Part shown: piece after piece, positions 1-58,742 of the stretch
Position numbering within the stretch: the first letter of the stretch is position 1
How the letters are laid out: each line of letters starts with the position of its first letter
NCBI GenBank assembly: GCA_007134025.1
Contig: SLLR01000003.1
Location: 1 to 58,742, forward strand
Reading direction: 5' to 3'
Origin: Desulfuromonadaceae bacterium
GTDB taxonomy: Bacteria > Desulfobacterota > Desulfuromonadia > Desulfuromonadales > Syntrophotaleaceae
DNA: 58,742 bases
Program-made: the position numbers and the translations under genes
The notes under the pieces: generated by a model
Seen by the model: only the letters and a program-made list of their open reading frames with translations
The model's database searches: none
What the model was told of the DNA's origin: nothing

Positions 1-759
1 TTGATAAAGGGTCTGATCAAGGGCGCCTTTCCGGCCGGCCAGATCCTGGTGGCCGAGCCCCTGAAAAGTCGCCGACTGCAACTGGCCGAACGTTACGGTA
101 TCGACACCAGGGAGACCGCGGCGGAGGTGGTGCCGGCATCTCAGGTCGTGGTGCTGGCGGTTAAACCGCAGGTTGTGTTCTCCGTTATGCCTGAAATTGC
201 CAGGGTTTTCAAATCGGAGGCGCTGCTGGTTTCGATTGCTGCCGGAATCTGCAGCCTGACTCTGGAGGGCTTCTTTGCCGAGGGCGCACGGTTGGTCCGG
301 GCGATGCCTAACACGCCGGCACTGGTCGGCGCCGGAGCGACGGCGATTTGTCGGGGAAGTCGAGCGGTCGAGGAGGATATGCAGACGGCCCGTCACCTGT
401 TTGAAACGGTGGGCATGGTGCGGGTGGTCGACGAAGGCCAGATGGACGCGGTCACCGGCCTGTCTGGTTCGGGCCCGGCTTATGTGTATACCGTGATTGA
501 AGCCATGGCTGCAGGGGGCGTACAGCAGGGCCTGCCTATGGATGTGGCTCTGGCTCTGGCGGCCCAGACCGTGGCCGGAGCGGCCCGACTGGTTCTGGAA
601 GGAGGCGAGCATCCGGCGCAGCTGCGGGACAAAGTCTGCTCCCCCGGGGGCACCACCATCGCGGCGGTCAAGGCTCTGGAAGAGAAGGGCCTGCGGGCTG
701 CGCTCATGGAGGCTGTGGCCCGGGCGGCGCAGCGCTCCGCGGAGTTGGGCAATAAATGA
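1..759 (+). CDS. proC: Pyrroline-5-carboxylate reductase, 5'-truncated by the window edge
   Basis: Last step of proline synthesis: NAD(P)H reduction of 1-pyrroline-5-carboxylate to proline in the cytoplasm. The visible 252 residues begin at a point matching the first helix of the family (IKGLIKG), so the N-terminal GxGxM nucleotide-binding loop and the true start lie upstream of base 1. The family signature is present: VRAMPNTPALVGAGATA, the substrate-binding TGLSGSGPAYVY, and the C-terminal LRDKVCSPGGTTIAA. The stop TGA is at 757-759. The TTG at base 1 should not be taken as the start. The aldehyde dehydrogenase gene follows after 59 bases and may be cotranscribed. Identification is secure; only the 5' end is missing. 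Confidence 0.95.
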   Translation: MIKGLIKGAFPAGQILVAEPLKSRRLQLAERYGIDTRETAAEVVPASQVVVLAVKPQVVFSVMPEIARVFKSEALLVSIAAGICSLTLEGFFAEGARLVRAMPNTPALVGAGATAICRGSRAVEEDMQTARHLFETVGMVRVVDEGQMDAVTGLSGSGPAYVYTVIEAMAAGGVQQGLPMDVALALAAQTVAGAARLVLEGGEHPAQLRDKVCSPGGTTIAAVKALEEKGLRAALMEAVARAAQRSAELGNK

Positions 760-818
760 CTCCGGAGTTTCGTGGGCTGAGGGCTGACAGACTGGCAGGC
801 TGACAAGGAGCGCAGCAC

Positions 819-2243
819 ATGGTTGTTCGGGACAATTTGTATATCGATGGACAGTGGGTTTCTGCCAGGGGGCGGGAAACGCTGCAGGTGGTCAATCCGG
901 CCACAGAAGAAGTTATCGCTACGGTACCGGCCGGTACCGTGCAGGATGCTGCCGCCGCGGTCTGCGCGGCGCGGGCGGCTTTTGCCGGCTGGGCGGCGAC
1001 TCCAATAGAGGAGCGTGCTTCCTGGCTTAAAAAGCTGGCGGAAGGTTTGCGGGCGCGAGCCGAGGAACTGGCCAACATCATTACCGCCGAACTTGGCATG
1101 CCGCTGGACTTTTCCCGGTCTATTCAGATCGCCATGCCTCTCGATATTATAGAAGGCTTTGCCGATATGGTAGACTGCTTTCAAGACGAGCACATCGGCA
1201 ACGCTCTGGTGGTGCGGGAACCGGTCGGCGTGGTGGCCTGTATCACCCCCTGGAACTACCCACTTCTACAGGTCGTACTCAAGGTTGCGCCGGCCCTTCT
1301 GGCCGGTTGTACGGTAATCCTCAAGCCCAGTGAAATAACCCCCCTTGACGCCTTTCTGCTGGCCGATGTCGCGACCCAGGTCGGATTGCCGGCCGGGGTG
1401 TTCAATCTGGTCAGCGGCACCGGTGAAGAAGTCGGGGAATGTCTGGCGGGGCATCCCGAGGTTGACATGATCTCCTTTACCGGCTCGACTCGCGCCGGTC
1501 GGCGGGTGTCGGAACTGGCGGCGGCCACTGTTAAGCGTGTCGCCCTGGAACTGGGGGGCAAATCTCCGGCCCTGGTGCTGGATGACGCAAATCTCGCTGC
1601 GGCGATAGAATCAACCCTTGAAAGCTGTTTCATCAATTCCGGCCAGACCTGCGACGCCATGACCAGGCTGCTGGTCCCGGAGACGCTCTACGAGCGGGCG
1701 GTGGCCCTGGCAATAAAAGGGGCAAGTAAATTTTCCGTCGGCGATCCCATGGGGGGCGAAGCCAAGCTGGGACCTCTGGTTTCGGCCCGTCAGTTGCGGC
1801 GGGTCAGAGACTATATTCAAAAAGGCATCGAGGAAGGTGCGCAACTGTTGTGCGGCGGCGTCGGGCCGCCGGCCGGGCTGGAGCGGGGTTACTATGTGTC
1901 GCCGACGGTTTTCGGCCGGGTGACGCCTGAGATGATCATTGCCCGCGAGGAGGTCTTCGGACCGGTATTGTCAATTATTACTTATCGGGACGAAGAGGAA
2001 GCGGTTCGCATCGCCAACGAAACCGATTACGGTCTGGCGGCCGCAGTCTGGTCGGCTGATGAACAGCGTGCGCTGGCTGTGGCCCTTCGGTTACGGGCCG
2101 GACAGGTCGCGGTCAACGGCGGGCCGGATAATCCGCTGGCGCCTTTTGGCGGCTATAAGCAGTCGGGCAACGGGCGAGAGATGGGCCGTTACGGACTGGA
2201 GGAGTTTCTCGAGGTCAAAGCAATTCGAATGCCGGAAAAGTGA
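819..2243 (+). CDS. NAD(P)-dependent aldehyde dehydrogenase family protein
   Basis: Oxidises an aldehyde to the acid with NAD(P)+; the substrate cannot be read from sequence. The ATG at 819 has an AAGGAG ribosome site eight bases upstream, and 474 residues is the usual family length. Motifs in order are the Rossmann segment ITPWNYPL near residue 142, [11 protein letters not shown], the general base Glu244 in LELGGKSP, the nucleophile Cys278 in [17 protein letters not shown], and the C-terminal [14 protein letters not shown]. No terminator is visible before the conserved leader element at 2271, so the next operon may have its own control. Proximity to proC could suggest a proline-related aldehyde, but the protein is not the long glutamate-semialdehyde dehydrogenase type and I do not assign that role. 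Confidence 0.93.
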
Positions 2244-2270
2244 CGGGTTCGCAAAGAAGTTATTAGGAGA

Positions 2271-2393
2271 GCGACCCGATGTACGCCTCCGCGCAAGGCC
2301 TTGATTCCCTTGCCACAAGAAAAAACTGCTCGTTTCCCAGAGGAAAACTGCGCTGTATACATCCGAAGTTTTTGGATAGATACTACCTGGGAC
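2271..2393 (+). promoter_or_regulatory. Conserved structured leader element, copy B (upstream of etfBA operon)
   Basis: This non-coding stretch closely matches the minus-strand stretch at about 9570-9454. Shared blocks include CCGATGTACGCCTC, CAAGG, CTTGATT, CCACAA, TGCTCGTTTCCC, GGAAAAC and GCGCTGTAT; I count roughly fifteen substitutions in about 100 aligned bases. Two hairpins are drawn: GTTTCC/GGAAAAC near 2332-2347, whose loop is CAGA here and CTTC in the other copy, and ATCCGAA-GTT-TTTGGAT at 2361-2377. The second keeps the GTT loop and shows compensatory pair changes against the other copy. Here alone GATGTA (2279-2284) can also pair with TACATC (2358-2363). The element ends about 47 bases before etfB. 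It is inferred to be a cis-acting RNA; function is unknown. Confidence 0.6.
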
Positions 2394-2440
2394 CGGCGGG
2401 CAACTCGAATTGAGCTGAAAGGTCAGAGAAGTCACCCCAC

Positions 2441-3238
2441 ATGCATATCGTTGTCTGCCTCAAACAGGTTCCCGATACCGCCAATGTCCGGATTAATCCG
2501 GAAACCAACACCCTCATGCGGGAAGGGGTGGAAAGTATCACCAACCCGTTCGACGAATACGCACTCGAGCAAGCCTTGCGTCTCAAGAACTCCCATGGTG
2601 CAAAGGTGACCACGTTGACCATGGGGCCGCCGCAGGCGGAAGTGGTTTTGCGCGAGGCCATTGCTCGCGGGGCCGACCAAGGTTTCCTCATCAGTGACCG
2701 CGCCTTTGCCGGCGCCGATACCTGGGCCACTTCCTACGTGATCTCTCGAGCTATCAAGAAGCTCAATCCCGCTGTGGACATGGTGTTCTTTGGCAAGCAG
2801 GCTATCGACGGGGAAACTGCGCAAGTGGGTCCCGGCGTCTCCGAGTTTCTTAATTACAAGCTCGTCACCTACGCCCGTTCGATCACTGTAGGTGCCGACG
2901 GTAGGTTCACTGCGGAAACTCTCATGGACGAAGGCATGGAGGTGGTCGAGGGTCCGCTCCCTGTGGTTGTCACAGTGCTAAGGGATGGCCCGCTGCCACG
3001 CTACGCTACTCTGGCCGGTTGGATGCGCGCCCGCCATGCTAAAATCCCGGTATGGGGTGTCACCGGGCTCGGGGTCGTGCCCGAGCTTTGCGGGCTCAAG
3101 GGATCTCCCACCCGTGTGATGAAAATTTTTGTACCACCCGGGAAAACTGGCGGTATCCGCATGGATGGTCGCGAAATGCCCTCGCTGGCCGTGGAAGCCA
3201 TTCTGAAGATCCTCCGCGATAAAGGGGTCTCCAAATGA
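2441..3238 (+). CDS. etfB: Electron transfer flavoprotein, beta subunit
   Basis: Small subunit of the soluble ETF heterodimer, which carries electrons from acyl-CoA-type dehydrogenases to a quinone reductase. It has 265 residues, typical for the family. It starts MHIVVCLKQVPDT and contains the adenine-nucleotide-binding NPFDEYALEQALRLK, VVFFGKQAIDGETAQVGP and a conserved LPVVVTVLRDGPLPRY. The TGA stop overlaps the ATG of etfA by four bases, so the two subunits are translationally coupled. The start ATG at 2441 has only a modest purine-rich site upstream (AAAGG/AGAGAAG). The conserved leader element lies just before it. Sequence alone does not tell me whether this ETF is bifurcating. Confidence 0.95.
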   Translation: MHIVVCLKQVPDTANVRINPETNTLMREGVESITNPFDEYALEQALRLKNSHGAKVTTLTMGPPQAEVVLREAIARGADQGFLISDRAFAGADTWATSYVISRAIKKLNPAVDMVFFGKQAIDGETAQVGPGVSEFLNYKLVTYARSITVGADGRFTAETLMDEGMEVVEGPLPVVVTVLRDGPLPRYATLAGWMRARHAKIPVWGVTGLGVVPELCGLKGSPTRVMKIFVPPGKTGGIRMDGREMPSLAVEAILKILRDKGVSK

Positions 3239-4362
3239 GCGACGCACCCACTTCCATCTCCCCGGAAAACTGCCGAGGTTGCAAGGCTTGCCTGCAATCC
3301 TCCTCGATCGGGGAAGTCATCGCTGCGTCCGGCGATGTCACAGATCACAATACGCCTGCTGTCCACCGGGGTGTGTGGGTGTTTGCCGAACAACACCAAG
3401 GCAAAATGCGCGAGGTAGCTTACGAACTGCTGGCCGCCGGTCGAGGTCTTGCCAATGAATGTGGCTGCGACCTTGCCGCCGTGGTTCTGGGCCATAACAT
3501 CGCCCATTCCGCTGCACCGCTCATTGCCGCGGGTGCCGACAGGGTTCTGCTGGTTGATCACCCGGAGCTGGCCCGCTACGAGGCGGAGACCTATACCGAC
3601 GCCCTCTGCCAACTTATCGTTCGCCATAAGCCGGAAATTTTGCTGGCTGGCGCTACTGCCGTGGGGCGTGCCTTTTTGGGCAAAGTCGCGATTCGCGCTA
3701 ATACAGGTCTCACTGCGGATTGCACCGCTCTGAGTGTTGATCCATCGATGTGCCTGCTCCACCAGACGCGCCCGGCCCTCGGTGGCAACATCATGGCGAC
3801 CATCATGACGCCCCACCACCGGCCGCAAATGGCCACGGTGCGGCCGCATGTTTTCAAGGCGAACGTTCCGGATCCCGCCCGTGCCGGCCAAACCCTTGTT
3901 GAAGCACTCGAACTCGCACCCGCCACCTTCCGCGTCATCCTCTCTGCCGCCACCAAAAGTTCTCTCAATATTGCCGATGCCGACATCGTTGTGGCCGGTG
4001 GCCGCGGCCTTAAAAAGGCCGAAAACCTGGTCCTGCTTCATCGTCTCGCCGAGCATCTTGGTGGCGTGGTGGGCGTCTCCCGTGCCTGCGTGGATTACGG
4101 TTGGGCTTCCGCCGCCCGGCAAGTTGGCCAAACCGGCAAAACCATCCGCCCCAAAATCTACCTTGCTTTCGGCATTTCCGGCGCTGTGCAGCACATTGCC
4201 GGCATTCGCGGCGCGGAAACCATCATCGCCGTCAACAGTGATCCCCACGCGCCTATCTTCGATGTCGCAGACCTCGGCATCGTCGGTGACCTGACCGTCA
4301 TCCTGCCCGCCCTGCTCGAGGCTCTTGGCGCCCAATCAGTTCCCAATTCAGGCCAACCATGA
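3235..4362 (+). CDS. etfA: Electron transfer flavoprotein, alpha subunit, with a reduced N-terminal ferredoxin remnant
   Basis: Binds FAD and pairs with EtfB. After a short head, the canonical ETF-alpha domain begins at GVWVFAEQ near residue 46. The C-terminal FAD-binding domain is clear: VVAGGRGLKKAENL, VGVSRACVDYGWA, RQVGQTGKTIRPKIY, AFGISGAVQHIAGI and VNSDPHAPIFDVAD. The head carries ENCRGCKACLQSSS. Many anaerobe EtfA proteins carry a full two-cluster ferredoxin domain here, but only three cysteines remain and the fourth ligand position is Ser, so a cluster seems unlikely. Leu codon use near the 3' end favours CTC/CTT over CTG, unlike most genes here. It overlaps both neighbours by four bases. 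Confidence 0.94.
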   Translation: MSDAPTSISPENCRGCKACLQSSSIGEVIAASGDVTDHNTPAVHRGVWVFAEQHQGKMREVAYELLAAGRGLANECGCDLAAVVLGHNIAHSAAPLIAAGADRVLLVDHPELARYEAETYTDALCQLIVRHKPEILLAGATAVGRAFLGKVAIRANTGLTADCTALSVDPSMCLLHQTRPALGGNIMATIMTPHHRPQMATVRPHVFKANVPDPARAGQTLVEALELAPATFRVILSAATKSSLNIADADIVVAGGRGLKKAENLVLLHRLAEHLGGVVGVSRACVDYGWASAARQVGQTGKTIRPKIYLAFGISGAVQHIAGIRGAETIIAVNSDPHAPIFDVADLGIVGDLTVILPALLEALGAQSVPNSGQP

Positions 4363-6011
4363 ACACACCATCCAGTCCACCGCAAGCGTCTCCGTTGAAC
4401 GTCGACATCCTGTGTGTCGGTGCGGGTGTCGCATCCCTCTCCACGGCCCTCGCTCTGTTGCGTTGCCATAAAAAAACCGGCGGTGGGAAACCCCCACCCC
4501 GCGTCGTCGTACTTGAAAAATCCCGCTCCATCGGCAACCATGTGCTGTCCGGCGCAGTGATTGACCCTGCCGCCTTTGAGGGTCTGCTGAACGAAGAGGA
4601 AATCCGTCGCCTGCCCGTGGAAGCCCACGTCACCCGCGAGGCGTTCCGTTTTCTCGCCGGTGCCCGGGTTTCGCTGCCCATTCCCTGGGTGCCATCCATG
4701 ATGCGCGCCCACGGGTTCCCCATCGGGTCGCTTAGCAGAATAACCCGTTACCTTGCGATGCTTTGCGAGGCCGAGGGAGCCGAAATTTACTGCGGTTTCG
4801 CCGTCACCGAATGGCTGGAGGATGAAACCGGCCGCATCATCGGCGCTCGCACCGGCCCTCGCGGTATGAACCGCTCCGGCCAGCCGAAATCCAACTACGC
4901 TCCGTCCGAGGAAATTCGCGCCCGTGCCATCGTGCTGGGCGAAGGTGCCTGCGGTTATCTGGCCGAAAGGCTCATCGCCAGTCACGGCATGGCCGCCTGC
5001 CGACCTCAGACTTACGCCCTTGGCGTCAAAGAACTTGTAGAAATCCCGAAAAACGAAGCCCGGCGCGGAGAAATCCTCCATACCTTCGGATACCCGGCCG
5101 CCACCGGCGACTACGGCGGCGGATTTGTCTACCACATATCCGCCACCGAGGTGATGGTCGGTTATGTCTATGGCCTGGACTATTCTCGACCGGAAACGGA
5201 CATCCACGCGCTTTTTCGCCGCTACAAGGCGCACCCGGCCATCGCCTCGCATATGGCCGGAGGCAAGGTCGTGGCCTACGGCGCCAAGGCAATTCCGGAA
5301 GGTGGGTTGTTTTCCGTGCCCAATCTGGTCACCGATGGCGCTCTTGTCGTCGGAGACTCCGGAGGTCTGCTCGACAGCCTGCGTATCAAGGGGATTCACA
5401 TGGCCATGCAGTCCGGACGCCTTGCCGGTGAAACCCTCGCCGCCGCATGGCGGGCCGGCGACTTCGGTGTTGCCCGTCTCGCCGCCTACGAGCGTGCCCT
5501 GCGCGACTCTCCGGTCTGGCGCCAACTTCAGCGCGTACGCAACGTGCGCGCCTCCTTCTCAAAACATATGGCCCTGGGCGTGGCTGCCGTCGGCTGCGCC
5601 TGGCTCACTCGCGGGATTCTACCCTGGTGGAAGGTGTCCATGGAACCGGACCCGTTAACGCTTCGACCGGCTCGCAGAGGGGGCGCCTCGCCCTTTGCGA
5701 ATCTCGAAGTTTCGCTGGTCTCGCCGGACCGTCTCACGGATGTGTTTCTGTCCGGCACCATCCACGAAGAGGACCAACCCTGTCACCTCCTGATTCTGGA
5801 CCGGGAAAAATGCGCCGAGTGCATCACCCGGTATGGCGCTCCCTGCCAGCACTTCTGTCCGGCGGAAGTCTACCGCCTCGAAGAAGGCCAGATCCGAGCG
5901 GACTTCTCCAATTGCGTCCACTGCAAAACATGCCAGGTCAAAGATCCCTACGCCAACATTCGCTGGACCCCGCCCACCGGCGGCGATGGACCGCGCTACA
6001 CCCGCTTGTGA
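4359..6011 (+). CDS. ETF:quinone oxidoreductase (FAD and 4Fe-4S protein)
   Basis: Membrane-associated enzyme that takes electrons from reduced ETF into the quinone pool. It is 550 residues, matching the family. The N-terminal FAD-binding VGAGVASLSTALAL has Ser in place of the last Gly of the usual GxGxxG. VVLEKSRSIGNHVLSGAVID, the FAD-contacting GDSGGLLDSLRIKGIHMAM and the C-terminal ferredoxin-like module are characteristic. In that module CPAEVYRLEE and CVHCKTCQVKDPYANIRW supply the cluster cysteines, and there is an extra CxxC (CAEC) just ahead. It is the last gene of the three-gene operon. It implies that an acyl-CoA or similar dehydrogenase elsewhere feeds the menaquinone pool through this ETF. 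Confidence 0.93.
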   Translation: MNTPSSPPQASPLNVDILCVGAGVASLSTALALLRCHKKTGGGKPPPRVVVLEKSRSIGNHVLSGAVIDPAAFEGLLNEEEIRRLPVEAHVTREAFRFLAGARVSLPIPWVPSMMRAHGFPIGSLSRITRYLAMLCEAEGAEIYCGFAVTEWLEDETGRIIGARTGPRGMNRSGQPKSNYAPSEEIRARAIVLGEGACGYLAERLIASHGMAACRPQTYALGVKELVEIPKNEARRGEILHTFGYPAATGDYGGGFVYHISATEVMVGYVYGLDYSRPETDIHALFRRYKAHPAIASHMAGGKVVAYGAKAIPEGGLFSVPNLVTDGALVVGDSGGLLDSLRIKGIHMAMQSGRLAGETLAAAWRAGDFGVARLAAYERALRDSPVWRQLQRVRNVRASFSKHMALGVAAVGCAWLTRGILPWWKVSMEPDPLTLRPARRGGASPFANLEVSLVSPDRLTDVFLSGTIHEEDQPCHLLILDREKCAECITRYGAPCQHFCPAEVYRLEEGQIRADFSNCVHCKTCQVKDPYANIRWTPPTGGDGPRYTRL

Positions 6012-6076
6012 ATTGTGCAGCCGCCATCGAATCATGGAATCCGGTGTGCGGCGCTGCAGGGTAAGGTCTGATGCCT

Positions 6077-6105
6077 GACTTCGGCGAAGTCAAGCGAGGG
6101 TTTTC
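6077..6105 (+). terminator. Possible intrinsic terminator after the ETF operon
   Basis: GACTTC-GGC-GAAGTC at 6077-6091 forms a short perfect hairpin, followed after nine bases by TTTTCTCTTCTC. The gap between stem and T-rich stretch is longer than ideal, so it may act weakly. It lies between the ETF operon and the convergent gene at 6237-6617. The rest of the 226-base gap shows nothing else I recognise. Confidence 0.3.
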
Positions 6106-6236
6106 TCTTCTCTGTTCTCTCTTCTCCGGCGAGTCTCTCGACCGCCTTGAGCCCGGTCGGTCCGGTGCTGCCAGGAACCGTCCCGCAAACAGTTGATCGT
6201 CCATCCCAATACGGAAGGCAGGGTAGAACTTCGGGG

Positions 6237-6617
6237 TTACGCGCTCAGATAGAGATCGACAGAGATCGCCACTGCCGACAGCACGAAAATGATCAGGTAA
6301 TTGAGACCCTCCTTGCTGTGATCGATGGAGGAAAGGATATAGGCGACCGCCTTTCGGTCTTCAGATTCAAGGCGATTTTGGTTTAATTTTTGAACCAGAT
6401 CCATGCCGCGAATGGCCCGTTTGCGTTTTTGGGTTATGCGATAACGGTGCAGAAAAAAACCGCAATAGCCCAGCACCCCAGCGTACCAGATAGGCCGGAA
6501 AAGCGGTGGGTAGAGGGCGTTGGCGATAAGCAGCACGCGGAAGCAGATGGAGGAGAAAAGACCAAGCAGAAAAATGGCGTTGATTACCGAAGCGGGAAGT
6601 TCTTTGGGAGCATTCAT
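6237..6617 (-). CDS. Small membrane protein of unknown function
   Basis: 126 residues, not recognised as a named family. It is predicted from composition to have membrane segments at about residues 11-33 (INAIFLLGLFSSICFRVLLI), 40-56 (LFRPIWYAGVLGYCGFFL) and 105-124 (LNYLIIFVLSAVAISVDLYL). Between the second and third is a basic, charged cytoplasmic loop (HRYRITQKRKRAIRG). Membrane hydrophobicity and the absence of any longer opposing frame support it as real. It is followed downstream by the convergent ETF operon and preceded on the same strand by the ArsC-like gene 78 bases away, so the two may be cotranscribed. No function is proposed. Confidence 0.65.
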   Translation of the reverse strand: MNAPKELPASVINAIFLLGLFSSICFRVLLIANALYPPLFRPIWYAGVLGYCGFFLHRYRITQKRKRAIRGMDLVQKLNQNRLESEDRKAVAYILSSIDHSKEGLNYLIIFVLSAVAISVDLYLSA

Positions 6618-6695
6618 AGTGATGGCTTCAATTCGGGTTGGGTGCTCAGGATCTTAAGAGACCAGCGTTTCGAAAAGAGGAAGCGGTTTTTTTGC

Positions 6696-7289
6696 TTATT
6701 GTGTCCGGAAAAAATCTCTCAGTTGCCGACGCAGGGCGTCGCGGGTGGCGCAAAAAGCCGAGAGCGTCTCCTGCTCGTCGGCCAGGTCACGGTCCGGGGC
6801 GGCGAAGTGTAATGAATAACGCCTGACTCCGGCAAAATAGAGAGGGGCCTTTTCGATTGATTCGTCGTCCAGGGCTATCACGATATGGAAAGAATCCCGT
6901 TCATAACGGCTGACCTGGAGGCTCTTCGATGTGCTGGCGTCGATGCCGATTTCGGCGAGCACGGCTCGGGTTTGTGGACGCAGGCCCTGCGGTTCGAGGG
7001 ACGCATGCAGAGCCTGCAGGCGGTCGGCAAAATCGTGATTGGTCAGATGTGCCGCCATGGGGCCGAGGCAGGAGCCGTCACTGCAGATGAACAGGACCCG
7101 CCGTCTGGCGGGGGCTTCTATCTGTACTTCATTTCGGGCCCGATTAAGTCTTTCGTAGAGAGCGATCTGCTCGGCCTGGGAGAGTTTGCGGCGGCAGGAT
7201 TTTTTCGGCCGCAGGCACAGTGAACAGCGGGTGTCGGAGCACCACTGGCATTTCAGGCAGTCGGGGCAGGGATGTTTTTTTTCAGACAT
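6696..7289 (-). CDS. LMW phosphatase/ArsC-like protein with Cys-rich N-terminus and altered P-loop
   Basis: 197 residues in two parts. Residues 8-32 hold seven cysteines (C8, 11, 14, 17, 22, 25, 32; CxxC-type spacing), probably a metal-binding ribbon. From residue 64 the protein follows the low-molecular-weight tyrosine phosphatase/arsenate reductase fold: RVLFICSDGSCLGPMAAHL at the P-loop, then HIVIALDDESIEKAP in the position of the ArsC DxVVTVCDxAxExCP segment, and a C-terminal helix starting ETLSAFCATRDALRR. The catalytic Cys69 and Cys74 are kept, but the invariant phosphate-binding Arg of C-x5-R is Leu75, so ordinary phosphatase or arsenate chemistry is doubtful. A redox or sensory role is possible. 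Family placement is fairly sure; function is open. Confidence 0.75.
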   Translation of the reverse strand: MSEKKHPCPDCLKCQWCSDTRCSLCLRPKKSCRRKLSQAEQIALYERLNRARNEVQIEAPARRRVLFICSDGSCLGPMAAHLTNHDFADRLQALHASLEPQGLRPQTRAVLAEIGIDASTSKSLQVSRYERDSFHIVIALDDESIEKAPLYFAGVRRYSLHFAAPDRDLADEQETLSAFCATRDALRRQLRDFFRTQ

Positions 7290-7403
7290 GGTCGTGCCCC
7301 ATGGCAGAGCTGAACTGCCGGTTTTTCCTCGGCCCTTCGGGCGACAGGCAGTTGCCGGTCCATCCCTTGGAAGGCTGATGAACCTGCAAGGACCGCTTCG
7401 TGG

Positions 7404-8030
7404 TCACGGAAAAAGTCTAAGCAGATCGGTTCCGGTCTCAGCCCGGTAGTCCGGGCTCAGGCCGTCGTCATGGCCGTAGCCGAAGGCACAGAAACAGGTC
7501 TGAACGCCGGCGGCTTTTCCGGCCCGCAGGTCGGTATGGTGGTCGCCGATCATAACCGCCTGTTGCGGAGCGCACTCCAACTCCCGAAGAGCTTCCAGCA
7601 CCGGCTCGGGGTCCGGCTTTTTGGCCCGCCTTCCGTCTCCGGCGATCAGCGCGGAAAAAAAGGCGTCGAGGCCCAGTTCGCAGAGAATGGCCAGGCTCAG
7701 ATCGTAGGGTTTGTTGGTGACCACCGCCATTCTGTGGCCCTGATGGCGCATGAGAAACTGGTCGATGCCAGGGAAAAGGCGGGTTTCATCCAGCAGATGA
7801 GCACGGTAGATATCGAGAAAGCGCTGTACCCGCTGAGCAGAAAAGCTTTCGCTGGGCGTTGCCCGGCGCACCAGCATGGTGGCGCCGTCACCGATCATGC
7901 GGGCGGTTTCGGAGCGATCCAGCGGCGGCAGGGACAGTTCGCCCCGCAGCAGGTTAAGAGCCGTTGTCAGGTCGGGCAATGAATCAATGAGAGTGCCGTC
8001 GAGGTCAAATAGAAACGTATTCGGTTGCAC
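7404..8030 (-). CDS. gph: Phosphoglycolate phosphatase-like HAD hydrolase
   Basis: HAD-superfamily phosphatase, 208 residues. Motif I FLFDLDGTLIDSLPDL carries the nucleophile and acid/base Asp. Motif II is AVVTNKPYD, Lys is in RRAKKPDPEP, and motif IV is MIGDHHTDLRAGKAAGV. The alpha-helical cap between residues 20 and 85 and the length fit the Gph group, which dephosphorylates 2-phosphoglycolate, although HAD substrate calls from sequence are approximate. The start is GTG at 8030 with AAGGA upstream. It is directly downstream (30 bases) of the NSS transporter and probably cotranscribed with it. Confidence 0.85.
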   Translation of the reverse strand: MQPNTFLFDLDGTLIDSLPDLTTALNLLRGELSLPPLDRSETARMIGDGATMLVRRATPSESFSAQRVQRFLDIYRAHLLDETRLFPGIDQFLMRHQGHRMAVVTNKPYDLSLAILCELGLDAFFSALIAGDGRRAKKPDPEPVLEALRELECAPQQAVMIGDHHTDLRAGKAAGVQTCFCAFGYGHDDGLSPDYRAETGTDLLRLFP

Positions 8031-8060
8031 GGGTCCTTCCTCTCTGTGGGCGGTTGACGG

Positions 8061-9449
8061 TCAGGCTCCGAAGAGGGACAACAGCCAGGCCACGAGGCCG
8101 GTTTCTTCGAGCTTGAAGTAAAGAATAACCGCTACTGCCAGAGGCGCCACATAGCGAATCAAAAAATGCCAGACTGGATAGACGGGACCGGCGCCACCGG
8201 AGAGAAGTTCGGCCTTTTCCTCCGAGCCCTTCCACATCCAGCCGACATACAGGGCCACCAGCAGGCCGCCGACGGGCAGCAGATAGTTGGAGGCAATGAG
8301 ATCCAGCGAATCGAAAAAATTGAGGGAGCCGATGATTTGCCAGTCGGCAAGCAGGTTGTAGGAAAGGGCCGTGGGAATGCCCACCAGAAAGGCCAACCCG
8401 GCAAAGAAACCGCTGGCTCGTTTGCGCCCCCAACCCTTTTCGTCGATCAGATAGGCGACCTGGGCTTCCAGCAGGGAGATGGCGCTGGTCAGGGCCGCAA
8501 AGGCCAGCAGCAAGAAAAATACAATGGCCAGCAGGTAGCCTCCGGGCAGCCGGGAAAAAACCACCGGGATGGTCTGAAAAATCAGACCGGGGCCGGCTGC
8601 GGGTTCGAGACCCACCGCGAAAACAATGGGAAAGATGGCCAGGCCGGCCATCAGGGCGATGCCGGTATCCAGAAGAGCCACCCGCAGCCCTGCTGAAAAC
8701 AGGTTTTCTTCGCGGCTCAGGTAGGAACCGTAGGTGATCATGGCCGCCATACCCAGAGAAAGGCTGAAGAAGGCGTGCCCCAGTGCTTCGAGCACCGATG
8801 CGGGAGTCAGTCGGGCGAAATCGGGCCGGAACATGAAAATCAGACCTTCGCGGGCCCCATCGCTGAGCATGCCGTTAACGAACAGCAGCACCAGCAAAAA
8901 AAGCAACAGGGGCATAAGGATCTTGCTCCAGCGTTCGATGCCTTTTTGAACCCCGCCGATGACGATGGCCAGGCACAGCAGCATGAACAGTAGGTGCCAG
9001 AAAAGCTGCCGAGGCCCATCGGCAATCAGTCTGCCGAAAAGGCCCTCGACGGCTTCCGGCGATTGCCCGCTGAAGCTGCCAGCCACGGCACGGTAGATGT
9101 AATCAAGGGTCCAGCCGGCGACCACCGAGTAATAGGAGAGAATGATAAAGGCAGCGGTGACGCTGATCCAGCCGGTACAGGTCCAGAAGGATTTCCGACC
9201 TTCCAGAGCGATAAAGGCGCCGACCGCGTCACGCCGGGTATGGCGGCCGATCATCAATTCGGCCATCAGGATGGGCAGGCCGACCAGCGCAATGCAGAGC
9301 AGGTAGACGAGAACGAAAGCGCCGCCGCCGTTGAGGCCGGCGATGTAGGGGAATTTCCAGATGTTACCGAGGCCGACGGCGCTGCCGGCGGCGGCCAGCA
9401 CAAAGCCCAGCCGGGAAGCCCAAAGAGCTCGCGGTTGCTGAGAATTCAT
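8061..9449 (-). CDS. Neurotransmitter:sodium symporter (NSS/SNF) family transporter
   Basis: Inner-membrane secondary transporter of the LeuT type, using Na+ to import an amino acid or similar small solute. The start ATG at 9449 gives 462 residues and puts RLGFVLAAAGSAVGLGNIWKFPY, the TM1 signature, at about residue 13. NGGGAFVLVYL (TM2) and the TM6-8 region AFFSLSLGMAAMITYGSY follow, with about twelve hydrophobic spans in all. A longer open frame to 9659 exists, but its extra N-terminus is not family-like and would run through the conserved leader element. The substrate is not readable. gph follows 30 bases downstream. Confidence 0.92.
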   Translation of the reverse strand: MNSQQPRALWASRLGFVLAAAGSAVGLGNIWKFPYIAGLNGGGAFVLVYLLCIALVGLPILMAELMIGRHTRRDAVGAFIALEGRKSFWTCTGWISVTAAFIILSYYSVVAGWTLDYIYRAVAGSFSGQSPEAVEGLFGRLIADGPRQLFWHLLFMLLCLAIVIGGVQKGIERWSKILMPLLLFLLVLLFVNGMLSDGAREGLIFMFRPDFARLTPASVLEALGHAFFSLSLGMAAMITYGSYLSREENLFSAGLRVALLDTGIALMAGLAIFPIVFAVGLEPAAGPGLIFQTIPVVFSRLPGGYLLAIVFFLLLAFAALTSAISLLEAQVAYLIDEKGWGRKRASGFFAGLAFLVGIPTALSYNLLADWQIIGSLNFFDSLDLIASNYLLPVGGLLVALYVGWMWKGSEEKAELLSGGAGPVYPVWHFLIRYVAPLAVAVILYFKLEETGLVAWLLSLFGA

Positions 9450-9453
9450 AATG

Positions 9454-9570
9454 ATCCTAGGTTCACCATTCGGAAACTCCGAATGGATACAGCGCGGTTT
9501 TCCGAAGGGAAACGAGCATTTTTTTTGTTGTGGTAAGGAAATCAAGACCTTGTGCAGAGGCGTACATCGG
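9454..9570 (-). promoter_or_regulatory. Conserved structured leader element, copy A (upstream of NSS transporter)
   Basis: The minus-strand match of the element at 2271-2393. Its last hairpin is CCATTCGGA-GTT-TCCGAATGG (9486-9466), a perfect nine-pair stem. In the other copy the stem is ATCCGAA/TTTGGAT with the same GTT loop. At two pairs T-A is replaced by C-G and G-C by A-T, and a third changes from G-C to G-T, which is the signature of a conserved RNA fold. Further 5' a second hairpin, GTGC..GGCGTAC-CGAT-GTACGCC..GCAC (9580-9552), is specific to this copy. CCCTGGC/GCCAGGG at 9639-9610 may be the end of the yggS transcript. The element abuts the transporter's ribosome site, so the fold could control translation start. 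Confidence 0.6.
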
Positions 9571-9710
9571 TACGCCGCACATTTCCACAGGATAGAGGAA
9601 ATGGACAGCCCCTGGCTGCCCGAAGAGCGAGGGCCAGGGATGGTCCGAGTCACAAGCAAGGCCGCGAATTGACGCCGCCACGACGGAAAAGGGCTGTTTC
9701 CAGATGAAAA

Positions 9711-10397
9711 CTAGTAGCGCTCACCAAAGATGGCGGAGCCGACGCGAATCAGAGTCGCGCCCTCCTCAATGGCGACTTCAAAATCGTGACTCATGCCCAT
9801 GGAGAGTTCCCGCAGCGCGACGTTGGGAATCTTGCGCTCCCGCAACAGCGTTGCCAGTTCCCGCAAACGACGAAAATAGGGCCGAACCTGTTCCGGGTCC
9901 TCCAGGTAGGGAGGCAGCGCCATCAGGCCCCGGACTCTCAGGTTGGGCAGTTCGGCGACCTGGCGCAGCAGAGTTTCCAGTTCCTCTTCGTCGGCTCCGG
10001 CCTTGCTGGCTTCGCCACCCAGGTTCAACTGCAGAAGAATATCGGCCACCCGGTCAATTTTCCCCCATTGGCGGTCGATCTCCCTGGCCAGCGAGAGGCG
10101 GTCGACAGAGTGGATCAACTGAACCTTGCCTCGAAGGTATTTGACTTTGTTGGATTGCAGGGCGCCGATAAAGTGCCATTCCACCTTGTCGGACAACTCA
10201 TCGAATTTGGAACTGAACTCCTGGGCGTAACTTTCGCCGAAGAGAGTCTGTCCGGCTTGCAGGGCGGCTTCGATCATGGCCGCCGGTTTGGTTTTGGAGA
10301 CGGCGACCAGGCGGACATGGGCGGGATCGCGCCGGGCTCGTTGACAGGCATTGTGGACGCGCTGCTGGATGCGTTGCAGATTTTGTGAAATTGTCAT
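9711..10397 (-). CDS. YggS/PROSC family pyridoxal-phosphate homeostasis protein
   Basis: Single-domain PLP-binding TIM-barrel protein that buffers pyridoxal 5'-phosphate. The start is ATG at 10397 (MTISQNLQRIQQRV), giving 228 residues, the usual size. RLVAVSKTKP contains the PLP-lysine. Further family blocks are TLFGESYAQEF, WHFIGALQSNKVKYL, IHSVDRLSLA, QLNLGGEASKAG, VRGLMALPPY and LSMGMSHDFEVAIEEGATLIRVGSAIFG. The ATG overlaps the stop of maf by four bases, so the genes are coupled. The upstream-extended frame to 10496 lies inside maf and is rejected. Confidence 0.93.
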   Translation of the reverse strand: MTISQNLQRIQQRVHNACQRARRDPAHVRLVAVSKTKPAAMIEAALQAGQTLFGESYAQEFSSKFDELSDKVEWHFIGALQSNKVKYLRGKVQLIHSVDRLSLAREIDRQWGKIDRVADILLQLNLGGEASKAGADEEELETLLRQVAELPNLRVRGLMALPPYLEDPEQVRPYFRRLRELATLLRERKIPNVALRELSMGMSHDFEVAIEEGATLIRVGSAIFGERY

Positions 10398-11068
10398 GGT
10401 TGCGTTCCCGAACCGGGCAGGAGGAAAAGGGGCTGGCCGGCTGTGGCCGCCAGGCGCAGGGCGCCGAGGCGTTCCAGCGCCGATACAACCTCGCACAGGG
10501 GCAGGCCGACGACATTGCTGTAGCTACCGTCGATGGCCGGAATCATAAAGGCACCGCAACCCTGAATGGCGTAGGCACCGGCCTTGTCAAAAGGTTCGCC
10601 GGTGGCAATGTAGCCCTGTATCTCCTCCTCTGTCAACTTTTTGAACCGAACCCGGGTAGCGACGGCGCCGGCTTCCAGCAGTTGCCGGCTGCGATCGTAG
10701 AGGGCGTAGCCGGACAGGACCTGGTGCTCGCGGCCGGAAAGGGAGCGCAGCATGGCGGCTGCTTCTGCGGCATCCCGGGGTTTGCCAAGGACAGTTGCAT
10801 CCCGCAGGACAATGGTGTCACTGCCGAGAAACCAGCGGCCGACAATGTCCCGGCGACCGGCGACCTCCAGGGCCTTTTCCCGGCTCAGTCGCAGCACGTG
10901 ATCACGGGGCGATTCCCCTGCCAGCAGGCTCTCGTCGGTGCGGCTGGGAACGACCTGAAAGTGCAGTCCCAGGGACAGAAGCAGCTCCCGTCGCCGAGGA
11001 GAGGCGGAGGCCAGTACCAGCGGGGAAGGTTCTTGCGGCGGGCAGGTGGGGAAGCGTTCAGGGGGCAT
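10394..11068 (-). CDS. maf: Maf-family nucleoside triphosphate pyrophosphatase
   Basis: House-cleaning enzyme that hydrolyses dTTP/UTP or modified nucleotides to monophosphates. The family hallmark LVLASASPRRRELL is at residues 17-30, followed by FLGSDTIVLRDATVLGKP with the catalytic Asp and Lys, SGREHQVLSG, TGEPFDKAGAYAIQG and DGSYSNVVGLPL. It is 224 residues, slightly longer than average because of a Pro-rich head and a C-terminal tail. It is the second gene of a regulator-maf-yggS string on the minus strand, 32 bases downstream of the GAF/GGDEF-like gene and overlapping yggS by four bases. Confidence 0.93.
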   Translation of the reverse strand: MPPERFPTCPPQEPSPLVLASASPRRRELLLSLGLHFQVVPSRTDESLLAGESPRDHVLRLSREKALEVAGRRDIVGRWFLGSDTIVLRDATVLGKPRDAAEAAAMLRSLSGREHQVLSGYALYDRSRQLLEAGAVATRVRFKKLTEEEIQGYIATGEPFDKAGAYAIQGCGAFMIPAIDGSYSNVVGLPLCEVVSALERLGALRLAATAGQPLFLLPGSGTQP

Positions 11069-11100
11069 GAACTGTCCGGAGAAAAGGGGGCGTGGAGCAA

Positions 11101-13017
11101 TCAGAGAAACACGATCTTTTCATTGCGGACCGACTCTTTGCAGACTAGAGCCCTGCCGCCGCCATCGCCGGAGGCTTTACCGAGAGCATTGCGGGCCGAT
11201 TGCAGCAGCAGTTCGTAGGAGGCACCGTTATCGGGATAGGAGGCGATACCGCAGGAAAAGGTTGGCAAGGAACCTTTGTCCCGGTTGCGCCTTTGATCAT
11301 ATAGACGACCAACGATGCTCAGGCCCGTGTCGCTGGTGGTGCCGGGCAACAGAACTGTAAACAGGTTGGCCTCAAGGCGGCCGACGACATCCATTTTGCG
11401 CAACAGTCCCCGCAGGTGATCGGTCAGGTCGCGAGCCTGTTGTCGCAGATAGCGGCCCGGCTGGTCGAGGCTCAGCAGCAGCAGGGTCAAATCCTGTCGC
11501 AGGCGTCCGCTGCGGCAGACTTCCTCTTCAAAGCGGCGTCTGAACATGGTTTTGTTGTAGACACCCGTTGCCGGGTCGAGGGCGGCCTGATCCCTCAATT
11601 TACTCATCTGATGCTGGTGACGCAGCCGTTCGATGAGCACCGCGCTGGGACCGGTGAGGGCAGTGAGCAGCTCCATGTCCTCGCGAGCAAAAGGGCGGTC
11701 GTCTTTGTGGTCGGCCAGGCAAATCACGCCGTGGTGTTTGCTTCCGGCAGACAGCGGGGCGCAGAGAAAAGAACCGCTTTTATAGCGGGGACGGGGCGGC
11801 GTACCGATGCGCGGATCCCGTTCCATGTCCTCGACCAGCAGCACTTCCCCGTCCCGCATTACCCGGCCGGCGATTCCCTGATCGGCGGGTATGCTGAGGT
11901 TGGTTGCCATGGCCCGGTTCATGCCGATGCTGGCCATCAGGTGCAGTTTCTGTCCGGAACCGCTGAGCAGCAGCATGGAAGCTTTTTCGGCCGGGATCCG
12001 CTGTACGATGTTCCTGAGAATCTGGCGGCAAAGTTCTTCCGGCCGGGAAAGGGACAACAGGTGGCCGAATTCTTTGCTTTCAAAAGCCGAAATCTGAGAT
12101 GTCACGGGCGAATCTCCCAGTCGCTGCAAACGGCTGCCGATGCGTTCAGCCAACAGGGTCAGCAGTTGCATTTCATAAGAAGAAGGAGCAGGTCCGAAAC
12201 AGAGCAGGTTGCCAAGTTGCCGGTCTTCGAAGCTGAGTGGAAGACAGGTGATCTGTTCGGGATCCTCGGAGTCGTTGCTGTGCCGTTGATCCTGCTGCGG
12301 GGAGGCGGGTGGCCAACTTTCGAGACAGGGGAGTTCGGGATCCTCGTCCCCGAAAATCAGCAGAGAAACGGAACGGGGGCCAAAGGCCGGTTCCAGAAGG
12401 CTGTTGATGGCGTCACGCAGGGTGGGCCAGTCCGTTGCCTGGGCCAGAACCCGGTCGGCCCGGTAGAGGGCGTCGATCAGAGTTGTGTCCAGTCCCGTTG
12501 CGGCGGGTTGCGGATCGCGGTGAAGCTCTGCCGGGGGGAGCAGTCTGTCCCGGGCCATGCGACCGGCCGCCAGTAATTCGGATTCTGTTGCATGCGGCAG
12601 GCGGCTCCAGCGCTCCAGCATGGGCAGGGCGGGAACCTGGTTAAGGCTGGCCAGCTCCTCCAGGTAGGCCAAGTCGATCTGTTCACTGCGGGTTCCGCCA
12701 ATCAGCAGGTAGGCCCGCTCGCCGTCAAGGTCTCGGCAGGGGACGAGGCAGTGGCGCATTTTTCCCGGACACTCAATCACGGTCGGTTCTTCCGAGTTTT
12801 CGGAAAGTCCCAGGCGGGCAGCCCGGCGGGCGTAGCAGGCCGGGTTGCAAAAAGGGTTCTCCCCGTTTCCACAAACCGCGGCGTCGGGCTCGTCGCTTGC
12901 CTGCAACAGAAACCTTCGGTCGTAGAAAGCCAGGCTGAAAGGCTGCAACTCCGGCACTTGGGCCAGGCGCTGCAACAGGTCTTCAGGCGGTTCGGTTATG
13001 GACTGGGAACGGGCCAT
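11101..13017 (-). CDS. GAF-domain sensory protein with degenerate GGDEF domain
   Basis: 638 residues. Residues 20-115 are a Cys-containing sensor-like region (VCGNGENPFCNPACYARR, then ECPGKMRHCLVPCRD) that recalls PocR-type ligand domains. A poorly conserved middle region is followed by a clear GAF domain at about 335-465 (ILRNIVQRIPAEKASMLLL, IPADQGIAGRVMRDGEVLLV, FLCAPLSAGSKHHGVICLAD). The C-terminal region starts DPATGVYNKTMFRRRFEEE and has the diguanylate-cyclase fold, but the GGDEF signature reads GRLEA, so c-di-GMP synthesis is not expected. The protein may act by partner binding or as a relic sensor. It is cytoplasmic, with no membrane span. It lies between trmFO and maf. Confidence 0.8.
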   Translation of the reverse strand: MARSQSITEPPEDLLQRLAQVPELQPFSLAFYDRRFLLQASDEPDAAVCGNGENPFCNPACYARRAARLGLSENSEEPTVIECPGKMRHCLVPCRDLDGERAYLLIGGTRSEQIDLAYLEELASLNQVPALPMLERWSRLPHATESELLAAGRMARDRLLPPAELHRDPQPAATGLDTTLIDALYRADRVLAQATDWPTLRDAINSLLEPAFGPRSVSLLIFGDEDPELPCLESWPPASPQQDQRHSNDSEDPEQITCLPLSFEDRQLGNLLCFGPAPSSYEMQLLTLLAERIGSRLQRLGDSPVTSQISAFESKEFGHLLSLSRPEELCRQILRNIVQRIPAEKASMLLLSGSGQKLHLMASIGMNRAMATNLSIPADQGIAGRVMRDGEVLLVEDMERDPRIGTPPRPRYKSGSFLCAPLSAGSKHHGVICLADHKDDRPFAREDMELLTALTGPSAVLIERLRHQHQMSKLRDQAALDPATGVYNKTMFRRRFEEEVCRSGRLRQDLTLLLLSLDQPGRYLRQQARDLTDHLRGLLRKMDVVGRLEANLFTVLLPGTTSDTGLSIVGRLYDQRRNRDKGSLPTFSCGIASYPDNGASYELLLQSARNALGKASGDGGGRALVCKESVRNEKIVFL

Positions 13018-13168
13018 TGGATCCCGACAGCTTGACGAAAAAGAATCTGAAGATCGACCGGCGACAGATCCGGCGGTAGCGGGTGAAGCTTCGACCGGTC
13101 ATCTTCGCAGCGAAGGAGTTATGCTTCGGGGATTATTGCACAAAACAAGCCGCCTTGAAAATGGTCTT

Positions 13169-14518
13169 TTAAAGGGGTTGAGTGACTAATCCGGTCAGCA
13201 AGGCTGACATTTTTCGCCACCATGGGACGATATCCGTCAGTGCTCTTTCGGCCATGGCCAGGCGCCGCTCACTGCGTTTCATGCGGCCTCCCGAGAGGGA
13301 CGGAAAGAGACCGTAATTGACGTTCATCGGTTGAAAATTCGTCGGGTCGGAGGCGTACAGATGGCGCAGCAGGGCACCGAGAGCGGTGGTTTTAGGAGGG
13401 AGAAAGACGGGTTTGAGCCGATGTTTTGCCGCAACAAAGAGCCCGGCCAGCAGACCGGTCGCCGCTGATTCCACATAGCCTTCGACGCCGGTAATCTGGC
13501 CGGCAAACAAAAGACGGGGGTCGCTCTTGAAGCCTAGCTCCGGAGTCAGGCAGGTCGGTGCGTTGATGAAGGTGTTGCGATGCATGCTGCCAAGACGGGC
13601 AAAGCGGGCCTTTTCAAGCCCGGGCAGAGTGCGGAATATACGCCGCTGTTCGGGATAGGTGAGTTTGGTCTGAAAACCGACCAGGTTGTATAGCGTGCCG
13701 TGCAGATTGTCTTGACGCAACTGTACGACGGCAAAAGGCTCGCGGCCGGTGCGAGGATCGGCCAGGCCGACCGGCTTCATCGGACCGAAGGCCAGGGTCA
13801 TGTCGCCCCTCATGGCCATTTCCTCCACCGGCATGCAGCCTTCGAAATGGATTACCTTTTCAAAATCCCGCCCTGCAACTTTGTCGGCGGTTTTAAGGGC
13901 TTCGACAAAGGCCAGATATTGGCTGCGGTCGAGGGGGCAGTTGAGGTAGTCGTCTCCGCCCCGCCCGTAGCGAGAAGCCCGCCAGATCACGGAAAGGTCG
14001 AGAGAGTCGGCCTCCACCACGGGAGCGATGGCGTCATAAAAATACAGCTGTTCGTTGCCGGTCAGGCGGGCGATGGCGTCGGACAGGGACGGTGAGGTCA
14101 GCGGCCCGGAGGCGATGATGACCCGTCCTTGTGAAGGAATTTCAGTGACTTCACGGCGCTGCAGATCGATCAGGGGGTGCCTTTCGATCCGTTCGGTGAT
14201 GCGGGTTGAAAAAGCCTGTCTGTCTACCGCCAGGGCCCCTCCCGCCGGCACTCTGGTGGCGTCGGCTGCATCCATGAACAGGGAACCGCAATAGCGCAGC
14301 TCCTGTTTGAGGCAGCCGACGGCATTGTTCATGCCGGTGCCCCGCAGGCTGTTGGAGCAAACCAGTTCAGCCAGATCGGAAGACCGGTGGGCTTCGGAAA
14401 AGCGCCGGGGCTTCATCTCCACCAAAGTGACGGAGCAGCCGGTTCGAGCGATCTGCCAGGCGGCTTCGCATCCGGCCAGTCCTGCGCCGATAACGGTAAT
14501 GGGGGGTGTGACAGGCAC
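13169..14518 (-). CDS. trmFO: Folate/FAD-dependent tRNA m5U54 methyltransferase
   Basis: Methylates U54 in the tRNA T-loop using methylenetetrahydrofolate and FADH2. [18 protein letters not shown] is the FAD-binding glycine motif, followed by [11 protein letters not shown] and the family block [21 protein letters not shown] contains the Cys of the active site, and [19 protein letters not shown] closes the FAD fold. Start choice: a GTG at 14518 ([12 protein letters not shown]) gives 449 residues, near the family norm; the open frame continues to 14860 but overlaps topA and adds a non-family head. It follows topA by 83 bases, a common topA-trmFO arrangement. Confidence 0.93.
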
Positions 14519-14601
14519 CTCTGACTCTCTCTCTCGCACCAGGGTGCCGCTCTTTGAAGTAAAACCCACCGGATAGGGGCGTCCGTTCGACCTGGAGTGT
14601 T

Positions 14602-16971
14602 TTATTTCGATGTTTTTTTGGCAGCCGTCCTGGCGGTTTTGGCGGTTGAGGGTTTTTTCCTTGCGGCGGTCTTTTTGGTGGTTTTCCCGGCCGTTGAGGG
14701 TTTTTTCTCTGGCGGCACCAATACCTGTTTCCAGTCGCAGCTTTCCTGAGGGCATTTGCGGTAGGTGCCGTCCCGTTTGGTGACCTTTTCCACGATGACA
14801 GGGAAGCCGCACTGGGGGCAGGTTTCGGCGATGGGCTGATCCCACAGGGCGTACTTGCACTTGGGATAACGGTTGCAGGAGAAGAAGACTTTACCGTAGC
14901 GGCTCTTTTTTTCCTGCAATTCGCCTTCTTTGCATTCAGGACAGGGGATGCCCAGGGATTTGGGTTTAACCAGCGGCTGAATATTCTTGCAATCGGGGTA
15001 GGCGGAGCAGGCGTAAAATTTTCCGTAGCGACCGTCCTTGATGAGCATGGGCGCGCCGCATTTGTCACAGACCTGGTCCGAAATCACCGGCTCTTCCCGA
15101 GCGGCGCCATGCAAGGCTTCGGTGTAACGACAGTCGGGAAAGCCGCTGCAGGCCAGAAAGCGCCCGGCGCGGCCCAGTTTGATGACCAGCGGTTTTTGGC
15201 ACTCGGGACATTTCCGGTCGGTTTTTTCCGTCGTCACATCCTGTTTGGAAATCTCGGTTTCCTTCTGCTTGAGCAAACGGATGAAAGGTTCCCAGAAATC
15301 TTTGAGTACCGGCTGCCAGCGGACTTCGCCTCGGGATATGGCGTCCAGGTCTTCTTCGAGCTGAGCGGTGAAGTGGTAGTCCACATAGCGTTCGAAATGG
15401 CGGCTCAAAAGGTCGCTGACCACCATGCCGACGTCTTCCGGGAAAAACACCCTTTTTTCCAGACGGGCGTATTTGCGGGCGGTCAGGGTGTTGATGATGG
15501 AGGCATAGGTGGAAGGCCGACCTATGCCATATTCCTCCAGAGTCTTGACCAACCGCGCTTCGCTGTAACGGGGCGGCGGCTGGGTGAAGTGCTGTTCGGG
15601 CAGCAGTTCCCTGCAGGCAAGGGTCTGCTGCTCCTGCAGGGCGGGCAGCATGTCGTCATGGGATTCCTCGGCATCGTCGCTGCTTTCGGTGTACAGCTTC
15701 ATGAAGCCGGGAAAGCGGACCACCTGTCCTGAAGCACGCAGGGTAAACCGGTCTCCGGCGCTGAGATCGACGCTGGTGGCGTCCAGCAGGGCCGCTGCCA
15801 TCTGCGAGGCTACGGTTCGCATCCAGATCAGGCGGTACAGCCGGTACTGGTCGGAACTCAGGTAAGGCCTGACCTTTTCGGGGGTGTTGGCAATGGAGGT
15901 GGGTCGTACTGCTTCATGGGCTTCCTGGGCGTTTTTTGCCTTGTTCTTGAAAACCCGGGGCTTTTTCAGGGCGAACTCCGCTCCGTAGTCGCGGGTAATG
16001 ATCTCTCTGGCTTCCTGCCGGGCGGTCTCGGAAAGGGCCACGGAGTCGGTACGCATGTAGGTAATCAGCCCTTCGGCTCCGTTGCCGATGTCGATTCCTT
16101 CGTAGAGTTTCTGGGCCAGACTCATGGTTTTGCGGGCGGAGAAACCGAGCTTGCGGCTGGCTTCCTGCTGCAGGGTACTGGTAGTGAAAGGGGCCGCCGG
16201 TTGCCGCTTTTTCTCACTGCACTTGATGGCGGTTACCTGAACGGATTGTCCCTGCAGTTCCGCGACCAGGTTGGCGGCTTCATCCTTTGAGGCAATATCG
16301 AACTTTTTCAGAATCCGGCCGTCCACGGCGTACAGTCGGGCACGAAAGGCGTCGCCCTTTTCAGTCTGCAGGTCGGCTTCTATGGTCCAGTATTCCTGGG
16401 ACTCAAAGGACTGAATCTCTTTTTCCCGATCACAGATGAGCCGCAGCGCCACCGATTGCACCCGGCCTGCGGAGAGCCCGTAGCGGATTTTTTTCCACAG
16501 AAAGGGAGACAGATTGAAGCCGACCAGATAGTCGAGAATCGAGCGGGCCTGCTGGGCGTCAACCAGATTCCGGGAAATATGACCCGGATGGGCCACGGCT
16601 TCACGAATCGCGTTTTTGGTAATCTCGTTAAAGGTAACCCGCTTGACCTGCGGCTTGGCACCGGATTCCTCAATGCCCAGGGCCTCCAGCAGATGCCAGG
16701 CAATGGCTTCGCCTTCGCGGTCGGGGTCGGTGGCGAGGATCAGCTCATCGCTTTTTTTCGCTTCCTTGCGAAGTTGCGCGATGTGTTTCTGGCTTTCGGG
16801 AAGGACGTGGTAGCGGGGCTCAAAGTCGGCCTCCACATCCACCGATCCTTGTTTGCTGGGCAGGGCCCGAACGTGACCGTAGGAGGCCAGCACCTTGTAG
16901 CCGGGGCCGAGAAATTTCTCAATGGTCTTCGCTTTTGCGGGAGATTCGACGATCACCAGGGATTTAGCCAT
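14602..16971 (-). CDS. topA: DNA topoisomerase I
   Basis: Type IA topoisomerase that relaxes negative supercoils. It is 789 residues. The N-terminal Toprim domain is [20 protein letters not shown] with [15 protein letters not shown]. The active-site tyrosine is Tyr305 in [14 protein letters not shown]. The C-terminus has four four-cysteine zinc ribbons at about residues 594-748, beginning [34 protein letters not shown] and [11 protein letters not shown]. These are followed by a Lys/Ala/Thr-rich basic tail of about 35 residues, probably for DNA contact. A hairpin with a TTTT tail lies just past the DUF494 gene at 17043-17068, so topA may be partly separately expressed from dprA-DUF494. Confidence 0.97.
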
Positions 16972-17040
16972 GAACGCCTCGGTAGATTGTTGGCAGAAAC
17001 CTGCCAGGCCATAAGAAGGTAGCGAGCAGGGCCGTAAGCA

Positions 17041-17068
17041 AAACGGGCCGCGGTAATCCCCGGCCCGT
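17041..17068 (-). terminator. Hairpin with short T-tract between DUF494 gene and topA
   Basis: On the minus strand ACGGGCC and GGCCCGT (17068-17062 and 17049-17043) form a seven-pair stem, followed by TTTTGCTT. It is a weak to moderate intrinsic terminator, or an intercistronic processing hairpin, eight bases after the DUF494 stop codon and about 70 bases before topA. Confidence 0.45.
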
Positions 17069-17076
17069 TACCGCCG

Positions 17077-17559
17077 CTAATGGTAGAGACGGGACCAGTC
17101 ATCGTCCATGAAGCAGTCCACCTCCCGCAGCCACTCATTGTGCGATTGAGTCAGCAAAGTCAGGGCGGTGAGATTTTTCACGTCGGCGAGGGACACTTCA
17201 TCCTCGCTGGATTGAACGGCCTTTTGAATGATTTCTTCTTGAGCGGCAAGGTCGAGGATTCCCAGGCCGCGAATCTGGGTCAGAAAACCGCGCCCTTCGC
17301 AGGAAATGGCGAGGCATTCCTCCGGGGTAAAAATACGCTGGCTCGGAATGGTCAGAGGCTTGGTCTCGGCAGGACGGGTTTCCAGGGAAAAGCTCTCCAT
17401 CCAAAGAAACGCGGCATCGATTTCATCGGCCTCAAAACCCGATGCGAGGAGTTCCTCGACGATGTCGCTGCTGGAAGGGAGCCGGTTTTCTTCGGCGACG
17501 TACTGGGCGATGATGCTGACAATGGCCAGCACCCGTTCTTTGAGGGGGTTCCCGGTCAT
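17077..17559 (-). CDS. DUF494/Smg family protein
   Basis: 160 residues starting MTGNPLKERVLAIVSIIAQY, containing the family-typical head (LKERVLAIVSIIAQYVAEE), a mid block EELLASGFEADEIDAAFLWME, and the tail HNEWLREVDCFMDDDWSRLYH. The molecular function of this family is not established; in many proteobacteria the gene sits directly after dprA/smf, as it does here with a four-base overlap (ATGA). The start is ATG at 17559. The longer open frame to 17682 runs into dprA and is rejected. Cytoplasmic. Confidence 0.88.
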   Translation of the reverse strand: MTGNPLKERVLAIVSIIAQYVAEENRLPSSSDIVEELLASGFEADEIDAAFLWMESFSLETRPAETKPLTIPSQRIFTPEECLAISCEGRGFLTQIRGLGILDLAAQEEIIQKAVQSSEDEVSLADVKNLTALTLLTQSHNEWLREVDCFMDDDWSRLYH

Positions 17560-18668
17560 AAACCTCCGCGTTGCCTTGGGGTTCTGTGGCGGATGTAACG
17601 TGTTCCGGGGAGTTGAGTTGCGCCTCCCTGGAGTTCCAAGTGCAGTAAAATAGATGAAAGCTCCATGGCTGTCAAGCAACATTTCCGGGCGATTTCGTCG
17701 ACGTGCAGCGGCTCTTCACCGAGGGCTCGGTAGACGGAAAGCTGCTGTTTGTTCAAGGTTTTCAGCAGCGGATCGTCGGCATGAAGCGGCAGTTTCCTGG
17801 CTCTTGCCGGCCATAGAATCTCCAGAATGTCCCGAGCTTCAGTGACCAGATGAGCGCCTTCCTTGAGCAGTCGATTGACACCGCTGCCGGTTCGGGAATA
17901 GACCGGTCCCGGTACGGCGAAGACCTCCCGGCCCTGCTGCAGGGCGAAATCGGCGGTGTGCAGAGAGCCGCTTCGATCGGCGGCCTCGACGATCAAGACG
18001 CCTTGAGAAAGACCGCTGATGATGCGGTTACGTCCGGGAAAGTTTCCCGCCAGTGGTGGCGTTCCGGGAGGGTGTTCCGACAGAATCGCCCCCGCTGCGG
18101 CGATTCGTTCGAACAGGTCGGTGTTTTCCGGCGGATAGACCCGGTCGATGCCGCAGCCCAGGATCGCGACGGTGTGTCCCGTCTCCAGTGCGCCCAAGTG
18201 CGCGGCGCTGTCGATGCCACGGGCCAGGCCGCTGACGACGGAAATATCGCGGGACGCCAGTTCGGCACAGATTTCCGTTGTCAGGCGGCGTCCTGCCGAC
18301 GAAGCGCCTCGGGCGCCGACCACGGCAATGGCCGGCTGATCGGGCAGGTGGCCCCGCATGTAGAGAAGAGCCGGAGGGTCATAGATGGTGCGCAGCAGGG
18401 CAGGATAGTTTTTCTTATCCCGAAAGCTGATCAACGAGACGCCCTGGTGGATAAGATTTTGGGCGGCTTTGTGCACCTCGGGATCTCCGGCCGGGGGAAG
18501 GGCTGAGGCCACTGCGGAGCGAATTCCGGCCTGTTGTTTCCAAGCCGACGGTCCCGCGTCCAGTATCGCTGTCGATGAGTCAAAGGCATCCATCAGGCGC
18601 ATGAGCCCGACTCGGCCGAGACCGGGGGTCATGTGCAGGCGCAACCAGTCAAACTGTTCCTGATTCAT
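17556..18668 (-). CDS. dprA: DNA processing protein DprA/Smf
   Basis: Loads RecA onto incoming single-stranded DNA in natural transformation; also present in many non-competent bacteria. It has 370 residues from ATG 18668 (MNQEQFDWLRLHMTPGLG). An N-terminal SAM/HhH-like region is followed by the Rossmann-like core with SGLARGIDSAAHLGAL, AILGCGIDRVYPPENTDLF, FPGRNRIISGLSQGVLIVEA and SGSLHTADFALQQGREVFAVPG. A C-terminal winged-helix-like domain (VDEIARKCCLTAMELSSILL) follows. It overlaps DUF494. Only about 24 bases separate its start from the T-tract of a strong upstream terminator. Confidence 0.95.
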   Translation of the reverse strand: MNQEQFDWLRLHMTPGLGRVGLMRLMDAFDSSTAILDAGPSAWKQQAGIRSAVASALPPAGDPEVHKAAQNLIHQGVSLISFRDKKNYPALLRTIYDPPALLYMRGHLPDQPAIAVVGARGASSAGRRLTTEICAELASRDISVVSGLARGIDSAAHLGALETGHTVAILGCGIDRVYPPENTDLFERIAAAGAILSEHPPGTPPLAGNFPGRNRIISGLSQGVLIVEAADRSGSLHTADFALQQGREVFAVPGPVYSRTGSGVNRLLKEGAHLVTEARDILEILWPARARKLPLHADDPLLKTLNKQQLSVYRALGEEPLHVDEIARKCCLTAMELSSILLHLELQGGATQLPGTRYIRHRTPRQRGGL

Positions 18669-18691
18669 GGCTCTGTTGGCGTGGTTGGAAT

Positions 18692-18725
18692 AAAAAGGGG
18701 GATTGAACCACAATTCAATCCCCTT
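18692..18725 (-). terminator. Strong intrinsic terminator between LysM gene and dprA
   Basis: The minus-strand hairpin AAGGGGATTGAA / TTCAATCCCCCTT with a six-base loop (18725-18697) is followed by TTTTT (18696-18692). It is textbook in shape. It ends the LysM gene transcript, but dprA begins only 24 bases later, leaving little room for a separate promoter. dprA expression may therefore depend on read-through or on a promoter lying inside or upstream of the hairpin. Confidence 0.8.
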
Positions 18726-18770
18726 CTCAGACTTTCTTGGCCGCTGTCCCAGGTTGCTGCAGGGCAGGAG

Positions 18771-19772
18771 TCAGTCCATGACAGTGACCACGCGGTCACC
18801 CGCGTAAATGGCCTCCGTCGATTTCAATACCAGGGCTGCCGCGGTCTCCGGCTGCGTACTGACCACCACTGCCGCCCCCAGAAGAATATCGGGCAGGGTC
18901 ACATTGTGCCCGCGCAGCGCCGACCGGCTGGCCTGGCGGGAACGGGAAATGTACAGCATATTGCCTTCCTGCAGACCATCCTCGTAGCCGATGTCGACAA
19001 AAATCGTGTCGAACTGACTGAGGGCCAGTTTTTCGTTTTCACCCCCGAGAATCAAGCCGTGCACCGGTTCCTCGGCCTTTTTCAGGGTGACTTCCTGCAG
19101 CGGAAGCTGACTGGGAATCAAACGGTCGCCGCGCGAGATCTCCTTTTCGCTGCTCAGAACGAAGGCGCTGACCACCGGTGGAACGATTTCGTCGATGCGC
19201 ACCTGGCCGACCACGGCGACCTGATGGCCCAGGGTACGGCGGGTGACGGGATGACGGATCTTGTCGCCAATGGAAATCAGGGTATAGAGATCGCCCGCCT
19301 GCAGGCCTTCGAAGCTGTCCATTTTGATGAACACCGTATCGCCTTCGGCCATCATCAGTCGGCTGTCGGTGGTGTCGACCAGAATTCCCGCAGTTTCCAG
19401 CTCAGCAAGGGTAACAAAGCCCTCCGCTTTGCCGGAGGTCTTGACCACCAGTTCCGGCTGGGGCTCGGGCCGGACAGGTTCGACAACTTCGGTTGTGGCC
19501 GGAGCGAGTTCCCCATCGGTTGGCAGGAACACGATGCGGCCGTCGTAGACGGCGATCTTCTGACCCGGGTAGATCAGGTGGGGATTGGTGACCGCGGGAT
19601 TATGGGACCAGAGATTAGGCCAGTAGTAAGGGTCTTTGATGAAGCGTTCCGACAACCCCCACAGGGTATCTCCCTTTTTGATGGTATAGATGTAGGGCTC
19701 GGCCTGAGTCGTGGCGGCAACAAGCAGCAACAGCAGACAGCCGAAAAAAAGGGCTTTGTGAATGTTGGACAT
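18771..19772 (-). CDS. Exported LysM-domain protein
   Basis: 333 residues. A signal peptide occupies about residues 1-24 (MSNIHKALFFGCLLLLLVAA then TTQA-EPY). A LysM domain follows immediately (IYTIKKGDTLWGLSERF, SHNPAVTNPHLIYPGQKI), predicting binding to peptidoglycan in the periplasm. The remaining 250 residues are beta-rich repeats of the type VFIKMDSFEGLQAGDLYTLI and IFVDIGYEDGLQEGNMLYI, and are of unknown function; similar LysM plus C-terminal repeats occur in Geobacter relatives. It is flanked by terminators on both sides, so it is probably transcribed mainly as a single gene. Confidence 0.85.
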   Translation of the reverse strand: MSNIHKALFFGCLLLLLVAATTQAEPYIYTIKKGDTLWGLSERFIKDPYYWPNLWSHNPAVTNPHLIYPGQKIAVYDGRIVFLPTDGELAPATTEVVEPVRPEPQPELVVKTSGKAEGFVTLAELETAGILVDTTDSRLMMAEGDTVFIKMDSFEGLQAGDLYTLISIGDKIRHPVTRRTLGHQVAVVGQVRIDEIVPPVVSAFVLSSEKEISRGDRLIPSQLPLQEVTLKKAEEPVHGLILGGENEKLALSQFDTIFVDIGYEDGLQEGNMLYISRSRQASRSALRGHNVTLPDILLGAAVVVSTQPETAAALVLKSTEAIYAGDRVVTVMD

Positions 19773-19808
19773 TAGGACCCCCTATCATGGGAACAGAGTG
19801 AGCTTCAC

Positions 19809-19838
19809 AAAAAGCCGGGGCAAATCACTAGCCCCCGG
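19809..19838 (-). terminator. Intrinsic terminator after the CpoB-like gene
   Basis: On the minus strand CCGGGGGC (19838-19831) pairs with GCCCCGG (19821-19815), with one bulged base, and is followed by CTTTTT (19814-19809). It lies five bases after the stop codon of the CpoB-like gene and separates it from the LysM gene. Confidence 0.65.
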
Positions 19839-19843
19839 GAGAT

Positions 19844-20512
19844 TCAGTTGTCCGCCCTGGCCCGGGCCGCCGCCTGACTGTCGGGGTAGCGCCGTAGCAG
19901 GAGCTGCCGCACTTCCTCGGCCTGGCCGCTGCGGTTGAGTTGTCGCAGGGCTGGAATCATGCGCAACAGAGCGTCGGGCGCCTTGCCGCTGTCCGGGTAC
20001 TGATAGGCGGCTTTTTCAAACTCCCGGATCGCCTGAGGAAAGTCATCGAGAGCGTAGTAGCATTCTCCGAGCCAATATTGGGCGTTGCCGGCGTAGCTGT
20101 TGCCGGGATAGTGCGTGACAAAAGCGTTGAAGCCGGCAATGGCCTGCGGATAGTGGCCGGCGGCATAGTCGGCGAAAGCCTGCAGGTAAAGTTCCGTCGG
20201 CGAGCCGGCAGGGGCGGTCGGCACGGTCAAATCAGGAGCCGGTTCGGTCTTTTGCCAGTTCCGAGTGTCGTTTTGCGCAACCCATTGCTGAAGTTCGGCG
20301 GTGGCGACCTGTTGTTCCTCAAACCGCAATTCCAATTGCAGAAGCTGTTTTTCCAGCTGTTCGATGCGACGGCCCTGTTGTTGCTGAATGTTGCTGAGGC
20401 GGGTCACATCTCCCTCTCCGCGGGTGTTGCCGAGGGGGGCCGTGGAAGCGGCACAGCCACCGAGGGCCGCGCCTGCCAGCAGAAGGCTGATGAGACGTGA
20501 GGTGAAATTCAT
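19844..20512 (-). CDS. CpoB/YbgF-like TPR lipoprotein
   Basis: Envelope protein of the YbgF/CpoB type, which works with the Tol-Pal system and peptidoglycan synthesis. It has 222 residues from ATG 20512. A lipoprotein signal (LLLAGAALGGC) gives lipidation at about Cys20. A predicted coiled coil spans about residues 35-70 (RLSNIQQQQGRRIEQLEKQL). Three tetratricopeptide repeats occupy about 105-215 (LYLQAFADYAAGHYPQAIAGF, then AQYWLGECYYALDDFPQAI). Canonical CpoB is periplasmic rather than lipidated, and no tol genes are nearby, so the exact role is inferred. It has a good promoter upstream and a terminator directly after. Confidence 0.85.
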   Translation of the reverse strand: MNFTSRLISLLLAGAALGGCAASTAPLGNTRGEGDVTRLSNIQQQQGRRIEQLEKQLLQLELRFEEQQVATAELQQWVAQNDTRNWQKTEPAPDLTVPTAPAGSPTELYLQAFADYAAGHYPQAIAGFNAFVTHYPGNSYAGNAQYWLGECYYALDDFPQAIREFEKAAYQYPDSGKAPDALLRMIPALRQLNRSGQAEEVRQLLLRRYPDSQAAARARADN

Positions 20513-20573
20513 GGCGATCCTTGAAGCGATGGCAAGCTGCCGTGTGGTTGTAGAAAGTCTGCTGGTTAGAAAA

Positions 20574-20600
20574 ATTATAGGCTTTTTAGGCACTTGTCAA
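20574..20600 (-). promoter_or_regulatory. Sigma-70 type promoter for the CpoB-like gene
   Basis: The minus strand shows TTGACA (20600-20595) and TATAAT (20579-20574), both perfect hexamers, but separated by 15 bases rather than the optimal 17. It lies about 62 bases upstream of the start at 20512. Confidence 0.55.
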
Positions 20601-20610
20601 GTAAGAATAG

Positions 20611-20655
20611 AGGCCTTCAGAAACCGGGCCAGTTTCTGGCTCCGGCCTTTTTTTT
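20611..20655 (+). terminator. Bidirectional-looking terminator between metX and the CpoB-like gene
   Basis: AGGCC..CAGAAAC (20611-20624) pairs with GTTTCTG..GGCCT (20632-20648). On the plus strand it is followed by eight Ts (20648-20655); on the minus strand, the direction of metX, the following stretch is only moderately T-rich. It presumably ends metX mRNA, yet its best T-tract is on the plus strand, where no gene reads in. Confidence 0.6.
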
Positions 20656-20684
20656 AATAAAGATGTCGCCGCCTCCGGCCTCTG

Positions 20685-21812
20685 TCACGTTGTGGTCAAG
20701 CGATCAAGAAAAGCGCTGATGCGGGGGGTAAATTTTTCCGGTTCGATGAGAAAGGAGTCGTGGCCATAGTCCGATTGGACCAAGTGGTATTCCACCGGTT
20801 TGGCCAGTTTTCCAAGCTGCGCGACCAGGTCCTCAGTCTGCCGCGGCGGGTAAAGCCAGTCGGAACTGAAGGCGAACCACAGCGAGGGGCAATCGATGCG
20901 CGATAGGGCTTCTTCACGATTGGCAAAATTCCAGGCCACGTCGTAGAGGTCGAGGGCTTTGGCCAGGTAGAGAAAAGCGTTGGTGTCAAAACGGTCAATA
21001 AAATTGCGCCCGTTATAGGCAAGATAGCGCTCTACTTCAAACTGGCCGAAAAAATCGAACATGCCGTCCCGGGCCGAAAAACGCCGACCGAATTTAAGAT
21101 TCATGGAGGTGTCGGACAAAAACGAGATGTGACCAACGGCCCGAGCCAGGGCCAGCCCGTCGGCCGGGGGATGTTCCGGCTTGTAATTGCCCCGTTTCCA
21201 CAGAGGGTCGTTGAAAATGGCCTGGCGGGCCAAGGCGTTAAGGGCGATGGCCATGGGGGAGGTGCTGCCGGTGCCGGCGATGGGAATGATGGAACGGACC
21301 GTTTCGGGGTAGAGGACACCCCATTCCAGGGCCTGCATGGCTCCCATGCTGCCGCCGATGACCGCCAGCAGCGAGTCCAGTCCGAGACGCTCCACAAGCA
21401 GCTTCTGGGCTCGGACCATGTCGCGGACCATAACGACCGGAAAGGACAGTCCGTAGGGGCGTCCGGTGCGGGGATTGAGACTGGTCGGCCCGGTGGAGCC
21501 GCCGCAGGAACCGATTACATTGCTGCAGATGACAAAATAGCGGTTGGTGTCCAGGACCTTGCCGGGGCCGATCATGTCGTCCCACCAGCCCGGCTTGCGA
21601 TCTTCGGGAGTGTGGCGGCCGGCGGCGTGGGCATCGCCGGTCCAGGCGTGGGTTACCAGAATGGCGTTGGTGCGACTTGGGTCGAGATGCCCGTAGGTCT
21701 CGTAGGCCAGGGTCAGAGGGCCCAGAAGTCGGCCGCTTTCCAGCGGCAGTTCCCTTTCAAAGGTCGCGTATTCGGTTGTGACAATGCCTACAGGCTGATC
21801 CAAGGTGTTCAT
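20685..21812 (-). CDS. metX: Homoserine O-acetyltransferase
   Basis: Transfers acetyl from acetyl-CoA to homoserine in methionine synthesis; alpha/beta-hydrolase fold. It has 375 residues from ATG 21812 ([18 protein letters not shown]). It shows [15 protein letters not shown], the oxyanion-side [28 protein letters not shown], the nucleophile elbow [14 protein letters not shown], and the C-terminal [12 protein letters not shown] supplying the His of the triad. No metW follows. Regulation is visible: a SAM-I riboswitch and a terminator hairpin lie in its 200-base leader, so SAM should switch transcription off. MetX and MetA-like succinyltransferases can be confused, but the MetX acetyl-type signature dominates. 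Confidence 0.94.
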
Positions 21813-21824
21813 CGGTCCCCAACA

Positions 21825-21863
21825 GAAAACGGCCCCGTAGCACTTCAATGCAGGAGGGGCCGT
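21825..21863 (-). terminator. Expression-platform terminator of the metX riboswitch
   Basis: The minus strand shows ACGGCCCC (21863-21856) and GGGGCCGT (21836-21829), followed by TTTTCT. The eight-pair stem sits between the SAM-I aptamer and the metX start, where a riboswitch-controlled terminator is expected. Confidence 0.75.
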
Positions 21864-21908
21864 AATCCAGGGCATGAAGCCATTCCATGCCGCACGCGAC
21901 GCCATCCT

Positions 21909-22014
21909 CATCTTTCCCCGTACGGGGCAGGAATTAGCACCTGGCGCTCGCGCAAAGCGAGCCGGTTGCTGTGGTTTCACAGGGCCTTACCCTCCACCAC
22001 TCTCGATAAAGATG
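21909..22014 (-). ncRNA. SAM-I (S-box) riboswitch controlling metX
   Basis: The minus strand reads CATCTTTATCGAGAGTGGTG, then GAGGG, GGCCCTGTGAAACC, CAGCAACC, a variable GC-rich hairpin, GGTGCTAATTCC and a closing AAAGATG. These are the conserved blocks of the S-box aptamer in the right order, and P1 closes CATCTTT with AAAGATG. Binding of S-adenosylmethionine stabilises the aptamer and favours the downstream terminator. metX is the only gene in reach. Identification from the consensus is very secure. Confidence 0.97.
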
Positions 22015-22045
22015 TTGCTTGCTATTCAGATTGTCAGGCTGAAAC

Positions 22046-22072
22046 TCTATAGGAGCGCCGCCTTAAAGTCAA
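22046..22072 (-). promoter_or_regulatory. Likely promoter of the metX riboswitch transcript
   Basis: The minus strand shows TTGACT (22072-22067) and TATAGA (22051-22046) with a 15-base spacer, about 32 bases upstream of the first aptamer base. Position is as expected, but hexamer match and spacing are only fair. Confidence 0.4.
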
Positions 22073-22112
22073 TTGGCTTTCCCTGCCCCCGCAAGGCCTG
22101 CGACCGCCGGCA

Positions 22113-22544
22113 TCAGCACAGGGGCAAAGTTTGGTTCTGGCGGGCCATTTCCGCCAGATGAGCAAAGGTGTAGGCGTCGAGGTTTGCGGCCAGTTGTTCC
22201 TGGGCTTTCTGCCACACTCGCTGCACCGGGCAACCAATTTCCCGCGCGCAGCTTCCTTCCTTTTCGAGGCAGATATTGAGGTGGATCGGGCCCTCTTCGG
22301 CCCGTATCACGTCCAACAAAGTGATGGCATTGGCCGCCCTGTTCAGATAAAATCCGCCTCGAACCCCTCGCTGGGAGCCGACAATCCCATCTTTGATCAG
22401 GGGCTGCAGAATTTTTGTCAGAAAGGCCGGAGTCACGTCCTGCTCTCGGCAGATGTCCTTTTTCAGCACCGTGGCGCCGGGCGGTTGCATGGCCATGTGA
22501 AGTACCGCGCGAATGGCGTATTCCGTCGCCCTTGTAATCACCAT
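22113..22544 (-). CDS. Rrf2-family transcriptional regulator with three-cysteine cluster motif
   Basis: 143 residues. The N-terminal winged helix (MVITRATEYAIRAVLHMA, QDVTPAFLTKILQPL, GSQRGVRGGFYLNR) is typical of IscR/NsrR/CymR relatives. Cys92, Cys99 and Cys105 (ICLEKEGSCAREIGC) have the spacing of Fe-S-binding members, so it may sense iron-sulphur status, nitric oxide or redox. No isc or suf genes are in the window, so the regulon is unknown. Autoregulation is plausible: an inverted repeat lies right at its own promoter. It is transcribed toward metX but ends about 40 bases before the metX promoter, and is divergent from gluQRS. Confidence 0.92.
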   Translation of the reverse strand: MVITRATEYAIRAVLHMAMQPPGATVLKKDICREQDVTPAFLTKILQPLIKDGIVGSQRGVRGGFYLNRAANAITLLDVIRAEEGPIHLNICLEKEGSCAREIGCPVQRVWQKAQEQLAANLDAYTFAHLAEMARQNQTLPLC

Positions 22545-22612
22545 TGGAAAAAATCTCCGGAATTGGTAAATATCGTCAGACAGGCAGGGACCATAGGCTC
22601 TTCTTTAATCCG

Positions 22613-22656
22613 TTACCTGCATGGTAATAAATATAGCTTATGGGAAGGTTTGTCAA
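22613..22656 (-). promoter_or_regulatory. Promoter and operator-like inverted repeat of the Rrf2 gene
   Basis: The minus strand has TTGACA (22656-22651) and an AT-rich -10 region (TATATT 22635-22630 at 15 bases, or TATTTA 22633-22628 at 17). Directly after it lies the perfect inverted repeat TTACC-ATGCA-GGTAA (22627-22613). The repeat overlaps the expected transcription start, a good place for autorepression by the Rrf2 protein or another dimeric regulator. Confidence 0.45.
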
Positions 22657-22800
22657 CGCTGAAAAAGACGGACTTCCAAACAGTTGTCACAAGGTTGCCG
22701 TTGTCGGTGGATGATTATGGTCGTTGCGGATCCTGGAGCTTGAAGTCCCTAGCTGGAGTCGAGGGTGATGGCCTTAAAAGAAAGCAAAAGAGGATGACCC

Positions 22801-23718
22801 TTGTCTGATGATGGGCAAAAAACGAGGCCGATGGTGGGACGTTTCGCTCCCAGTCCGACGGGACCCCTGCATTTCGGTTCACTGGTGGCGGCGATCGGCA
22901 GCTACTGTCTTGCGCGGCAGGAGGGCGGCTGCTGGCTGGTGCGCATCGAAGACCTAGATCGGCCGCGGGTAGTGCCGGGTGCGGCCGATGAGATTCTGCG
23001 CACTCTGGAAGATTGCGGAATGGAATGGGACGGGCCGGTGCTGTACCAGAGCTGTCGCACAGCGCGCTATGAAGCGGCCCTGGAGCGTCTGCGCGGCGCC
23101 GGTCTGATATTCGTCTGCGGCTGTTCCCGCAAGGAGGTTCTGGCCAGTGCGCCTCATGTGGGAGAAGAAGGGCCGCTGTATCCGGGCACCTGCCGAGAGC
23201 GGATTGTTTCGGGACGGCGTCCCCGGGCGCTGAGGATACGGGTTCCCAAGGACTTGTTCTGCTATGTCGACGGCGTGTTCGGTCCCCGGGAGCAGCGGCT
23301 GTCGGCAGCGGTCGGGGATTTTGTGTTGCGCCGGGCCGACGGTCTGTTTGCCTATCAACTGGCGGTGGTGGTGGATGACGCCGAATGCGGTGTGACCCAG
23401 GTTGTGCGGGGGGCTGACCTTCTGTCGTCAACGCCGCGGCAGATCTTTCTGCAGACCTGCCTCGGCTATCCCGTTCCGGACTATATCCATCTGCCCCTTG
23501 CTCTGGCGGCGGATGGCTGCAAGATCAGCAAGCGCGACGGCGCCGCTGCCGCTGCCGGAGAGGAACTGTGGCGGGCCCTGCGGTTTCTCGGGCAGCCGGT
23601 TCCGAAATCGTTATGCGGTGCGCCCCCGGTGGAGGTTGTCGCCTGGGGCGTAGAATATTTTCGGTTGGAGCGGGTGCCGACGGCTTCCGCTGCCGTCGGT
23701 GCCCTGACTACCAGTTAG
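22801..23718 (+). CDS. gluQRS: Glutamyl-Q tRNA(Asp) synthetase
   Basis: Truncated glutamyl-tRNA synthetase paralogue that attaches Glu to queuosine in tRNA(Asp) without an anticodon-binding domain. It has 305 residues. RFAPSPTGPLHFGSL carries the HIGH-type motif, WLVRIEDLDRPR follows, a Zn-binding CGC....YPGTC region lies near residues 103-131, and the KMSKS equivalent is KISKRDG. The end of the protein stops after a short helical region, as in the family. The start is uncertain: TTG at 22801 with GAGG upstream is used here, but ATG at 22831 (MVGRFAPSP) is possible. Its 3' end overlaps the convergent barrel gene by 11 bases. Confidence 0.92.
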   Translation: MSDDGQKTRPMVGRFAPSPTGPLHFGSLVAAIGSYCLARQEGGCWLVRIEDLDRPRVVPGAADEILRTLEDCGMEWDGPVLYQSCRTARYEAALERLRGAGLIFVCGCSRKEVLASAPHVGEEGPLYPGTCRERIVSGRRPRALRIRVPKDLFCYVDGVFGPREQRLSAAVGDFVLRRADGLFAYQLAVVVDDAECGVTQVVRGADLLSSTPRQIFLQTCLGYPVPDYIHLPLALAADGCKISKRDGAAAAAGEELWRALRFLGQPVPKSLCGAPPVEVVAWGVEYFRLERVPTASAAVGALTTS

Positions 23719-24517
23719 ATGAAAGCGTAAATGGAAGGGTCAGGCCGGTGCGCACTCCCCAGTTTTCGCTGCGGCTGTGCAGGCCCACGGAGCCTCCCAG
23801 ATCCCACATCCATCTTCCGATGAACAACTGGATACCGGTTTTCAGGGCGCAACGATGGTTGATGGACTGGTTGCCGGCCATGCCTTCCACGGACATCAGG
23901 CCGTGCAGCCGGTTGCTCAGCAGCGGCGCCTGAACCCCGAAGGCGTAGCGAAAGGAGTCGTCTTGCCCGCTGAAGCCGCGACGGGGTTCGCCGAGAATGG
24001 CCAGGCCAAGATTGAGATAAGTGGAGAACGTGGAATAATTGCGGGTAGCCAGAAAATCCATAAAGAAGTCGAACTGATTGGTGCCGAAATCGTCCCGAAA
24101 GCTGGCGTTTGGGAGTTTGGTGGCGAGGCGCACCGCCATGGCCGGAAGACGCGGCGACTCCTGCCACAGGCGCACCTTCAGGCCGACGGTCAGGTCACCG
24201 CTGCCCCACTGATTGCTTTGACCTTTCTTTTTCAGCTGCAGATAACTGTACTGCAGTTGCCCTTCGACCCGTTCCCCCAGTCCCAGGTTGAGGGTCAGGC
24301 TGGGCAACTCACTCAGGCGGCGCCGGTTTCCGCCGGAGCGGAACAGGTTGCGGGTGCCGTCCTGATAAGAGGCTCCGATCCGTAATTCAGCGTGGTTTTT
24401 GGGCAGCAGTTGAGCATCCAGCATGCCGAGGGGTTCAAGGCTGGCGGCCGAAGAAGAAGTGACCGCAACAGAAATCAAAAAAAGGAAGATAGCGCAGCCG
24501 GGAAAAAAAAAGCGCAA
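23708..24517 (-). CDS. Putative outer-membrane beta-barrel protein
   Basis: 269 residues, not matched to a family I can name. The best start is a TTG at 24517: it has a near-perfect CAGGAGG ribosome site six bases upstream and yields a clean signal peptide (LRFFFPGCAIFLFLISVAV, cleavage near SSSAA). Upstream ATG codons (24604, 24586) lack this. The mature part is made of alternating amphipathic strands (LTLNLGLGERVEGQLQYSYL, GDLTVGLKVRLW, FRYAFGVQAPLL, GVRTGLTLPF) and ends FTLSSNW, consistent with a barrel. It is divergent from the lipoprotein gene at 24702, suggesting a shared regulatory region. Confidence 0.7.
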   Translation of the reverse strand: MRFFFPGCAIFLFLISVAVTSSSAASLEPLGMLDAQLLPKNHAELRIGASYQDGTRNLFRSGGNRRRLSELPSLTLNLGLGERVEGQLQYSYLQLKKKGQSNQWGSGDLTVGLKVRLWQESPRLPAMAVRLATKLPNASFRDDFGTNQFDFFMDFLATRNYSTFSTYLNLGLAILGEPRRGFSGQDDSFRYAFGVQAPLLSNRLHGLMSVEGMAGNQSINHRCALKTGIQLFIGRWMWDLGGSVGLHSRSENWGVRTGLTLPFTLSSNW

Positions 24518-24701
24518 GGGAGCCTCCTGCCGACAAAGAAATAAAGAGGATGACAATAACCATAGAATTTGCGTAAATTTATCCATCTTGGGGGCGGCTG
24601 TCAACGGAAGCCTTTAGTGAGTTGCGACTTTTCAGCAAACACGCCGAAGCGGCCGTCACGGTGAAAACCAGACCAGCAACAGTAAAGAGAGGAAGGCTGA
24701 T

Positions 24702-25496
24702 ATGTGCAGAGCTTTTACGTTGGTTTTTTTGACCGTGTTTCTGGCGGCCTGTGGCGCTGGAAGTTTCAAGGTCGACAAGGAGGAATATCGCCAGCAGGTG
24801 CGGACTCTGGGGGTGGTGCCGCTACTGGTTGATGGGACCGCCCCCCTGAAGCATCCCCAATCCCGGGAAATCGTCGCGCTGATGCGGAATAACAGTGTCG
24901 GCCACCACGAAGCTCTGGTAGCGATGCTGAAAGAGAAAAAGGGATATTTTGATGTGCGGCCGGTGACCGGCTCCGCGCAGGGTTTGCTGGAGCGACTGGT
25001 GCGGGAGCGAACCTGGCAGGAGGGGCGGCACGGGCTCTACCATCACTATCGCTACAACCCCGGGGCCGTGGCGGAAATAGCCCGCCGCGAAAATGTCGAC
25101 GCCCTGCTGGTGATCATTCTCAATGGTGCGGTGCGGGAGGAGCGCCGTTGGGATCGCACCCGCGTCCGTTATCTGGAAGCTCCTTACAGCAGCGTGCTGG
25201 CGACGGCTGCGGTCGTTCTGCCGACGGGCGAGATTCTCTGGGAACACCAGGGGGCCGAGTCATTCCTCGACCTGCAGTATCCGGCCTTTGACGAAGCCCA
25301 TCACAACCTGAGTGACGAGGTTGCCCTCCATTATGTCACCCTGTCCGGTGTGGAGCGCCAGTTTCAGGTTGCCGGACGCAGGTGGCTGCGTGACACCGAG
25401 TTGCCGCAACCTTATCAGAAGCTGTTCGATCGGTTGCGTTCGGAACTCAGACCCGGCAGACTGAATCCCTTCAGCGCAACACCGGCAAGCGAATAA
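24702..25496 (+). CDS. Lipoprotein of unknown function
   Basis: 264 residues. The signal TLVFLTVFLAAC predicts lipidation at Cys17, and Gly/Ser after the Cys suggests outer-membrane sorting. The mature domain (RTLGVVPLLVDGTAPL, LVAMLKEKKGYFDVRPV, VAEIARRENVDALLVIILNG, VVLPTGEILWEHQGAES) has the alternating beta-alpha look of a TolB-N-like or GNA1162-like fold, but I cannot assign one. AGGAAGG precedes the ATG. A strong GC hairpin follows within ten bases. It is divergent from the beta-barrel gene, so the two could serve one envelope function; this is inference from position only. Confidence 0.7.
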   Translation: MCRAFTLVFLTVFLAACGAGSFKVDKEEYRQQVRTLGVVPLLVDGTAPLKHPQSREIVALMRNNSVGHHEALVAMLKEKKGYFDVRPVTGSAQGLLERLVRERTWQEGRHGLYHHYRYNPGAVAEIARRENVDALLVIILNGAVREERRWDRTRVRYLEAPYSSVLATAAVVLPTGEILWEHQGAESFLDLQYPAFDEAHHNLSDEVALHYVTLSGVERQFQVAGRRWLRDTELPQPYQKLFDRLRSELRPGRLNPFSATPASE

Positions 25497-25501
25497 TCTG
25501 A

Positions 25502-25536
25502 CTGTGGGCCGGGCGCCGGTGGTGTCCGGCCCACAG
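25502..25536 (+). terminator. Strong hairpin ending the lipoprotein gene
   Basis: CTGTGGGCCGG (25502-25512) pairs perfectly with CCGGCCCACAG (25526-25536). No T-run follows (GAAAATAAG), so it is either a Rho-assisted or stabilising 3' end, or a weak terminator. Confidence 0.5.
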
Positions 25537-25955
25537 GAAAATAAGTTATTGACACGAACTCTCCTGTTGGGGTAGATAATTGTCAGTAATCGATTGCCCC
25601 TCTATATCAGGCGGTTCGGCCGCGAGTCCCTTCAAAACCATTCATTCCAGAATATCTGAGAAAACTCGATTTCATTTCGATTTCATTTTTAATAAATTGT
25701 ATAGATTAATTTAACCAAGTGAGGTGTTCAGGCGATCATCCCGATGACCGGACGGATGGCGTCCGGGGCGCTGGATGAAGCCGAAAAGGAACTGCTTCCC
25801 TTCCCGCAGCGACCCTATCTACCATTATTGAACCAGAGTTGCAGCAAGGCCCGCTGGCGCGGCGCTGCCGCACAGGAGTGTCCGGCATAGCCCCGTGGTG
25901 AAGGACTGCGGTGGACGGACGTCCGTATTGCACCCCCTCCGGGTGAGGAGAACAC
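25537..25955 (+). promoter_or_regulatory. Long rho leader region
   Basis: About 420 bases without a convincing gene. TTGACA at 25549-25554 is followed by GATAAT at 25575-25580 (20-base spacer, long), a possible promoter. An AT-rich stretch lies at 25670-25720. CCGGACG-GATGG-CGTCCGG (about 25748-25766) forms a hairpin, and ACGGACGTCCGT near 25916 is a palindrome. An open frame of 48 codons (25744-25890) starts MTGRMASGALDEAEKELLPF without a strong ribosome site. rho genes are often autoregulated through such leaders; that this one is so is inference. Confidence 0.4.
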
Positions 25956-27203
25956 ATGAACCTGAAAGATCTGAAATCAAAAAAAATTGCCGATCTGGCT
26001 CACATTGGCAAGGAGCTGAAGCTGGAGGGTGCTTCGGGGATGCGCAAACAGGATCTGATCTTTGCGATCCTTAACGCGACGGCCGAAAAAAACGGCGCCA
26101 TCTACGGAGAGGGAGTGCTGGAAATATTGCCGGACGGCTTCGGATTTCTGCGGGCCCCGGACGCCAACTATCTGCCGGGACCGGACGATATCTATGTTTC
26201 GCCATCCCAGATCCGCCGTTTCAACCTGCGCACCGGCGACACGGTAGCCGGTCAGATTCGCCCGCCCAAGGAGGGAGAGCGTTACTTCGCTCTGCTCAAG
26301 GTAGCCGAAGTCAATTTCGAAAATCCGGCGGTTGCCCGGGACAAGACGCTTTTCGACAATCTGACACCTCTCTATCCCGAGCAGCGCATTATTCTCGAGA
26401 CCGATCCGGATAATCTGGGCATGCGTGTAATGGATCTGGCGACGCCCATCGGCAAGGGGCAGCGTGGTCTTATCGTGGCACCGCCCCGAACCGGCAAGAC
26501 CATGCTGCTGCAAAGTATTGCCAACTCCATCACCACCAATCACCCGGAGGTCTACCTGATCGTTCTGCTCATCGATGAGCGACCGGAAGAAGTGACGGAC
26601 ATGCAGCGCTCGGTGAACGGCGAGGTGATTTCCTCGACCTTTGACGAGCCGGCAACCCGCCACGTACAGGTGGCGGAAATGGTCATTGAAAAGGCCCGGC
26701 GCCTGGTGGAACACAAGCGGGACGTAGTCATTCTCCTCGACTCCATCACCCGTCTGGCGCGAGCCTATAATACGGTGGTGCCGCCGAGCGGAAAAATTCT
26801 CTCCGGCGGTGTGGACTCCAACGCCCTGCACAAGCCGAAGCGGTTTTTTGGCGCCGCCCGCAATATTGAGGAGGGAGGCAGCCTGACCATCATCGCTACC
26901 GCTCTGATCGATACCGGTAGCAAGATGGACGAGGTTATCTTTGAAGAATTCAAGGGTACCGGCAATATGGAGCTGCAGTTGGATCGGCGGCTGGTGGACA
27001 AGCGCACTTTTCCGGCCATAGACATCAACAAATCCGGAACCCGTCGCGAGGAATTGCTGGTCGACAGCACCACCCTGCAGCGCATCTGGCTGTTGAGAAA
27101 AGTGTTGTCAAACATGAATGTGGTCGACAGTATGGAATTCCTGCTGGAAAAACTCTCTGCCTGTAAAGGCAATCAGGCATTTCTGGACTCCATGAATCAA
27201 TGA
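25956..27203 (+). CDS. rho: Transcription termination factor Rho
   Basis: Hexameric RNA helicase that ends transcription. It has 415 residues, near the E. coli length. N-terminal Rho-[21 protein letters not shown] is followed by the RNA-binding cold-shock-like domain ([20 protein letters not shown]), Walker [15 protein letters not shown], Walker [18 protein letters not shown], the Q-loop/R-loop [23 protein letters not shown] (split here as [10 protein letters not shown] and [12 protein letters not shown]), and [16 protein letters not shown]. Ribosome site GAGGAG lies eight bases before the ATG. It heads a plus-strand housekeeping run with rpmE 128 bases downstream. Confidence 0.98.
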
Positions 27204-27331
27204 TCGGCCGAAGAGTGATGGAAAAAGACTTGCGGATTCCCTGCCGAGGTGTTATCAAATAGGCTTCGCTTTTTTGGCCAGAAAAAAACAACCGCCCTGT
27301 ACAAAGCCAGGGCCGCAAGGAGAGCATACGC

Positions 27332-27538
27332 ATGAAAGACGGAATTCATCCTGCCTACGAAAAGGTCACGGTCAACTGCCACTGTGGCTATACCTTTGAA
27401 ACCCGTTCCACCAAAAAAGACGAAATCGTCACCGAGGTGTGTTCGGCTTGTCATCCCTTCTTTACCGGCAAGGAAAAACTGCTCGATACCGCCGGTCGCA
27501 TTGAGCGGTTCCGCAAGAAGTACGCAAAAAGCAAGTAG
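27332..27538 (+). CDS. rpmE: 50S ribosomal protein L31, zinc-binding type
   Basis: 68 residues, [20 protein letters not shown] at the start, with CxC (16, 18) and CxxC (36, 39) zinc ligands, so it is the Zn-containing C+ form. AGGAGAG lies nine bases before the ATG. rho-rpmE adjacency is common in bacteria. A perfect hairpin lies 38 bases after the stop. Confidence 0.97.
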
Positions 27539-27576
27539 CGTTGGTACCGGTCTTTCGAGGCCGCTGATTTCTATTG

Positions 27577-27615
27577 AGCCGCAGCACCTGAGTGCTGCGG
27601 CTTGTCCGATTTTTC
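27577..27615 (+). terminator. Intrinsic terminator after rpmE
   Basis: AGCCGCAGCAC (27577-27587), loop CTGA, and GTGCTGCGGCT (27592-27602) give an 11-pair perfect stem. TTGTCCGATTTTT follows, a slightly interrupted T-tract. Confidence 0.7.
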
Positions 27616-27682
27616 CGAACCGAAGATTCTGTCGGCAGATAAAGCGCCCCGGCCTTTCGTGCCGGAGACTCACCGAGGGGCC

Positions 27683-28390
27683 ATGTTTGTTCAGCTAGTG
27701 CAGCATACTCCCGAGCCCGAACGGGTGGTGGCCGCAGCGGCCCGACTCTGTTATTCGGCCGCTTCCGTCGATCGGTTGCTGGAACAGGAGCCGCAGGAGC
27801 GCCGCCGGCTGCTGGAGAAGATCCTTGCTCTGGGGCACCTGTCGGTTCTGGAGCACGCTGTCTTCACCTTTGCCGTCGAGGGGATCAGCCGAGCCTGCTC
27901 CCATCAACTGGTTCGGCATCGATTGGCCTCCTTTTCACAACAGAGTCAGAGGTATGTTTCCCACCGGGAACGTTTTGCCGCCGTGGTGCCGCCAAGTATC
28001 GCCGCACGTCCCGAGTTGCAGCGACGTTATGCGGAACTGTTGGACGAGATTCACCGCCTCTACAGGGACTTGGTGGAGGCCGGAGTGCCGCCGGAGGATG
28101 CCCGCTTTGTCCTGCCCAATGCCGCTCAAACCAAGCTGGTACTGACCATGAATGCCCGGGAGCTGCGCCATTTCTTTGCTTTGCGCTGCTGTCGTCGGGC
28201 CCAGTGGGAGATTCGTGAACTGGCCTCGGCGATGTTGCACATTGTCCGCGCCGCCGCGCCGCAGTTGTTTGCTGGAGCCGGCCCCGCCTGCCTGAATGGT
28301 CACTGCCCCGAAGGCTCGCTGACCTGTGGAAATGTAGAGCAGGTACGTCGGGAATTTTCGCAGCCCGGTCTTGCGGCCAAGGAGTCCTAG
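27683..28390 (+). CDS. thyX: Flavin-dependent thymidylate synthase
   Basis: Makes dTMP from dUMP with methylenetetrahydrofolate and FADH2, replacing ThyA. It carries the diagnostic ThyX motif RHRLASFSQQSQRY (RHRxxSxxxxSQRY) near residue 79, plus GHLSVLEHAVFTFAVEG and the C-terminal NARELRHFFALRCCRRAQWE. The start ATG at 27683 has GAGGGG upstream and gives 235 residues (MFVQLVQHTPEPERVVAAAA). The open frame can be extended to TTG 27602, but that lies in the rpmE terminator. prfA starts three bases after its stop. Confidence 0.95.
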   Translation: MFVQLVQHTPEPERVVAAAARLCYSAASVDRLLEQEPQERRRLLEKILALGHLSVLEHAVFTFAVEGISRACSHQLVRHRLASFSQQSQRYVSHRERFAAVVPPSIAARPELQRRYAELLDEIHRLYRDLVEAGVPPEDARFVLPNAAQTKLVLTMNARELRHFFALRCCRRAQWEIRELASAMLHIVRAAAPQLFAGAGPACLNGHCPEGSLTCGNVEQVRREFSQPGLAAKES

Positions 28391-28393
28391 TTC

Positions 28394-29470
28394 GTGGATC
28401 CTGTATTTGAAAAGCTGGAGGAGGTGGCCGACCGCCTGCGGGAGGTCGAGGGGTTACTGTCTGACCCCACAGTGGTTTCCCGCCAGGAGCGGTTTCGGGA
28501 GTTGACCCGGGAGCACGCGGAACTCTCACCGCTGGTGGAAACCTTTGCCGATTATCGCCGGTTGTGCGACGAGATTGCCGGTCACCGAGAGCTGCTGCAG
28601 GAACGGGATGCGGAGCTTCGGGAAATGGCCCGGGAGGAGCTTCCGGTGCTGGAACAACAGCGGCAGGGCCTGGAACAGAAATTAAAGCTGCTGCTGCTGC
28701 CGCAGGACCCCAACGACGGCAAAAACGTGATTCTCGAAATTCGTGCCGGTACCGGCGGTGATGAGGCGGCCCTGTTTGCCGGGGATCTGTTTCGCATGTA
28801 CAGCCGCTATGCCGAACGTCAGGGCTGGCGGGTGGAAATGTTGAGCTGCTCCGAATCCGATGCCGGCGGGTTCAAGGAAGTCATCGCCATGGTCAGCGGC
28901 CAGCGGGTTTATTCTCGACTCAAATTCGAGAGCGGCACCCATCGGGTTCAGCGGGTTCCCGACACCGAAACCCAGGGACGTATTCATACTTCGGCCTGTA
29001 CCGTGGCGGTGTTGCCCGAGGCCGAGGATGTTGACGTGGACATCGACCCCGGCGATCTGCGCATCGACGTCTATCGCGCTTCCGGTGCCGGCGGACAGCA
29101 CGTAAATAAAACCGAATCGGCGGTGCGCATCACCCATGTGCCCACCGGGGTGGTGGTGGCCTGCCAGGATGAAAAGTCCCAGCACAAAAACAAAGCCAAA
29201 GCCATGAAGATCATCAAGTCGCGGATTCTCGACAGTCTGGTGGCGACACAGAACGCCCAGATGGCGGCGGATCGCAAGACCCAGGTGGGCAGCGGCGACC
29301 GTTCCCAGCGCATTCGCACCTACAACTTTCCCCAGGGCCGCTGCACGGACCATCGTGTCGGCCTGACCCTGTACCGGCTGGAAGGGATCATGCAGGGGGA
29401 AATCGACGAACTGATTGAAGCCATCAGCACGTTTTTCCAGAGTGAGGCTCTGGCTGGACAGGAGCGTTGA
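28394..29470 (+). CDS. prfA: Peptide chain release factor 1
   Basis: Recognises UAA/UAG and triggers peptide release. It has 358 residues from GTG 28394, with AAGGAG nine bases upstream. The catalytic GGQ is at residues 233-235 ([12 protein letters not shown]). [18 protein letters not shown] contains the stop-codon tripeptide region, which reads PDT where E. coli has PAT. The C-terminal [20 protein letters not shown] fits RF1 rather than RF2. Its end is followed within two bases by prmC, whose product methylates its GGQ glutamine. Confidence 0.97.
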
Positions 29471-29472
29471 AT

Positions 29473-30327
29473 TTGCAGCCGGCCTGGACGATACTCAAAG
29501 TCATCCAATGGACAGCGGGGTATCTTCGGGAAAAGGGGGTTGAAGGGGCCAGGCGCGACGCCGAAGTCCTGCTGGGGGCGGTTCTGAAGCTGGATCGGGT
29601 TGGCCTGTACCTCAATTTCGATCGTCCTCTTGAAGCAGCCGAACTGGCAGGCTACCGAGAGATGATCGGTCGACGGGCCCGGCGCGAACCGGTCGCCTAC
29701 ATTCTTGGCCAGAGCGAATTCTGGTCCCTGCCTTTGCGGGTTGGCCCGGCGGTGCTGATACCACGCCCGGACTCCGAAGTGCTGGTGGAAGAAGCCCTCG
29801 GAAAACTGGTTGCCGGCAGTCGGGTTCTCGATGTCGGCACCGGCAGCGGTGCGATCGTCATCGCCCTGGCCCATGAGTTTGCCGATGCCTGCTACCATGC
29901 CATTGACCTCTCTTCGGCGGCAATTGATCTGGCCCGGGAGAATGCTCGTCGCAACGGTGTCGAAGAGCGAATCCATTTTGAGCAAGGGGATCTGCACCGC
30001 CTGCCTCGAGGACCCTTCGATCTGATCGTTTCCAATCCACCCTACATTGCTCAGGGGGAGCTGGCGGAATTGCAACCGGAAATCCGTGACCACGAACCTC
30101 AGCTGGCCCTGGCCGGCGGTACCGACGGCCTCGACTGCTACCGCAGTATGGCGGCCCAGGCCGGACACTGTCTGGCTGAGCGAGGCTGGTTGATGCTGGA
30201 GGTCGGCATCGGCCAGGCTGACGGGGTACGGCAACTGCTGGCGACGGAGGGGCTGGAAGAGATTTTTTGCCGGGAGGATTATGCCGGGGTTTCCCGAGTC
30301 GTGGCAGGGCGCCGAGCAACCGGGTAG
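29473..30327 (+). CDS. prmC: Release factor glutamine methyltransferase (HemK)
   Basis: SAM-dependent N5-glutamine methyltransferase acting on the GGQ of RF1/RF2. It has 284 residues. An N-terminal helical domain ([34 protein letters not shown]) is followed by SAM-binding [18 protein letters not shown] and the catalytic [10 protein letters not shown]. Start choice: TTG at 29473 sits eight bases after AGGAG, a better distance than the TTG at 29467, which is only two bases away. Directly follows prfA, the classic pairing. Confidence 0.94.
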
Positions 30328-30373
30328 GCCCTCCTGTCGGATCAACCTTTTTTTGAGTACGGGATCGATTTCT

Positions 30374-31627
30374 TTGGAAAAAATCATCATACATGGCGGG
30401 CAGCGACTTTCCGGACAGGTTCAGGTCAGTGGTGCCAAAAACTCCGCTCTGCCCCTGCTTTTTGCCACCCTTCTGGCTCCCGGCGTCCATCGTCTGGGCA
30501 ATGTCCCGGCGTTGCGGGATATCGGCACGGCGGAGCGCTTGTTAAAGGCTTTCGGGGCACGGGTGGAACGCCAGCAAAACCTGTGTACCGTCGAATCGAC
30601 GGAGATCGGCAGTGTCGAGGCTCCCTACGACCTGGTGCGGACCATGCGCGCCTCGGTTCTGGCCCTGGGGCCTCTGTTGACCCGTCTCGGTCACGCCCGG
30701 GTCAGCCTGCCCGGCGGCTGTGCCATCGGTGCCCGGCCGATCAATTTGCACCTCAAGGGTCTGGAAGCCATGGGCGCCCGTATCGAACTGGATCACGGTT
30801 ACGTCGAGGCCCGCGCCAGACGTCTCAAGGGGACTCAGATCTACCTGGATCTGCCGACGGTCGGTGGCACCGAAAACCTGATGATGGCCGCAGTCCTCGC
30901 CCAGGGCACCACGGTTCTGGAGAACGCCGCCTGTGAACCGGAAATTGTCGACCTGGCCGAGGCTCTGCGAGGTATGGGGGCTCATATCGAGGGGGCGGGA
31001 AGCGACCGGATCGTTATCGAAGGCGTGGAGGCTCTGCGGCCCATGGATTTTACTGTGATGTCCGATCGGATCGAGGCCGGCACCTTCATGGTGGCCGCCG
31101 CCATCACGCGAGGCAACGTCCTGGTTCAGGGCGCTCGGGGCGAACATCTGGAAGCCCTGATCTGCAAGTTGCGGGAAGCCGGAGTCGAGGTCATTGAAGA
31201 AGACGGGGGGATTCGGGTCAAGGGGCCGCGGCGACTGCGCTCCGTCAATATTCGAACCAGTCCCCATCCGGGCTTTCCCACCGATATGCAGGCCCAGTTC
31301 ATGGCCCTGATGGTACTTGCCGACGGCACCAGCACCATCAGTGAGAACGTGTTTGAGAATCGCTTCATGCATGTTTGCGAATTGCAGCGCATGGGCGCCG
31401 ACATCGCCATTGAAGGAGGGCGGGCCACGGTCAGGGGGGTCAAGAGCCTGCTGGGCGCACCGGTCATGGCCACCGACCTGCGAGCCAGCGCCAGTCTGGT
31501 GCTGGCCGGTCTGGCGGCGGACAACACCACGGAAGTGCGACGCATCTACCATCTGGACCGGGGTTACGAGTGTCTCGAAGAGAAGTTTCGTCAGCTTGGC
31601 GGCCGCATTGAAAGAGCAGCCGAGTGA
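30374..31627 (+). CDS. murA: UDP-N-acetylglucosamine 1-carboxyvinyltransferase
   Basis: First committed step of peptidoglycan synthesis, adding enolpyruvate from PEP to UDP-GlcNAc. The TTG start at 30374 gives 417 residues beginning [20 protein letters not shown], aligned with known MurA starts; an ATG at 30281 would overlap prmC by 47 bases and adds a non-family head. Catalytic Cys116 is present in [15 protein letters not shown], so fosfomycin sensitivity is expected. [36 protein letters not shown] and [16 protein letters not shown] are family blocks. It sits ahead of the his genes, as in Geobacter relatives. Confidence 0.95.
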
Positions 31628-31657
31628 TCCCCGAACAAGCCCAAAGGGTATTTTTTT

Positions 31658-32320
31658 ATGAATGACTTCATTACCTTCGCCTTGCCCAAGGGGCGCATCT
31701 TGCAGGATTCGATGGCGCTTTTCGGTAAAATCGGCATCACCTGTCCGGAGATGGCCGGCGACAGTCGCAAGCTGGTTTTTGAAAACCGTGAAAGCCGGTT
31801 GCGCTTCATGGCGGTGCGGGCTACGGATGTACCTACCTATGTGGAATATGGCTGCGCCGACATCGGCGTGGTGGGAAAAGATACCCTGATGGAACAGGAC
31901 AAGGACCTGTACGAGCCACTCGATCTCAAGTTCGGCTACTGTCGGCTGGTGGTCGCCGAACCCAAGGCGTTGCTGGACGAGGAAGACCCGAGTTGCTGGT
32001 CCAACATTCGGGTGGCCACCAAATATCCCAATATCACCGAACGCTACTTTGCCAACCGAGGCGTGCAGGTCGAGCTCATCAAGCTCTACGGTTCGATTGA
32101 ACTGGCGCCGCTGGTCGGTCTGGCCGAGCGCATTGTCGACCTGGTCTCCACCGGCGCGACTCTGCGGGACAACGGCATGGTCGAAGTGGAGACCATTGCC
32201 GAAATCACCAGCCGCCTGATCGTCAACCGGGCCAGCCTTAAAACCAAGCATCAGCGCATCAGTCGAATTATCGCTGATCTGGAAAGGGTGGTCGCTACGC
32301 AGCCGTCCATTTCCGGTTGA
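31658..32320 (+). CDS. hisG: ATP phosphoribosyltransferase, short form
   Basis: First enzyme of histidine synthesis: ATP plus PRPP gives phosphoribosyl-ATP. It has 220 residues, so it is the short form lacking the C-terminal regulatory domain; short HisG normally works with HisZ, which is not in this window. Motifs: ITFALPKGRILQDSM, GCADIGVVGKDTLME, RVATKYPNITERYF, and the PRPP loop IVDLVSTGATLRDNGM. Weak ribosome site upstream (AAAGGGT). First of eight consecutive his-pathway functions. Confidence 0.96.
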   Translation: MNDFITFALPKGRILQDSMALFGKIGITCPEMAGDSRKLVFENRESRLRFMAVRATDVPTYVEYGCADIGVVGKDTLMEQDKDLYEPLDLKFGYCRLVVAEPKALLDEEDPSCWSNIRVATKYPNITERYFANRGVQVELIKLYGSIELAPLVGLAERIVDLVSTGATLRDNGMVEVETIAEITSRLIVNRASLKTKHQRISRIIADLERVVATQPSISG

Positions 32321-32360
32321 GGGTTTTTGAATGGCCGGAGCGCCAGCGGAGGAAGAAGTC

Positions 32361-33653
<1,293 letters not shown>

Positions 33654-33714
33654 ACCCGCCGGCCCTTTGTCTCGTCCAGAGACGGAAGCGGCGTCGGCCA
33701 CCGGGAGGAAAACA

Positions 33715-34308
33715 ATGATGCCTCGCAGCGCAACTATTGAGCGGCAGACCGCAGAGACCCGCATCCATCTGTCCCTGTCCCTGGACGGTTCCGGCCGGGG
33801 AGACATTGCCAGCGGCGTGTCCTTCATCGACCACATGCTGGTGCTATTTGCCCACCACGGTTTTTTTGACCTGACGGTGCGGGCCGAAGGGGATGTCCAG
33901 GTTGATGGCCACCACACGGTGGAAGACCTCGGCATCTGCCTGGGAGAAGCGGTAAAACAGGCCCTCGGCGACAAGCAGGGTCTGCGGCGCTTCGGCCGCT
34001 GCACCATGCCCATGCACGAGGCGCTGGCGACGGTGGATCTGGACCTGTCCGGGCGGCCTCACCTGGTTTACAATCTGGATCTGCCCAAGGCCAAGGTCGG
34101 GGATTTTGACGTGGAGCTGACGGAAGAGTTTTTCGTCGCCTTCTGCAATCATGCCGGTGCCAACCTGCATATCAACCTGGTCTACGGCAGTAACCTGCAC
34201 CACATTATCGAAGCGGTTTTCAAGGCCTTCGGCCGGGCCCTTGACGAGGCCGGCAGTCGGGACGGGCGCGTGGTCGGGGTCATGTCCAGCAAAGGGAAAC
34301 TGGAATAA
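33715..34308 (+). CDS. hisB: Imidazoleglycerol-phosphate dehydratase
   Basis: Monofunctional HisB of 197 residues; there is no N-terminal phosphatase domain as in E. coli. Start at the first of two adjacent ATG codons (33715, 33718), after GGGAGGAAA. Mn-binding signatures: [66 protein letters not shown] (as [14 protein letters not shown]) and [14 protein letters not shown]. Overlap-free; the stop is one base before the hisH ATG. Confidence 0.96.
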
Positions 34309-34309
34309 C

Positions 34310-34930
34310 ATGATTACTATCGTTGATTACGGCATGGGCAATCTGCGCAGCGTACAGAAGGCCTTTGAAAAGCTCGGCTTTACGGCCGAGGTGAGCACCG
34401 ATCCGCGGCGGGTTGAACGAGCCGACAAGCTGGTGCTGCCCGGGGTTGGAGCTTTTAAGGACTGCATGGATAATCTGCGACGAGGCGGCTTTGTCGATGC
34501 CATTCTGCAGCAGGTCGCCAGCGGCCGTCCGTTTCTCGGCATCTGCCTCGGATTGCAGCTGTTGTTCAGCGAGAGTGACGAATTCGGCCGGCATCCCGGC
34601 CTCGGCATCATCCCCGGACGGGTGAAGCGGTTTGCCGAGGATTTGCGGGTCGCTGACGAGCAGCTCAAGGTTCCCCACATGGGTTGGAACCAGATTCACA
34701 TGGAGCGACCGGCGCCCTTGTTTCGAGGCATTGCCGATCAGGCTTCGGTCTATTTTGTCCACTCCTATTATGTGGTTCCGGACGATGAGGAACTGGTGGC
34801 GACTCGTACCGAATACGGCAATTTCTTTTGTTCCAGCATCTGGCGCGACAATGTCATGGCGACTCAGTTCCACCCGGAAAAAAGCCAGCAGGTCGGGCTG
34901 CACATTCTGCAAAACTTTGGAGACCTGTAA
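34310..34930 (+). CDS. hisH: Imidazole glycerol phosphate synthase, glutaminase subunit
   Basis: Class I glutamine amidotransferase that feeds ammonia to HisF. It has 206 residues: MITIVDYGMGNLRSVQKAF, LPGVGAFKDCM, the nucleophile elbow GICLGLQLLF with the catalytic Cys, VPHMGWNQI, YFVHSYYV and the His-Glu of TQFHPEKSQ. The stop is directly adjacent to the ATG of hisA. Expected to pair with the HisF at 35775. Confidence 0.97.
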   Translation: MITIVDYGMGNLRSVQKAFEKLGFTAEVSTDPRRVERADKLVLPGVGAFKDCMDNLRRGGFVDAILQQVASGRPFLGICLGLQLLFSESDEFGRHPGLGIIPGRVKRFAEDLRVADEQLKVPHMGWNQIHMERPAPLFRGIADQASVYFVHSYYVVPDDEELVATRTEYGNFFCSSIWRDNVMATQFHPEKSQQVGLHILQNFGDL

Positions 34931-35662
34931 ATGATTGTTATTCCGGCCATCGATTTGAAGGAAGGACGTTGCGTCCGTCTGGAGCAGGGGCTCATGGACA
35001 GAGACACCGTCTACAGTGACGATCCGGCGGGTCAGGCTCTTTGCTGGCAGGAGCAGGGCGGGGAACTGCTGCATATCGTCGACCTCGACGGCGCTTTTGC
35101 CGGTGTCCCACGCAACCGCGACGCCATTCGCAGCATTGTCGAGGCGGTTTCCATTCCCACCGAACTGGGCGGCGGGATTCGTGACCTGGCCACCATTGAG
35201 GCCTATCTCGAACTCGGCGTCAGTCGGGTTATTCTCGGTACCGTGGCCAAGGAAAATCCGGCCCTGGTGGCCGAGGCCTGTCGGCTCTTCAAGGGACGGA
35301 TCGTGGTGGGCATCGATGCCCGGGACGGGCTGGTCGCGGTGCGCGGGTGGGCCGATGTCACGGAGAAACGGGCCACGGAACTGGCTCGGGAGATGGAAGG
35401 CTACGGCGTCGAGGCGATCATCTACACCGACATTGCCAGGGACGGCATGATGCAGGGGCCGAATATCGAGGCTACACGGCAACTCGCCGAATCGATTTCC
35501 ATTCCGGTCATTGCCTCGGGCGGGGTTTCTTCCCTGGAAGATATCGCCCGGCTGATGGCGGTGGAACAGGCGGGAATCAGCGGGGTGATTACCGGCAAGG
35601 CCATTTATACCGGCAGCCTGAATCTGCGCGAGGCGGTTGCTCTGACCCGCCGCGCATCCTGA
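34931..35662 (+). CDS. hisA: ProFAR isomerase
   Basis: TIM-barrel isomerase that opens the ribose of ProFAR. It has 243 residues: [20 protein letters not shown] with the first catalytic Asp, [44 protein letters not shown], the second Asp in [14 protein letters not shown] and [14 protein letters not shown]. Starts immediately after the hisH stop. Confidence 0.97.
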
Positions 35663-35725
35663 CCGGCGGCGAATCGGACATTGCACCGGACTCCCCAGCC
35701 GGCGGCAACGGCCTTTCAACCAGGC

Positions 35726-35750
35726 GCTCCCCCTTGTAATGACGGGGAGC
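35726..35750 (+). terminator. Intercistronic hairpin between hisA and hisF
   Basis: GCTCCCC (35726-35732) pairs with GGGGAGC (35744-35750) in the 112-base gap, followed by CATTCTTATCTTTTC. It could be a leaky terminator or a processing site that changes the level of hisF and later genes. Confidence 0.4.
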
Positions 35751-35774
35751 CATTCTTATCTTTTCAGGAACGCC

Positions 35775-36542
35775 ATGCTTTGCAAACGCATTATACCCTG
35801 TCTTGATGTCAAGGACGGTCGGGTGGTCAAGGGGGTACAGTTCGTGGGACTGCGGGATGCCGGTGATCCGGTGGAAGCGGCGGAAGCCTACGATGCCCAG
35901 GGTGCCGACGAACTGACATTTCTCGATATCACCGCTTCAAGCGACAAGCGGGGCATTCTTCTCGATGTGGTAGCCCGCACCGCCGAGCGAGTCTTCATGC
36001 CCTTGACGGTCGGCGGCGGCATTCGCGAGATTGCCGACATTCGCAACCTGCTCAATGCCGGGGCCGACAAGGTTTCCATCAATACCGCTGCGGTCTATCG
36101 ACCGGAGTTCGTGCGTGAGGCGGCCGAGCGTTTCGGCTCCCAATGCATTGTGGTGGCGGTGGATGCCCGCCGCATTCCCGGTAGCGAGCCTCAACGCTGG
36201 GAGGTCTACACCCACGGCGGGCGAACGGCCACCGGAATCGACGCCGTCGACTGGGCGGAACGCATGGAAAGTTACGGTGCCGGCGAGATTCTTCTGACCA
36301 GCATGGATTGCGACGGCACTCGGGACGGTTACGATCTGCCCCTCACCCGAACTGTCAGCGACCGGGTGCGGATACCGGTGATCGCTTCGGGAGGCGTCGG
36401 CGATCTCGACCACGTCTGCCAGGGGTTGACCGAAGGCGGGGCCAGTGCCGCTTTGGCGGCGAGTATCTTTCATTTTCGTGAATATACCATCCGCGAGTGC
36501 AAGGAGTACTTGCGTCAGCGGGGTGTTCCCGTGCGCCTTTAA
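35775..36542 (+). CDS. hisF: Imidazole glycerol phosphate synthase, cyclase subunit
   Basis: TIM-barrel synthase making IGP and AICAR with HisH ammonia. It has 255 residues from ATG 35775 ([20 protein letters not shown]) with the catalytic Asp. [76 protein letters not shown] with the second Asp, and [14 protein letters not shown] are all present. The open frame begins further upstream at 35739, but AGGAA before 35775 and family alignment choose this ATG. Confidence 0.97.
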
Positions 36543-36557
36543 CCGGGGAGAAGCAAC

Positions 36558-37196
36558 GTGTCGATTGGCGATCAGGTACAGTTTGGTGAGTCCGGGAGGG
36601 TGCCGGCCATCCTTCGGGATGCCCGCAGCGGCCGGCTGCGGGAGCTGATTTTTATCACCCCCGAGACTCTGGCCCGTATCGAGTCCAGCCGACGACTGTA
36701 TCGCTGTCCTCCTGGTGCGAACACTACCCCCCAGTCGCAGGCCGTGCCGGTTGAAGTGGTTCAGGAGGCGCGTCTCAATCGCCATGGGGATTGCCTGTTG
36801 TTATCGGTGTTTTTTGACGAGACCGGGGAAGACAATTTTACTCGGCTGCTGTGGCAGGATGCGCCCCCCGATAGTGCCGAAGACGATATTCTGGAGGCTG
36901 TTTATCATATTATTCAGCAGCGTCGCAACCAGGACGCCGACAGCTCCTATGTTGCCTCCCTGTTTGCCAAGGGGCTCGACAAGATTCTTGGCAAGATCGG
37001 AGAGGAAGCCACCGAGACCGCCGTTGCCGGCAAGGGGGGCGATCCCGACCAGGTCGTCAGTGAAACCGCTGATCTGTTTTTTCATGTTCTGGTCCTGCTC
37101 GGTTATTACGATCTGCCTCCGGAACGCATTTATGCCGAACTTCGGCGTCGCTTCGGGATTTCGGGACTGGTCGAAAAGGCGGCTCGCGGGCGCTGA
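36558..37196 (+). CDS. hisE: HisIE-type fusion: degenerate PRA-cyclohydrolase domain plus intact phosphoribosyl-ATP pyrophosphatase
   Basis: 212 residues. Residues 1-100 follow the HisI fold in order: VQFGESGRVPAILRDARSGR matches the family's GLIPAIaQDxxTGEVL, TPETLARIESS matches NREALxxTxETG, and RLNRHGDCLLLSV matches VDCDGDxxLLxV. However, the HYWSRSR block, the metal-binding Asp triplet DxDGD and the Zn ligands CHTGxxSCF are all missing, so cyclohydrolase activity is not expected. Residues 108-205 are a good HisE: ILEAVYHIIQQRRN, GLDKILGKIGEEATETAVAG, VSETADLFFHVLVLLG. Reading frame and length are intact, so this is divergence, not a frameshift. Last his gene here. Confidence 0.9.
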   Translation: MSIGDQVQFGESGRVPAILRDARSGRLRELIFITPETLARIESSRRLYRCPPGANTTPQSQAVPVEVVQEARLNRHGDCLLLSVFFDETGEDNFTRLLWQDAPPDSAEDDILEAVYHIIQQRRNQDADSSYVASLFAKGLDKILGKIGEEATETAVAGKGGDPDQVVSETADLFFHVLVLLGYYDLPPERIYAELRRRFGISGLVEKAARGR

Positions 37197-37198
37197 AG

Positions 37199-37215
37199 AA
37201 GGCCCTTGAGGCCTT
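37199..37215 (+). terminator. Small hairpin after hisIE
   Basis: AAGGCC-CTTGA-GGCCTT lies two bases past the stop and is followed by GTTGCTGTTT. It is a weak terminator candidate separating the his block from yqeY. Confidence 0.4.
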
Positions 37216-37294
37216 GTTGCTGTTTCAGTCTGTCGGAAGGGGGCGGCTCGCCATCACCCGGTCCGATGTTTTTTACCAAGGGGAACACCCGTTC

Positions 37295-37741
37295 ATGAAT
37301 CTCAATCAACAACTGAACCAGGCGATGAAAGAGGCCATGAAGGCCAAGGACACGGAGCGCCTCAACGCCATTCGATTGATTCGCGCCGCTATCAAGAACC
37401 GGGAAATCGAGTTGCGCGAGGAACTTGACGACCAGGGCGTCATGGCTATTCTGTCGACGCTGGTCAAGCAGCGCAAGGAGTCGGCCCAGGTCTACCGGGA
37501 AAACCAACGTCCGGATCTGGCGGAGAAGGAAGAGGCCGAGTTGGTCGTTCTTCGGGAATTTCTTCCCGAACCCTTAAGCGACGAGGAACTGACGGACCTG
37601 ATCGATGAGGTGGTCGCCGAGTTGGGTGCTGCTTCCATGCGGGATATGGGACCGGTTATGAAACGTGTGGGCGAACGGGCTCAGGGGCGTACCGACGGCA
37701 AGCGGGCCAGCGAACTGGTCAAGGCGCGGCTGACCCGCTGA
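37295..37741 (+). CDS. GatB/YqeY domain protein
   Basis: 148 residues, the usual YqeY size, starting MNLNQQLNQAMKEAMKAKD after AAGGGG. LNAIRLIRAAIKNREIEL and a C-terminal domain (LVVLREFLPEPLSDEELTDL, GPVMKRVGERAQGRTDGKRA) related to the tRNA-binding tail of GatB. Exact function is not established. In relatives the gene follows rpsU and leads cvpA-mutS2-dnaG-rpoD; here rpsU is absent and hisIE is upstream. Confidence 0.93.
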   Translation: MNLNQQLNQAMKEAMKAKDTERLNAIRLIRAAIKNREIELREELDDQGVMAILSTLVKQRKESAQVYRENQRPDLAEKEEAELVVLREFLPEPLSDEELTDLIDEVVAELGAASMRDMGPVMKRVGERAQGRTDGKRASELVKARLTR

Positions 37742-37762
37742 TTTCTTTTTCAGGGTGGTTGT

Positions 37763-38311
37763 GTGAATCTCTTCGATATCGCTATTCTGCTGCTGCTGGC
37801 GGGTTTTGTGATCAAGGGGCTGTGGCGGGGCCTGCTGCGGGAGCTCTGTTCCCTGTGCGGGTTGTTCGGTGGGGTCTATCTGGCGGTGCGCTACCATAAC
37901 CCCTTGGCCCAATTGCTGATGGAGAGTATTGGCTGGCCCCTTGAACTTTGCGTTGTGCTGGCTTTTGTCGCCTTGCTGGTGTTGACCGTGGTTTTTTTCG
38001 GCCTGCTTGGTTTTCTGTTGTCCCGCTTTGTCAGTCTGATCTTTCTTGGTGGTTTCAATCGGGTCGCCGGCGGGCTTTTCGGTCTGGTTCAGGGGGGGCT
38101 GTTGCTGGCTCTGCTGTTGTTTGGAATGAGTCGGGTGACTCTGCCGGAGCCTGTTCGCGAATCTTTAGACCGGTCGCTTCTGGCACCGCCGCTGGTGGAT
38201 CTGGGGGCCGCTGTGCTGCAAGAGGGGCGCCATGCCCTGGAATCGCGGGCGTTGGAACCTGCTGAAGGGCACACAGCGAAATCCGCGGATTCGAGATCCG
38301 GAAAACCATGA
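37763..38311 (+). CDS. CvpA family membrane protein
   Basis: 182 residues from GTG 37763 (MNLFDIAILLLLAGFVIKGL). Four hydrophobic segments (about 4-22, 28-44, 60-88, 105-122) and the family pattern WRGLLRELCSLCGLFGGVYLA near the first loop. In E. coli CvpA is needed for colicin V production and stress responses; the general biochemical role is unknown. The last ~50 residues are polar and poorly conserved. The stop overlaps the mutS2 ATG by four bases. Confidence 0.88.
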   Translation: MNLFDIAILLLLAGFVIKGLWRGLLRELCSLCGLFGGVYLAVRYHNPLAQLLMESIGWPLELCVVLAFVALLVLTVVFFGLLGFLLSRFVSLIFLGGFNRVAGGLFGLVQGGLLLALLLFGMSRVTLPEPVRESLDRSLLAPPLVDLGAAVLQEGRHALESRALEPAEGHTAKSADSRSGKP

Positions 38312-40671
38312 CCCGGGAATCCCTGCAGGTTCTTGAATACGACAAAGTCCTGACGCTGCTGTCCCGTTTTACCAGCACCCTTCCGGGGCGGAACGCGGCT
38401 CTGAAACTGGAGCCTCTGCAGGACCGGGCCAAGGTTGCCGAGTCCCTGGCCGAGGTCAGTGAATTGCGCCGGCTTCTGCAGGAGGTGGGGCGACCGCCGG
38501 TGGGGGGCTGCCGGGATCTGCTGGCGGCGCTGTCCCAGCTGCGTACCGAGGGAGTGTGGCTGCCGATTGACCAGTTGCTGGAGGTACAGAGCAGCCTGCA
38601 AGCCGCCCGGGAGTGTCGTGAGGCGCTGGTTGAGCGCTCCGGCTACCCGCTTCTGTCGGTTCTGGCAACGGGGCTCGAGATTTGTCCGGGACTGGGCCGG
38701 GAACTTGCGGAAAGTATTGGCGGAAGTGGTGAAATTCTGGACAGCGCATCCTTTGCGTTGGGCGATCTGCGCTATCAGTTGCGGCGCCTGCGGGAGCGCA
38801 TTCGCAAAACCCTGGAAGATCTGCTGTTGTCCGACCGCTATGAGGGGGTTTTTCAGGACCGTCTGGTGACCGAGCGCAACGGACGCTACGTGGTGCCGGT
38901 TAAGGCCGATCATCGCGGCCGGATCAAGGGCTTTGTTCATGACGAGTCGGCCAGCGGTCAGACTCTTTTCGTGGAGCCTACGGCGGTCCTCGATCGGAAC
39001 AACGAGCTGCAGGCGCTGCAGAGGGCCGAGCAGCGGGAACTGGAGCGCATTTTACTGCGTCTGGCCGACAGCGTACGACGCAACAGCGAGGCGTTGAGAA
39101 GCAATCAACGCATTCTGGTGCGCCTCGATCTGCGGGCCGCGGCGGCTCGATTCGCCGATCTCTGCCAGGGCGCCGCGCCGAATCTCTGTGACGAACCGCT
39201 CATTGATCTCAAGGGAGCCCGGCATCCGCTGCTGCTATTTGAAGCGGACGGCACTGCAGTGCCCGATCAGGCGGTGGCTATCGACTTGTTACTGCCGGCC
39301 GGCAAGGACACACTGGTGATCAGCGGTCCCAACACCGGGGGCAAGAGTGTCGCGCTTAAAACCGCCGGGCTGCTGGTGCTGCTGATCCGTTCCGGGTTGC
39401 ATGTGCCCTGTCGCCCTGACAGTCGGGTCTATCTTTTTGAGCACATATTTGCTGATATCGGCGACGAGCAGAGCATCGAGCAGAGCCTGTCGACCTTTTC
39501 CGGGCATTTGTGCCGCCTTCGGCAGATTCTGCTACAGGCTGGGAGCGGGTCGCTGGTTCTGCTCGATGAAGCCGGTACCGGCACTGACCCGGCGGAGGGA
39601 GCGGCGCTGGCCATGGCGGCTCTCGACGCGCTGCGAGCGGCCGGAGCCAAGACCTTGGTGACCACCCATCTGAATCTGGTCAAAGGTTACGCCCTCCTCG
39701 AAGCGCGGGTGGAAAATGCCGCCGTGGAGTTCGACGAGCAGACCCTGCAGCCAACCTACCGTCTGCATTACGGCATTCCGGGGGCGAGCAAGGCCTTTAC
39801 CATCGCGCGCCGTCTCGGACTGCCGGAGGCGCTGTTGCAGCGGGCCGAAGGCTATCTTGGCGAAGGCGAGAAAGCCGGACTGGCGCTCATTGAACAGATC
39901 AACGAGCAGCAGCAGCAGCTGTCCCGCCGTCTGGAAGAAGCCGAGGTGCTGCGGAATCGGGCCGAACAGGACCGGGTTAGGCGCAAGAAACTGCTGGACG
40001 AGTTGGAAGCCCAGCGCTCGGCCCTGCTGGACAAGGCCCGCCGTCGCGGCGAAGGGCTGGTGCGGCAAGCCGAAGAACACATCAAGCGCGTATTCAAGGA
40101 TTTGCCTCAGGAAGGAGCCGCCGCCCGGGCCCGGGTCTCGGGCGAGTTGCGGGAAACCCGCGAAGCGCTGCGGCCGATGCCATTAACCAAGGCCCGTCCT
40201 GGGGCGCTTCCCCGGGATGTGACTGTCGGCGAGCTGCTGCGGATTCCCGCCCTGTCCGGTGAGGGGGAAGTGGTACGGGTCGCCGGCAGCGAAGTGGAGT
40301 TGTCTGTACAGGGAAAGAAACTGCGCCTGCCGCTAAAGGCCCTGGAGCAATTTCAACCTCGCCGCTTTGCGCGCCGTAAAACGGACGGCGGCAAGATTCG
40401 CAGCCGGGTGGAGCGGGACAGCGTCCAGCGGCGTCTGCTGCTGGTGGGCAAGCGGGTTGATGAGGCCCTGTCGCTGCTGGATCGGTTTATCGATGACGGA
40501 CTGCTGCAGGGGGTTGCTGAGCTGGAAGTGGTGCACGGTTGCGGTGAAGGGATTCTGCGCCGGGCGGTCCGGGAATTTCTGGCCGGTCATCGGGAGATCG
40601 CCGCGTTTCATGCCGCCGATCAGGCTCGTGGCGGTGACAATGTGACCGTTGTCGAACTGAGGAGGGTATGA
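38308..40671 (+). CDS. mutS2: MutS2 family DNA-binding ATPase
   Basis: 787 residues. The MutS core and clamp precede Walker A ISGPNTGGKSVALKTAGLL and Walker B LVLLDEAGTGTDPAEGAALA, with FADIGDEQSIEQSLSTFSGH between. A coiled-coil arm runs from about 540 to 600. The C-terminal Smr domain is recognisable (VGKRVDEALSLLDRFIDDGL, LEVVHGCGEGILRRAVREFL), but the conserved LDLRG is replaced by LLLVG, so its nuclease motif is partly lost. MutS2 is implicated in suppressing recombination or rescuing collided ribosomes, not classic mismatch repair. Start and stop overlap cvpA and dnaG by four bases each. Confidence 0.95.
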   Translation: MTRESLQVLEYDKVLTLLSRFTSTLPGRNAALKLEPLQDRAKVAESLAEVSELRRLLQEVGRPPVGGCRDLLAALSQLRTEGVWLPIDQLLEVQSSLQAARECREALVERSGYPLLSVLATGLEICPGLGRELAESIGGSGEILDSASFALGDLRYQLRRLRERIRKTLEDLLLSDRYEGVFQDRLVTERNGRYVVPVKADHRGRIKGFVHDESASGQTLFVEPTAVLDRNNELQALQRAEQRELERILLRLADSVRRNSEALRSNQRILVRLDLRAAAARFADLCQGAAPNLCDEPLIDLKGARHPLLLFEADGTAVPDQAVAIDLLLPAGKDTLVISGPNTGGKSVALKTAGLLVLLIRSGLHVPCRPDSRVYLFEHIFADIGDEQSIEQSLSTFSGHLCRLRQILLQAGSGSLVLLDEAGTGTDPAEGAALAMAALDALRAAGAKTLVTTHLNLVKGYALLEARVENAAVEFDEQTLQPTYRLHYGIPGASKAFTIARRLGLPEALLQRAEGYLGEGEKAGLALIEQINEQQQQLSRRLEEAEVLRNRAEQDRVRRKKLLDELEAQRSALLDKARRRGEGLVRQAEEHIKRVFKDLPQEGAAARARVSGELRETREALRPMPLTKARPGALPRDVTVGELLRIPALSGEGEVVRVAGSEVELSVQGKKLRLPLKALEQFQPRRFARRKTDGGKIRSRVERDSVQRRLLLVGKRVDEALSLLDRFIDDGLLQGVAELEVVHGCGEGILRRAVREFLAGHREIAAFHAADQARGGDNVTVVELRRV

Positions 40672-42485
40672 CAGGGCGGATCAGTGAGGAAAAGCTTCAG
40701 GAAATCCGCGAACGCATCGACATTGTCGAGCTGGTATCCTCCTATCTGCCGTTAAAGCGTTCGGGCGCCAATCATCTGGGGCTGTGCCCTTTTCACAATG
40801 AAAAGACAGCGTCCTTTAATGTCAATGCGGGACGGCAGATGTTTCATTGTTTCGGATGTGAAGCCGGCGGCGACGTGTTTTCCTTCCTGATGCGCATGGA
40901 GGGGCTCAGTTTTCCCGAAGCGGTCCAGCGTCTCGCCGAACGGGCCGGAGTTCCCATTGAAGAGCAGCCCCGCTCCCCCGCAGAAGAGCGACTCATTCAG
41001 GAACGGGAGGCGCTGCTACGGTTGAGTCAGGCGGTTGCGGATTTTTATCATCGGCATTTACTGGATGGAGAGGAAGGGGCGGCAGCCCGCCATTATCTGC
41101 GGCGTCGCGGTTACCAGGGCGAGTCGGTTCGGCAGTTCGGTCTCGGCTACGCTCCCGACCGCTGGCGCGCTCTGGGCACCCACCTGGCGGAGCAGGGCCT
41201 GGATAGCCGCCTGGCGCGGGAGATTCTGGGGCTGATTCGTTCGGGAAGCGACGGCCGGCCCGATTACGATCTGTTTCGGGGTCGGCTGATCTTTCCGGTT
41301 CAGGACAGTCGTGGCCGGGTGGTGGCTTTTGGCGGTCGCGTGCTGGATGACGGCTTGCCCAAATACATCAATTCGCCCGAATCGCCCATCTACCAAAAGA
41401 GCAAGGTACTTTATGGTCTGTACCAGGCCAAAGAAGCCATGCGCCGCAGCGGAACCGGCATTGTAGTGGAGGGTTATTTCGATCAGCTGGCCTTGTACCG
41501 GGCCGGTTTTCACAATGCCGTGGCCACCTGCGGGACGGCCCTGACCGTCGAACACGCGCAGCTGCTGAAGCGCTACTGCAACAAGCTGCTGCTGTTTTTT
41601 GATCAGGACAAGGCCGGCCGTAAAGCCACCTTCCGCGCCATGCAAGTGGTGCTGGCGGAAGGTTTTTCGGTTGCAGTGGTCGAGCCGGACAGTGACGGTG
41701 ATCCCGACTCCTTTCTGGCCAGCCATAGTGCCGAGAATCTGCAGCACTATTTGGATCGGGCCCGTCCGATACTGCAGGTTTTTCTCGATGACTGTCTTGC
41801 CCGTCACGGCGACAGTATCGAAGGCAGAGCCCAGGCCGCCGAAGAGTTGATCGGGGTGCTGGTTCTGTTGCCAAGCGAACTGGAACGGGATCTGTATCTC
41901 AAGGAGTTGGCTCAACGGACAGGCATTGAGCCGTCCCTGCTGCAGAGAAAACTGGCGGCAAAGGCCGGTGGTTCTGGTAGCCTACCCCCCCGCAGCGCTT
42001 CGTCGCCGCCTGCGGTGCGGCGCCGGCCCGAACCCCTGCCGACTCCGCCCGGCAGTGAGGATAAAATTCAGGAATGGCTATTGCATTTGATGAAGGTCGA
42101 CGGAGATATTCGCCGTCGGGTCGCGGAGGCGACTCCGGAAGCCCTGTTTGGTGATGACGATCGAAGAGCCGTCGCCATGGCCCTGATCGCCAGTTGTGAC
42201 GGAGAAGGCAGTCTTGACGAAGATCGGTTGCTCAATGCCCTTAACGAAACTCAAAAGGAGCTTCTTTCGGGTATCATAGTAAAGGATGCCCCGGCGCTTG
42301 CCGAAGACGCCGCGCGCATTTTTGAAGATTGTCAGCGGGCACTGGAGCGGGAAAGGCTCAGGGAGCGCTACCGGCAGCTTCAGGGCCGGATTGAGCAGGC
42401 TGAGCGGAACGGCGATGGGCTTGCCCTGGCCAGTCTGCAGCGGGAATCGCTGGAGATTTCCAAACGGATCAAGCAGCGTCGGTAG
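40668..42485 (+). CDS. dnaG: DNA primase
   Basis: Synthesises RNA primers at the replication fork. It has 605 residues. The N-terminal zinc domain is CPFHNEKTASFNVNAGRQMF then HCFGCEAGGDVFSF, the core is GRLIFPVQDSRGRVVAFGGR, and the Toprim is GIVVEGYFDQLALYRAGFHN with LLLFFDQDKAGRKA. After a Pro-rich linker near 430-465 comes the DnaB-binding helical domain. Four-base overlap with mutS2. Followed by rpoD after 235 bases. Confidence 0.97.
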   Translation: MTGRISEEKLQEIRERIDIVELVSSYLPLKRSGANHLGLCPFHNEKTASFNVNAGRQMFHCFGCEAGGDVFSFLMRMEGLSFPEAVQRLAERAGVPIEEQPRSPAEERLIQEREALLRLSQAVADFYHRHLLDGEEGAAARHYLRRRGYQGESVRQFGLGYAPDRWRALGTHLAEQGLDSRLAREILGLIRSGSDGRPDYDLFRGRLIFPVQDSRGRVVAFGGRVLDDGLPKYINSPESPIYQKSKVLYGLYQAKEAMRRSGTGIVVEGYFDQLALYRAGFHNAVATCGTALTVEHAQLLKRYCNKLLLFFDQDKAGRKATFRAMQVVLAEGFSVAVVEPDSDGDPDSFLASHSAENLQHYLDRARPILQVFLDDCLARHGDSIEGRAQAAEELIGVLVLLPSELERDLYLKELAQRTGIEPSLLQRKLAAKAGGSGSLPPRSASSPPAVRRRPEPLPTPPGSEDKIQEWLLHLMKVDGDIRRRVAEATPEALFGDDDRRAVAMALIASCDGEGSLDEDRLLNALNETQKELLSGIIVKDAPALAEDAARIFEDCQRALERERLRERYRQLQGRIEQAERNGDGLALASLQRESLEISKRIKQRR

Positions 42486-42720
42486 CGGGTACCTGCAGGC
42501 GGGCTGTGCCGGCAGGTCGATAATGATGGGGCTCGGCGGGGAAGGGCGGGGCGGGTCCACTGCCTGCCTGCCGAGACCAGTGGTCGCCCGTTTCAGCTTG
42601 AAAAAATGCACCGCGTTCATTGGAAGTTTTTCGAAGGGGCGCGGCCACGATGGTTTTTGTTTGAAAATAGACAACGACCCGGTTTCCGGTCGAAGGTAAT
42701 CGAGAGGAGAAATAACGCAC
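42486..42720 (+). promoter_or_regulatory. dnaG-rpoD intergenic region
   Basis: 235 bases with no convincing gene. Near the 3' end is a good ribosome site (GAGAGGAG, 42702-42709), eleven bases before the rpoD ATG. GC-rich repeats such as TGCAGGCGGGC..GCCGGCAGG and a CTGCCTGCCTGCCGAG tract may fold. No clear -35/-10 pair stands out, although an internal promoter for rpoD is expected by analogy. Confidence 0.3.
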
Positions 42721-44481
42721 ATGTCCAAGAAAACCGGCATGGAAGAAGTGCAGCAGCTTATCGACCTCGGTAAGGAAAAGGGCTATTTGACCTACGATGA
42801 AGTCAATGACTTCCTTCCAGAAGGGATGGTTTCTTCCGATCAACTCGACGACATGATGAGCATGTTCGGCGAGTTGGATATTGAAGTGGTCGACTCGGAA
42901 CGCAAAGCCGCTGTCGGTGAAAAAAAGGTCGCCGAAGGCGACCTGGATGAGGACGAGGACGCCGAAGACGAGACCGAGTATGAGGCTGGCGTGCTTGGCC
43001 GCACCAGCGATCCGGTACGCATGTATCTGCGGGAGATGGGTCAGGTTTCGTTGCTGACCCGGGAAGGCGAAGTAGAGATCGCCAAGCGCATCGAGGACGG
43101 CGAGGCTCTGGTCACCCGGGTGATCATGAGAACTCCCATTGCGTTCAAAGAAGTGCTGACCCTTGGCGACAAGCTGGCCAGGAACCAGATCGGAGTGGCC
43201 GAGATCACCAAGGAGTTTGAGGAGGAGGAAGGCAGCGAGGTCGAGGAACGTCAGCGTCAGCGGACCCTGGAACTGATGGCCGGGATTCGCGAGAAAAACG
43301 ACCACTTGATGGCCCTTCGCGAACAGCTCGCTACGGCAGGCAAAGAACAGAAACAGGCACTGCTGGCCGAGGAGCAGGCCATCAAGGCGGCGACCGGCGC
43401 GTTGATGCGGGAGATCCGCCTCAAGGATTATCAGGTCGCCAAAATCGCCGACCGGCTCAAGGAGTTGGCCCAGCAGGTCAAGAAGGGCATGGCCGAAATC
43501 AGCGCCTGCGAAGCCGAGTTGAACCGGCCCTTTCGGGAGATCAAGCGCCTGCTGCGACGAATGCGCAAGAGCGACGAGGAAGCCCGGCTGATTTCCGAAG
43601 AACTCAATGCGCCCATCGACGCCTTGCTGGGGGTGGAAAAGCGGCTCAAGAGCGCACAACGGAAATTCAAGCGGGTTGAGGAAGAATCGGGCTTTGCTCC
43701 CGAAGAACTGCTGGATTCCCTCAAAGAGGTGCAGAAGGGCGAGTGGCGGGCCAAGGTGGCCAAATCGGAACTGGTGGAAGCCAACCTGCGGTTGGTCGTC
43801 TCCATTGCCAAAAAGTACACCAACCGCGGACTGCAGTTTCTGGACCTGATTCAGGAGGGCAACATTGGCCTGATGAAAGCGGTGGACAAATTTGAATACC
43901 AGCGGGGATACAAGTTTTCCACCTACGCCACCTGGTGGATTCGGCAGGCGATCACCCGGGCAATTGCCGACCAGGCCCGGACGATTCGAATCCCCGTGCA
44001 CATGATTGAGACCATCAACAAGCTGATTCGCACCAGCCGCCAACTGGTTCAGGAGATCGGCCGAGAACCTTTGCCGGAGGAGATTGCCGAACGGATGGAG
44101 TTGCCTCTGGAGAAAGTCCGTCGCGTACTCAAGATCGCCAAGGAACCTATCAGCCTGGAAACTCCCATCGGCGAGGAAGAGGATTCCTCTCTGGGGGATT
44201 TTATCGAAGACAAGGGGGCGGTCTCGCCTCTGGAGGCGGTCATTACCGGTAACCTTTCCGATCAGACCTCGCGGGTTCTGGCCACTCTGACGCCTCGGGA
44301 AGAAAAGGTCTTGCGGATGCGCTTTGGTATAGGCGAAAAGTCGGATCATACTCTGGAAGAGGTGGGACAGGACTTTGCCGTAACCCGGGAGCGCATTCGC
44401 CAGATTGAAGCCAAGGCGTTGCGCAAGCTGCGACACCCGAGTCGTGCCAAGCGACTTAAGAGTTTTGTTGAAACCAGTTGA
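42721..44481 (+). CDS. rpoD: RNA polymerase primary sigma factor (sigma-70)
   Basis: 586 residues. Region 1.1 at the N-terminus, then an acidic linker of about 25 residues ([15 protein letters not shown]). Region 1.2 begins [20 protein letters not shown]. The non-conserved insert runs about 130-350. Regions 2.1-2.4 are [40 protein letters not shown] and [20 protein letters not shown]. Region 3 follows [14 protein letters not shown], and region 4.2 is [20 protein letters not shown]. Complete and canonical. A tRNA gene follows 59 bases after the stop. Confidence 0.98.
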
Positions 44482-44540
44482 ACGAGTTGAAAGTCCTTGA
44501 CAGGATTAGGATGAACAAGTAGGCTTAAAAGCTGATTTTC

Positions 44541-44616
44541 GGGCCTATAGCTCAGTTGGTAGAGCCACCGGCTCATAACCGGTCGGTCCCAGGTTCGAAT
44601 CCTGGTGGGCCCACCA
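44541..44616 (+). tRNA. tRNA with CAU anticodon (Met, or Ile2)
   Basis: The acceptor GGGCCTA pairs with TGGGCCC, the D-arm is GCTCAGTTGGTAGAGC, the anticodon stem ACCGG/CCGGT encloses loop CTCATAA, and the T-arm is CCAGG-TTCGAAT-CCTGG. CCA is encoded. The anticodon CAT (44573-44575) means elongator tRNA-Met or, if C34 is lysidine-modified by TilS, tRNA-Ile reading AUA. It is not the initiator type, since the acceptor 1-72 pair is a normal G-C. Elongator Met versus Ile2 cannot be settled by eye. Confidence 0.93.
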
Positions 44617-44670
44617 ATTGGAAAGCTCATGTGTTCAGTAAGCAACCTGACTTAACAAAACGAAGTTCCG

Positions 44671-44706
44671 AGAGTGCAACGCAAACCGTTGCACTCTTCG
44701 TTTTTT
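44671..44706 (+). terminator. Intrinsic terminator after the tRNA
   Basis: AGAGTGCAACG (44671-44681) and CGTTGCACTCT (44687-44697) form an 11-pair stem, extended by CGA/TCG across a small internal loop, and are followed by TTTTTT (44701-44706). Ends the rpoD/tRNA transcript. Confidence 0.92.
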
Positions 44707-44725
44707 CCCTCCTTGCTGCTTATAG

Positions 44726-45850
44726 ATGAAACAACGTATTGCTCGCATTCACGATCTGCTAGGCCTTCTAAACGCCCTTTATCCGCCATCTCTGGCTGAG
44801 GAGTGGGACAACCCGGGAGTTCAGGCGGGGGACGTGCAGGCCAAGGTCAGCAAGGTTCTGATCTGTCTCGACCCCTCCGAACAGGCCCTCAGGGCCGCCG
44901 CCGAAGCCGGCGCGCAAGCCCTCCTCTGTCATCATCCGTTACTGTTCAAACCGCTGCACAATCTGACCCTTGAGACGGAAACCGGTCGTATCCTGTTTGC
45001 CGCCATGCGGCACCGCATCGTCATACTGGCCGCCCATACCAATCTTGATCGGGCTTCCAACGGGCTCAACGACTGGCTCGCCGCCGCATTGGGGCTCGAT
45101 TCCTGCCGTCCTTTGCAGGGAGGTGACGCCTCCCTGGTTAAGGTGATTGTCTACGTTCCGGCCGGTTATGAATCGCCTGTGGTTAAGGCCCTGTTCGAGG
45201 CCGGAGCCGGCCATGTGGGTGACTACGACAGCTGTTCTTTTCGCAGCGAGGGGATTGGCACTTTTCGTCCTGCCCGGGGCTGTTCTCCTTTTATGGGCAC
45301 TGTCGGAGAACAATCCCGCGTGCGGGAGGTGCGCCTGGAGACGGTGATACCGCGGGACCGGCTACAGCGGGCCGTGGATCGTATGGTGAGGGCTCATCCC
45401 TATGAAGAGGTTGCCTATGATCTGGTGCCGCTGGCCAATCGGCGCACCGATTGCGGTTTGGGAAGAATCGGGCGACTGACGAGCAAAAGGACTCTGCAGG
45501 ACTTTGCCGAGACGATCAAGAAGGCGCTGGGGGTGCCGGTACTGAGGATGGTTGGCGACCCCCGGGCGACGGTCGCCAAGGTTGCCGTATGCGGCGGCAG
45601 CGGGGCCGGCCTGCTGAGAGAGGCCGCCCATCAGGGGGCGGATGTGCTGGTGACCGGCGATGTCAAGTACCATGAAGCTCGGGAGGCCGCCAGCCTCGGC
45701 CTGGCCCTTGTCGACGCCGGACATTTTGCCACCGAACGTCTGATGATCGGCCCTTTGGCCGACACTCTGACTCAGGCGGCAGCCGCACAGGGTCTGGAGA
45801 TCGCTTTCATCACCTACGAAGGGGAGGAAGATCCATTCAAAACGATCTGA
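44726..45850 (+). CDS. Nif3-like dinuclear metal centre protein (DUF34)
   Basis: 374 residues: the longer Nif3 form, with a PII-like insert between two metal-binding halves. N half: SLAEEWDNPGVQAGD, LICLDPSEQALR, LLCHHPLLFKPL and AAHTNLDRASNGLNDWLA, which carry the metal ligands. The insert spans about 135-235 (VYVPAGYESPVVKALFEAGA). C half: VAVCGGSGAGLLREA, VLVTGDVKYHEAREA and LVDAGHFATERLMI. Function in bacteria is not settled; GTP cyclohydrolase-I-like and metal-trafficking roles have been proposed. Nif3-zinc ribbon-rnpB order is conserved in related deltaproteobacteria. Confidence 0.92.
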   Translation: MKQRIARIHDLLGLLNALYPPSLAEEWDNPGVQAGDVQAKVSKVLICLDPSEQALRAAAEAGAQALLCHHPLLFKPLHNLTLETETGRILFAAMRHRIVILAAHTNLDRASNGLNDWLAAALGLDSCRPLQGGDASLVKVIVYVPAGYESPVVKALFEAGAGHVGDYDSCSFRSEGIGTFRPARGCSPFMGTVGEQSRVREVRLETVIPRDRLQRAVDRMVRAHPYEEVAYDLVPLANRRTDCGLGRIGRLTSKRTLQDFAETIKKALGVPVLRMVGDPRATVAKVAVCGGSGAGLLREAAHQGADVLVTGDVKYHEAREAASLGLALVDAGHFATERLMIGPLADTLTQAAAAQGLEIAFITYEGEEDPFKTI

Positions 45851-46214
45851 ATCCTCTTTTTTCTTTAGCTGCTGTTGGGGCCGGAGTGCCCGCGCTGAAT
45901 GTCTCCGGGTGCCCGCATGGCACCGTCACCCCGCTCATGAGCCAGGCCCACCGGTGCGGGGCAGGTGCGAGCCTCTTCTTTGATGGCGTCGTCAAAAGTC
46001 CTCCCTAGGGCGTTGCGGCGTTTTTTCAGGACCTCGACAGATCCTATGTATGCCTTCGCCCCTGAAAAATACCAAGCTTTTAAGGACCAAATTTTTGCTT
46101 AACCATCTTATGAGTTTTTGCGAAAGCATCTTCTTTGCAGCGACGAAATAGTTTTTTTCTTGAAGCATTCGGGCTTCAGGCAGAACGTACCGGGAAATTA
46201 TGGGAGGCTCTACA
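45851..46214 (+). repeat. Non-coding gap with degenerate REP-like palindromes
   Basis: 364 bases without a gene. TTTGATGGCGTCGTCAAA (about 45979-45996) has complementary ends. CGTTGCGGCG then TTTTTTCAGG (46011-46030) faces CCTGAAAAA (46060-46068), an inverted pair. Blocks like these recur between genes in Desulfuromonadales genomes as dispersed palindromic repeats, which is recollection rather than a search. The last 100 bases are AT-richer and include TTCTTTGCAGCG and the ribosome site for the next gene. Confidence 0.35.
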
Positions 46215-46925
46215 GTGGATGACCAGATAACACTTCTGAGAGAATTGCAGGACCTTGATCAAAAGCTCAACCGTATTGATCAGGATCAGCATAAACTTGA
46301 AGCCGAGCGCCGGGAGATTGACGCCGAGGTAATGCGGATTCGGGAGATGGTGGAGGCGCTGCAGAAGTCCATCACCGAACTGGAAGGGCAGCAGACCGAA
46401 TTGCGCCAAGCCCTTGACCGCGAACAGGCTAATGTGGTCAAGGCCGAACAACGCCTGCCGGAGATCAAGACCCAGAAGGAATATCTGGCAGTGCTCAAGG
46501 AGGTGGATACGGCCAAGAAACTGGTCAGAGATCTGGCGGAACAGTCCGCGCAGAAAAATGCTGAAATCCAGGGTCTTGAGCAAGAGGTGGAGGAAAAACA
46601 GCAGGCCATGGAGGCCCTGGAAAGCCAGAGCGCCGAACGTTGCCGGGAGATTGAGGAGGCTCTTAAGTCCTTTGAGGGATCCCGACAGAGCCTTTCCGAG
46701 CAGCGCCAGGCCCAGATTAAACCGCTTTCCAGAAATTTGCAGCGAAACTATCAGCTGCTCATGGAGCGACGAGGCGGCATTGCCGTCGTCGAGGCCCGCA
46801 ACGGCACCTGTCTTGGCTGCAACATGCACCTGCCGCCCCAGTTGTTCAACAGCCTGCTGTTGGCTCAGGACATTAAAACCTGTCCCCACTGTAACAGGCT
46901 GTTGTTCGTAGTCAGGGACGCCTGA
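46215..46925 (+). CDS. C4-type zinc-ribbon, coiled-coil protein (DUF164)
   Basis: 236 residues. Residues 1-175 are almost entirely predicted coiled coil (LRELQDLDQKLNRIDQDQHK onward). The C-terminus is a zinc ribbon: CLGCNMHLPPQ and CPHCNRLLFVV. Start choice: GTG at 46215 is seven bases after GGGAGG; the in-frame ATG at 46200 would put that site inside the gene. Function unknown; a nucleic-acid-binding role has been suggested from the ribbon and from its frequent position beside Nif3. Confidence 0.9.
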   Translation: MDDQITLLRELQDLDQKLNRIDQDQHKLEAERREIDAEVMRIREMVEALQKSITELEGQQTELRQALDREQANVVKAEQRLPEIKTQKEYLAVLKEVDTAKKLVRDLAEQSAQKNAEIQGLEQEVEEKQQAMEALESQSAERCREIEEALKSFEGSRQSLSEQRQAQIKPLSRNLQRNYQLLMERRGGIAVVEARNGTCLGCNMHLPPQLFNSLLLAQDIKTCPHCNRLLFVVRDA

Positions 46926-46990
46926 GCAGATTTCCACGTAACAGCCTGAACGGCCTTGCCCCTTTGAGGGAAGGCCGGAAAATCATGAGT

Positions 46991-47394
46991 GTGGTCGGAC
47001 AAGGACAGACGATCGCTGGTCCGCCGCTGCTTCGGCGATGGTGGGCGGGAGGAAAGTCCGGGCTCCGCAGGGCGGGATGGTTCCTAACGGGAACCGGGGG
47101 TGACCCCAGGGACAGTGCCACAGAAAGCAGACCGCCTGCCCGCGCTTCGGCGAGAGCAGGTAAGGGTGAAAGGGTGAGGTAAGAGCTCACCAGGCTCGGC
47201 GGTGACGTCGAGTGCTCGGTAAACCCCATCTGGAGCAAGGCCGAATAGGGGAGCGTTTGAGGACGGCCCGTCCGAAGCTCCCGGGTTGGCTGCTTGAGAC
47301 CGTCGGCAACGGCGGCCCTAGATGAATGATCGTCGCTTCGCTTCGGGTAACTGGGGTGGAGTACAGAACCCGGCTTATGGCCTTGTCCGGCCAC
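46991..47394 (+). ncRNA. rnpB: RNase P RNA, bacterial type A
   Basis: Catalytic RNA that cuts 5' leaders from tRNA precursors. The ends pair as P1: GTGG-CGGACAAGG at 46991 with CCTTGTCCG-CCAC ending 47394. Conserved core blocks are present: GAGGAAAGTCCGGGCTCC (CR-I), CAGGGTGCCAG-like CAGTGCCACAGAAA, AGGGTGAAAGGGTG, GGTAAACCCC, and near the 3' end GATGAATGATCG and ACAGAACCCGGCTTA. About 404 bases, normal for type A. Confidence 0.97.
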
Positions 47395-47405
47395 TTACTT
47401 TTGCC

Positions 47406-47433
47406 AACGGCAGGCCCTGCACTGCCGTTTTTC
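47406..47433 (+). terminator. Intrinsic terminator after rnpB
   Basis: ACGGCAG (47407-47413) pairs with CTGCCGT (47422-47428) and is followed by a T-tract. It lies about 12 bases after the mature RNase P RNA end. Confidence 0.8.
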
Positions 47434-47447
47434 TATTATGGTGTTCC

Positions 47448-48002
47448 ATGACCGCAGCTCTTACCAGTCAGTGGCAGGCCTGCCTGAAGTCCGTTGCCAC
47501 CGAATATGCCGCCCTGGACCGGGCGGAACAGGACTGGATTTCATCACAACTGGCCTGTATCGATCGTCTGCAGCGGCAACTGGATGCGTTGTTTCGACGG
47601 GGCAATGGTCCCGTTTACTGCAGAAACTGCCAGGGCGCCTGTTGCGATCGGGGCAAGAACCACTTTACCTTGGTCAACTTGTTGTCCTTTCTGAATACCG
47701 GGGAAGAGCCGCCCTTTGCCGACTTTTCCCGACCCTGCCCCTTTCTTGGTCCAGGCGGCTGCCGCCTTGCAGTCGAGCGTCGCCCTTTCACCTGTATCAC
47801 CTTCATTTGTGAGGGGATTCTTGATTCGTTGGGCGAGGCCGGATATGATGAATTCCGACAGCTTGAAGAGGAGCTTCGAAGCCGCTATCTGAAATTTGAC
47901 CGCCGCTACCTCGGTTCCAGCCTTCACGGCCTGCTGATTCGCAGCGCGTCGCTGGCCGGTCGCCCCTTTCTGAGACTTCCCTCAGCGCAACTCGACCGAT
48001 AA
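47448..48002 (+). CDS. YkgJ-like cysteine-cluster protein
   Basis: 184 residues from ATG 47448 (MTAALTSQWQACLKSVATEY). YCRNCQGACCDRG is the CxxCxxxCC signature of the YkgJ/UPF0153 family, followed by CPFLGPGGCRLAVERRPFTC with further ligand cysteines, predicted to bind Zn2+ or Fe2+. Molecular function unknown. The ribosome site is weak, and the ATG is only 15 bases after the rnpB terminator, so read-through may matter. An open frame extends upstream to 47322 inside rnpB and is rejected. LOG gene follows by 9 bases. Confidence 0.85.
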   Translation: MTAALTSQWQACLKSVATEYAALDRAEQDWISSQLACIDRLQRQLDALFRRGNGPVYCRNCQGACCDRGKNHFTLVNLLSFLNTGEEPPFADFSRPCPFLGPGGCRLAVERRPFTCITFICEGILDSLGEAGYDEFRQLEEELRSRYLKFDRRYLGSSLHGLLIRSASLAGRPFLRLPSAQLDR

Positions 48003-48011
48003 GGACGTTTC

Positions 48012-49040
48012 ATGGACATCCATTACGGCCGCCAAAACGGCCACATTGACGAACTGCTTGATGACCTTATGCTCCATACTGATGTCCATCACCCTGAAAT
48101 GATTCGGGAAATGCTTATCAGTGTGCTGAAGGCGGGCCGCGAAAGCGATTACCTGGCGGATCTGAAACTGATGCGCACCACCATGAAGGAGATGCGCTAT
48201 ACCAACAAGGTGTTCGGCCCCTATCGGCAACGAAAAAAAGTCACCATTTTCGGTTCGGCGCGCACTGGACCCGACGACCCCATGTACACCAAATGCGTGA
48301 AATTCAGCAAGATGCTGGTGGAGCGTGGCTACATGGTGATCACCGGCGGTGGTGGCGGTATCATGCAAGCCGGCAATCAGGGCGCCGGACCGGAAAATTC
48401 CTTTGCGGTCAATATTCGCCTGCCCTTCGAGCAGGAGACCAACCCGGTCATGTCCACCAGTCAAAACGTCATCACCTACAAGTATTTTTTCAACCGCAAG
48501 GTGGCTTTTCTCAAGGAAGCCGCAGCGGTCGCCCTGTTTCCCGGCGGCTTTGGCACTCTTGACGAGGCCATGGAGACCCTGACCCTGACCCAGACCGGCA
48601 AGAACCCGCCGATTCCCCTGGTCCTGATCGACGACGAAGAGGGTGGTTACTGGGAGAAGCTGCTTCAATTTATCAAGGATCCCCTGCTCAAGCGGGGCCT
48701 GGTCTCCGGGGAAGACTTCAGTCTTTTCACCATCACCCGTTGCGTGGAAGAGGCGGTGAGGGTGATTGACGAGTTCTATCGTGTCTACCACTCCATGCGG
48801 TTTGTCGGCAACACCCTGGTGATCCGCCTTCTAAAAGAGCTCAACGACGAGCAACTGGAACTTCTTGAAGGGCAGTTTCCCGAGATCCGGGTCGCTGGAA
48901 GCCGGCTGCAGATCTCCGGACCTCTGCCCCAGGAGAAGGATCAGCCTGACCTGCTGCCCCTGCCGCGGCTGACCTTCGAGTTCGATCGGCGCAGTTACGG
49001 ACTGCTCAACGCCTTTATCCGTCAGATCAACAGTTTCTAG
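48012..49040 (+). CDS. LOG-family (lysine decarboxylase-like) nucleotide-binding protein
   Basis: 342 residues. Central Rossmann-like domain with GGGGGIMQAGNQGAG and PGGFGTLDEAMETLT, the two signatures of cytokinin-riboside phosphoribohydrolase (LOG) and related nucleotide monophosphate N-glycosidases; VTIFGSARTGPDDP starts the fold near residue 77. The ~75-residue N-terminal helical extension and ~90-residue C-terminal part exceed ordinary LOG proteins. A PpnN-like nucleotide-salvage role is possible but not shown. AAGGAC precedes the ATG. Nudix gene follows by 10 bases. Confidence 0.85.
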   Translation: MDIHYGRQNGHIDELLDDLMLHTDVHHPEMIREMLISVLKAGRESDYLADLKLMRTTMKEMRYTNKVFGPYRQRKKVTIFGSARTGPDDPMYTKCVKFSKMLVERGYMVITGGGGGIMQAGNQGAGPENSFAVNIRLPFEQETNPVMSTSQNVITYKYFFNRKVAFLKEAAAVALFPGGFGTLDEAMETLTLTQTGKNPPIPLVLIDDEEGGYWEKLLQFIKDPLLKRGLVSGEDFSLFTITRCVEEAVRVIDEFYRVYHSMRFVGNTLVIRLLKELNDEQLELLEGQFPEIRVAGSRLQISGPLPQEKDQPDLLPLPRLTFEFDRRSYGLLNAFIRQINSF

Positions 49041-49050
49041 GAGTTTGCTT

Positions 49051-49548
49051 ATGATCAAGAATTCGCATTGTTCCTTCTGCGGTCACCCTTTTTCTCCGAA
49101 TCAGCCCTGGCCCCGTACCTGCGCTAACTGTGGAAACATGAGTTTTGTCAACCCCCTGCCGGTGGTGGTCATGTTGGTGCCCGTCGACTCGGGTCTGCTT
49201 CTGATTCGGCGGGGAATCGCCCCGGGTCGTGGCAAGTGGGCGTTTCCCGGCGGGTTCATCGACCTCGGCGAAACCTGGCAGGAGGCCGGGGCCCGGGAGG
49301 TGCGCGAGGAGACCCATCTGCAGATCGATCCCGGCGAGATCCGCGAATTTCAGGTGCGTAGCGCCCCGGACGGAACCCTGCTCATCTTCGGACTGGCTCG
49401 GCCGCGCAGCGCAGAGCTGCTGCCGCCCTTCTGCGCCACGGCGGAAACCACTGAACGGGTCGTACGCCGGGAGCTGCGAGATATGGCTTTTGAACTTCAC
49501 CGGCTGGCGGGTGAAGCTTTTTTCAATGGCCGTTGCTACCTGCCGTGA
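49051..49548 (+). CDS. Nudix hydrolase with N-terminal zinc ribbon
   Basis: 165 residues. CSFCG....TCANCG at residues 7-31 is a zinc ribbon, as in NudC-type and related Nudix enzymes. The Nudix box is GGFIDLGETWQEAGAREVRE followed by ETHL; it fits GX5EX7REUXEE, but the terminal Gly is His. Substrate unknown; NAD- or ADP-ribose-type dinucleotides are common for this build. The ATG at 49051 follows AGGAG. Probably cotranscribed with the LOG gene, hinting at a shared nucleotide-cleaning role. Confidence 0.9.
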   Translation: MIKNSHCSFCGHPFSPNQPWPRTCANCGNMSFVNPLPVVVMLVPVDSGLLLIRRGIAPGRGKWAFPGGFIDLGETWQEAGAREVREETHLQIDPGEIREFQVRSAPDGTLLIFGLARPRSAELLPPFCATAETTERVVRRELRDMAFELHRLAGEAFFNGRCYLP

Positions 49549-49631
49549 GCGAAAGCGTGGCCCGGGGACGTCTTGCGATTTTTTGCCGGGGTGTTTGAGC
49601 GCCCGGAATTTCAACAGACAGGAGCTGAAGA

Positions 49632-50108
49632 ATGCGGCTGCTTCTCAATACCTGCGCGGAGATTGAAGGGGTTATTGGCGAAATTTACCGATATTTTGCC
49701 GATCAGGTGGTCTGTCCGGAGAGACTTCGTGATATCTGGTTAAAAATGGCAAGTGACGAAGACCGGCACGCCCGGGACATTCGGTTTTTTGCCCGTGTCA
49801 ACTTGGATAAGGAGTTGGCCCTGGAAAAGCTCTCCCGAGTGCAGGCCGATCAATACCTGAGCCGGGTTCGCTCCATCCTTGCGGGTATTAAAATCTCGGA
49901 AATCAAAGAAGGCGAGGCGCTGAGAGTTTCGAAAAAGCTGGAACAGGATCTGCTGGATGTGCATTTGACCCTTGCCGTCGAGATCCTTGACGAGAAAACA
50001 TCCCGCATGTTTTCCTGCATCGTACAGAACGAAAAGGAACATCTGGCCGAGATCGAGAGCTATGTGCGCTCGACCGAGGACGCCGGTGGCAAGACCTTCG
50101 ATTCCTAG
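49632..50108 (+). CDS. Ferritin-like (rubrerythrin-type fold) protein
   Basis: 158 residues, all helical. Carboxylate/His motifs EIEGVIGEIYRYFA, SDEDRHARDIRFF, LDVHLTLAVEILDEKT and NEKEHLAEIESY are spaced like the four helices of a ferritin-like diiron bundle. There is no rubredoxin domain, so it is not a classic rubrerythrin. A role in oxidative stress or iron handling is suggested by fold alone. CAGGAG precedes the ATG. Very strong terminator follows. Confidence 0.8.
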   Translation: MRLLLNTCAEIEGVIGEIYRYFADQVVCPERLRDIWLKMASDEDRHARDIRFFARVNLDKELALEKLSRVQADQYLSRVRSILAGIKISEIKEGEALRVSKKLEQDLLDVHLTLAVEILDEKTSRMFSCIVQNEKEHLAEIESYVRSTEDAGGKTFDS

Positions 50109-50162
50109 TTTCTTGACAAACCCGGCAAACCTGTGAGGATAGTGCATCTCTGGCAACAACAT

Positions 50163-50203
50163 AGGCCGGGCTGTCGCATGGATGGCGACAGCCCGGCCTT
50201 TGT
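50163..50203 (+). terminator. Strong intrinsic terminator after the ferritin-like gene
   Basis: AGGCCGGGCTGTCGC (50163-50177) pairs perfectly with GCGACAGCCCGGCCT (50185-50199), a 15-pair stem with a seven-base loop, followed by TTTGTTGTT. It also lies just past the end of the convergent DUF4870 gene and may serve both. Confidence 0.9.
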
Positions 50204-50246
50204 TGTTGCTTCGAATGGTTTTCCGTTCACCCGACGAGGTCGAGGG

Positions 50247-50636
50247 TTATTTCACCAGGCGAAGAATGAAGGGCGCCTTGAATACCTTGCCTTCTGAGAC
50301 CTTGATGGCGCCAAGAATGCAGACCACTGTGTTGCCGACCCAGGCGGCGAAGATGACCAGAAAGCCGATAAGAATAATGCTGAGAATGGTGCCGGCGATG
50401 GTCGCGAAAATAACCGTGATGGAGAGGTTCAGGGCCTCCTTGGCCTGATCAGCCAAGTACGGGTTGTCTTTTTTTACCAGGTAAAAGATCAGCCCGGGCA
50501 GGAAACCGAAAAAGATCGTGCCGATCCAGATCAGCAGAGCCAGGTTGCGGGAATCCTGATCGACGACGGGGCCGGCGGTGGCAGTTGCTTCGGTTTCGGT
50601 GGTTTGTTGGGTGGACGTGGTCTGTTCGTTTTCCAT
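50247..50636 (-). CDS. DUF4870 (Tic20-like) membrane protein
   Basis: 129 residues from ATG 50636, with GGAAGGAA upstream. A Thr/Glu-rich N-terminus of about 30 residues, then three hydrophobic segments (LALLIWIGTIFFGFLPGLIF, ITVIFATIAGTILSIILIGF, FAAWVGNTVVCILGAI) with YLVKKDNPYLADQAKEALN between the first two, which is the DUF4870 pattern. Function unknown. Divergent from the S1 gene. Confidence 0.85.
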   Translation of the reverse strand: MENEQTTSTQQTTETEATATAGPVVDQDSRNLALLIWIGTIFFGFLPGLIFYLVKKDNPYLADQAKEALNLSITVIFATIAGTILSIILIGFLVIFAAWVGNTVVCILGAIKVSEGKVFKAPFILRLVK

Positions 50637-50846
50637 AACGGTTCCTTCCTGAAAAAGAATAATGGGGGCAAAAGCCTTGCTCCGAATGTTTTCAAGTAAC
50701 ACGCACGGGGTTTCCCGGAAACCTGTTCAATAAGGCCTTATTAGATATATGCCAGAAGGTGGTTCGAAAGGCAACAGGCAAGCCATCATTCGCTTCAATT
50801 CTTTTTGATTATTTTATTCGGGCCGGGTGTCTTTTCCCGGTACAAC

Positions 50847-50877
50847 TTGCTCCAGAGGCCCGAATGGGCTATATAAT
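50847..50877 (+). promoter_or_regulatory. Promoter of the S1-domain gene
   Basis: TTGCTC (50847-50852), a 17-base spacer, then TATATAAT (50870-50877). It lies about 63 bases upstream of the ATG at 50940, in the 303-base divergent gap with the DUF4870 gene. AT-rich sequence around 50740-50820 may hold the opposing promoter; nothing else in the gap is clear. Confidence 0.55.
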
Positions 50878-50939
50878 TTGACCACAAACAGATAGAACTT
50901 CTGGTTATTGAGACACCAGCTTACCCGAAAGAGGATGTC

Positions 50940-52166
50940 ATGGATGCAGATAAGGAATTAAACGATCATATCATCCCGGATCCGGAGAGCGAAGAGAGCT
51001 TTGCCGAACTGCTTGAGGAGAGTCTGATCGGCACGGTTGAGCTTTCCCCCGGACAGCAGGTCGAGGCCACTGTGCTGCAGATCGGCAGACAGTGCGTTTT
51101 TCTCGATGTCGGTCAAAAGGGCGAAGGGATACTTGATCTCCGCGAAGTGCAGGACGAGGAGGGCCATCTGACGCTGGCTGTTGGAGATCGCATCAAGGCC
51201 TATTTTGTTTCCCGCGCCGGCGGCGAGTTGCGTTTTACCACCCGAATTGCCGCCGGAATGGCCGGGGCGGCCCAGATCGAAGAAGCCTGGCGCAGCGGGA
51301 TTCCGGTGGAAGGTCACCTGGAAAAAGAAATCAAGGGCGGCTACGAGGTTCGTCTGGCCGGGGGAGTACGGGCCTTCTGCCCCTTTTCCCAACTCGGCCT
51401 CGGTCGCCAGGCCACGGCGGAAAATCCTGTTGGAACCAGCCGTGCTTTCCGTATCACCCGGTTCGGCGAGCAAGGTCGCAACGTGGTTGTCTCCCACCGG
51501 GCGCTGCTTGAGGAGGAGAGGGCCCGGCAACGGGAGACACTGAAGGAGACCCTGAAAGAAGGCATGGTGGTTAAGGGCGTGGTGACGGCCCTGCGGGACT
51601 TCGGCGCTTTTGTCGATATTGGTGGTATCGAAGGCCTGTTACCCATTTCCGAGGTCGGCTATGGCCGGGTCGAGGATATCGGCCAGGTGTTGCAACTGGG
51701 TCAGGAACTGGAGGTTGCGGTCAAGAAGCTCGACTGGGAGGCGGATCGGTTCAGCTTTTCGCTGCGGGAGACCCTCGCCGATCCGTGGTCCAAGGTCGGC
51801 TCCATCTATGTGGAAGGCGGCAGCTACCCGGGCACCGTGGTGCGGGTGGCTCAGTTCGGCGCCTTCGTCACCCTGGAAGACGGCATCGACGGACTGCTGC
51901 ATATCTCCCGCCTGGGGGGCGGACGACGTTTGAAGCACGCCCAGGAGGCGGTCCATACCGGTCAGGTTTTGACCGTGACCATCGAAAAAATAGATCATCA
52001 GCAACGGCGCATCTCTCTGCTGCCGGTAGCCGGTGCGAGGCAGGAGGTCGGCGAAGTCGATGCCGCTCCCGGCCGAAGCTCTTACCAGGACACACCGGCC
52101 AGCGGCTCCATGGGAACACTCGGCGATATGCTCAAAGCGCAGCTGGAAAAAAAGAAAAAGCGCTGA
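50940..52166 (+). CDS. S1 RNA-binding domain protein (short RpsA-like)
   Basis: 408 residues with an acidic head and four S1-type beta-barrels. S1-1 is at about 37-108 (GQQVEATVLQIGRQCVFLDV). A divergent S1-2 is at about 118-188 (VEGHLEKEIKGGYEVRLAGG). S1-3 is at about 207-275 (GMVVKGVVTALRDFGAFVDI) and S1-4 at about 290-362 (YPGTVVRVAQFGAFVTLEDG). Basic tail LEKKKKR. Shorter than ribosomal S1; likely a translation- or RNA-handling accessory protein. GAGGATG is just before the ATG; own promoter visible. rsgA, a 30S assembly GTPase, follows, supporting a ribosome-related context. Confidence 0.85.
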   Translation: MDADKELNDHIIPDPESEESFAELLEESLIGTVELSPGQQVEATVLQIGRQCVFLDVGQKGEGILDLREVQDEEGHLTLAVGDRIKAYFVSRAGGELRFTTRIAAGMAGAAQIEEAWRSGIPVEGHLEKEIKGGYEVRLAGGVRAFCPFSQLGLGRQATAENPVGTSRAFRITRFGEQGRNVVVSHRALLEEERARQRETLKETLKEGMVVKGVVTALRDFGAFVDIGGIEGLLPISEVGYGRVEDIGQVLQLGQELEVAVKKLDWEADRFSFSLRETLADPWSKVGSIYVEGGSYPGTVVRVAQFGAFVTLEDGIDGLLHISRLGGGRRLKHAQEAVHTGQVLTVTIEKIDHQQRRISLLPVAGARQEVGEVDAAPGRSSYQDTPASGSMGTLGDMLKAQLEKKKKR

Positions 52167-52236
52167 GGCAAAGCAATGGCAAGTAAGGGCCATGCCCTGG
52201 TGAAGCGCGTCCGGTACATGGCCGAGGACAAACCTA

Positions 52237-53190
52237 TTGGGAAAATCAAACAAAGCCGCCGGTCGTGGCAATACTTTTCGGGAGGAAGCAACAGTACCTC
52301 GTAAGGGAGTGATTGTTGCGCATCTCGGAGTGGCCGTAGAGGTCCGTTTTGCTGACGGCGAGCGGCATCCGGTGCGGGTTAAGCGAAGCTCCGGCCATGT
52401 GGTCGGGGATGCGGTTCTGGTTCGCGGTGAGGTGCTGGAACGCCTGCCCCGCAGCACCGAATTGCGCCGTCGTGATGGTCGTGGGGCGCTGCATCTGGTC
52501 GGCGCCAACCTTCATGTGCTCGGCGTGGTGGTGGCTCCTCAACCTCCTTCTCCTCGAGGATTTGTCGACCGTGCCATCGTAGCCGCTCGGGCTGCGGGAT
52601 TGCGGCCTCTGATCATCGTCAATAAGGCCGATCTCGATGGGGCCGGGGACCTGGAGCGTCACATGCGGGGTCTCTATGGCGCGTCCGTGCCGGTATTTCT
52701 GCTCAGCGCCAAGGCGGCTACGGGTCTCGATTCGTTGCGCCGGTTTATGGCTGAAGGTCATCGCGGAGCCTTCATCGGCACCACCGGGGTCGGCAAAAGC
52801 TCCCTGCTCAACACTCTCTGCCCCGATCTCGATCTGACCGTCGGTGAACTGTGCGAGTCTCGTGGGGTGGGCCGTCATACCACCACAGTATCGACCCTGC
52901 ACAGACTGGCCGACGGTGGCGAACTCATCGATACTCCCGGTTTTCGTGACTTCGGCCTGGTCGACATCGTCGTCGACGAGCTGATCGTCCATTTCCCCGG
53001 CTTTGAACAGGCGATGATGGTCCGTTGCCGGTTCCGCGATTGTCGACATCGGGCCGAACCCGGCTGTGCCGTCACCACCCTGGTGAACACAGGCGCCCTG
53101 GACGAAGAGCGTTACCAGGCTTATCTCGAGCTGCTGTCCGAGGTCGAGGCGGCGCAGGATGAGGCGCGGCGCAGGGAGTGGAAGGGCTGA
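52237..53190 (+). CDS. rsgA: Ribosome small-subunit biogenesis GTPase RsgA
   Basis: Circularly permuted GTPase that checks late 30S assembly. It has 317 residues. An OB-fold head is followed by G4 VNKAD, G5 LSAK, G1 GTTGVGKSSLLN, G2 GVGRHTTT, G3 DTPG and a C-terminal zinc motif CRFRDCRHRAEPGC. Start uncertain: TTG at 52237 with GAGG eleven bases upstream is used; ATG codons just upstream (52176, 52218) are out of frame. The extra head beyond typical RsgA is short. Follows the S1 gene by 70 bases. Confidence 0.93.
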   Translation: MGKSNKAAGRGNTFREEATVPRKGVIVAHLGVAVEVRFADGERHPVRVKRSSGHVVGDAVLVRGEVLERLPRSTELRRRDGRGALHLVGANLHVLGVVVAPQPPSPRGFVDRAIVAARAAGLRPLIIVNKADLDGAGDLERHMRGLYGASVPVFLLSAKAATGLDSLRRFMAEGHRGAFIGTTGVGKSSLLNTLCPDLDLTVGELCESRGVGRHTTTVSTLHRLADGGELIDTPGFRDFGLVDIVVDELIVHFPGFEQAMMVRCRFRDCRHRAEPGCAVTTLVNTGALDEERYQAYLELLSEVEAAQDEARRREWKG

Positions 53191-53504
53191 GGCGGGGTTC
53201 CGTAGCGGCCGTCTGATACTTTCCTGATCAATTCAGCAAACGGATCGCCGCCAGTCCCGCTCTTCGGTGTTCTGCGTAACCATTGGCGGAATTACCATAA
53301 TCCAAAAGATTAGAAGTGCCATCCTGAACAGAATAGTTCCCCCCAAGACTGCCCTTCCCAAAAAAATTTTCTCTTCAGCGGGTTCCATTTTCCACCGAAG
53401 CTGACAGAATGGTTGTAGTCGGCTTCCTGAGCGGACCTCTGTCCGACTGCGAACCCGGATGCACTGTGTCTTACTCACTTGGAAAGCGATACAAGGAGTA
53501 GCCC
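53191..53504 (+). other. Gene-poor gap before the sugar-phosphate genes
   Basis: 314 bases. CGGAC-CTCT-GTCCG (about 53433-53446) is a small hairpin. On the minus strand an open frame (53478-53233) contains a 51-residue piece starting MEPAEEKIFLGRAVLGGTIL with one hydrophobic stretch; it has only a fair ribosome site (GGTGG) and no known family, so it is not called as a gene. AAGGAG at 53494-53499 serves the next gene. No clear promoter seen. Confidence 0.35.
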
Positions 53505-55109
53505 ATGAACCCTTACAACAGCGACGGTCCCGCTCTCGAAGCGGTGCTGCTGGACATGGATGGCGTGGTCACCGATACGGCTCGGGCCCATGCCGCCGCC
53601 TGGAAAGAAATGTTTGATGAATTCCTCCGGCAGTGGACAGCGGACAGGGGGGAAGTGTTTCAGCCCTTCGATGGGAAACGCGATTACCTGCAGTACGTGG
53701 ACGGCAAGCCGCGCCATGACGGCGTCATCGACTTCCTTGCGACGCGGGGCATCGAACTGCCCTACGGTAGTGAAGACGACGATCCGCGGCAGCAGACCGT
53801 CTGTGGCCTGGCGTACAGAAAAAACCGGCTTTTTAACGAATGGCTACAGCAGAACAGGGTCCGAACCTTTCCCGGCACGCTCAAACTGCTGCGTGATCTG
53901 CGGCGGCTGGGGATTCCCATTGCGGTCTTTTCCGCCAGCCGCAACGCCGCAAAGGTGCTAGAAAGCGCCGGCGTCAGCGATCTGTTCGACACCTGCGTTG
54001 ATGGCGGCGACCTGGCCCGCCTGGGCCTGCCCGGCAAGCCAGACCCGGCCGTGCTGCATGAGGCGGTAAAGCAGTTGGGAGTTCAGCCGGCACGGACGGC
54101 CGTGATCGAGGATGCCGTGGCCGGGGTTGAGGCCGGAGCCGCCGGAGCCTTTGGGCTGGTCATCGGCGTGGATCGTGGTGATCACGCAGACGCTTTGCGT
54201 ACCGCCGGCGCCGATCTGGTCATCAACGACCTGAGCGAAATGCGTATCGGCCCGGATCGTCGAATCATTCTCAAGACCCTGGACAATCTGCCTTCGGTGC
54301 GGGAGCGGAAAAAGGAGATTCGCCGCCTGTTGTCAGGCCGGTCGCCGGTAGTTTTTCTTGACTATGACGGCACCCTGACGCCCATTGTCAGCGACCACAC
54401 CAAAGCTTTGTTGGACGACGCCATGGGCGCCGCCGTAAGCGCCCTGGCCGAGCGCTGCCCGGTGGCGGTCGTCAGCGGCCGCGACCTGGCCATGCTACGC
54501 AAACTGGTGGCAATAGACAGCCTGTATTATGCCGGCAGTCACGGGTTTGAAATCGCCGGCCCGAAAGGCCAGGTGACGAGCATGGAGCGCGGCGTCGAGT
54601 ATCTGCCGCTGCTCGATGAGGCCGAACAGGAGTTGCGCCGAAAGCTGGCGGATATTGCAGGCCATTCCGTAGAGCGCAAACGCTTTTCCGTGGCCGTGCA
54701 TTATCGCCAGGTGGCAAAGAACCGGGTCGGGGATCTCAAGGCCATCGTCGAAGAGGTGTTGGAACAGCATCCGCAGCTGCTGCGAGGCCGAGGCAAAAAG
54801 GTGCTGGAAATCCTTCCCGATCTTGACTGGAACAAAGGCGAAGCGGTGATGTGGCTGCTGGAGCAACTGCAGCTTGACCGGTCCGAAATCCTGCCCATCT
54901 ACATGGGCGATGACATCACCGACGAATACGCCTTCAGAGCGCTGGCCGAAGACGGCCTGACAATCGTCGTGCGCGGTGAGGATCAGCGCCCGACGGCGGC
55001 CGATTACGCCGTCGCCGACATCGAAGAGGTGCGCGGTTTTCTCGCATGGCTGACCGGCATCCTTGGCGAGCCGACGGTTTCCGGGGAGGTTGCAGATGAC
55101 TCACGATGA
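53505..55109 (+). CDS. Fusion of beta-phosphoglucomutase-like HAD and trehalose-6-phosphate phosphatase
   Basis: 534 residues, two HAD domains in tandem. Domain 1 (about 10-250): VLLDMDGVVTDTARAHAAAW with Asp17/Asp19, SASRNAAKVLE, GKPDPAVLHEA and VIEDAVAGVEAGAAGAFGLV, which is the beta-phosphoglucomutase/cap-C1 type. Domain 2 (about 280-525): VVFLDYDGTLTPIVSDHTKA with Asp286/Asp288, VAVVSGRDLAML, YYAGSHGFEI, NKGEAVMWLLEQL and MGDDITDEYAFRAL, which is OtsB. Both catalytic sets look intact. The next gene, GH65, overlaps by 14 bases. A three-domain HAD-OtsB-GH65 protein is known in mycobacteria (OtsB1/Rv2006); here the GH65 part is separate. Confidence 0.9.
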   Translation: MNPYNSDGPALEAVLLDMDGVVTDTARAHAAAWKEMFDEFLRQWTADRGEVFQPFDGKRDYLQYVDGKPRHDGVIDFLATRGIELPYGSEDDDPRQQTVCGLAYRKNRLFNEWLQQNRVRTFPGTLKLLRDLRRLGIPIAVFSASRNAAKVLESAGVSDLFDTCVDGGDLARLGLPGKPDPAVLHEAVKQLGVQPARTAVIEDAVAGVEAGAAGAFGLVIGVDRGDHADALRTAGADLVINDLSEMRIGPDRRIILKTLDNLPSVRERKKEIRRLLSGRSPVVFLDYDGTLTPIVSDHTKALLDDAMGAAVSALAERCPVAVVSGRDLAMLRKLVAIDSLYYAGSHGFEIAGPKGQVTSMERGVEYLPLLDEAEQELRRKLADIAGHSVERKRFSVAVHYRQVAKNRVGDLKAIVEEVLEQHPQLLRGRGKKVLEILPDLDWNKGEAVMWLLEQLQLDRSEILPIYMGDDITDEYAFRALAEDGLTIVVRGEDQRPTAADYAVADIEEVRGFLAWLTGILGEPTVSGEVADDSR

Positions 55110-57570
55110 ATGCCAATGGACGCTGGTCTACGACGGGTTCAATCCGAAGCAGGAAGGACTGCGCGAAGCCCTTTGCACTCTGGGCAACGGCTACTTCGCT
55201 ACCCGCGGCGCCGCCCCCGACAGCTGCGCCGACGGCACCCATTATCCGGGCACCTACATGGCAGGCGGCTACAATCGCCTGACTTCCACCGTAGCCGGGC
55301 GTGAAATCGAAAACGAGGACCTGGTCAATCTGCCTAACTGGTTGCCTCTGACCTTCAGCATTGACGGGGAGGGGTGGTTTGAGCTTGAGAACATGGAACT
55401 GCTGTCCTTTCGGCAAAGGCTGAATCTGCGTTGCGGCGTGCTGTACCGCAAGTTGCGGTTTCGAGACCGAGCCGGCCGCACAACGCGCTGGCAGGAACGG
55501 CGCCTGGTCAGCATGGCCAATCCTCACCTGGCGGCGCTGGAAGTCCAACTCACCGCCGAAGATTGGTCGGGACGCCTGACGGTGCGTAGCGCCCTGGACG
55601 GCGCCGTCACCAACAGCGGCGTGGAGCGTTACCGCAAACTGGAAGGCCGTCATCTTGAAACGCTGGAGGTGCAACAGGCCGACGACACCCTGCTGCTGAG
55701 AGTGCAGACCAGCCAGTCTCGCCTGCAGATCACCCAGGCGGCCCGCACCCTGCTGTTTCACAACCAGCGCCCCATCAGCGCCGAGGTGGTGGTAAGGCCG
55801 GGACCCGACGGCATCATCCAGGAATTGTCCTGCGATCTTCAACAGGGAGACATTGTGACGGCGGAGAAAATCGTTGCCATGCACAGTTCCCGCGACCCGG
55901 CCATCTCCGAACCCGGCCTGGCAGCGCTGCAGAGCTTGCGTTATGCCGGCCGCTTCAACGACCTGCTGGCGGAACATGCTCTGGCCTGGCGCCATCTTTG
56001 GGACGAATGCGACATCGCCCTCGAAGATCATTCCAATGGCCAGACTCTTCTCAAGTTGCGGGTCCACATCTTTCACCTGCTGCAAACCGTCTCCATCCAC
56101 ACCGTCGATCTCGATGCCGGTGTTCCGGCACGAGGCTGGCACGGCGAAGCCTATCGCGGACATATTTTCTGGGACGAGTTGTTTATCTTTCCCTTTCTCA
56201 CTCTGCGACTGCCCATTCTCACCCGTTCCCTGTTGCGCTACCGCCATCGGCGCCTGACCGAGGCCCGGCGCGCCGCTACGGCCGCCGGCCTGCCCGGCGC
56301 CATGTACCCCTGGCAAAGCGGCAGCAGCGGGCGGGAGGAGACCCAGCGTGTGCATCTCAATCCCCAATCGGGGCGCTGGCTGCCCGACAACTCCCACCGC
56401 CAGTACCATATCAACCTGGCCATCGCCTACAATATCTGGATCTATCACCAGGTCACCGACGACCATGAATTCCTGTATTTCTACGGCGCCGAAATGCTGC
56501 TGGAAATCGCCCGCTTCTGGGCCGGACTCGCCACCTATAACGCGGCCATGGAGCGTTACGAAATCAAGGGGGTGATGGGGCCCGACGAATACCATACCGC
56601 CTACCCCGACAGCGACCCGGAACAGGCCGGGGGGCTTGACAACAACGCCTACACCAACGTGATGGCCGCCTGGGTGCTCAACCGCGCCCGTGATGTGCTC
56701 GATCTGCTGCCTGAACTGCGATGTCGGCAACTCTGTGAGAGTATCGGTCTGTGCGGCGAGGAAGTTGAAAGCTGGCAGGACATCAGCCGTAAACTGCGCG
56801 TTCCCTTTCATGGCGACGGCATCATCAGCCAATTTGAGGGCTATGGTGATCTCGAAGAGTTCGATTGGCAGGCCTACAGAGAAAAATACGGCAACATTCA
56901 GCGCCTCGACCGCATCCTTGAAGCCGAAGGCGACACCCCCAATCGTTACAAGCTGTCCAAACAGGCCGACGTGCTGATGCTCTTCTACCTGTTTTCCGCC
57001 GACGAACTGGCGCTGCTGTTCGAACAGCTCGGCTATCCCTTTGACCGGGACACCATTCCCCGCAATGTCGCCTATTACCTCGAACGCACCTCCCACGGTT
57101 CGACCCTGAGCCAGATCGTCCACTCCTGGGTGCTCGCCCGCACCGACCGCCAGGGCTCATGGCACCTGTTCCAGACGGCCCTTGACAGCGATATTGGCGA
57201 CATTCAGGGCGGTACGACGGCCGAGGGCATTCATGCCGGCGCCATGGCCGGCACCATCGATTTGATGCAATGCTGCTATCTGGGCATCGAAATGCGGGCC
57301 GACATTCTGCACTTCGATCCGGTGCTGCCGCGGGATCTTGACTGTGTCAGAGTGCGCCTGCGTTACCGGCGCCAGGTTCTCCATGTCACCGCCAACCACG
57401 AAATGCTGAAGATTTCCAGCCTCGCCTTCACCACGGACACCATCACCGTCGCCTACCGCGGCCAGTATCGGCAGATCGCCCCCGGCGGCCACCAAACCTT
57501 CCGCCTGTTAGTTCCGTGCGGCAATCCCGACGAACCGCAGTGTCCTTTGTCGAAGGAAAACGAACCATGA
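55096..57570 (+). CDS. Glycoside hydrolase family 65 disaccharide phosphorylase-type enzyme
   Basis: 824 residues from ATG 55096, after GGGGAGG, overlapping the fusion gene by 14 bases. N-terminal beta-sandwich (ALCTLGNGYFATRGAAPDS) and an (alpha/alpha)6 barrel with the catalytic Glu498 in KGVMGPDEYHTAYPDSD, LDNNAYTNVMAAWVLNRA, YKLSKQADVLMLFYLF and the phosphate-site RTSHGSTLSQIVHSWV plus QGGTTAEGIHAGAMAGTIDL. GH65 members phosphorolyse trehalose, trehalose-6-phosphate, maltose, kojibiose or nigerose and release beta-glucose-1-phosphate, which the upstream beta-PGM domain would convert to glucose-6-phosphate. Substrate not readable here. Confidence 0.92.
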   Translation: MTHDECQWTLVYDGFNPKQEGLREALCTLGNGYFATRGAAPDSCADGTHYPGTYMAGGYNRLTSTVAGREIENEDLVNLPNWLPLTFSIDGEGWFELENMELLSFRQRLNLRCGVLYRKLRFRDRAGRTTRWQERRLVSMANPHLAALEVQLTAEDWSGRLTVRSALDGAVTNSGVERYRKLEGRHLETLEVQQADDTLLLRVQTSQSRLQITQAARTLLFHNQRPISAEVVVRPGPDGIIQELSCDLQQGDIVTAEKIVAMHSSRDPAISEPGLAALQSLRYAGRFNDLLAEHALAWRHLWDECDIALEDHSNGQTLLKLRVHIFHLLQTVSIHTVDLDAGVPARGWHGEAYRGHIFWDELFIFPFLTLRLPILTRSLLRYRHRRLTEARRAATAAGLPGAMYPWQSGSSGREETQRVHLNPQSGRWLPDNSHRQYHINLAIAYNIWIYHQVTDDHEFLYFYGAEMLLEIARFWAGLATYNAAMERYEIKGVMGPDEYHTAYPDSDPEQAGGLDNNAYTNVMAAWVLNRARDVLDLLPELRCRQLCESIGLCGEEVESWQDISRKLRVPFHGDGIISQFEGYGDLEEFDWQAYREKYGNIQRLDRILEAEGDTPNRYKLSKQADVLMLFYLFSADELALLFEQLGYPFDRDTIPRNVAYYLERTSHGSTLSQIVHSWVLARTDRQGSWHLFQTALDSDIGDIQGGTTAEGIHAGAMAGTIDLMQCCYLGIEMRADILHFDPVLPRDLDCVRVRLRYRRQVLHVTANHEMLKISSLAFTTDTITVAYRGQYRQIAPGGHQTFRLLVPCGNPDEPQCPLSKENEP

Positions 57571-57831
57571 ATTTCTGCCGGTTCCCCTCTGCCGATTGCT
57601 GCCTGGTTACCGTCCCCGGGCCTGCCTTGGTGGGGTAATTATTTTGCGAGAGTGTGAGTTTTACGGGGGCGTTGACCGGTTTTTTGAGAATCGCTTGAGC
57701 TTGAAATATCTCCACCTTCCATTACACTTTTCGGCGGGTCGACCGGGAAGCTGCCCTTTATGTGGCTCTGGAAGCTCTTTCTTGGCGATAACCTGGAGGA
57801 GATAGGATCGAAATAGAAAAGGAGCTTGGCC

Positions 57832-58742
57832 ATGGGTTTGAATATGGGCATCTGTCTTGGTGCCACAACCGTCAGCGTGGCGGAACGTACTGAGGAGGGA
57901 CTGCGGTTCTACCGCCTGGACCATGACGGCCGGGTGGCGACTACCCTGGAGGGGATTCTGCAGCAACGTTCACCGTCCCGTCTGGGTATTACCGGGCGCA
58001 AATTCCGCCATCTTGTTTCGCTGCCAACCGTTGCCGAACCGGAAGCGGTGGAATGGGCCTATGGGCATCTGCGTGATCGCTATCCCGACATCCAGGGCAT
58101 TGTTTCAGCCGGAGGCGAAAGCTTTTTGTTGTACCTGTTGGATGACCGCGGCCGAATCCGGGCGGTCAACAGCGGCAACAAATGCGCCGCCGGTACCGGC
58201 GAGTTTTTTCTCCAGCAGATCCGGCGCATGGAACTGGGCATTCAACAGGCCCTGTCCCTGGCTCTGGCCGGCCACGCCGAACCCTATCCGGTAGCCGGGC
58301 GCTGTTCGGTGTTCTGTAAAAGCGACTGCACCCACGCTCTCAACCAGGGCATTGAGAAAAGCCGCATCACCTCCGGGCTCTGCCAGATGCTTACCGGGCG
58401 CATCCTGGCCCTGCTGCAACAGACACGCATCGACCGACTGCTGATGGTCGGGGGCGTCAGCCAGAACCAGGTGGTGGTACAGCAGCTGCGGTCGATATTT
58501 CCAAAGCTTGAGATTCCACCGCATGCCTCCTGTTTCGAAGCTCTCGGCGCCCTGCTGTGGGCCGAACACAAGGACACAGTCATTCAAAAACGTTCAGTGC
58601 TGGCCGCGGCCAAGCCCTCCTTTGAATCTTTGCCGGCCCTGGAGACGATGCTGTCCCGAGTGTCTTTCCGGCAACTGCAACGAGCCGTCTGTGACGGTGG
58701 TGAATTGGTGCTGGGTCTCGACGTGGGCAGCACAACCACCAA
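57832..58742 (+). CDS. BadF/HgdC-type acyl-CoA dehydratase activase, 3'-truncated by the window edge
   Basis: At least 303 residues, open to the last base. ATG 57832 follows AAAGGAG. The first ASKHA domain has NSGNKCAAGTGEFFLQQI with the 4Fe-4S Cys, RCSVFCKSDCTHALNQG with more Cys, and LLMVGGVSQNQVVVQQL. A second domain begins LVLGLDVGSTTT at the window end, so this is the large tandem activator. The phosphate-1 loop of the first domain is GICLGATTVS, lacking the Asp of GIDxGSTT, so ATP use by that domain may be altered. Such proteins energise electrons for 2-hydroxyacyl-CoA dehydratases or benzoyl-CoA reductases; the partner is not visible. The 261-base gap before it shows nothing definite. 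Confidence 0.9.
   Translation, partial: MGLNMGICLGATTVSVAERTEEGLRFYRLDHDGRVATTLEGILQQRSPSRLGITGRKFRHLVSLPTVAEPEAVEWAYGHLRDRYPDIQGIVSAGGESFLLYLLDDRGRIRAVNSGNKCAAGTGEFFLQQIRRMELGIQQALSLALAGHAEPYPVAGRCSVFCKSDCTHALNQGIEKSRITSGLCQMLTGRILALLQQTRIDRLLMVGGVSQNQVVVQQLRSIFPKLEIPPHASCFEALGALLWAEHKDTVIQKRSVLAAAKPSFESLPALETMLSRVSFRQLQRAVCDGGELVLGLDVGSTTT

Follow-up and report, generated by a model that had tools for sequence, protein, structure and literature searches.

Two similar segments upstream of etfB and a sodium-dependent transporter gene are very probably copies of one mobile element with ISNCY-type ends

Introduction

Two non-coding segments on opposite strands resemble each other in a 58,742-nucleotide stretch of contig SLLR01000003.1 from a Desulfuromonadaceae bacterium (the whole stretch analyzed here, referred to as the window). 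Each of them lies just upstream of a gene, one before etfB and the other before the gene of a sodium-dependent (NSS) transporter, which raises the question of whether they are a shared regulatory leader or something else. A sequence-only reading of this DNA favored the first answer, proposing a structured cis-regulatory RNA of no recognized class through which the etf and NSS genes could answer one metabolite or ion. Here we examine both segments in the context of the host genome, its relatives and the wider phylum.

Results

The resemblance itself was readily confirmed. Positions 2276-2383 (+) and 9461-9711 (-) are homologous, with 79% identity in some 122 aligned columns (blastn E 7e-23), and each lies 5' of a gene and reads in the same direction as that gene. 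The first precedes etfB (2441-3238, +, start codon at 2441), an open reading frame whose match to the electron transfer flavoprotein beta model falls short of the curated cut-off, and the second precedes the NSS transporter gene (8061-9449, -, start codon at 9449; NF037979, 138.6 bits for a cut-off of 50). The earlier comparison of the two 3' hairpins was correct letter for letter: CATCCGAA-GTT-TTTGGAT in one copy against CATTCGGA-GTT-TCCGAATG in the other, with the GTT loop kept, two pairs swapped (C-G/T-A and A-T/G-C) and one G-T/G-C change. Rfam gave no match at either copy (gathering score and E<=10), in agreement with the claim that no known riboswitch class is involved. Elsewhere in the window, Rfam finds ordinary RNAs: a SAM riboswitch at 21905-22012 (-), RNase P RNA at 46997-47392 (+) and a tRNA gene at 44541-44613 (+).

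Searches of the bacterium's own genome (2.25 Mb) revealed a dispersed family of about 30 copies, found at 24 places with the etf copy as query and at 32 with the NSS copy. Several contigs of this assembly begin or end within the repeat; contig breaks inside repeats are usual in draft assemblies. Aligned copies show sharp ends, GTTTTCATCCGGAAAC on the 5' side and GTTTCCGGATGGACAC on the 3' side, each the inverted repeat of the other. The element is non-coding, carries 16-bp terminal inverted repeats (TIRs) and occurs in two main lengths, 176 bp and 249 bp, while a 51-bp derivative on contig C142 is reduced to little beyond both ends and is still flanked by a TATCT duplication of its own. Taken globally, the element is present in 13 of 14 genomes of the family, with up to 80 copies, and in 59 of the 136 genomes of the order. 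Its interior is unusually conserved over many families, a conservation that is atypical of a purely selfish non-autonomous transposable element (MITE).

Mapped onto this element, the two window copies are in different states of preservation. The etf copy (2276-2383, +) is a 5'-truncated 3' half located in the etfB leader, matching positions 142-249 of the 249-bp form. It has neither the 5' TIR nor the 5' hairpin arm, and its single-sequence fold shows no family hairpin. What it keeps is the palindromic 3' end of the element, a terminal hairpin with two internal mismatches (2355-2383, +), recognized from the sequence and the family consensus and followed by the flank TACCT (2384-2388), which agrees with the TANNT target described below. 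This copy is a decayed 3' fragment without demonstrable function.

The NSS copy (9461-9711, -), on the other hand, is a near full-length element of the 249-bp type, with about 250 bp of homology when aligned to the element. It occupies the gap between the NSS gene and an upstream gene which, judging from sequence and neighborhood, is probably yggS. Its 5' TIR, GTTTTCATCTGGAAAC (9696-9711, -), departs from the TIR pattern by one mismatch, and the first G of this TIR, at 9711, completes the TAG stop codon of yggS. At the other side, the terminal hairpin GTATCCATTCGG AGTTT CCGAATGG... (9462-9490, -), identified from the sequence and the family consensus, is an inverted copy of the TIR, although the element has decayed at its very 3' end and its target duplication is no longer intact. 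With the etf copy truncated and the NSS copy degraded at its 3' side, neither has an intact target duplication.

The alignments also show that the 249-bp form differs from the 176-bp form by an extra hairpin of about 70 nt, found in the window at 9581-9650 (-). This module (GACTCGG...GGTCC/TGTCC...) appears at varying positions of the family hairpin in unrelated genomes (L241, L282, L298 and L310), and may itself be a dispersed repeat. Next to it in the NSS copy lies the conserved hairpin apex, TGTGCGGCGTA-CCGA-TGTACGCCTCtGC (9554-9581, -), detected by covariance model R1 with 23.8 bits and E 4.7e-4. Because of the 70-nt insert, the model matches the NSS copy in its apical part only; the same search of the window gave no match for the etf copy.

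We inspected the flanks of 66 unique elements that retain both ends and come from the bacterium's genome or from relatives. Exact 5-bp direct repeats at a fixed distance were found in 35 of them, compared with a mean of 2.1 and a maximum of 9 in 2000 trials with the flanks shuffled among elements. The duplication consensus is TANNT, often TAGCT or TAACT. These duplications bear on another possible origin, in which the repeat would be a palindrome of the REP/REPIN type and would owe its movement to a RAYT (HUH) nuclease and not to a DDE insertion sequence. Such an origin would suit a palindromic, intergenic sequence of many copies whose 3' end is a hairpin. However, 5-bp target duplications are not expected from single-strand HUH transposition, and a DDE-type insertion sequence does have MITE-type ends, which together make this origin highly improbable.

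That insertion sequence occurs in G003, a relative whose chromosome is nearly closed. Three identical 1683-bp elements there have MITE-type ends, are flanked by direct repeats and encode a protein of 454 aa, which reaches 483 bits with the ISNCY transposase model (NF033593, cut-off 325). Among the 136 genomes of the order, seven carry such a transposase above cut-off, and in all seven the representative locus presents paired MITE-type ends at a distance of 1662-1686 bp, in most cases flanked by duplications of the TANNT type; the below-cut-off homologues that we inspected have no paired MITE-type ends. We did not find an intact ISNCY gene in the window's own draft genome, and its congener holds only a remnant at a contig edge, beside a TIR. 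Transposase and MITE are also found apart: one family member (G001) has a 97%-identical ISNCY transposase and no detectable MITE copy, and another genome (G000) has many MITEs and no transposase detected. A derivation of the MITE by internal deletion of the insertion sequence was rejected, as only the terminal 20 bp or so match and the interiors are unrelated.

The element is thus shorter than 500 bp, non-coding, bounded by TIRs, flanked by target duplications and accompanied by a partner with identical ends, the features that characterize a MITE. From the common ends and target, we infer that the ISNCY transposase mobilizes it in trans.

Beyond its ends, the family has a hairpin that covaries. 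An alignment of 36 diverse copies contains 31 pairs, 19 of them with compensatory change, and reaches a covariation score of 0.323; shuffles gave 0.116 (0 of 500 reached the observed value) and slid partners at most 0.088. With the covariance model we found matches in 68 of the 198 genomes sampled from the phylum, the weaker matches being uncertain, and six genomes searched further hold 9 to 65 copies each. In a pattern scan of named genomes the core appears, among the matches listed, in Geobacter, Geotalea, Oryzomonas, Pelotalea, Desulfuromusa and Desulfobacterales, as well as in a few metagenome-assembled genomes labeled as other phyla, where contamination is possible; a single viral contig has it. 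Many copies in Geobacter-like genomes have no transposon ends and are located inside operons, and we refer to these as the short form. Inspection by eye showed no signature sequences of integron attC sites or of sigma-54 promoters, and both candidates were dropped.

These numbers indicate that the family hairpin is under real constraint, which may act on RNA or on single-stranded DNA. The previously proposed selection on RNA structure is supported as selection on secondary structure, with strong compensatory change in further copies. The covariance search that had been suggested as a check returned what was anticipated in part, that is, many matches, more covariation and no Rfam match, but beside unrelated genes.

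If the element were a leader, its copies should read in the direction of the gene that follows. In G003, relative to the gene at their 3' side, 20 MITE copies are sense and 19 antisense; MITE-type copies from named genomes are 21:18 among the matches listed; and the 14:6 ratio of the own genome is not significant. All these counts depend on a simple hexamer-based gene caller, which is crude. The copies adjoin unrelated genes in either orientation, and such an absence of preference does not fit a leader role.

The yggS-NSS gap measures 7 bp in a congener (G002) and contains the element of about 250 bp in the window, and all 13 homologous loci in the comparison lack an element at this site: the NSS copy is, as far as sequence comparison goes, a lineage-specific insertion. 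The congener also has no element upstream of etfB, yet it keeps the last 45 nt or so before the start codon. In another genus (G013, locus L186), an independent 3'-end fragment of the element lies 12-100 nt upstream of etfB, which we take as a coincidence given the tens of copies per genome.

This evidence bears on the proposed new riboswitch class, a metabolite- or ion-sensing leader common to the etf operon and the NSS transporter. The sense placement 5' of both genes, the true covariation of the family hairpin, the absence of an Rfam match and the fragment near etfB in one other relative all speak for it. They are opposed by the mobile-element anatomy, the empty sites in relatives, the missing half of the hairpin in the etf copy, the unoriented MITE copies beside unrelated genes and the short-form copies in unrelated operons. 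Neither conservation at orthologous loci nor a location beside functionally related genes, as expected of a riboswitch, was found. We therefore give very little credence to a riboswitch. The common leader proposed for both genes gives way to a dispersed MITE with TIRs, target duplications, a transposase partner, empty sites and unoriented copies, and the joint response of the etf and NSS genes to one metabolite or ion loses its support: MITE copies adjoin unrelated genes and the etf copy has no 5' hairpin arm. Among the outcomes that the sequence-only reading had named as contrary to it, a mobile repeat dispersed without regard to genes is what we observe; an Rfam hit and a lack of covariation are not.

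The short form presents a different distribution. Its copies start mostly 6-15 nt 3' of the stop codon of the upstream gene. They are sense with the upstream gene in 30 of 36 cases in Geobacter-like genomes (p 7e-5) and with the downstream gene in 30 of 37 cases in the named set, among the matches listed (p 2e-4), the two samples being partly overlapping. The outer arms vary between copies while remaining complementary within each one, with 6.2 bp of pairing within a copy compared to 4.0 bp across copies. The hosts are unrelated operons, with copies at nifH-nifD, thiG-thiE/H, trpG-trpD and E2-E3 dehydrogenase genes (by Pfam), and we found no common pathway near the short-form copies, whose neighbors include nif, thi, car, trp, E2/E3 dehydrogenase, nad and others.

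Two loci illustrate this arrangement. One (L414, G198:C1:203000-216000) has four short-form copies, with core matches at 4981, 6309, 8250 and 10525 (-); all are in sense, three or four of them sit between successive same-strand genes of one cluster, and each has its own complementary outer arms. In Pelotalea chapellei (L245), short-form hairpins are located at 293-458 (-), in the gap between nifH and the next gene, for nitrogenase component 1, and at 1897-2062 (-), after that gene.

The above distribution leads to a second reading, in which the hairpin would be a functional intercistronic RNA, acting for instance in transcript processing or stability, with the MITE as its mobilized form or the short form as a domesticated MITE. 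The compensatory change in the 36 diverse copies, the short-form sense bias in both samples, the starts just 3' of stop codons and the arms complementary within each copy are consistent with it, and so is the copy reported at one and the same place in G. metallireducens and G. sulfurreducens (PMC2700814). However, the sense bias could come from selection against harmful insertions alone, the covariation could reflect a DNA-level constraint or imperfect-palindrome repair, and the support from orientation involves crude gene calls and overlapping samples. On balance, we consider this function a tentative possibility. For the two window copies, it is no rival to the MITE explanation.

Discussion

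Both window stretches are, with high probability, copies of one MITE, presumably moved by an ISNCY-type transposase. Mechanistically, the transposase would act in trans on the MITE ends and move an element whose interior holds a conserved, imperfect hairpin some 100-120 nt long. The preferred target would be close to TAGNT or TAANT, and because it resembles these motifs insertion would be frequent at stop codons, placing the element in intergenic gaps. In the window, the NSS copy adds about 250 bp between yggS and the NSS gene, which may alter the spacing or processing of the transcript.

At the scale of the phylum, one could speculate about a cis-acting RNA hairpin in operons that was taken up by, or derived from, an ISNCY-mobilized MITE and later fixed between genes, a scenario that we regard as rather doubtful at present. 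If true, it would be a case of a functional RNA motif spreading as a transposable element before its fixation. The covariance model and the numerous natural copies, some of them in series within one operon, make a possible role of the dispersed hairpins in operon expression directly testable. The ISNCY partnership, the probable link to a family reported in 2009, the spread of the family and its covariation are new; they remove a false riboswitch lead, explain a repeat that breaks the assemblies of these genomes, and would connect the 2009 Geobacter family with a mobile element whose transposase type is named.

Several known systems resemble the element. ISNCY insertion sequences (NF033593, an NCBIfam model) share with it the TIRs and the 5-bp TANNT duplications, but the MITE lacks a transposase gene, and its interior is unrelated to theirs. 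ERIC elements of enterobacteria are also imperfect palindromes of about 120 nt, dispersed, intergenic and long-lived across many genera (general knowledge and PMC10969869); this likeness is one of description, ERIC belongs to another host group, and ISNCY-type ends and a partner were found for the window element. The Chunjie MITE of Geobacter uraniireducens, as described in a review, has 178-235 bp and dozens of intergenic copies, one of them inside an operon (PMC10969869). It is similar in size and copy number and could conceivably be the same element, and a copy of our element in Geotalea toluenoxydans (L257) has about Chunjie's length.

A further counterpart is an uncharacterized "short RNA" family of G. 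metallireducens, intergenic and dispersed, for which the 2009 report names no transposon link or function (PMC2700814). Its central palindrome is GRCGTAGCGCTGCTACGCC, the family also occurs in further Geobacter and in Desulfotalea (legend of Additional file 4 in PMC2700814), and one copy lies in the dapAB-dapL operon of G. metallireducens with a counterpart at the same place in G. sulfurreducens (PMC2700814). The full window copy keeps the stem (GGCGTAC-CGAT-GTACGCC) with CCGATG in place of GCGCTG as apical loop and, unlike the 2009 family as described, the window form has IS-like ends, target duplications and no preferred orientation. The palindrome is found exactly or nearly so in short-form copies, for example L249 and L245, and the transposon-end-free Geobacter form probably corresponds to the 2009 family.
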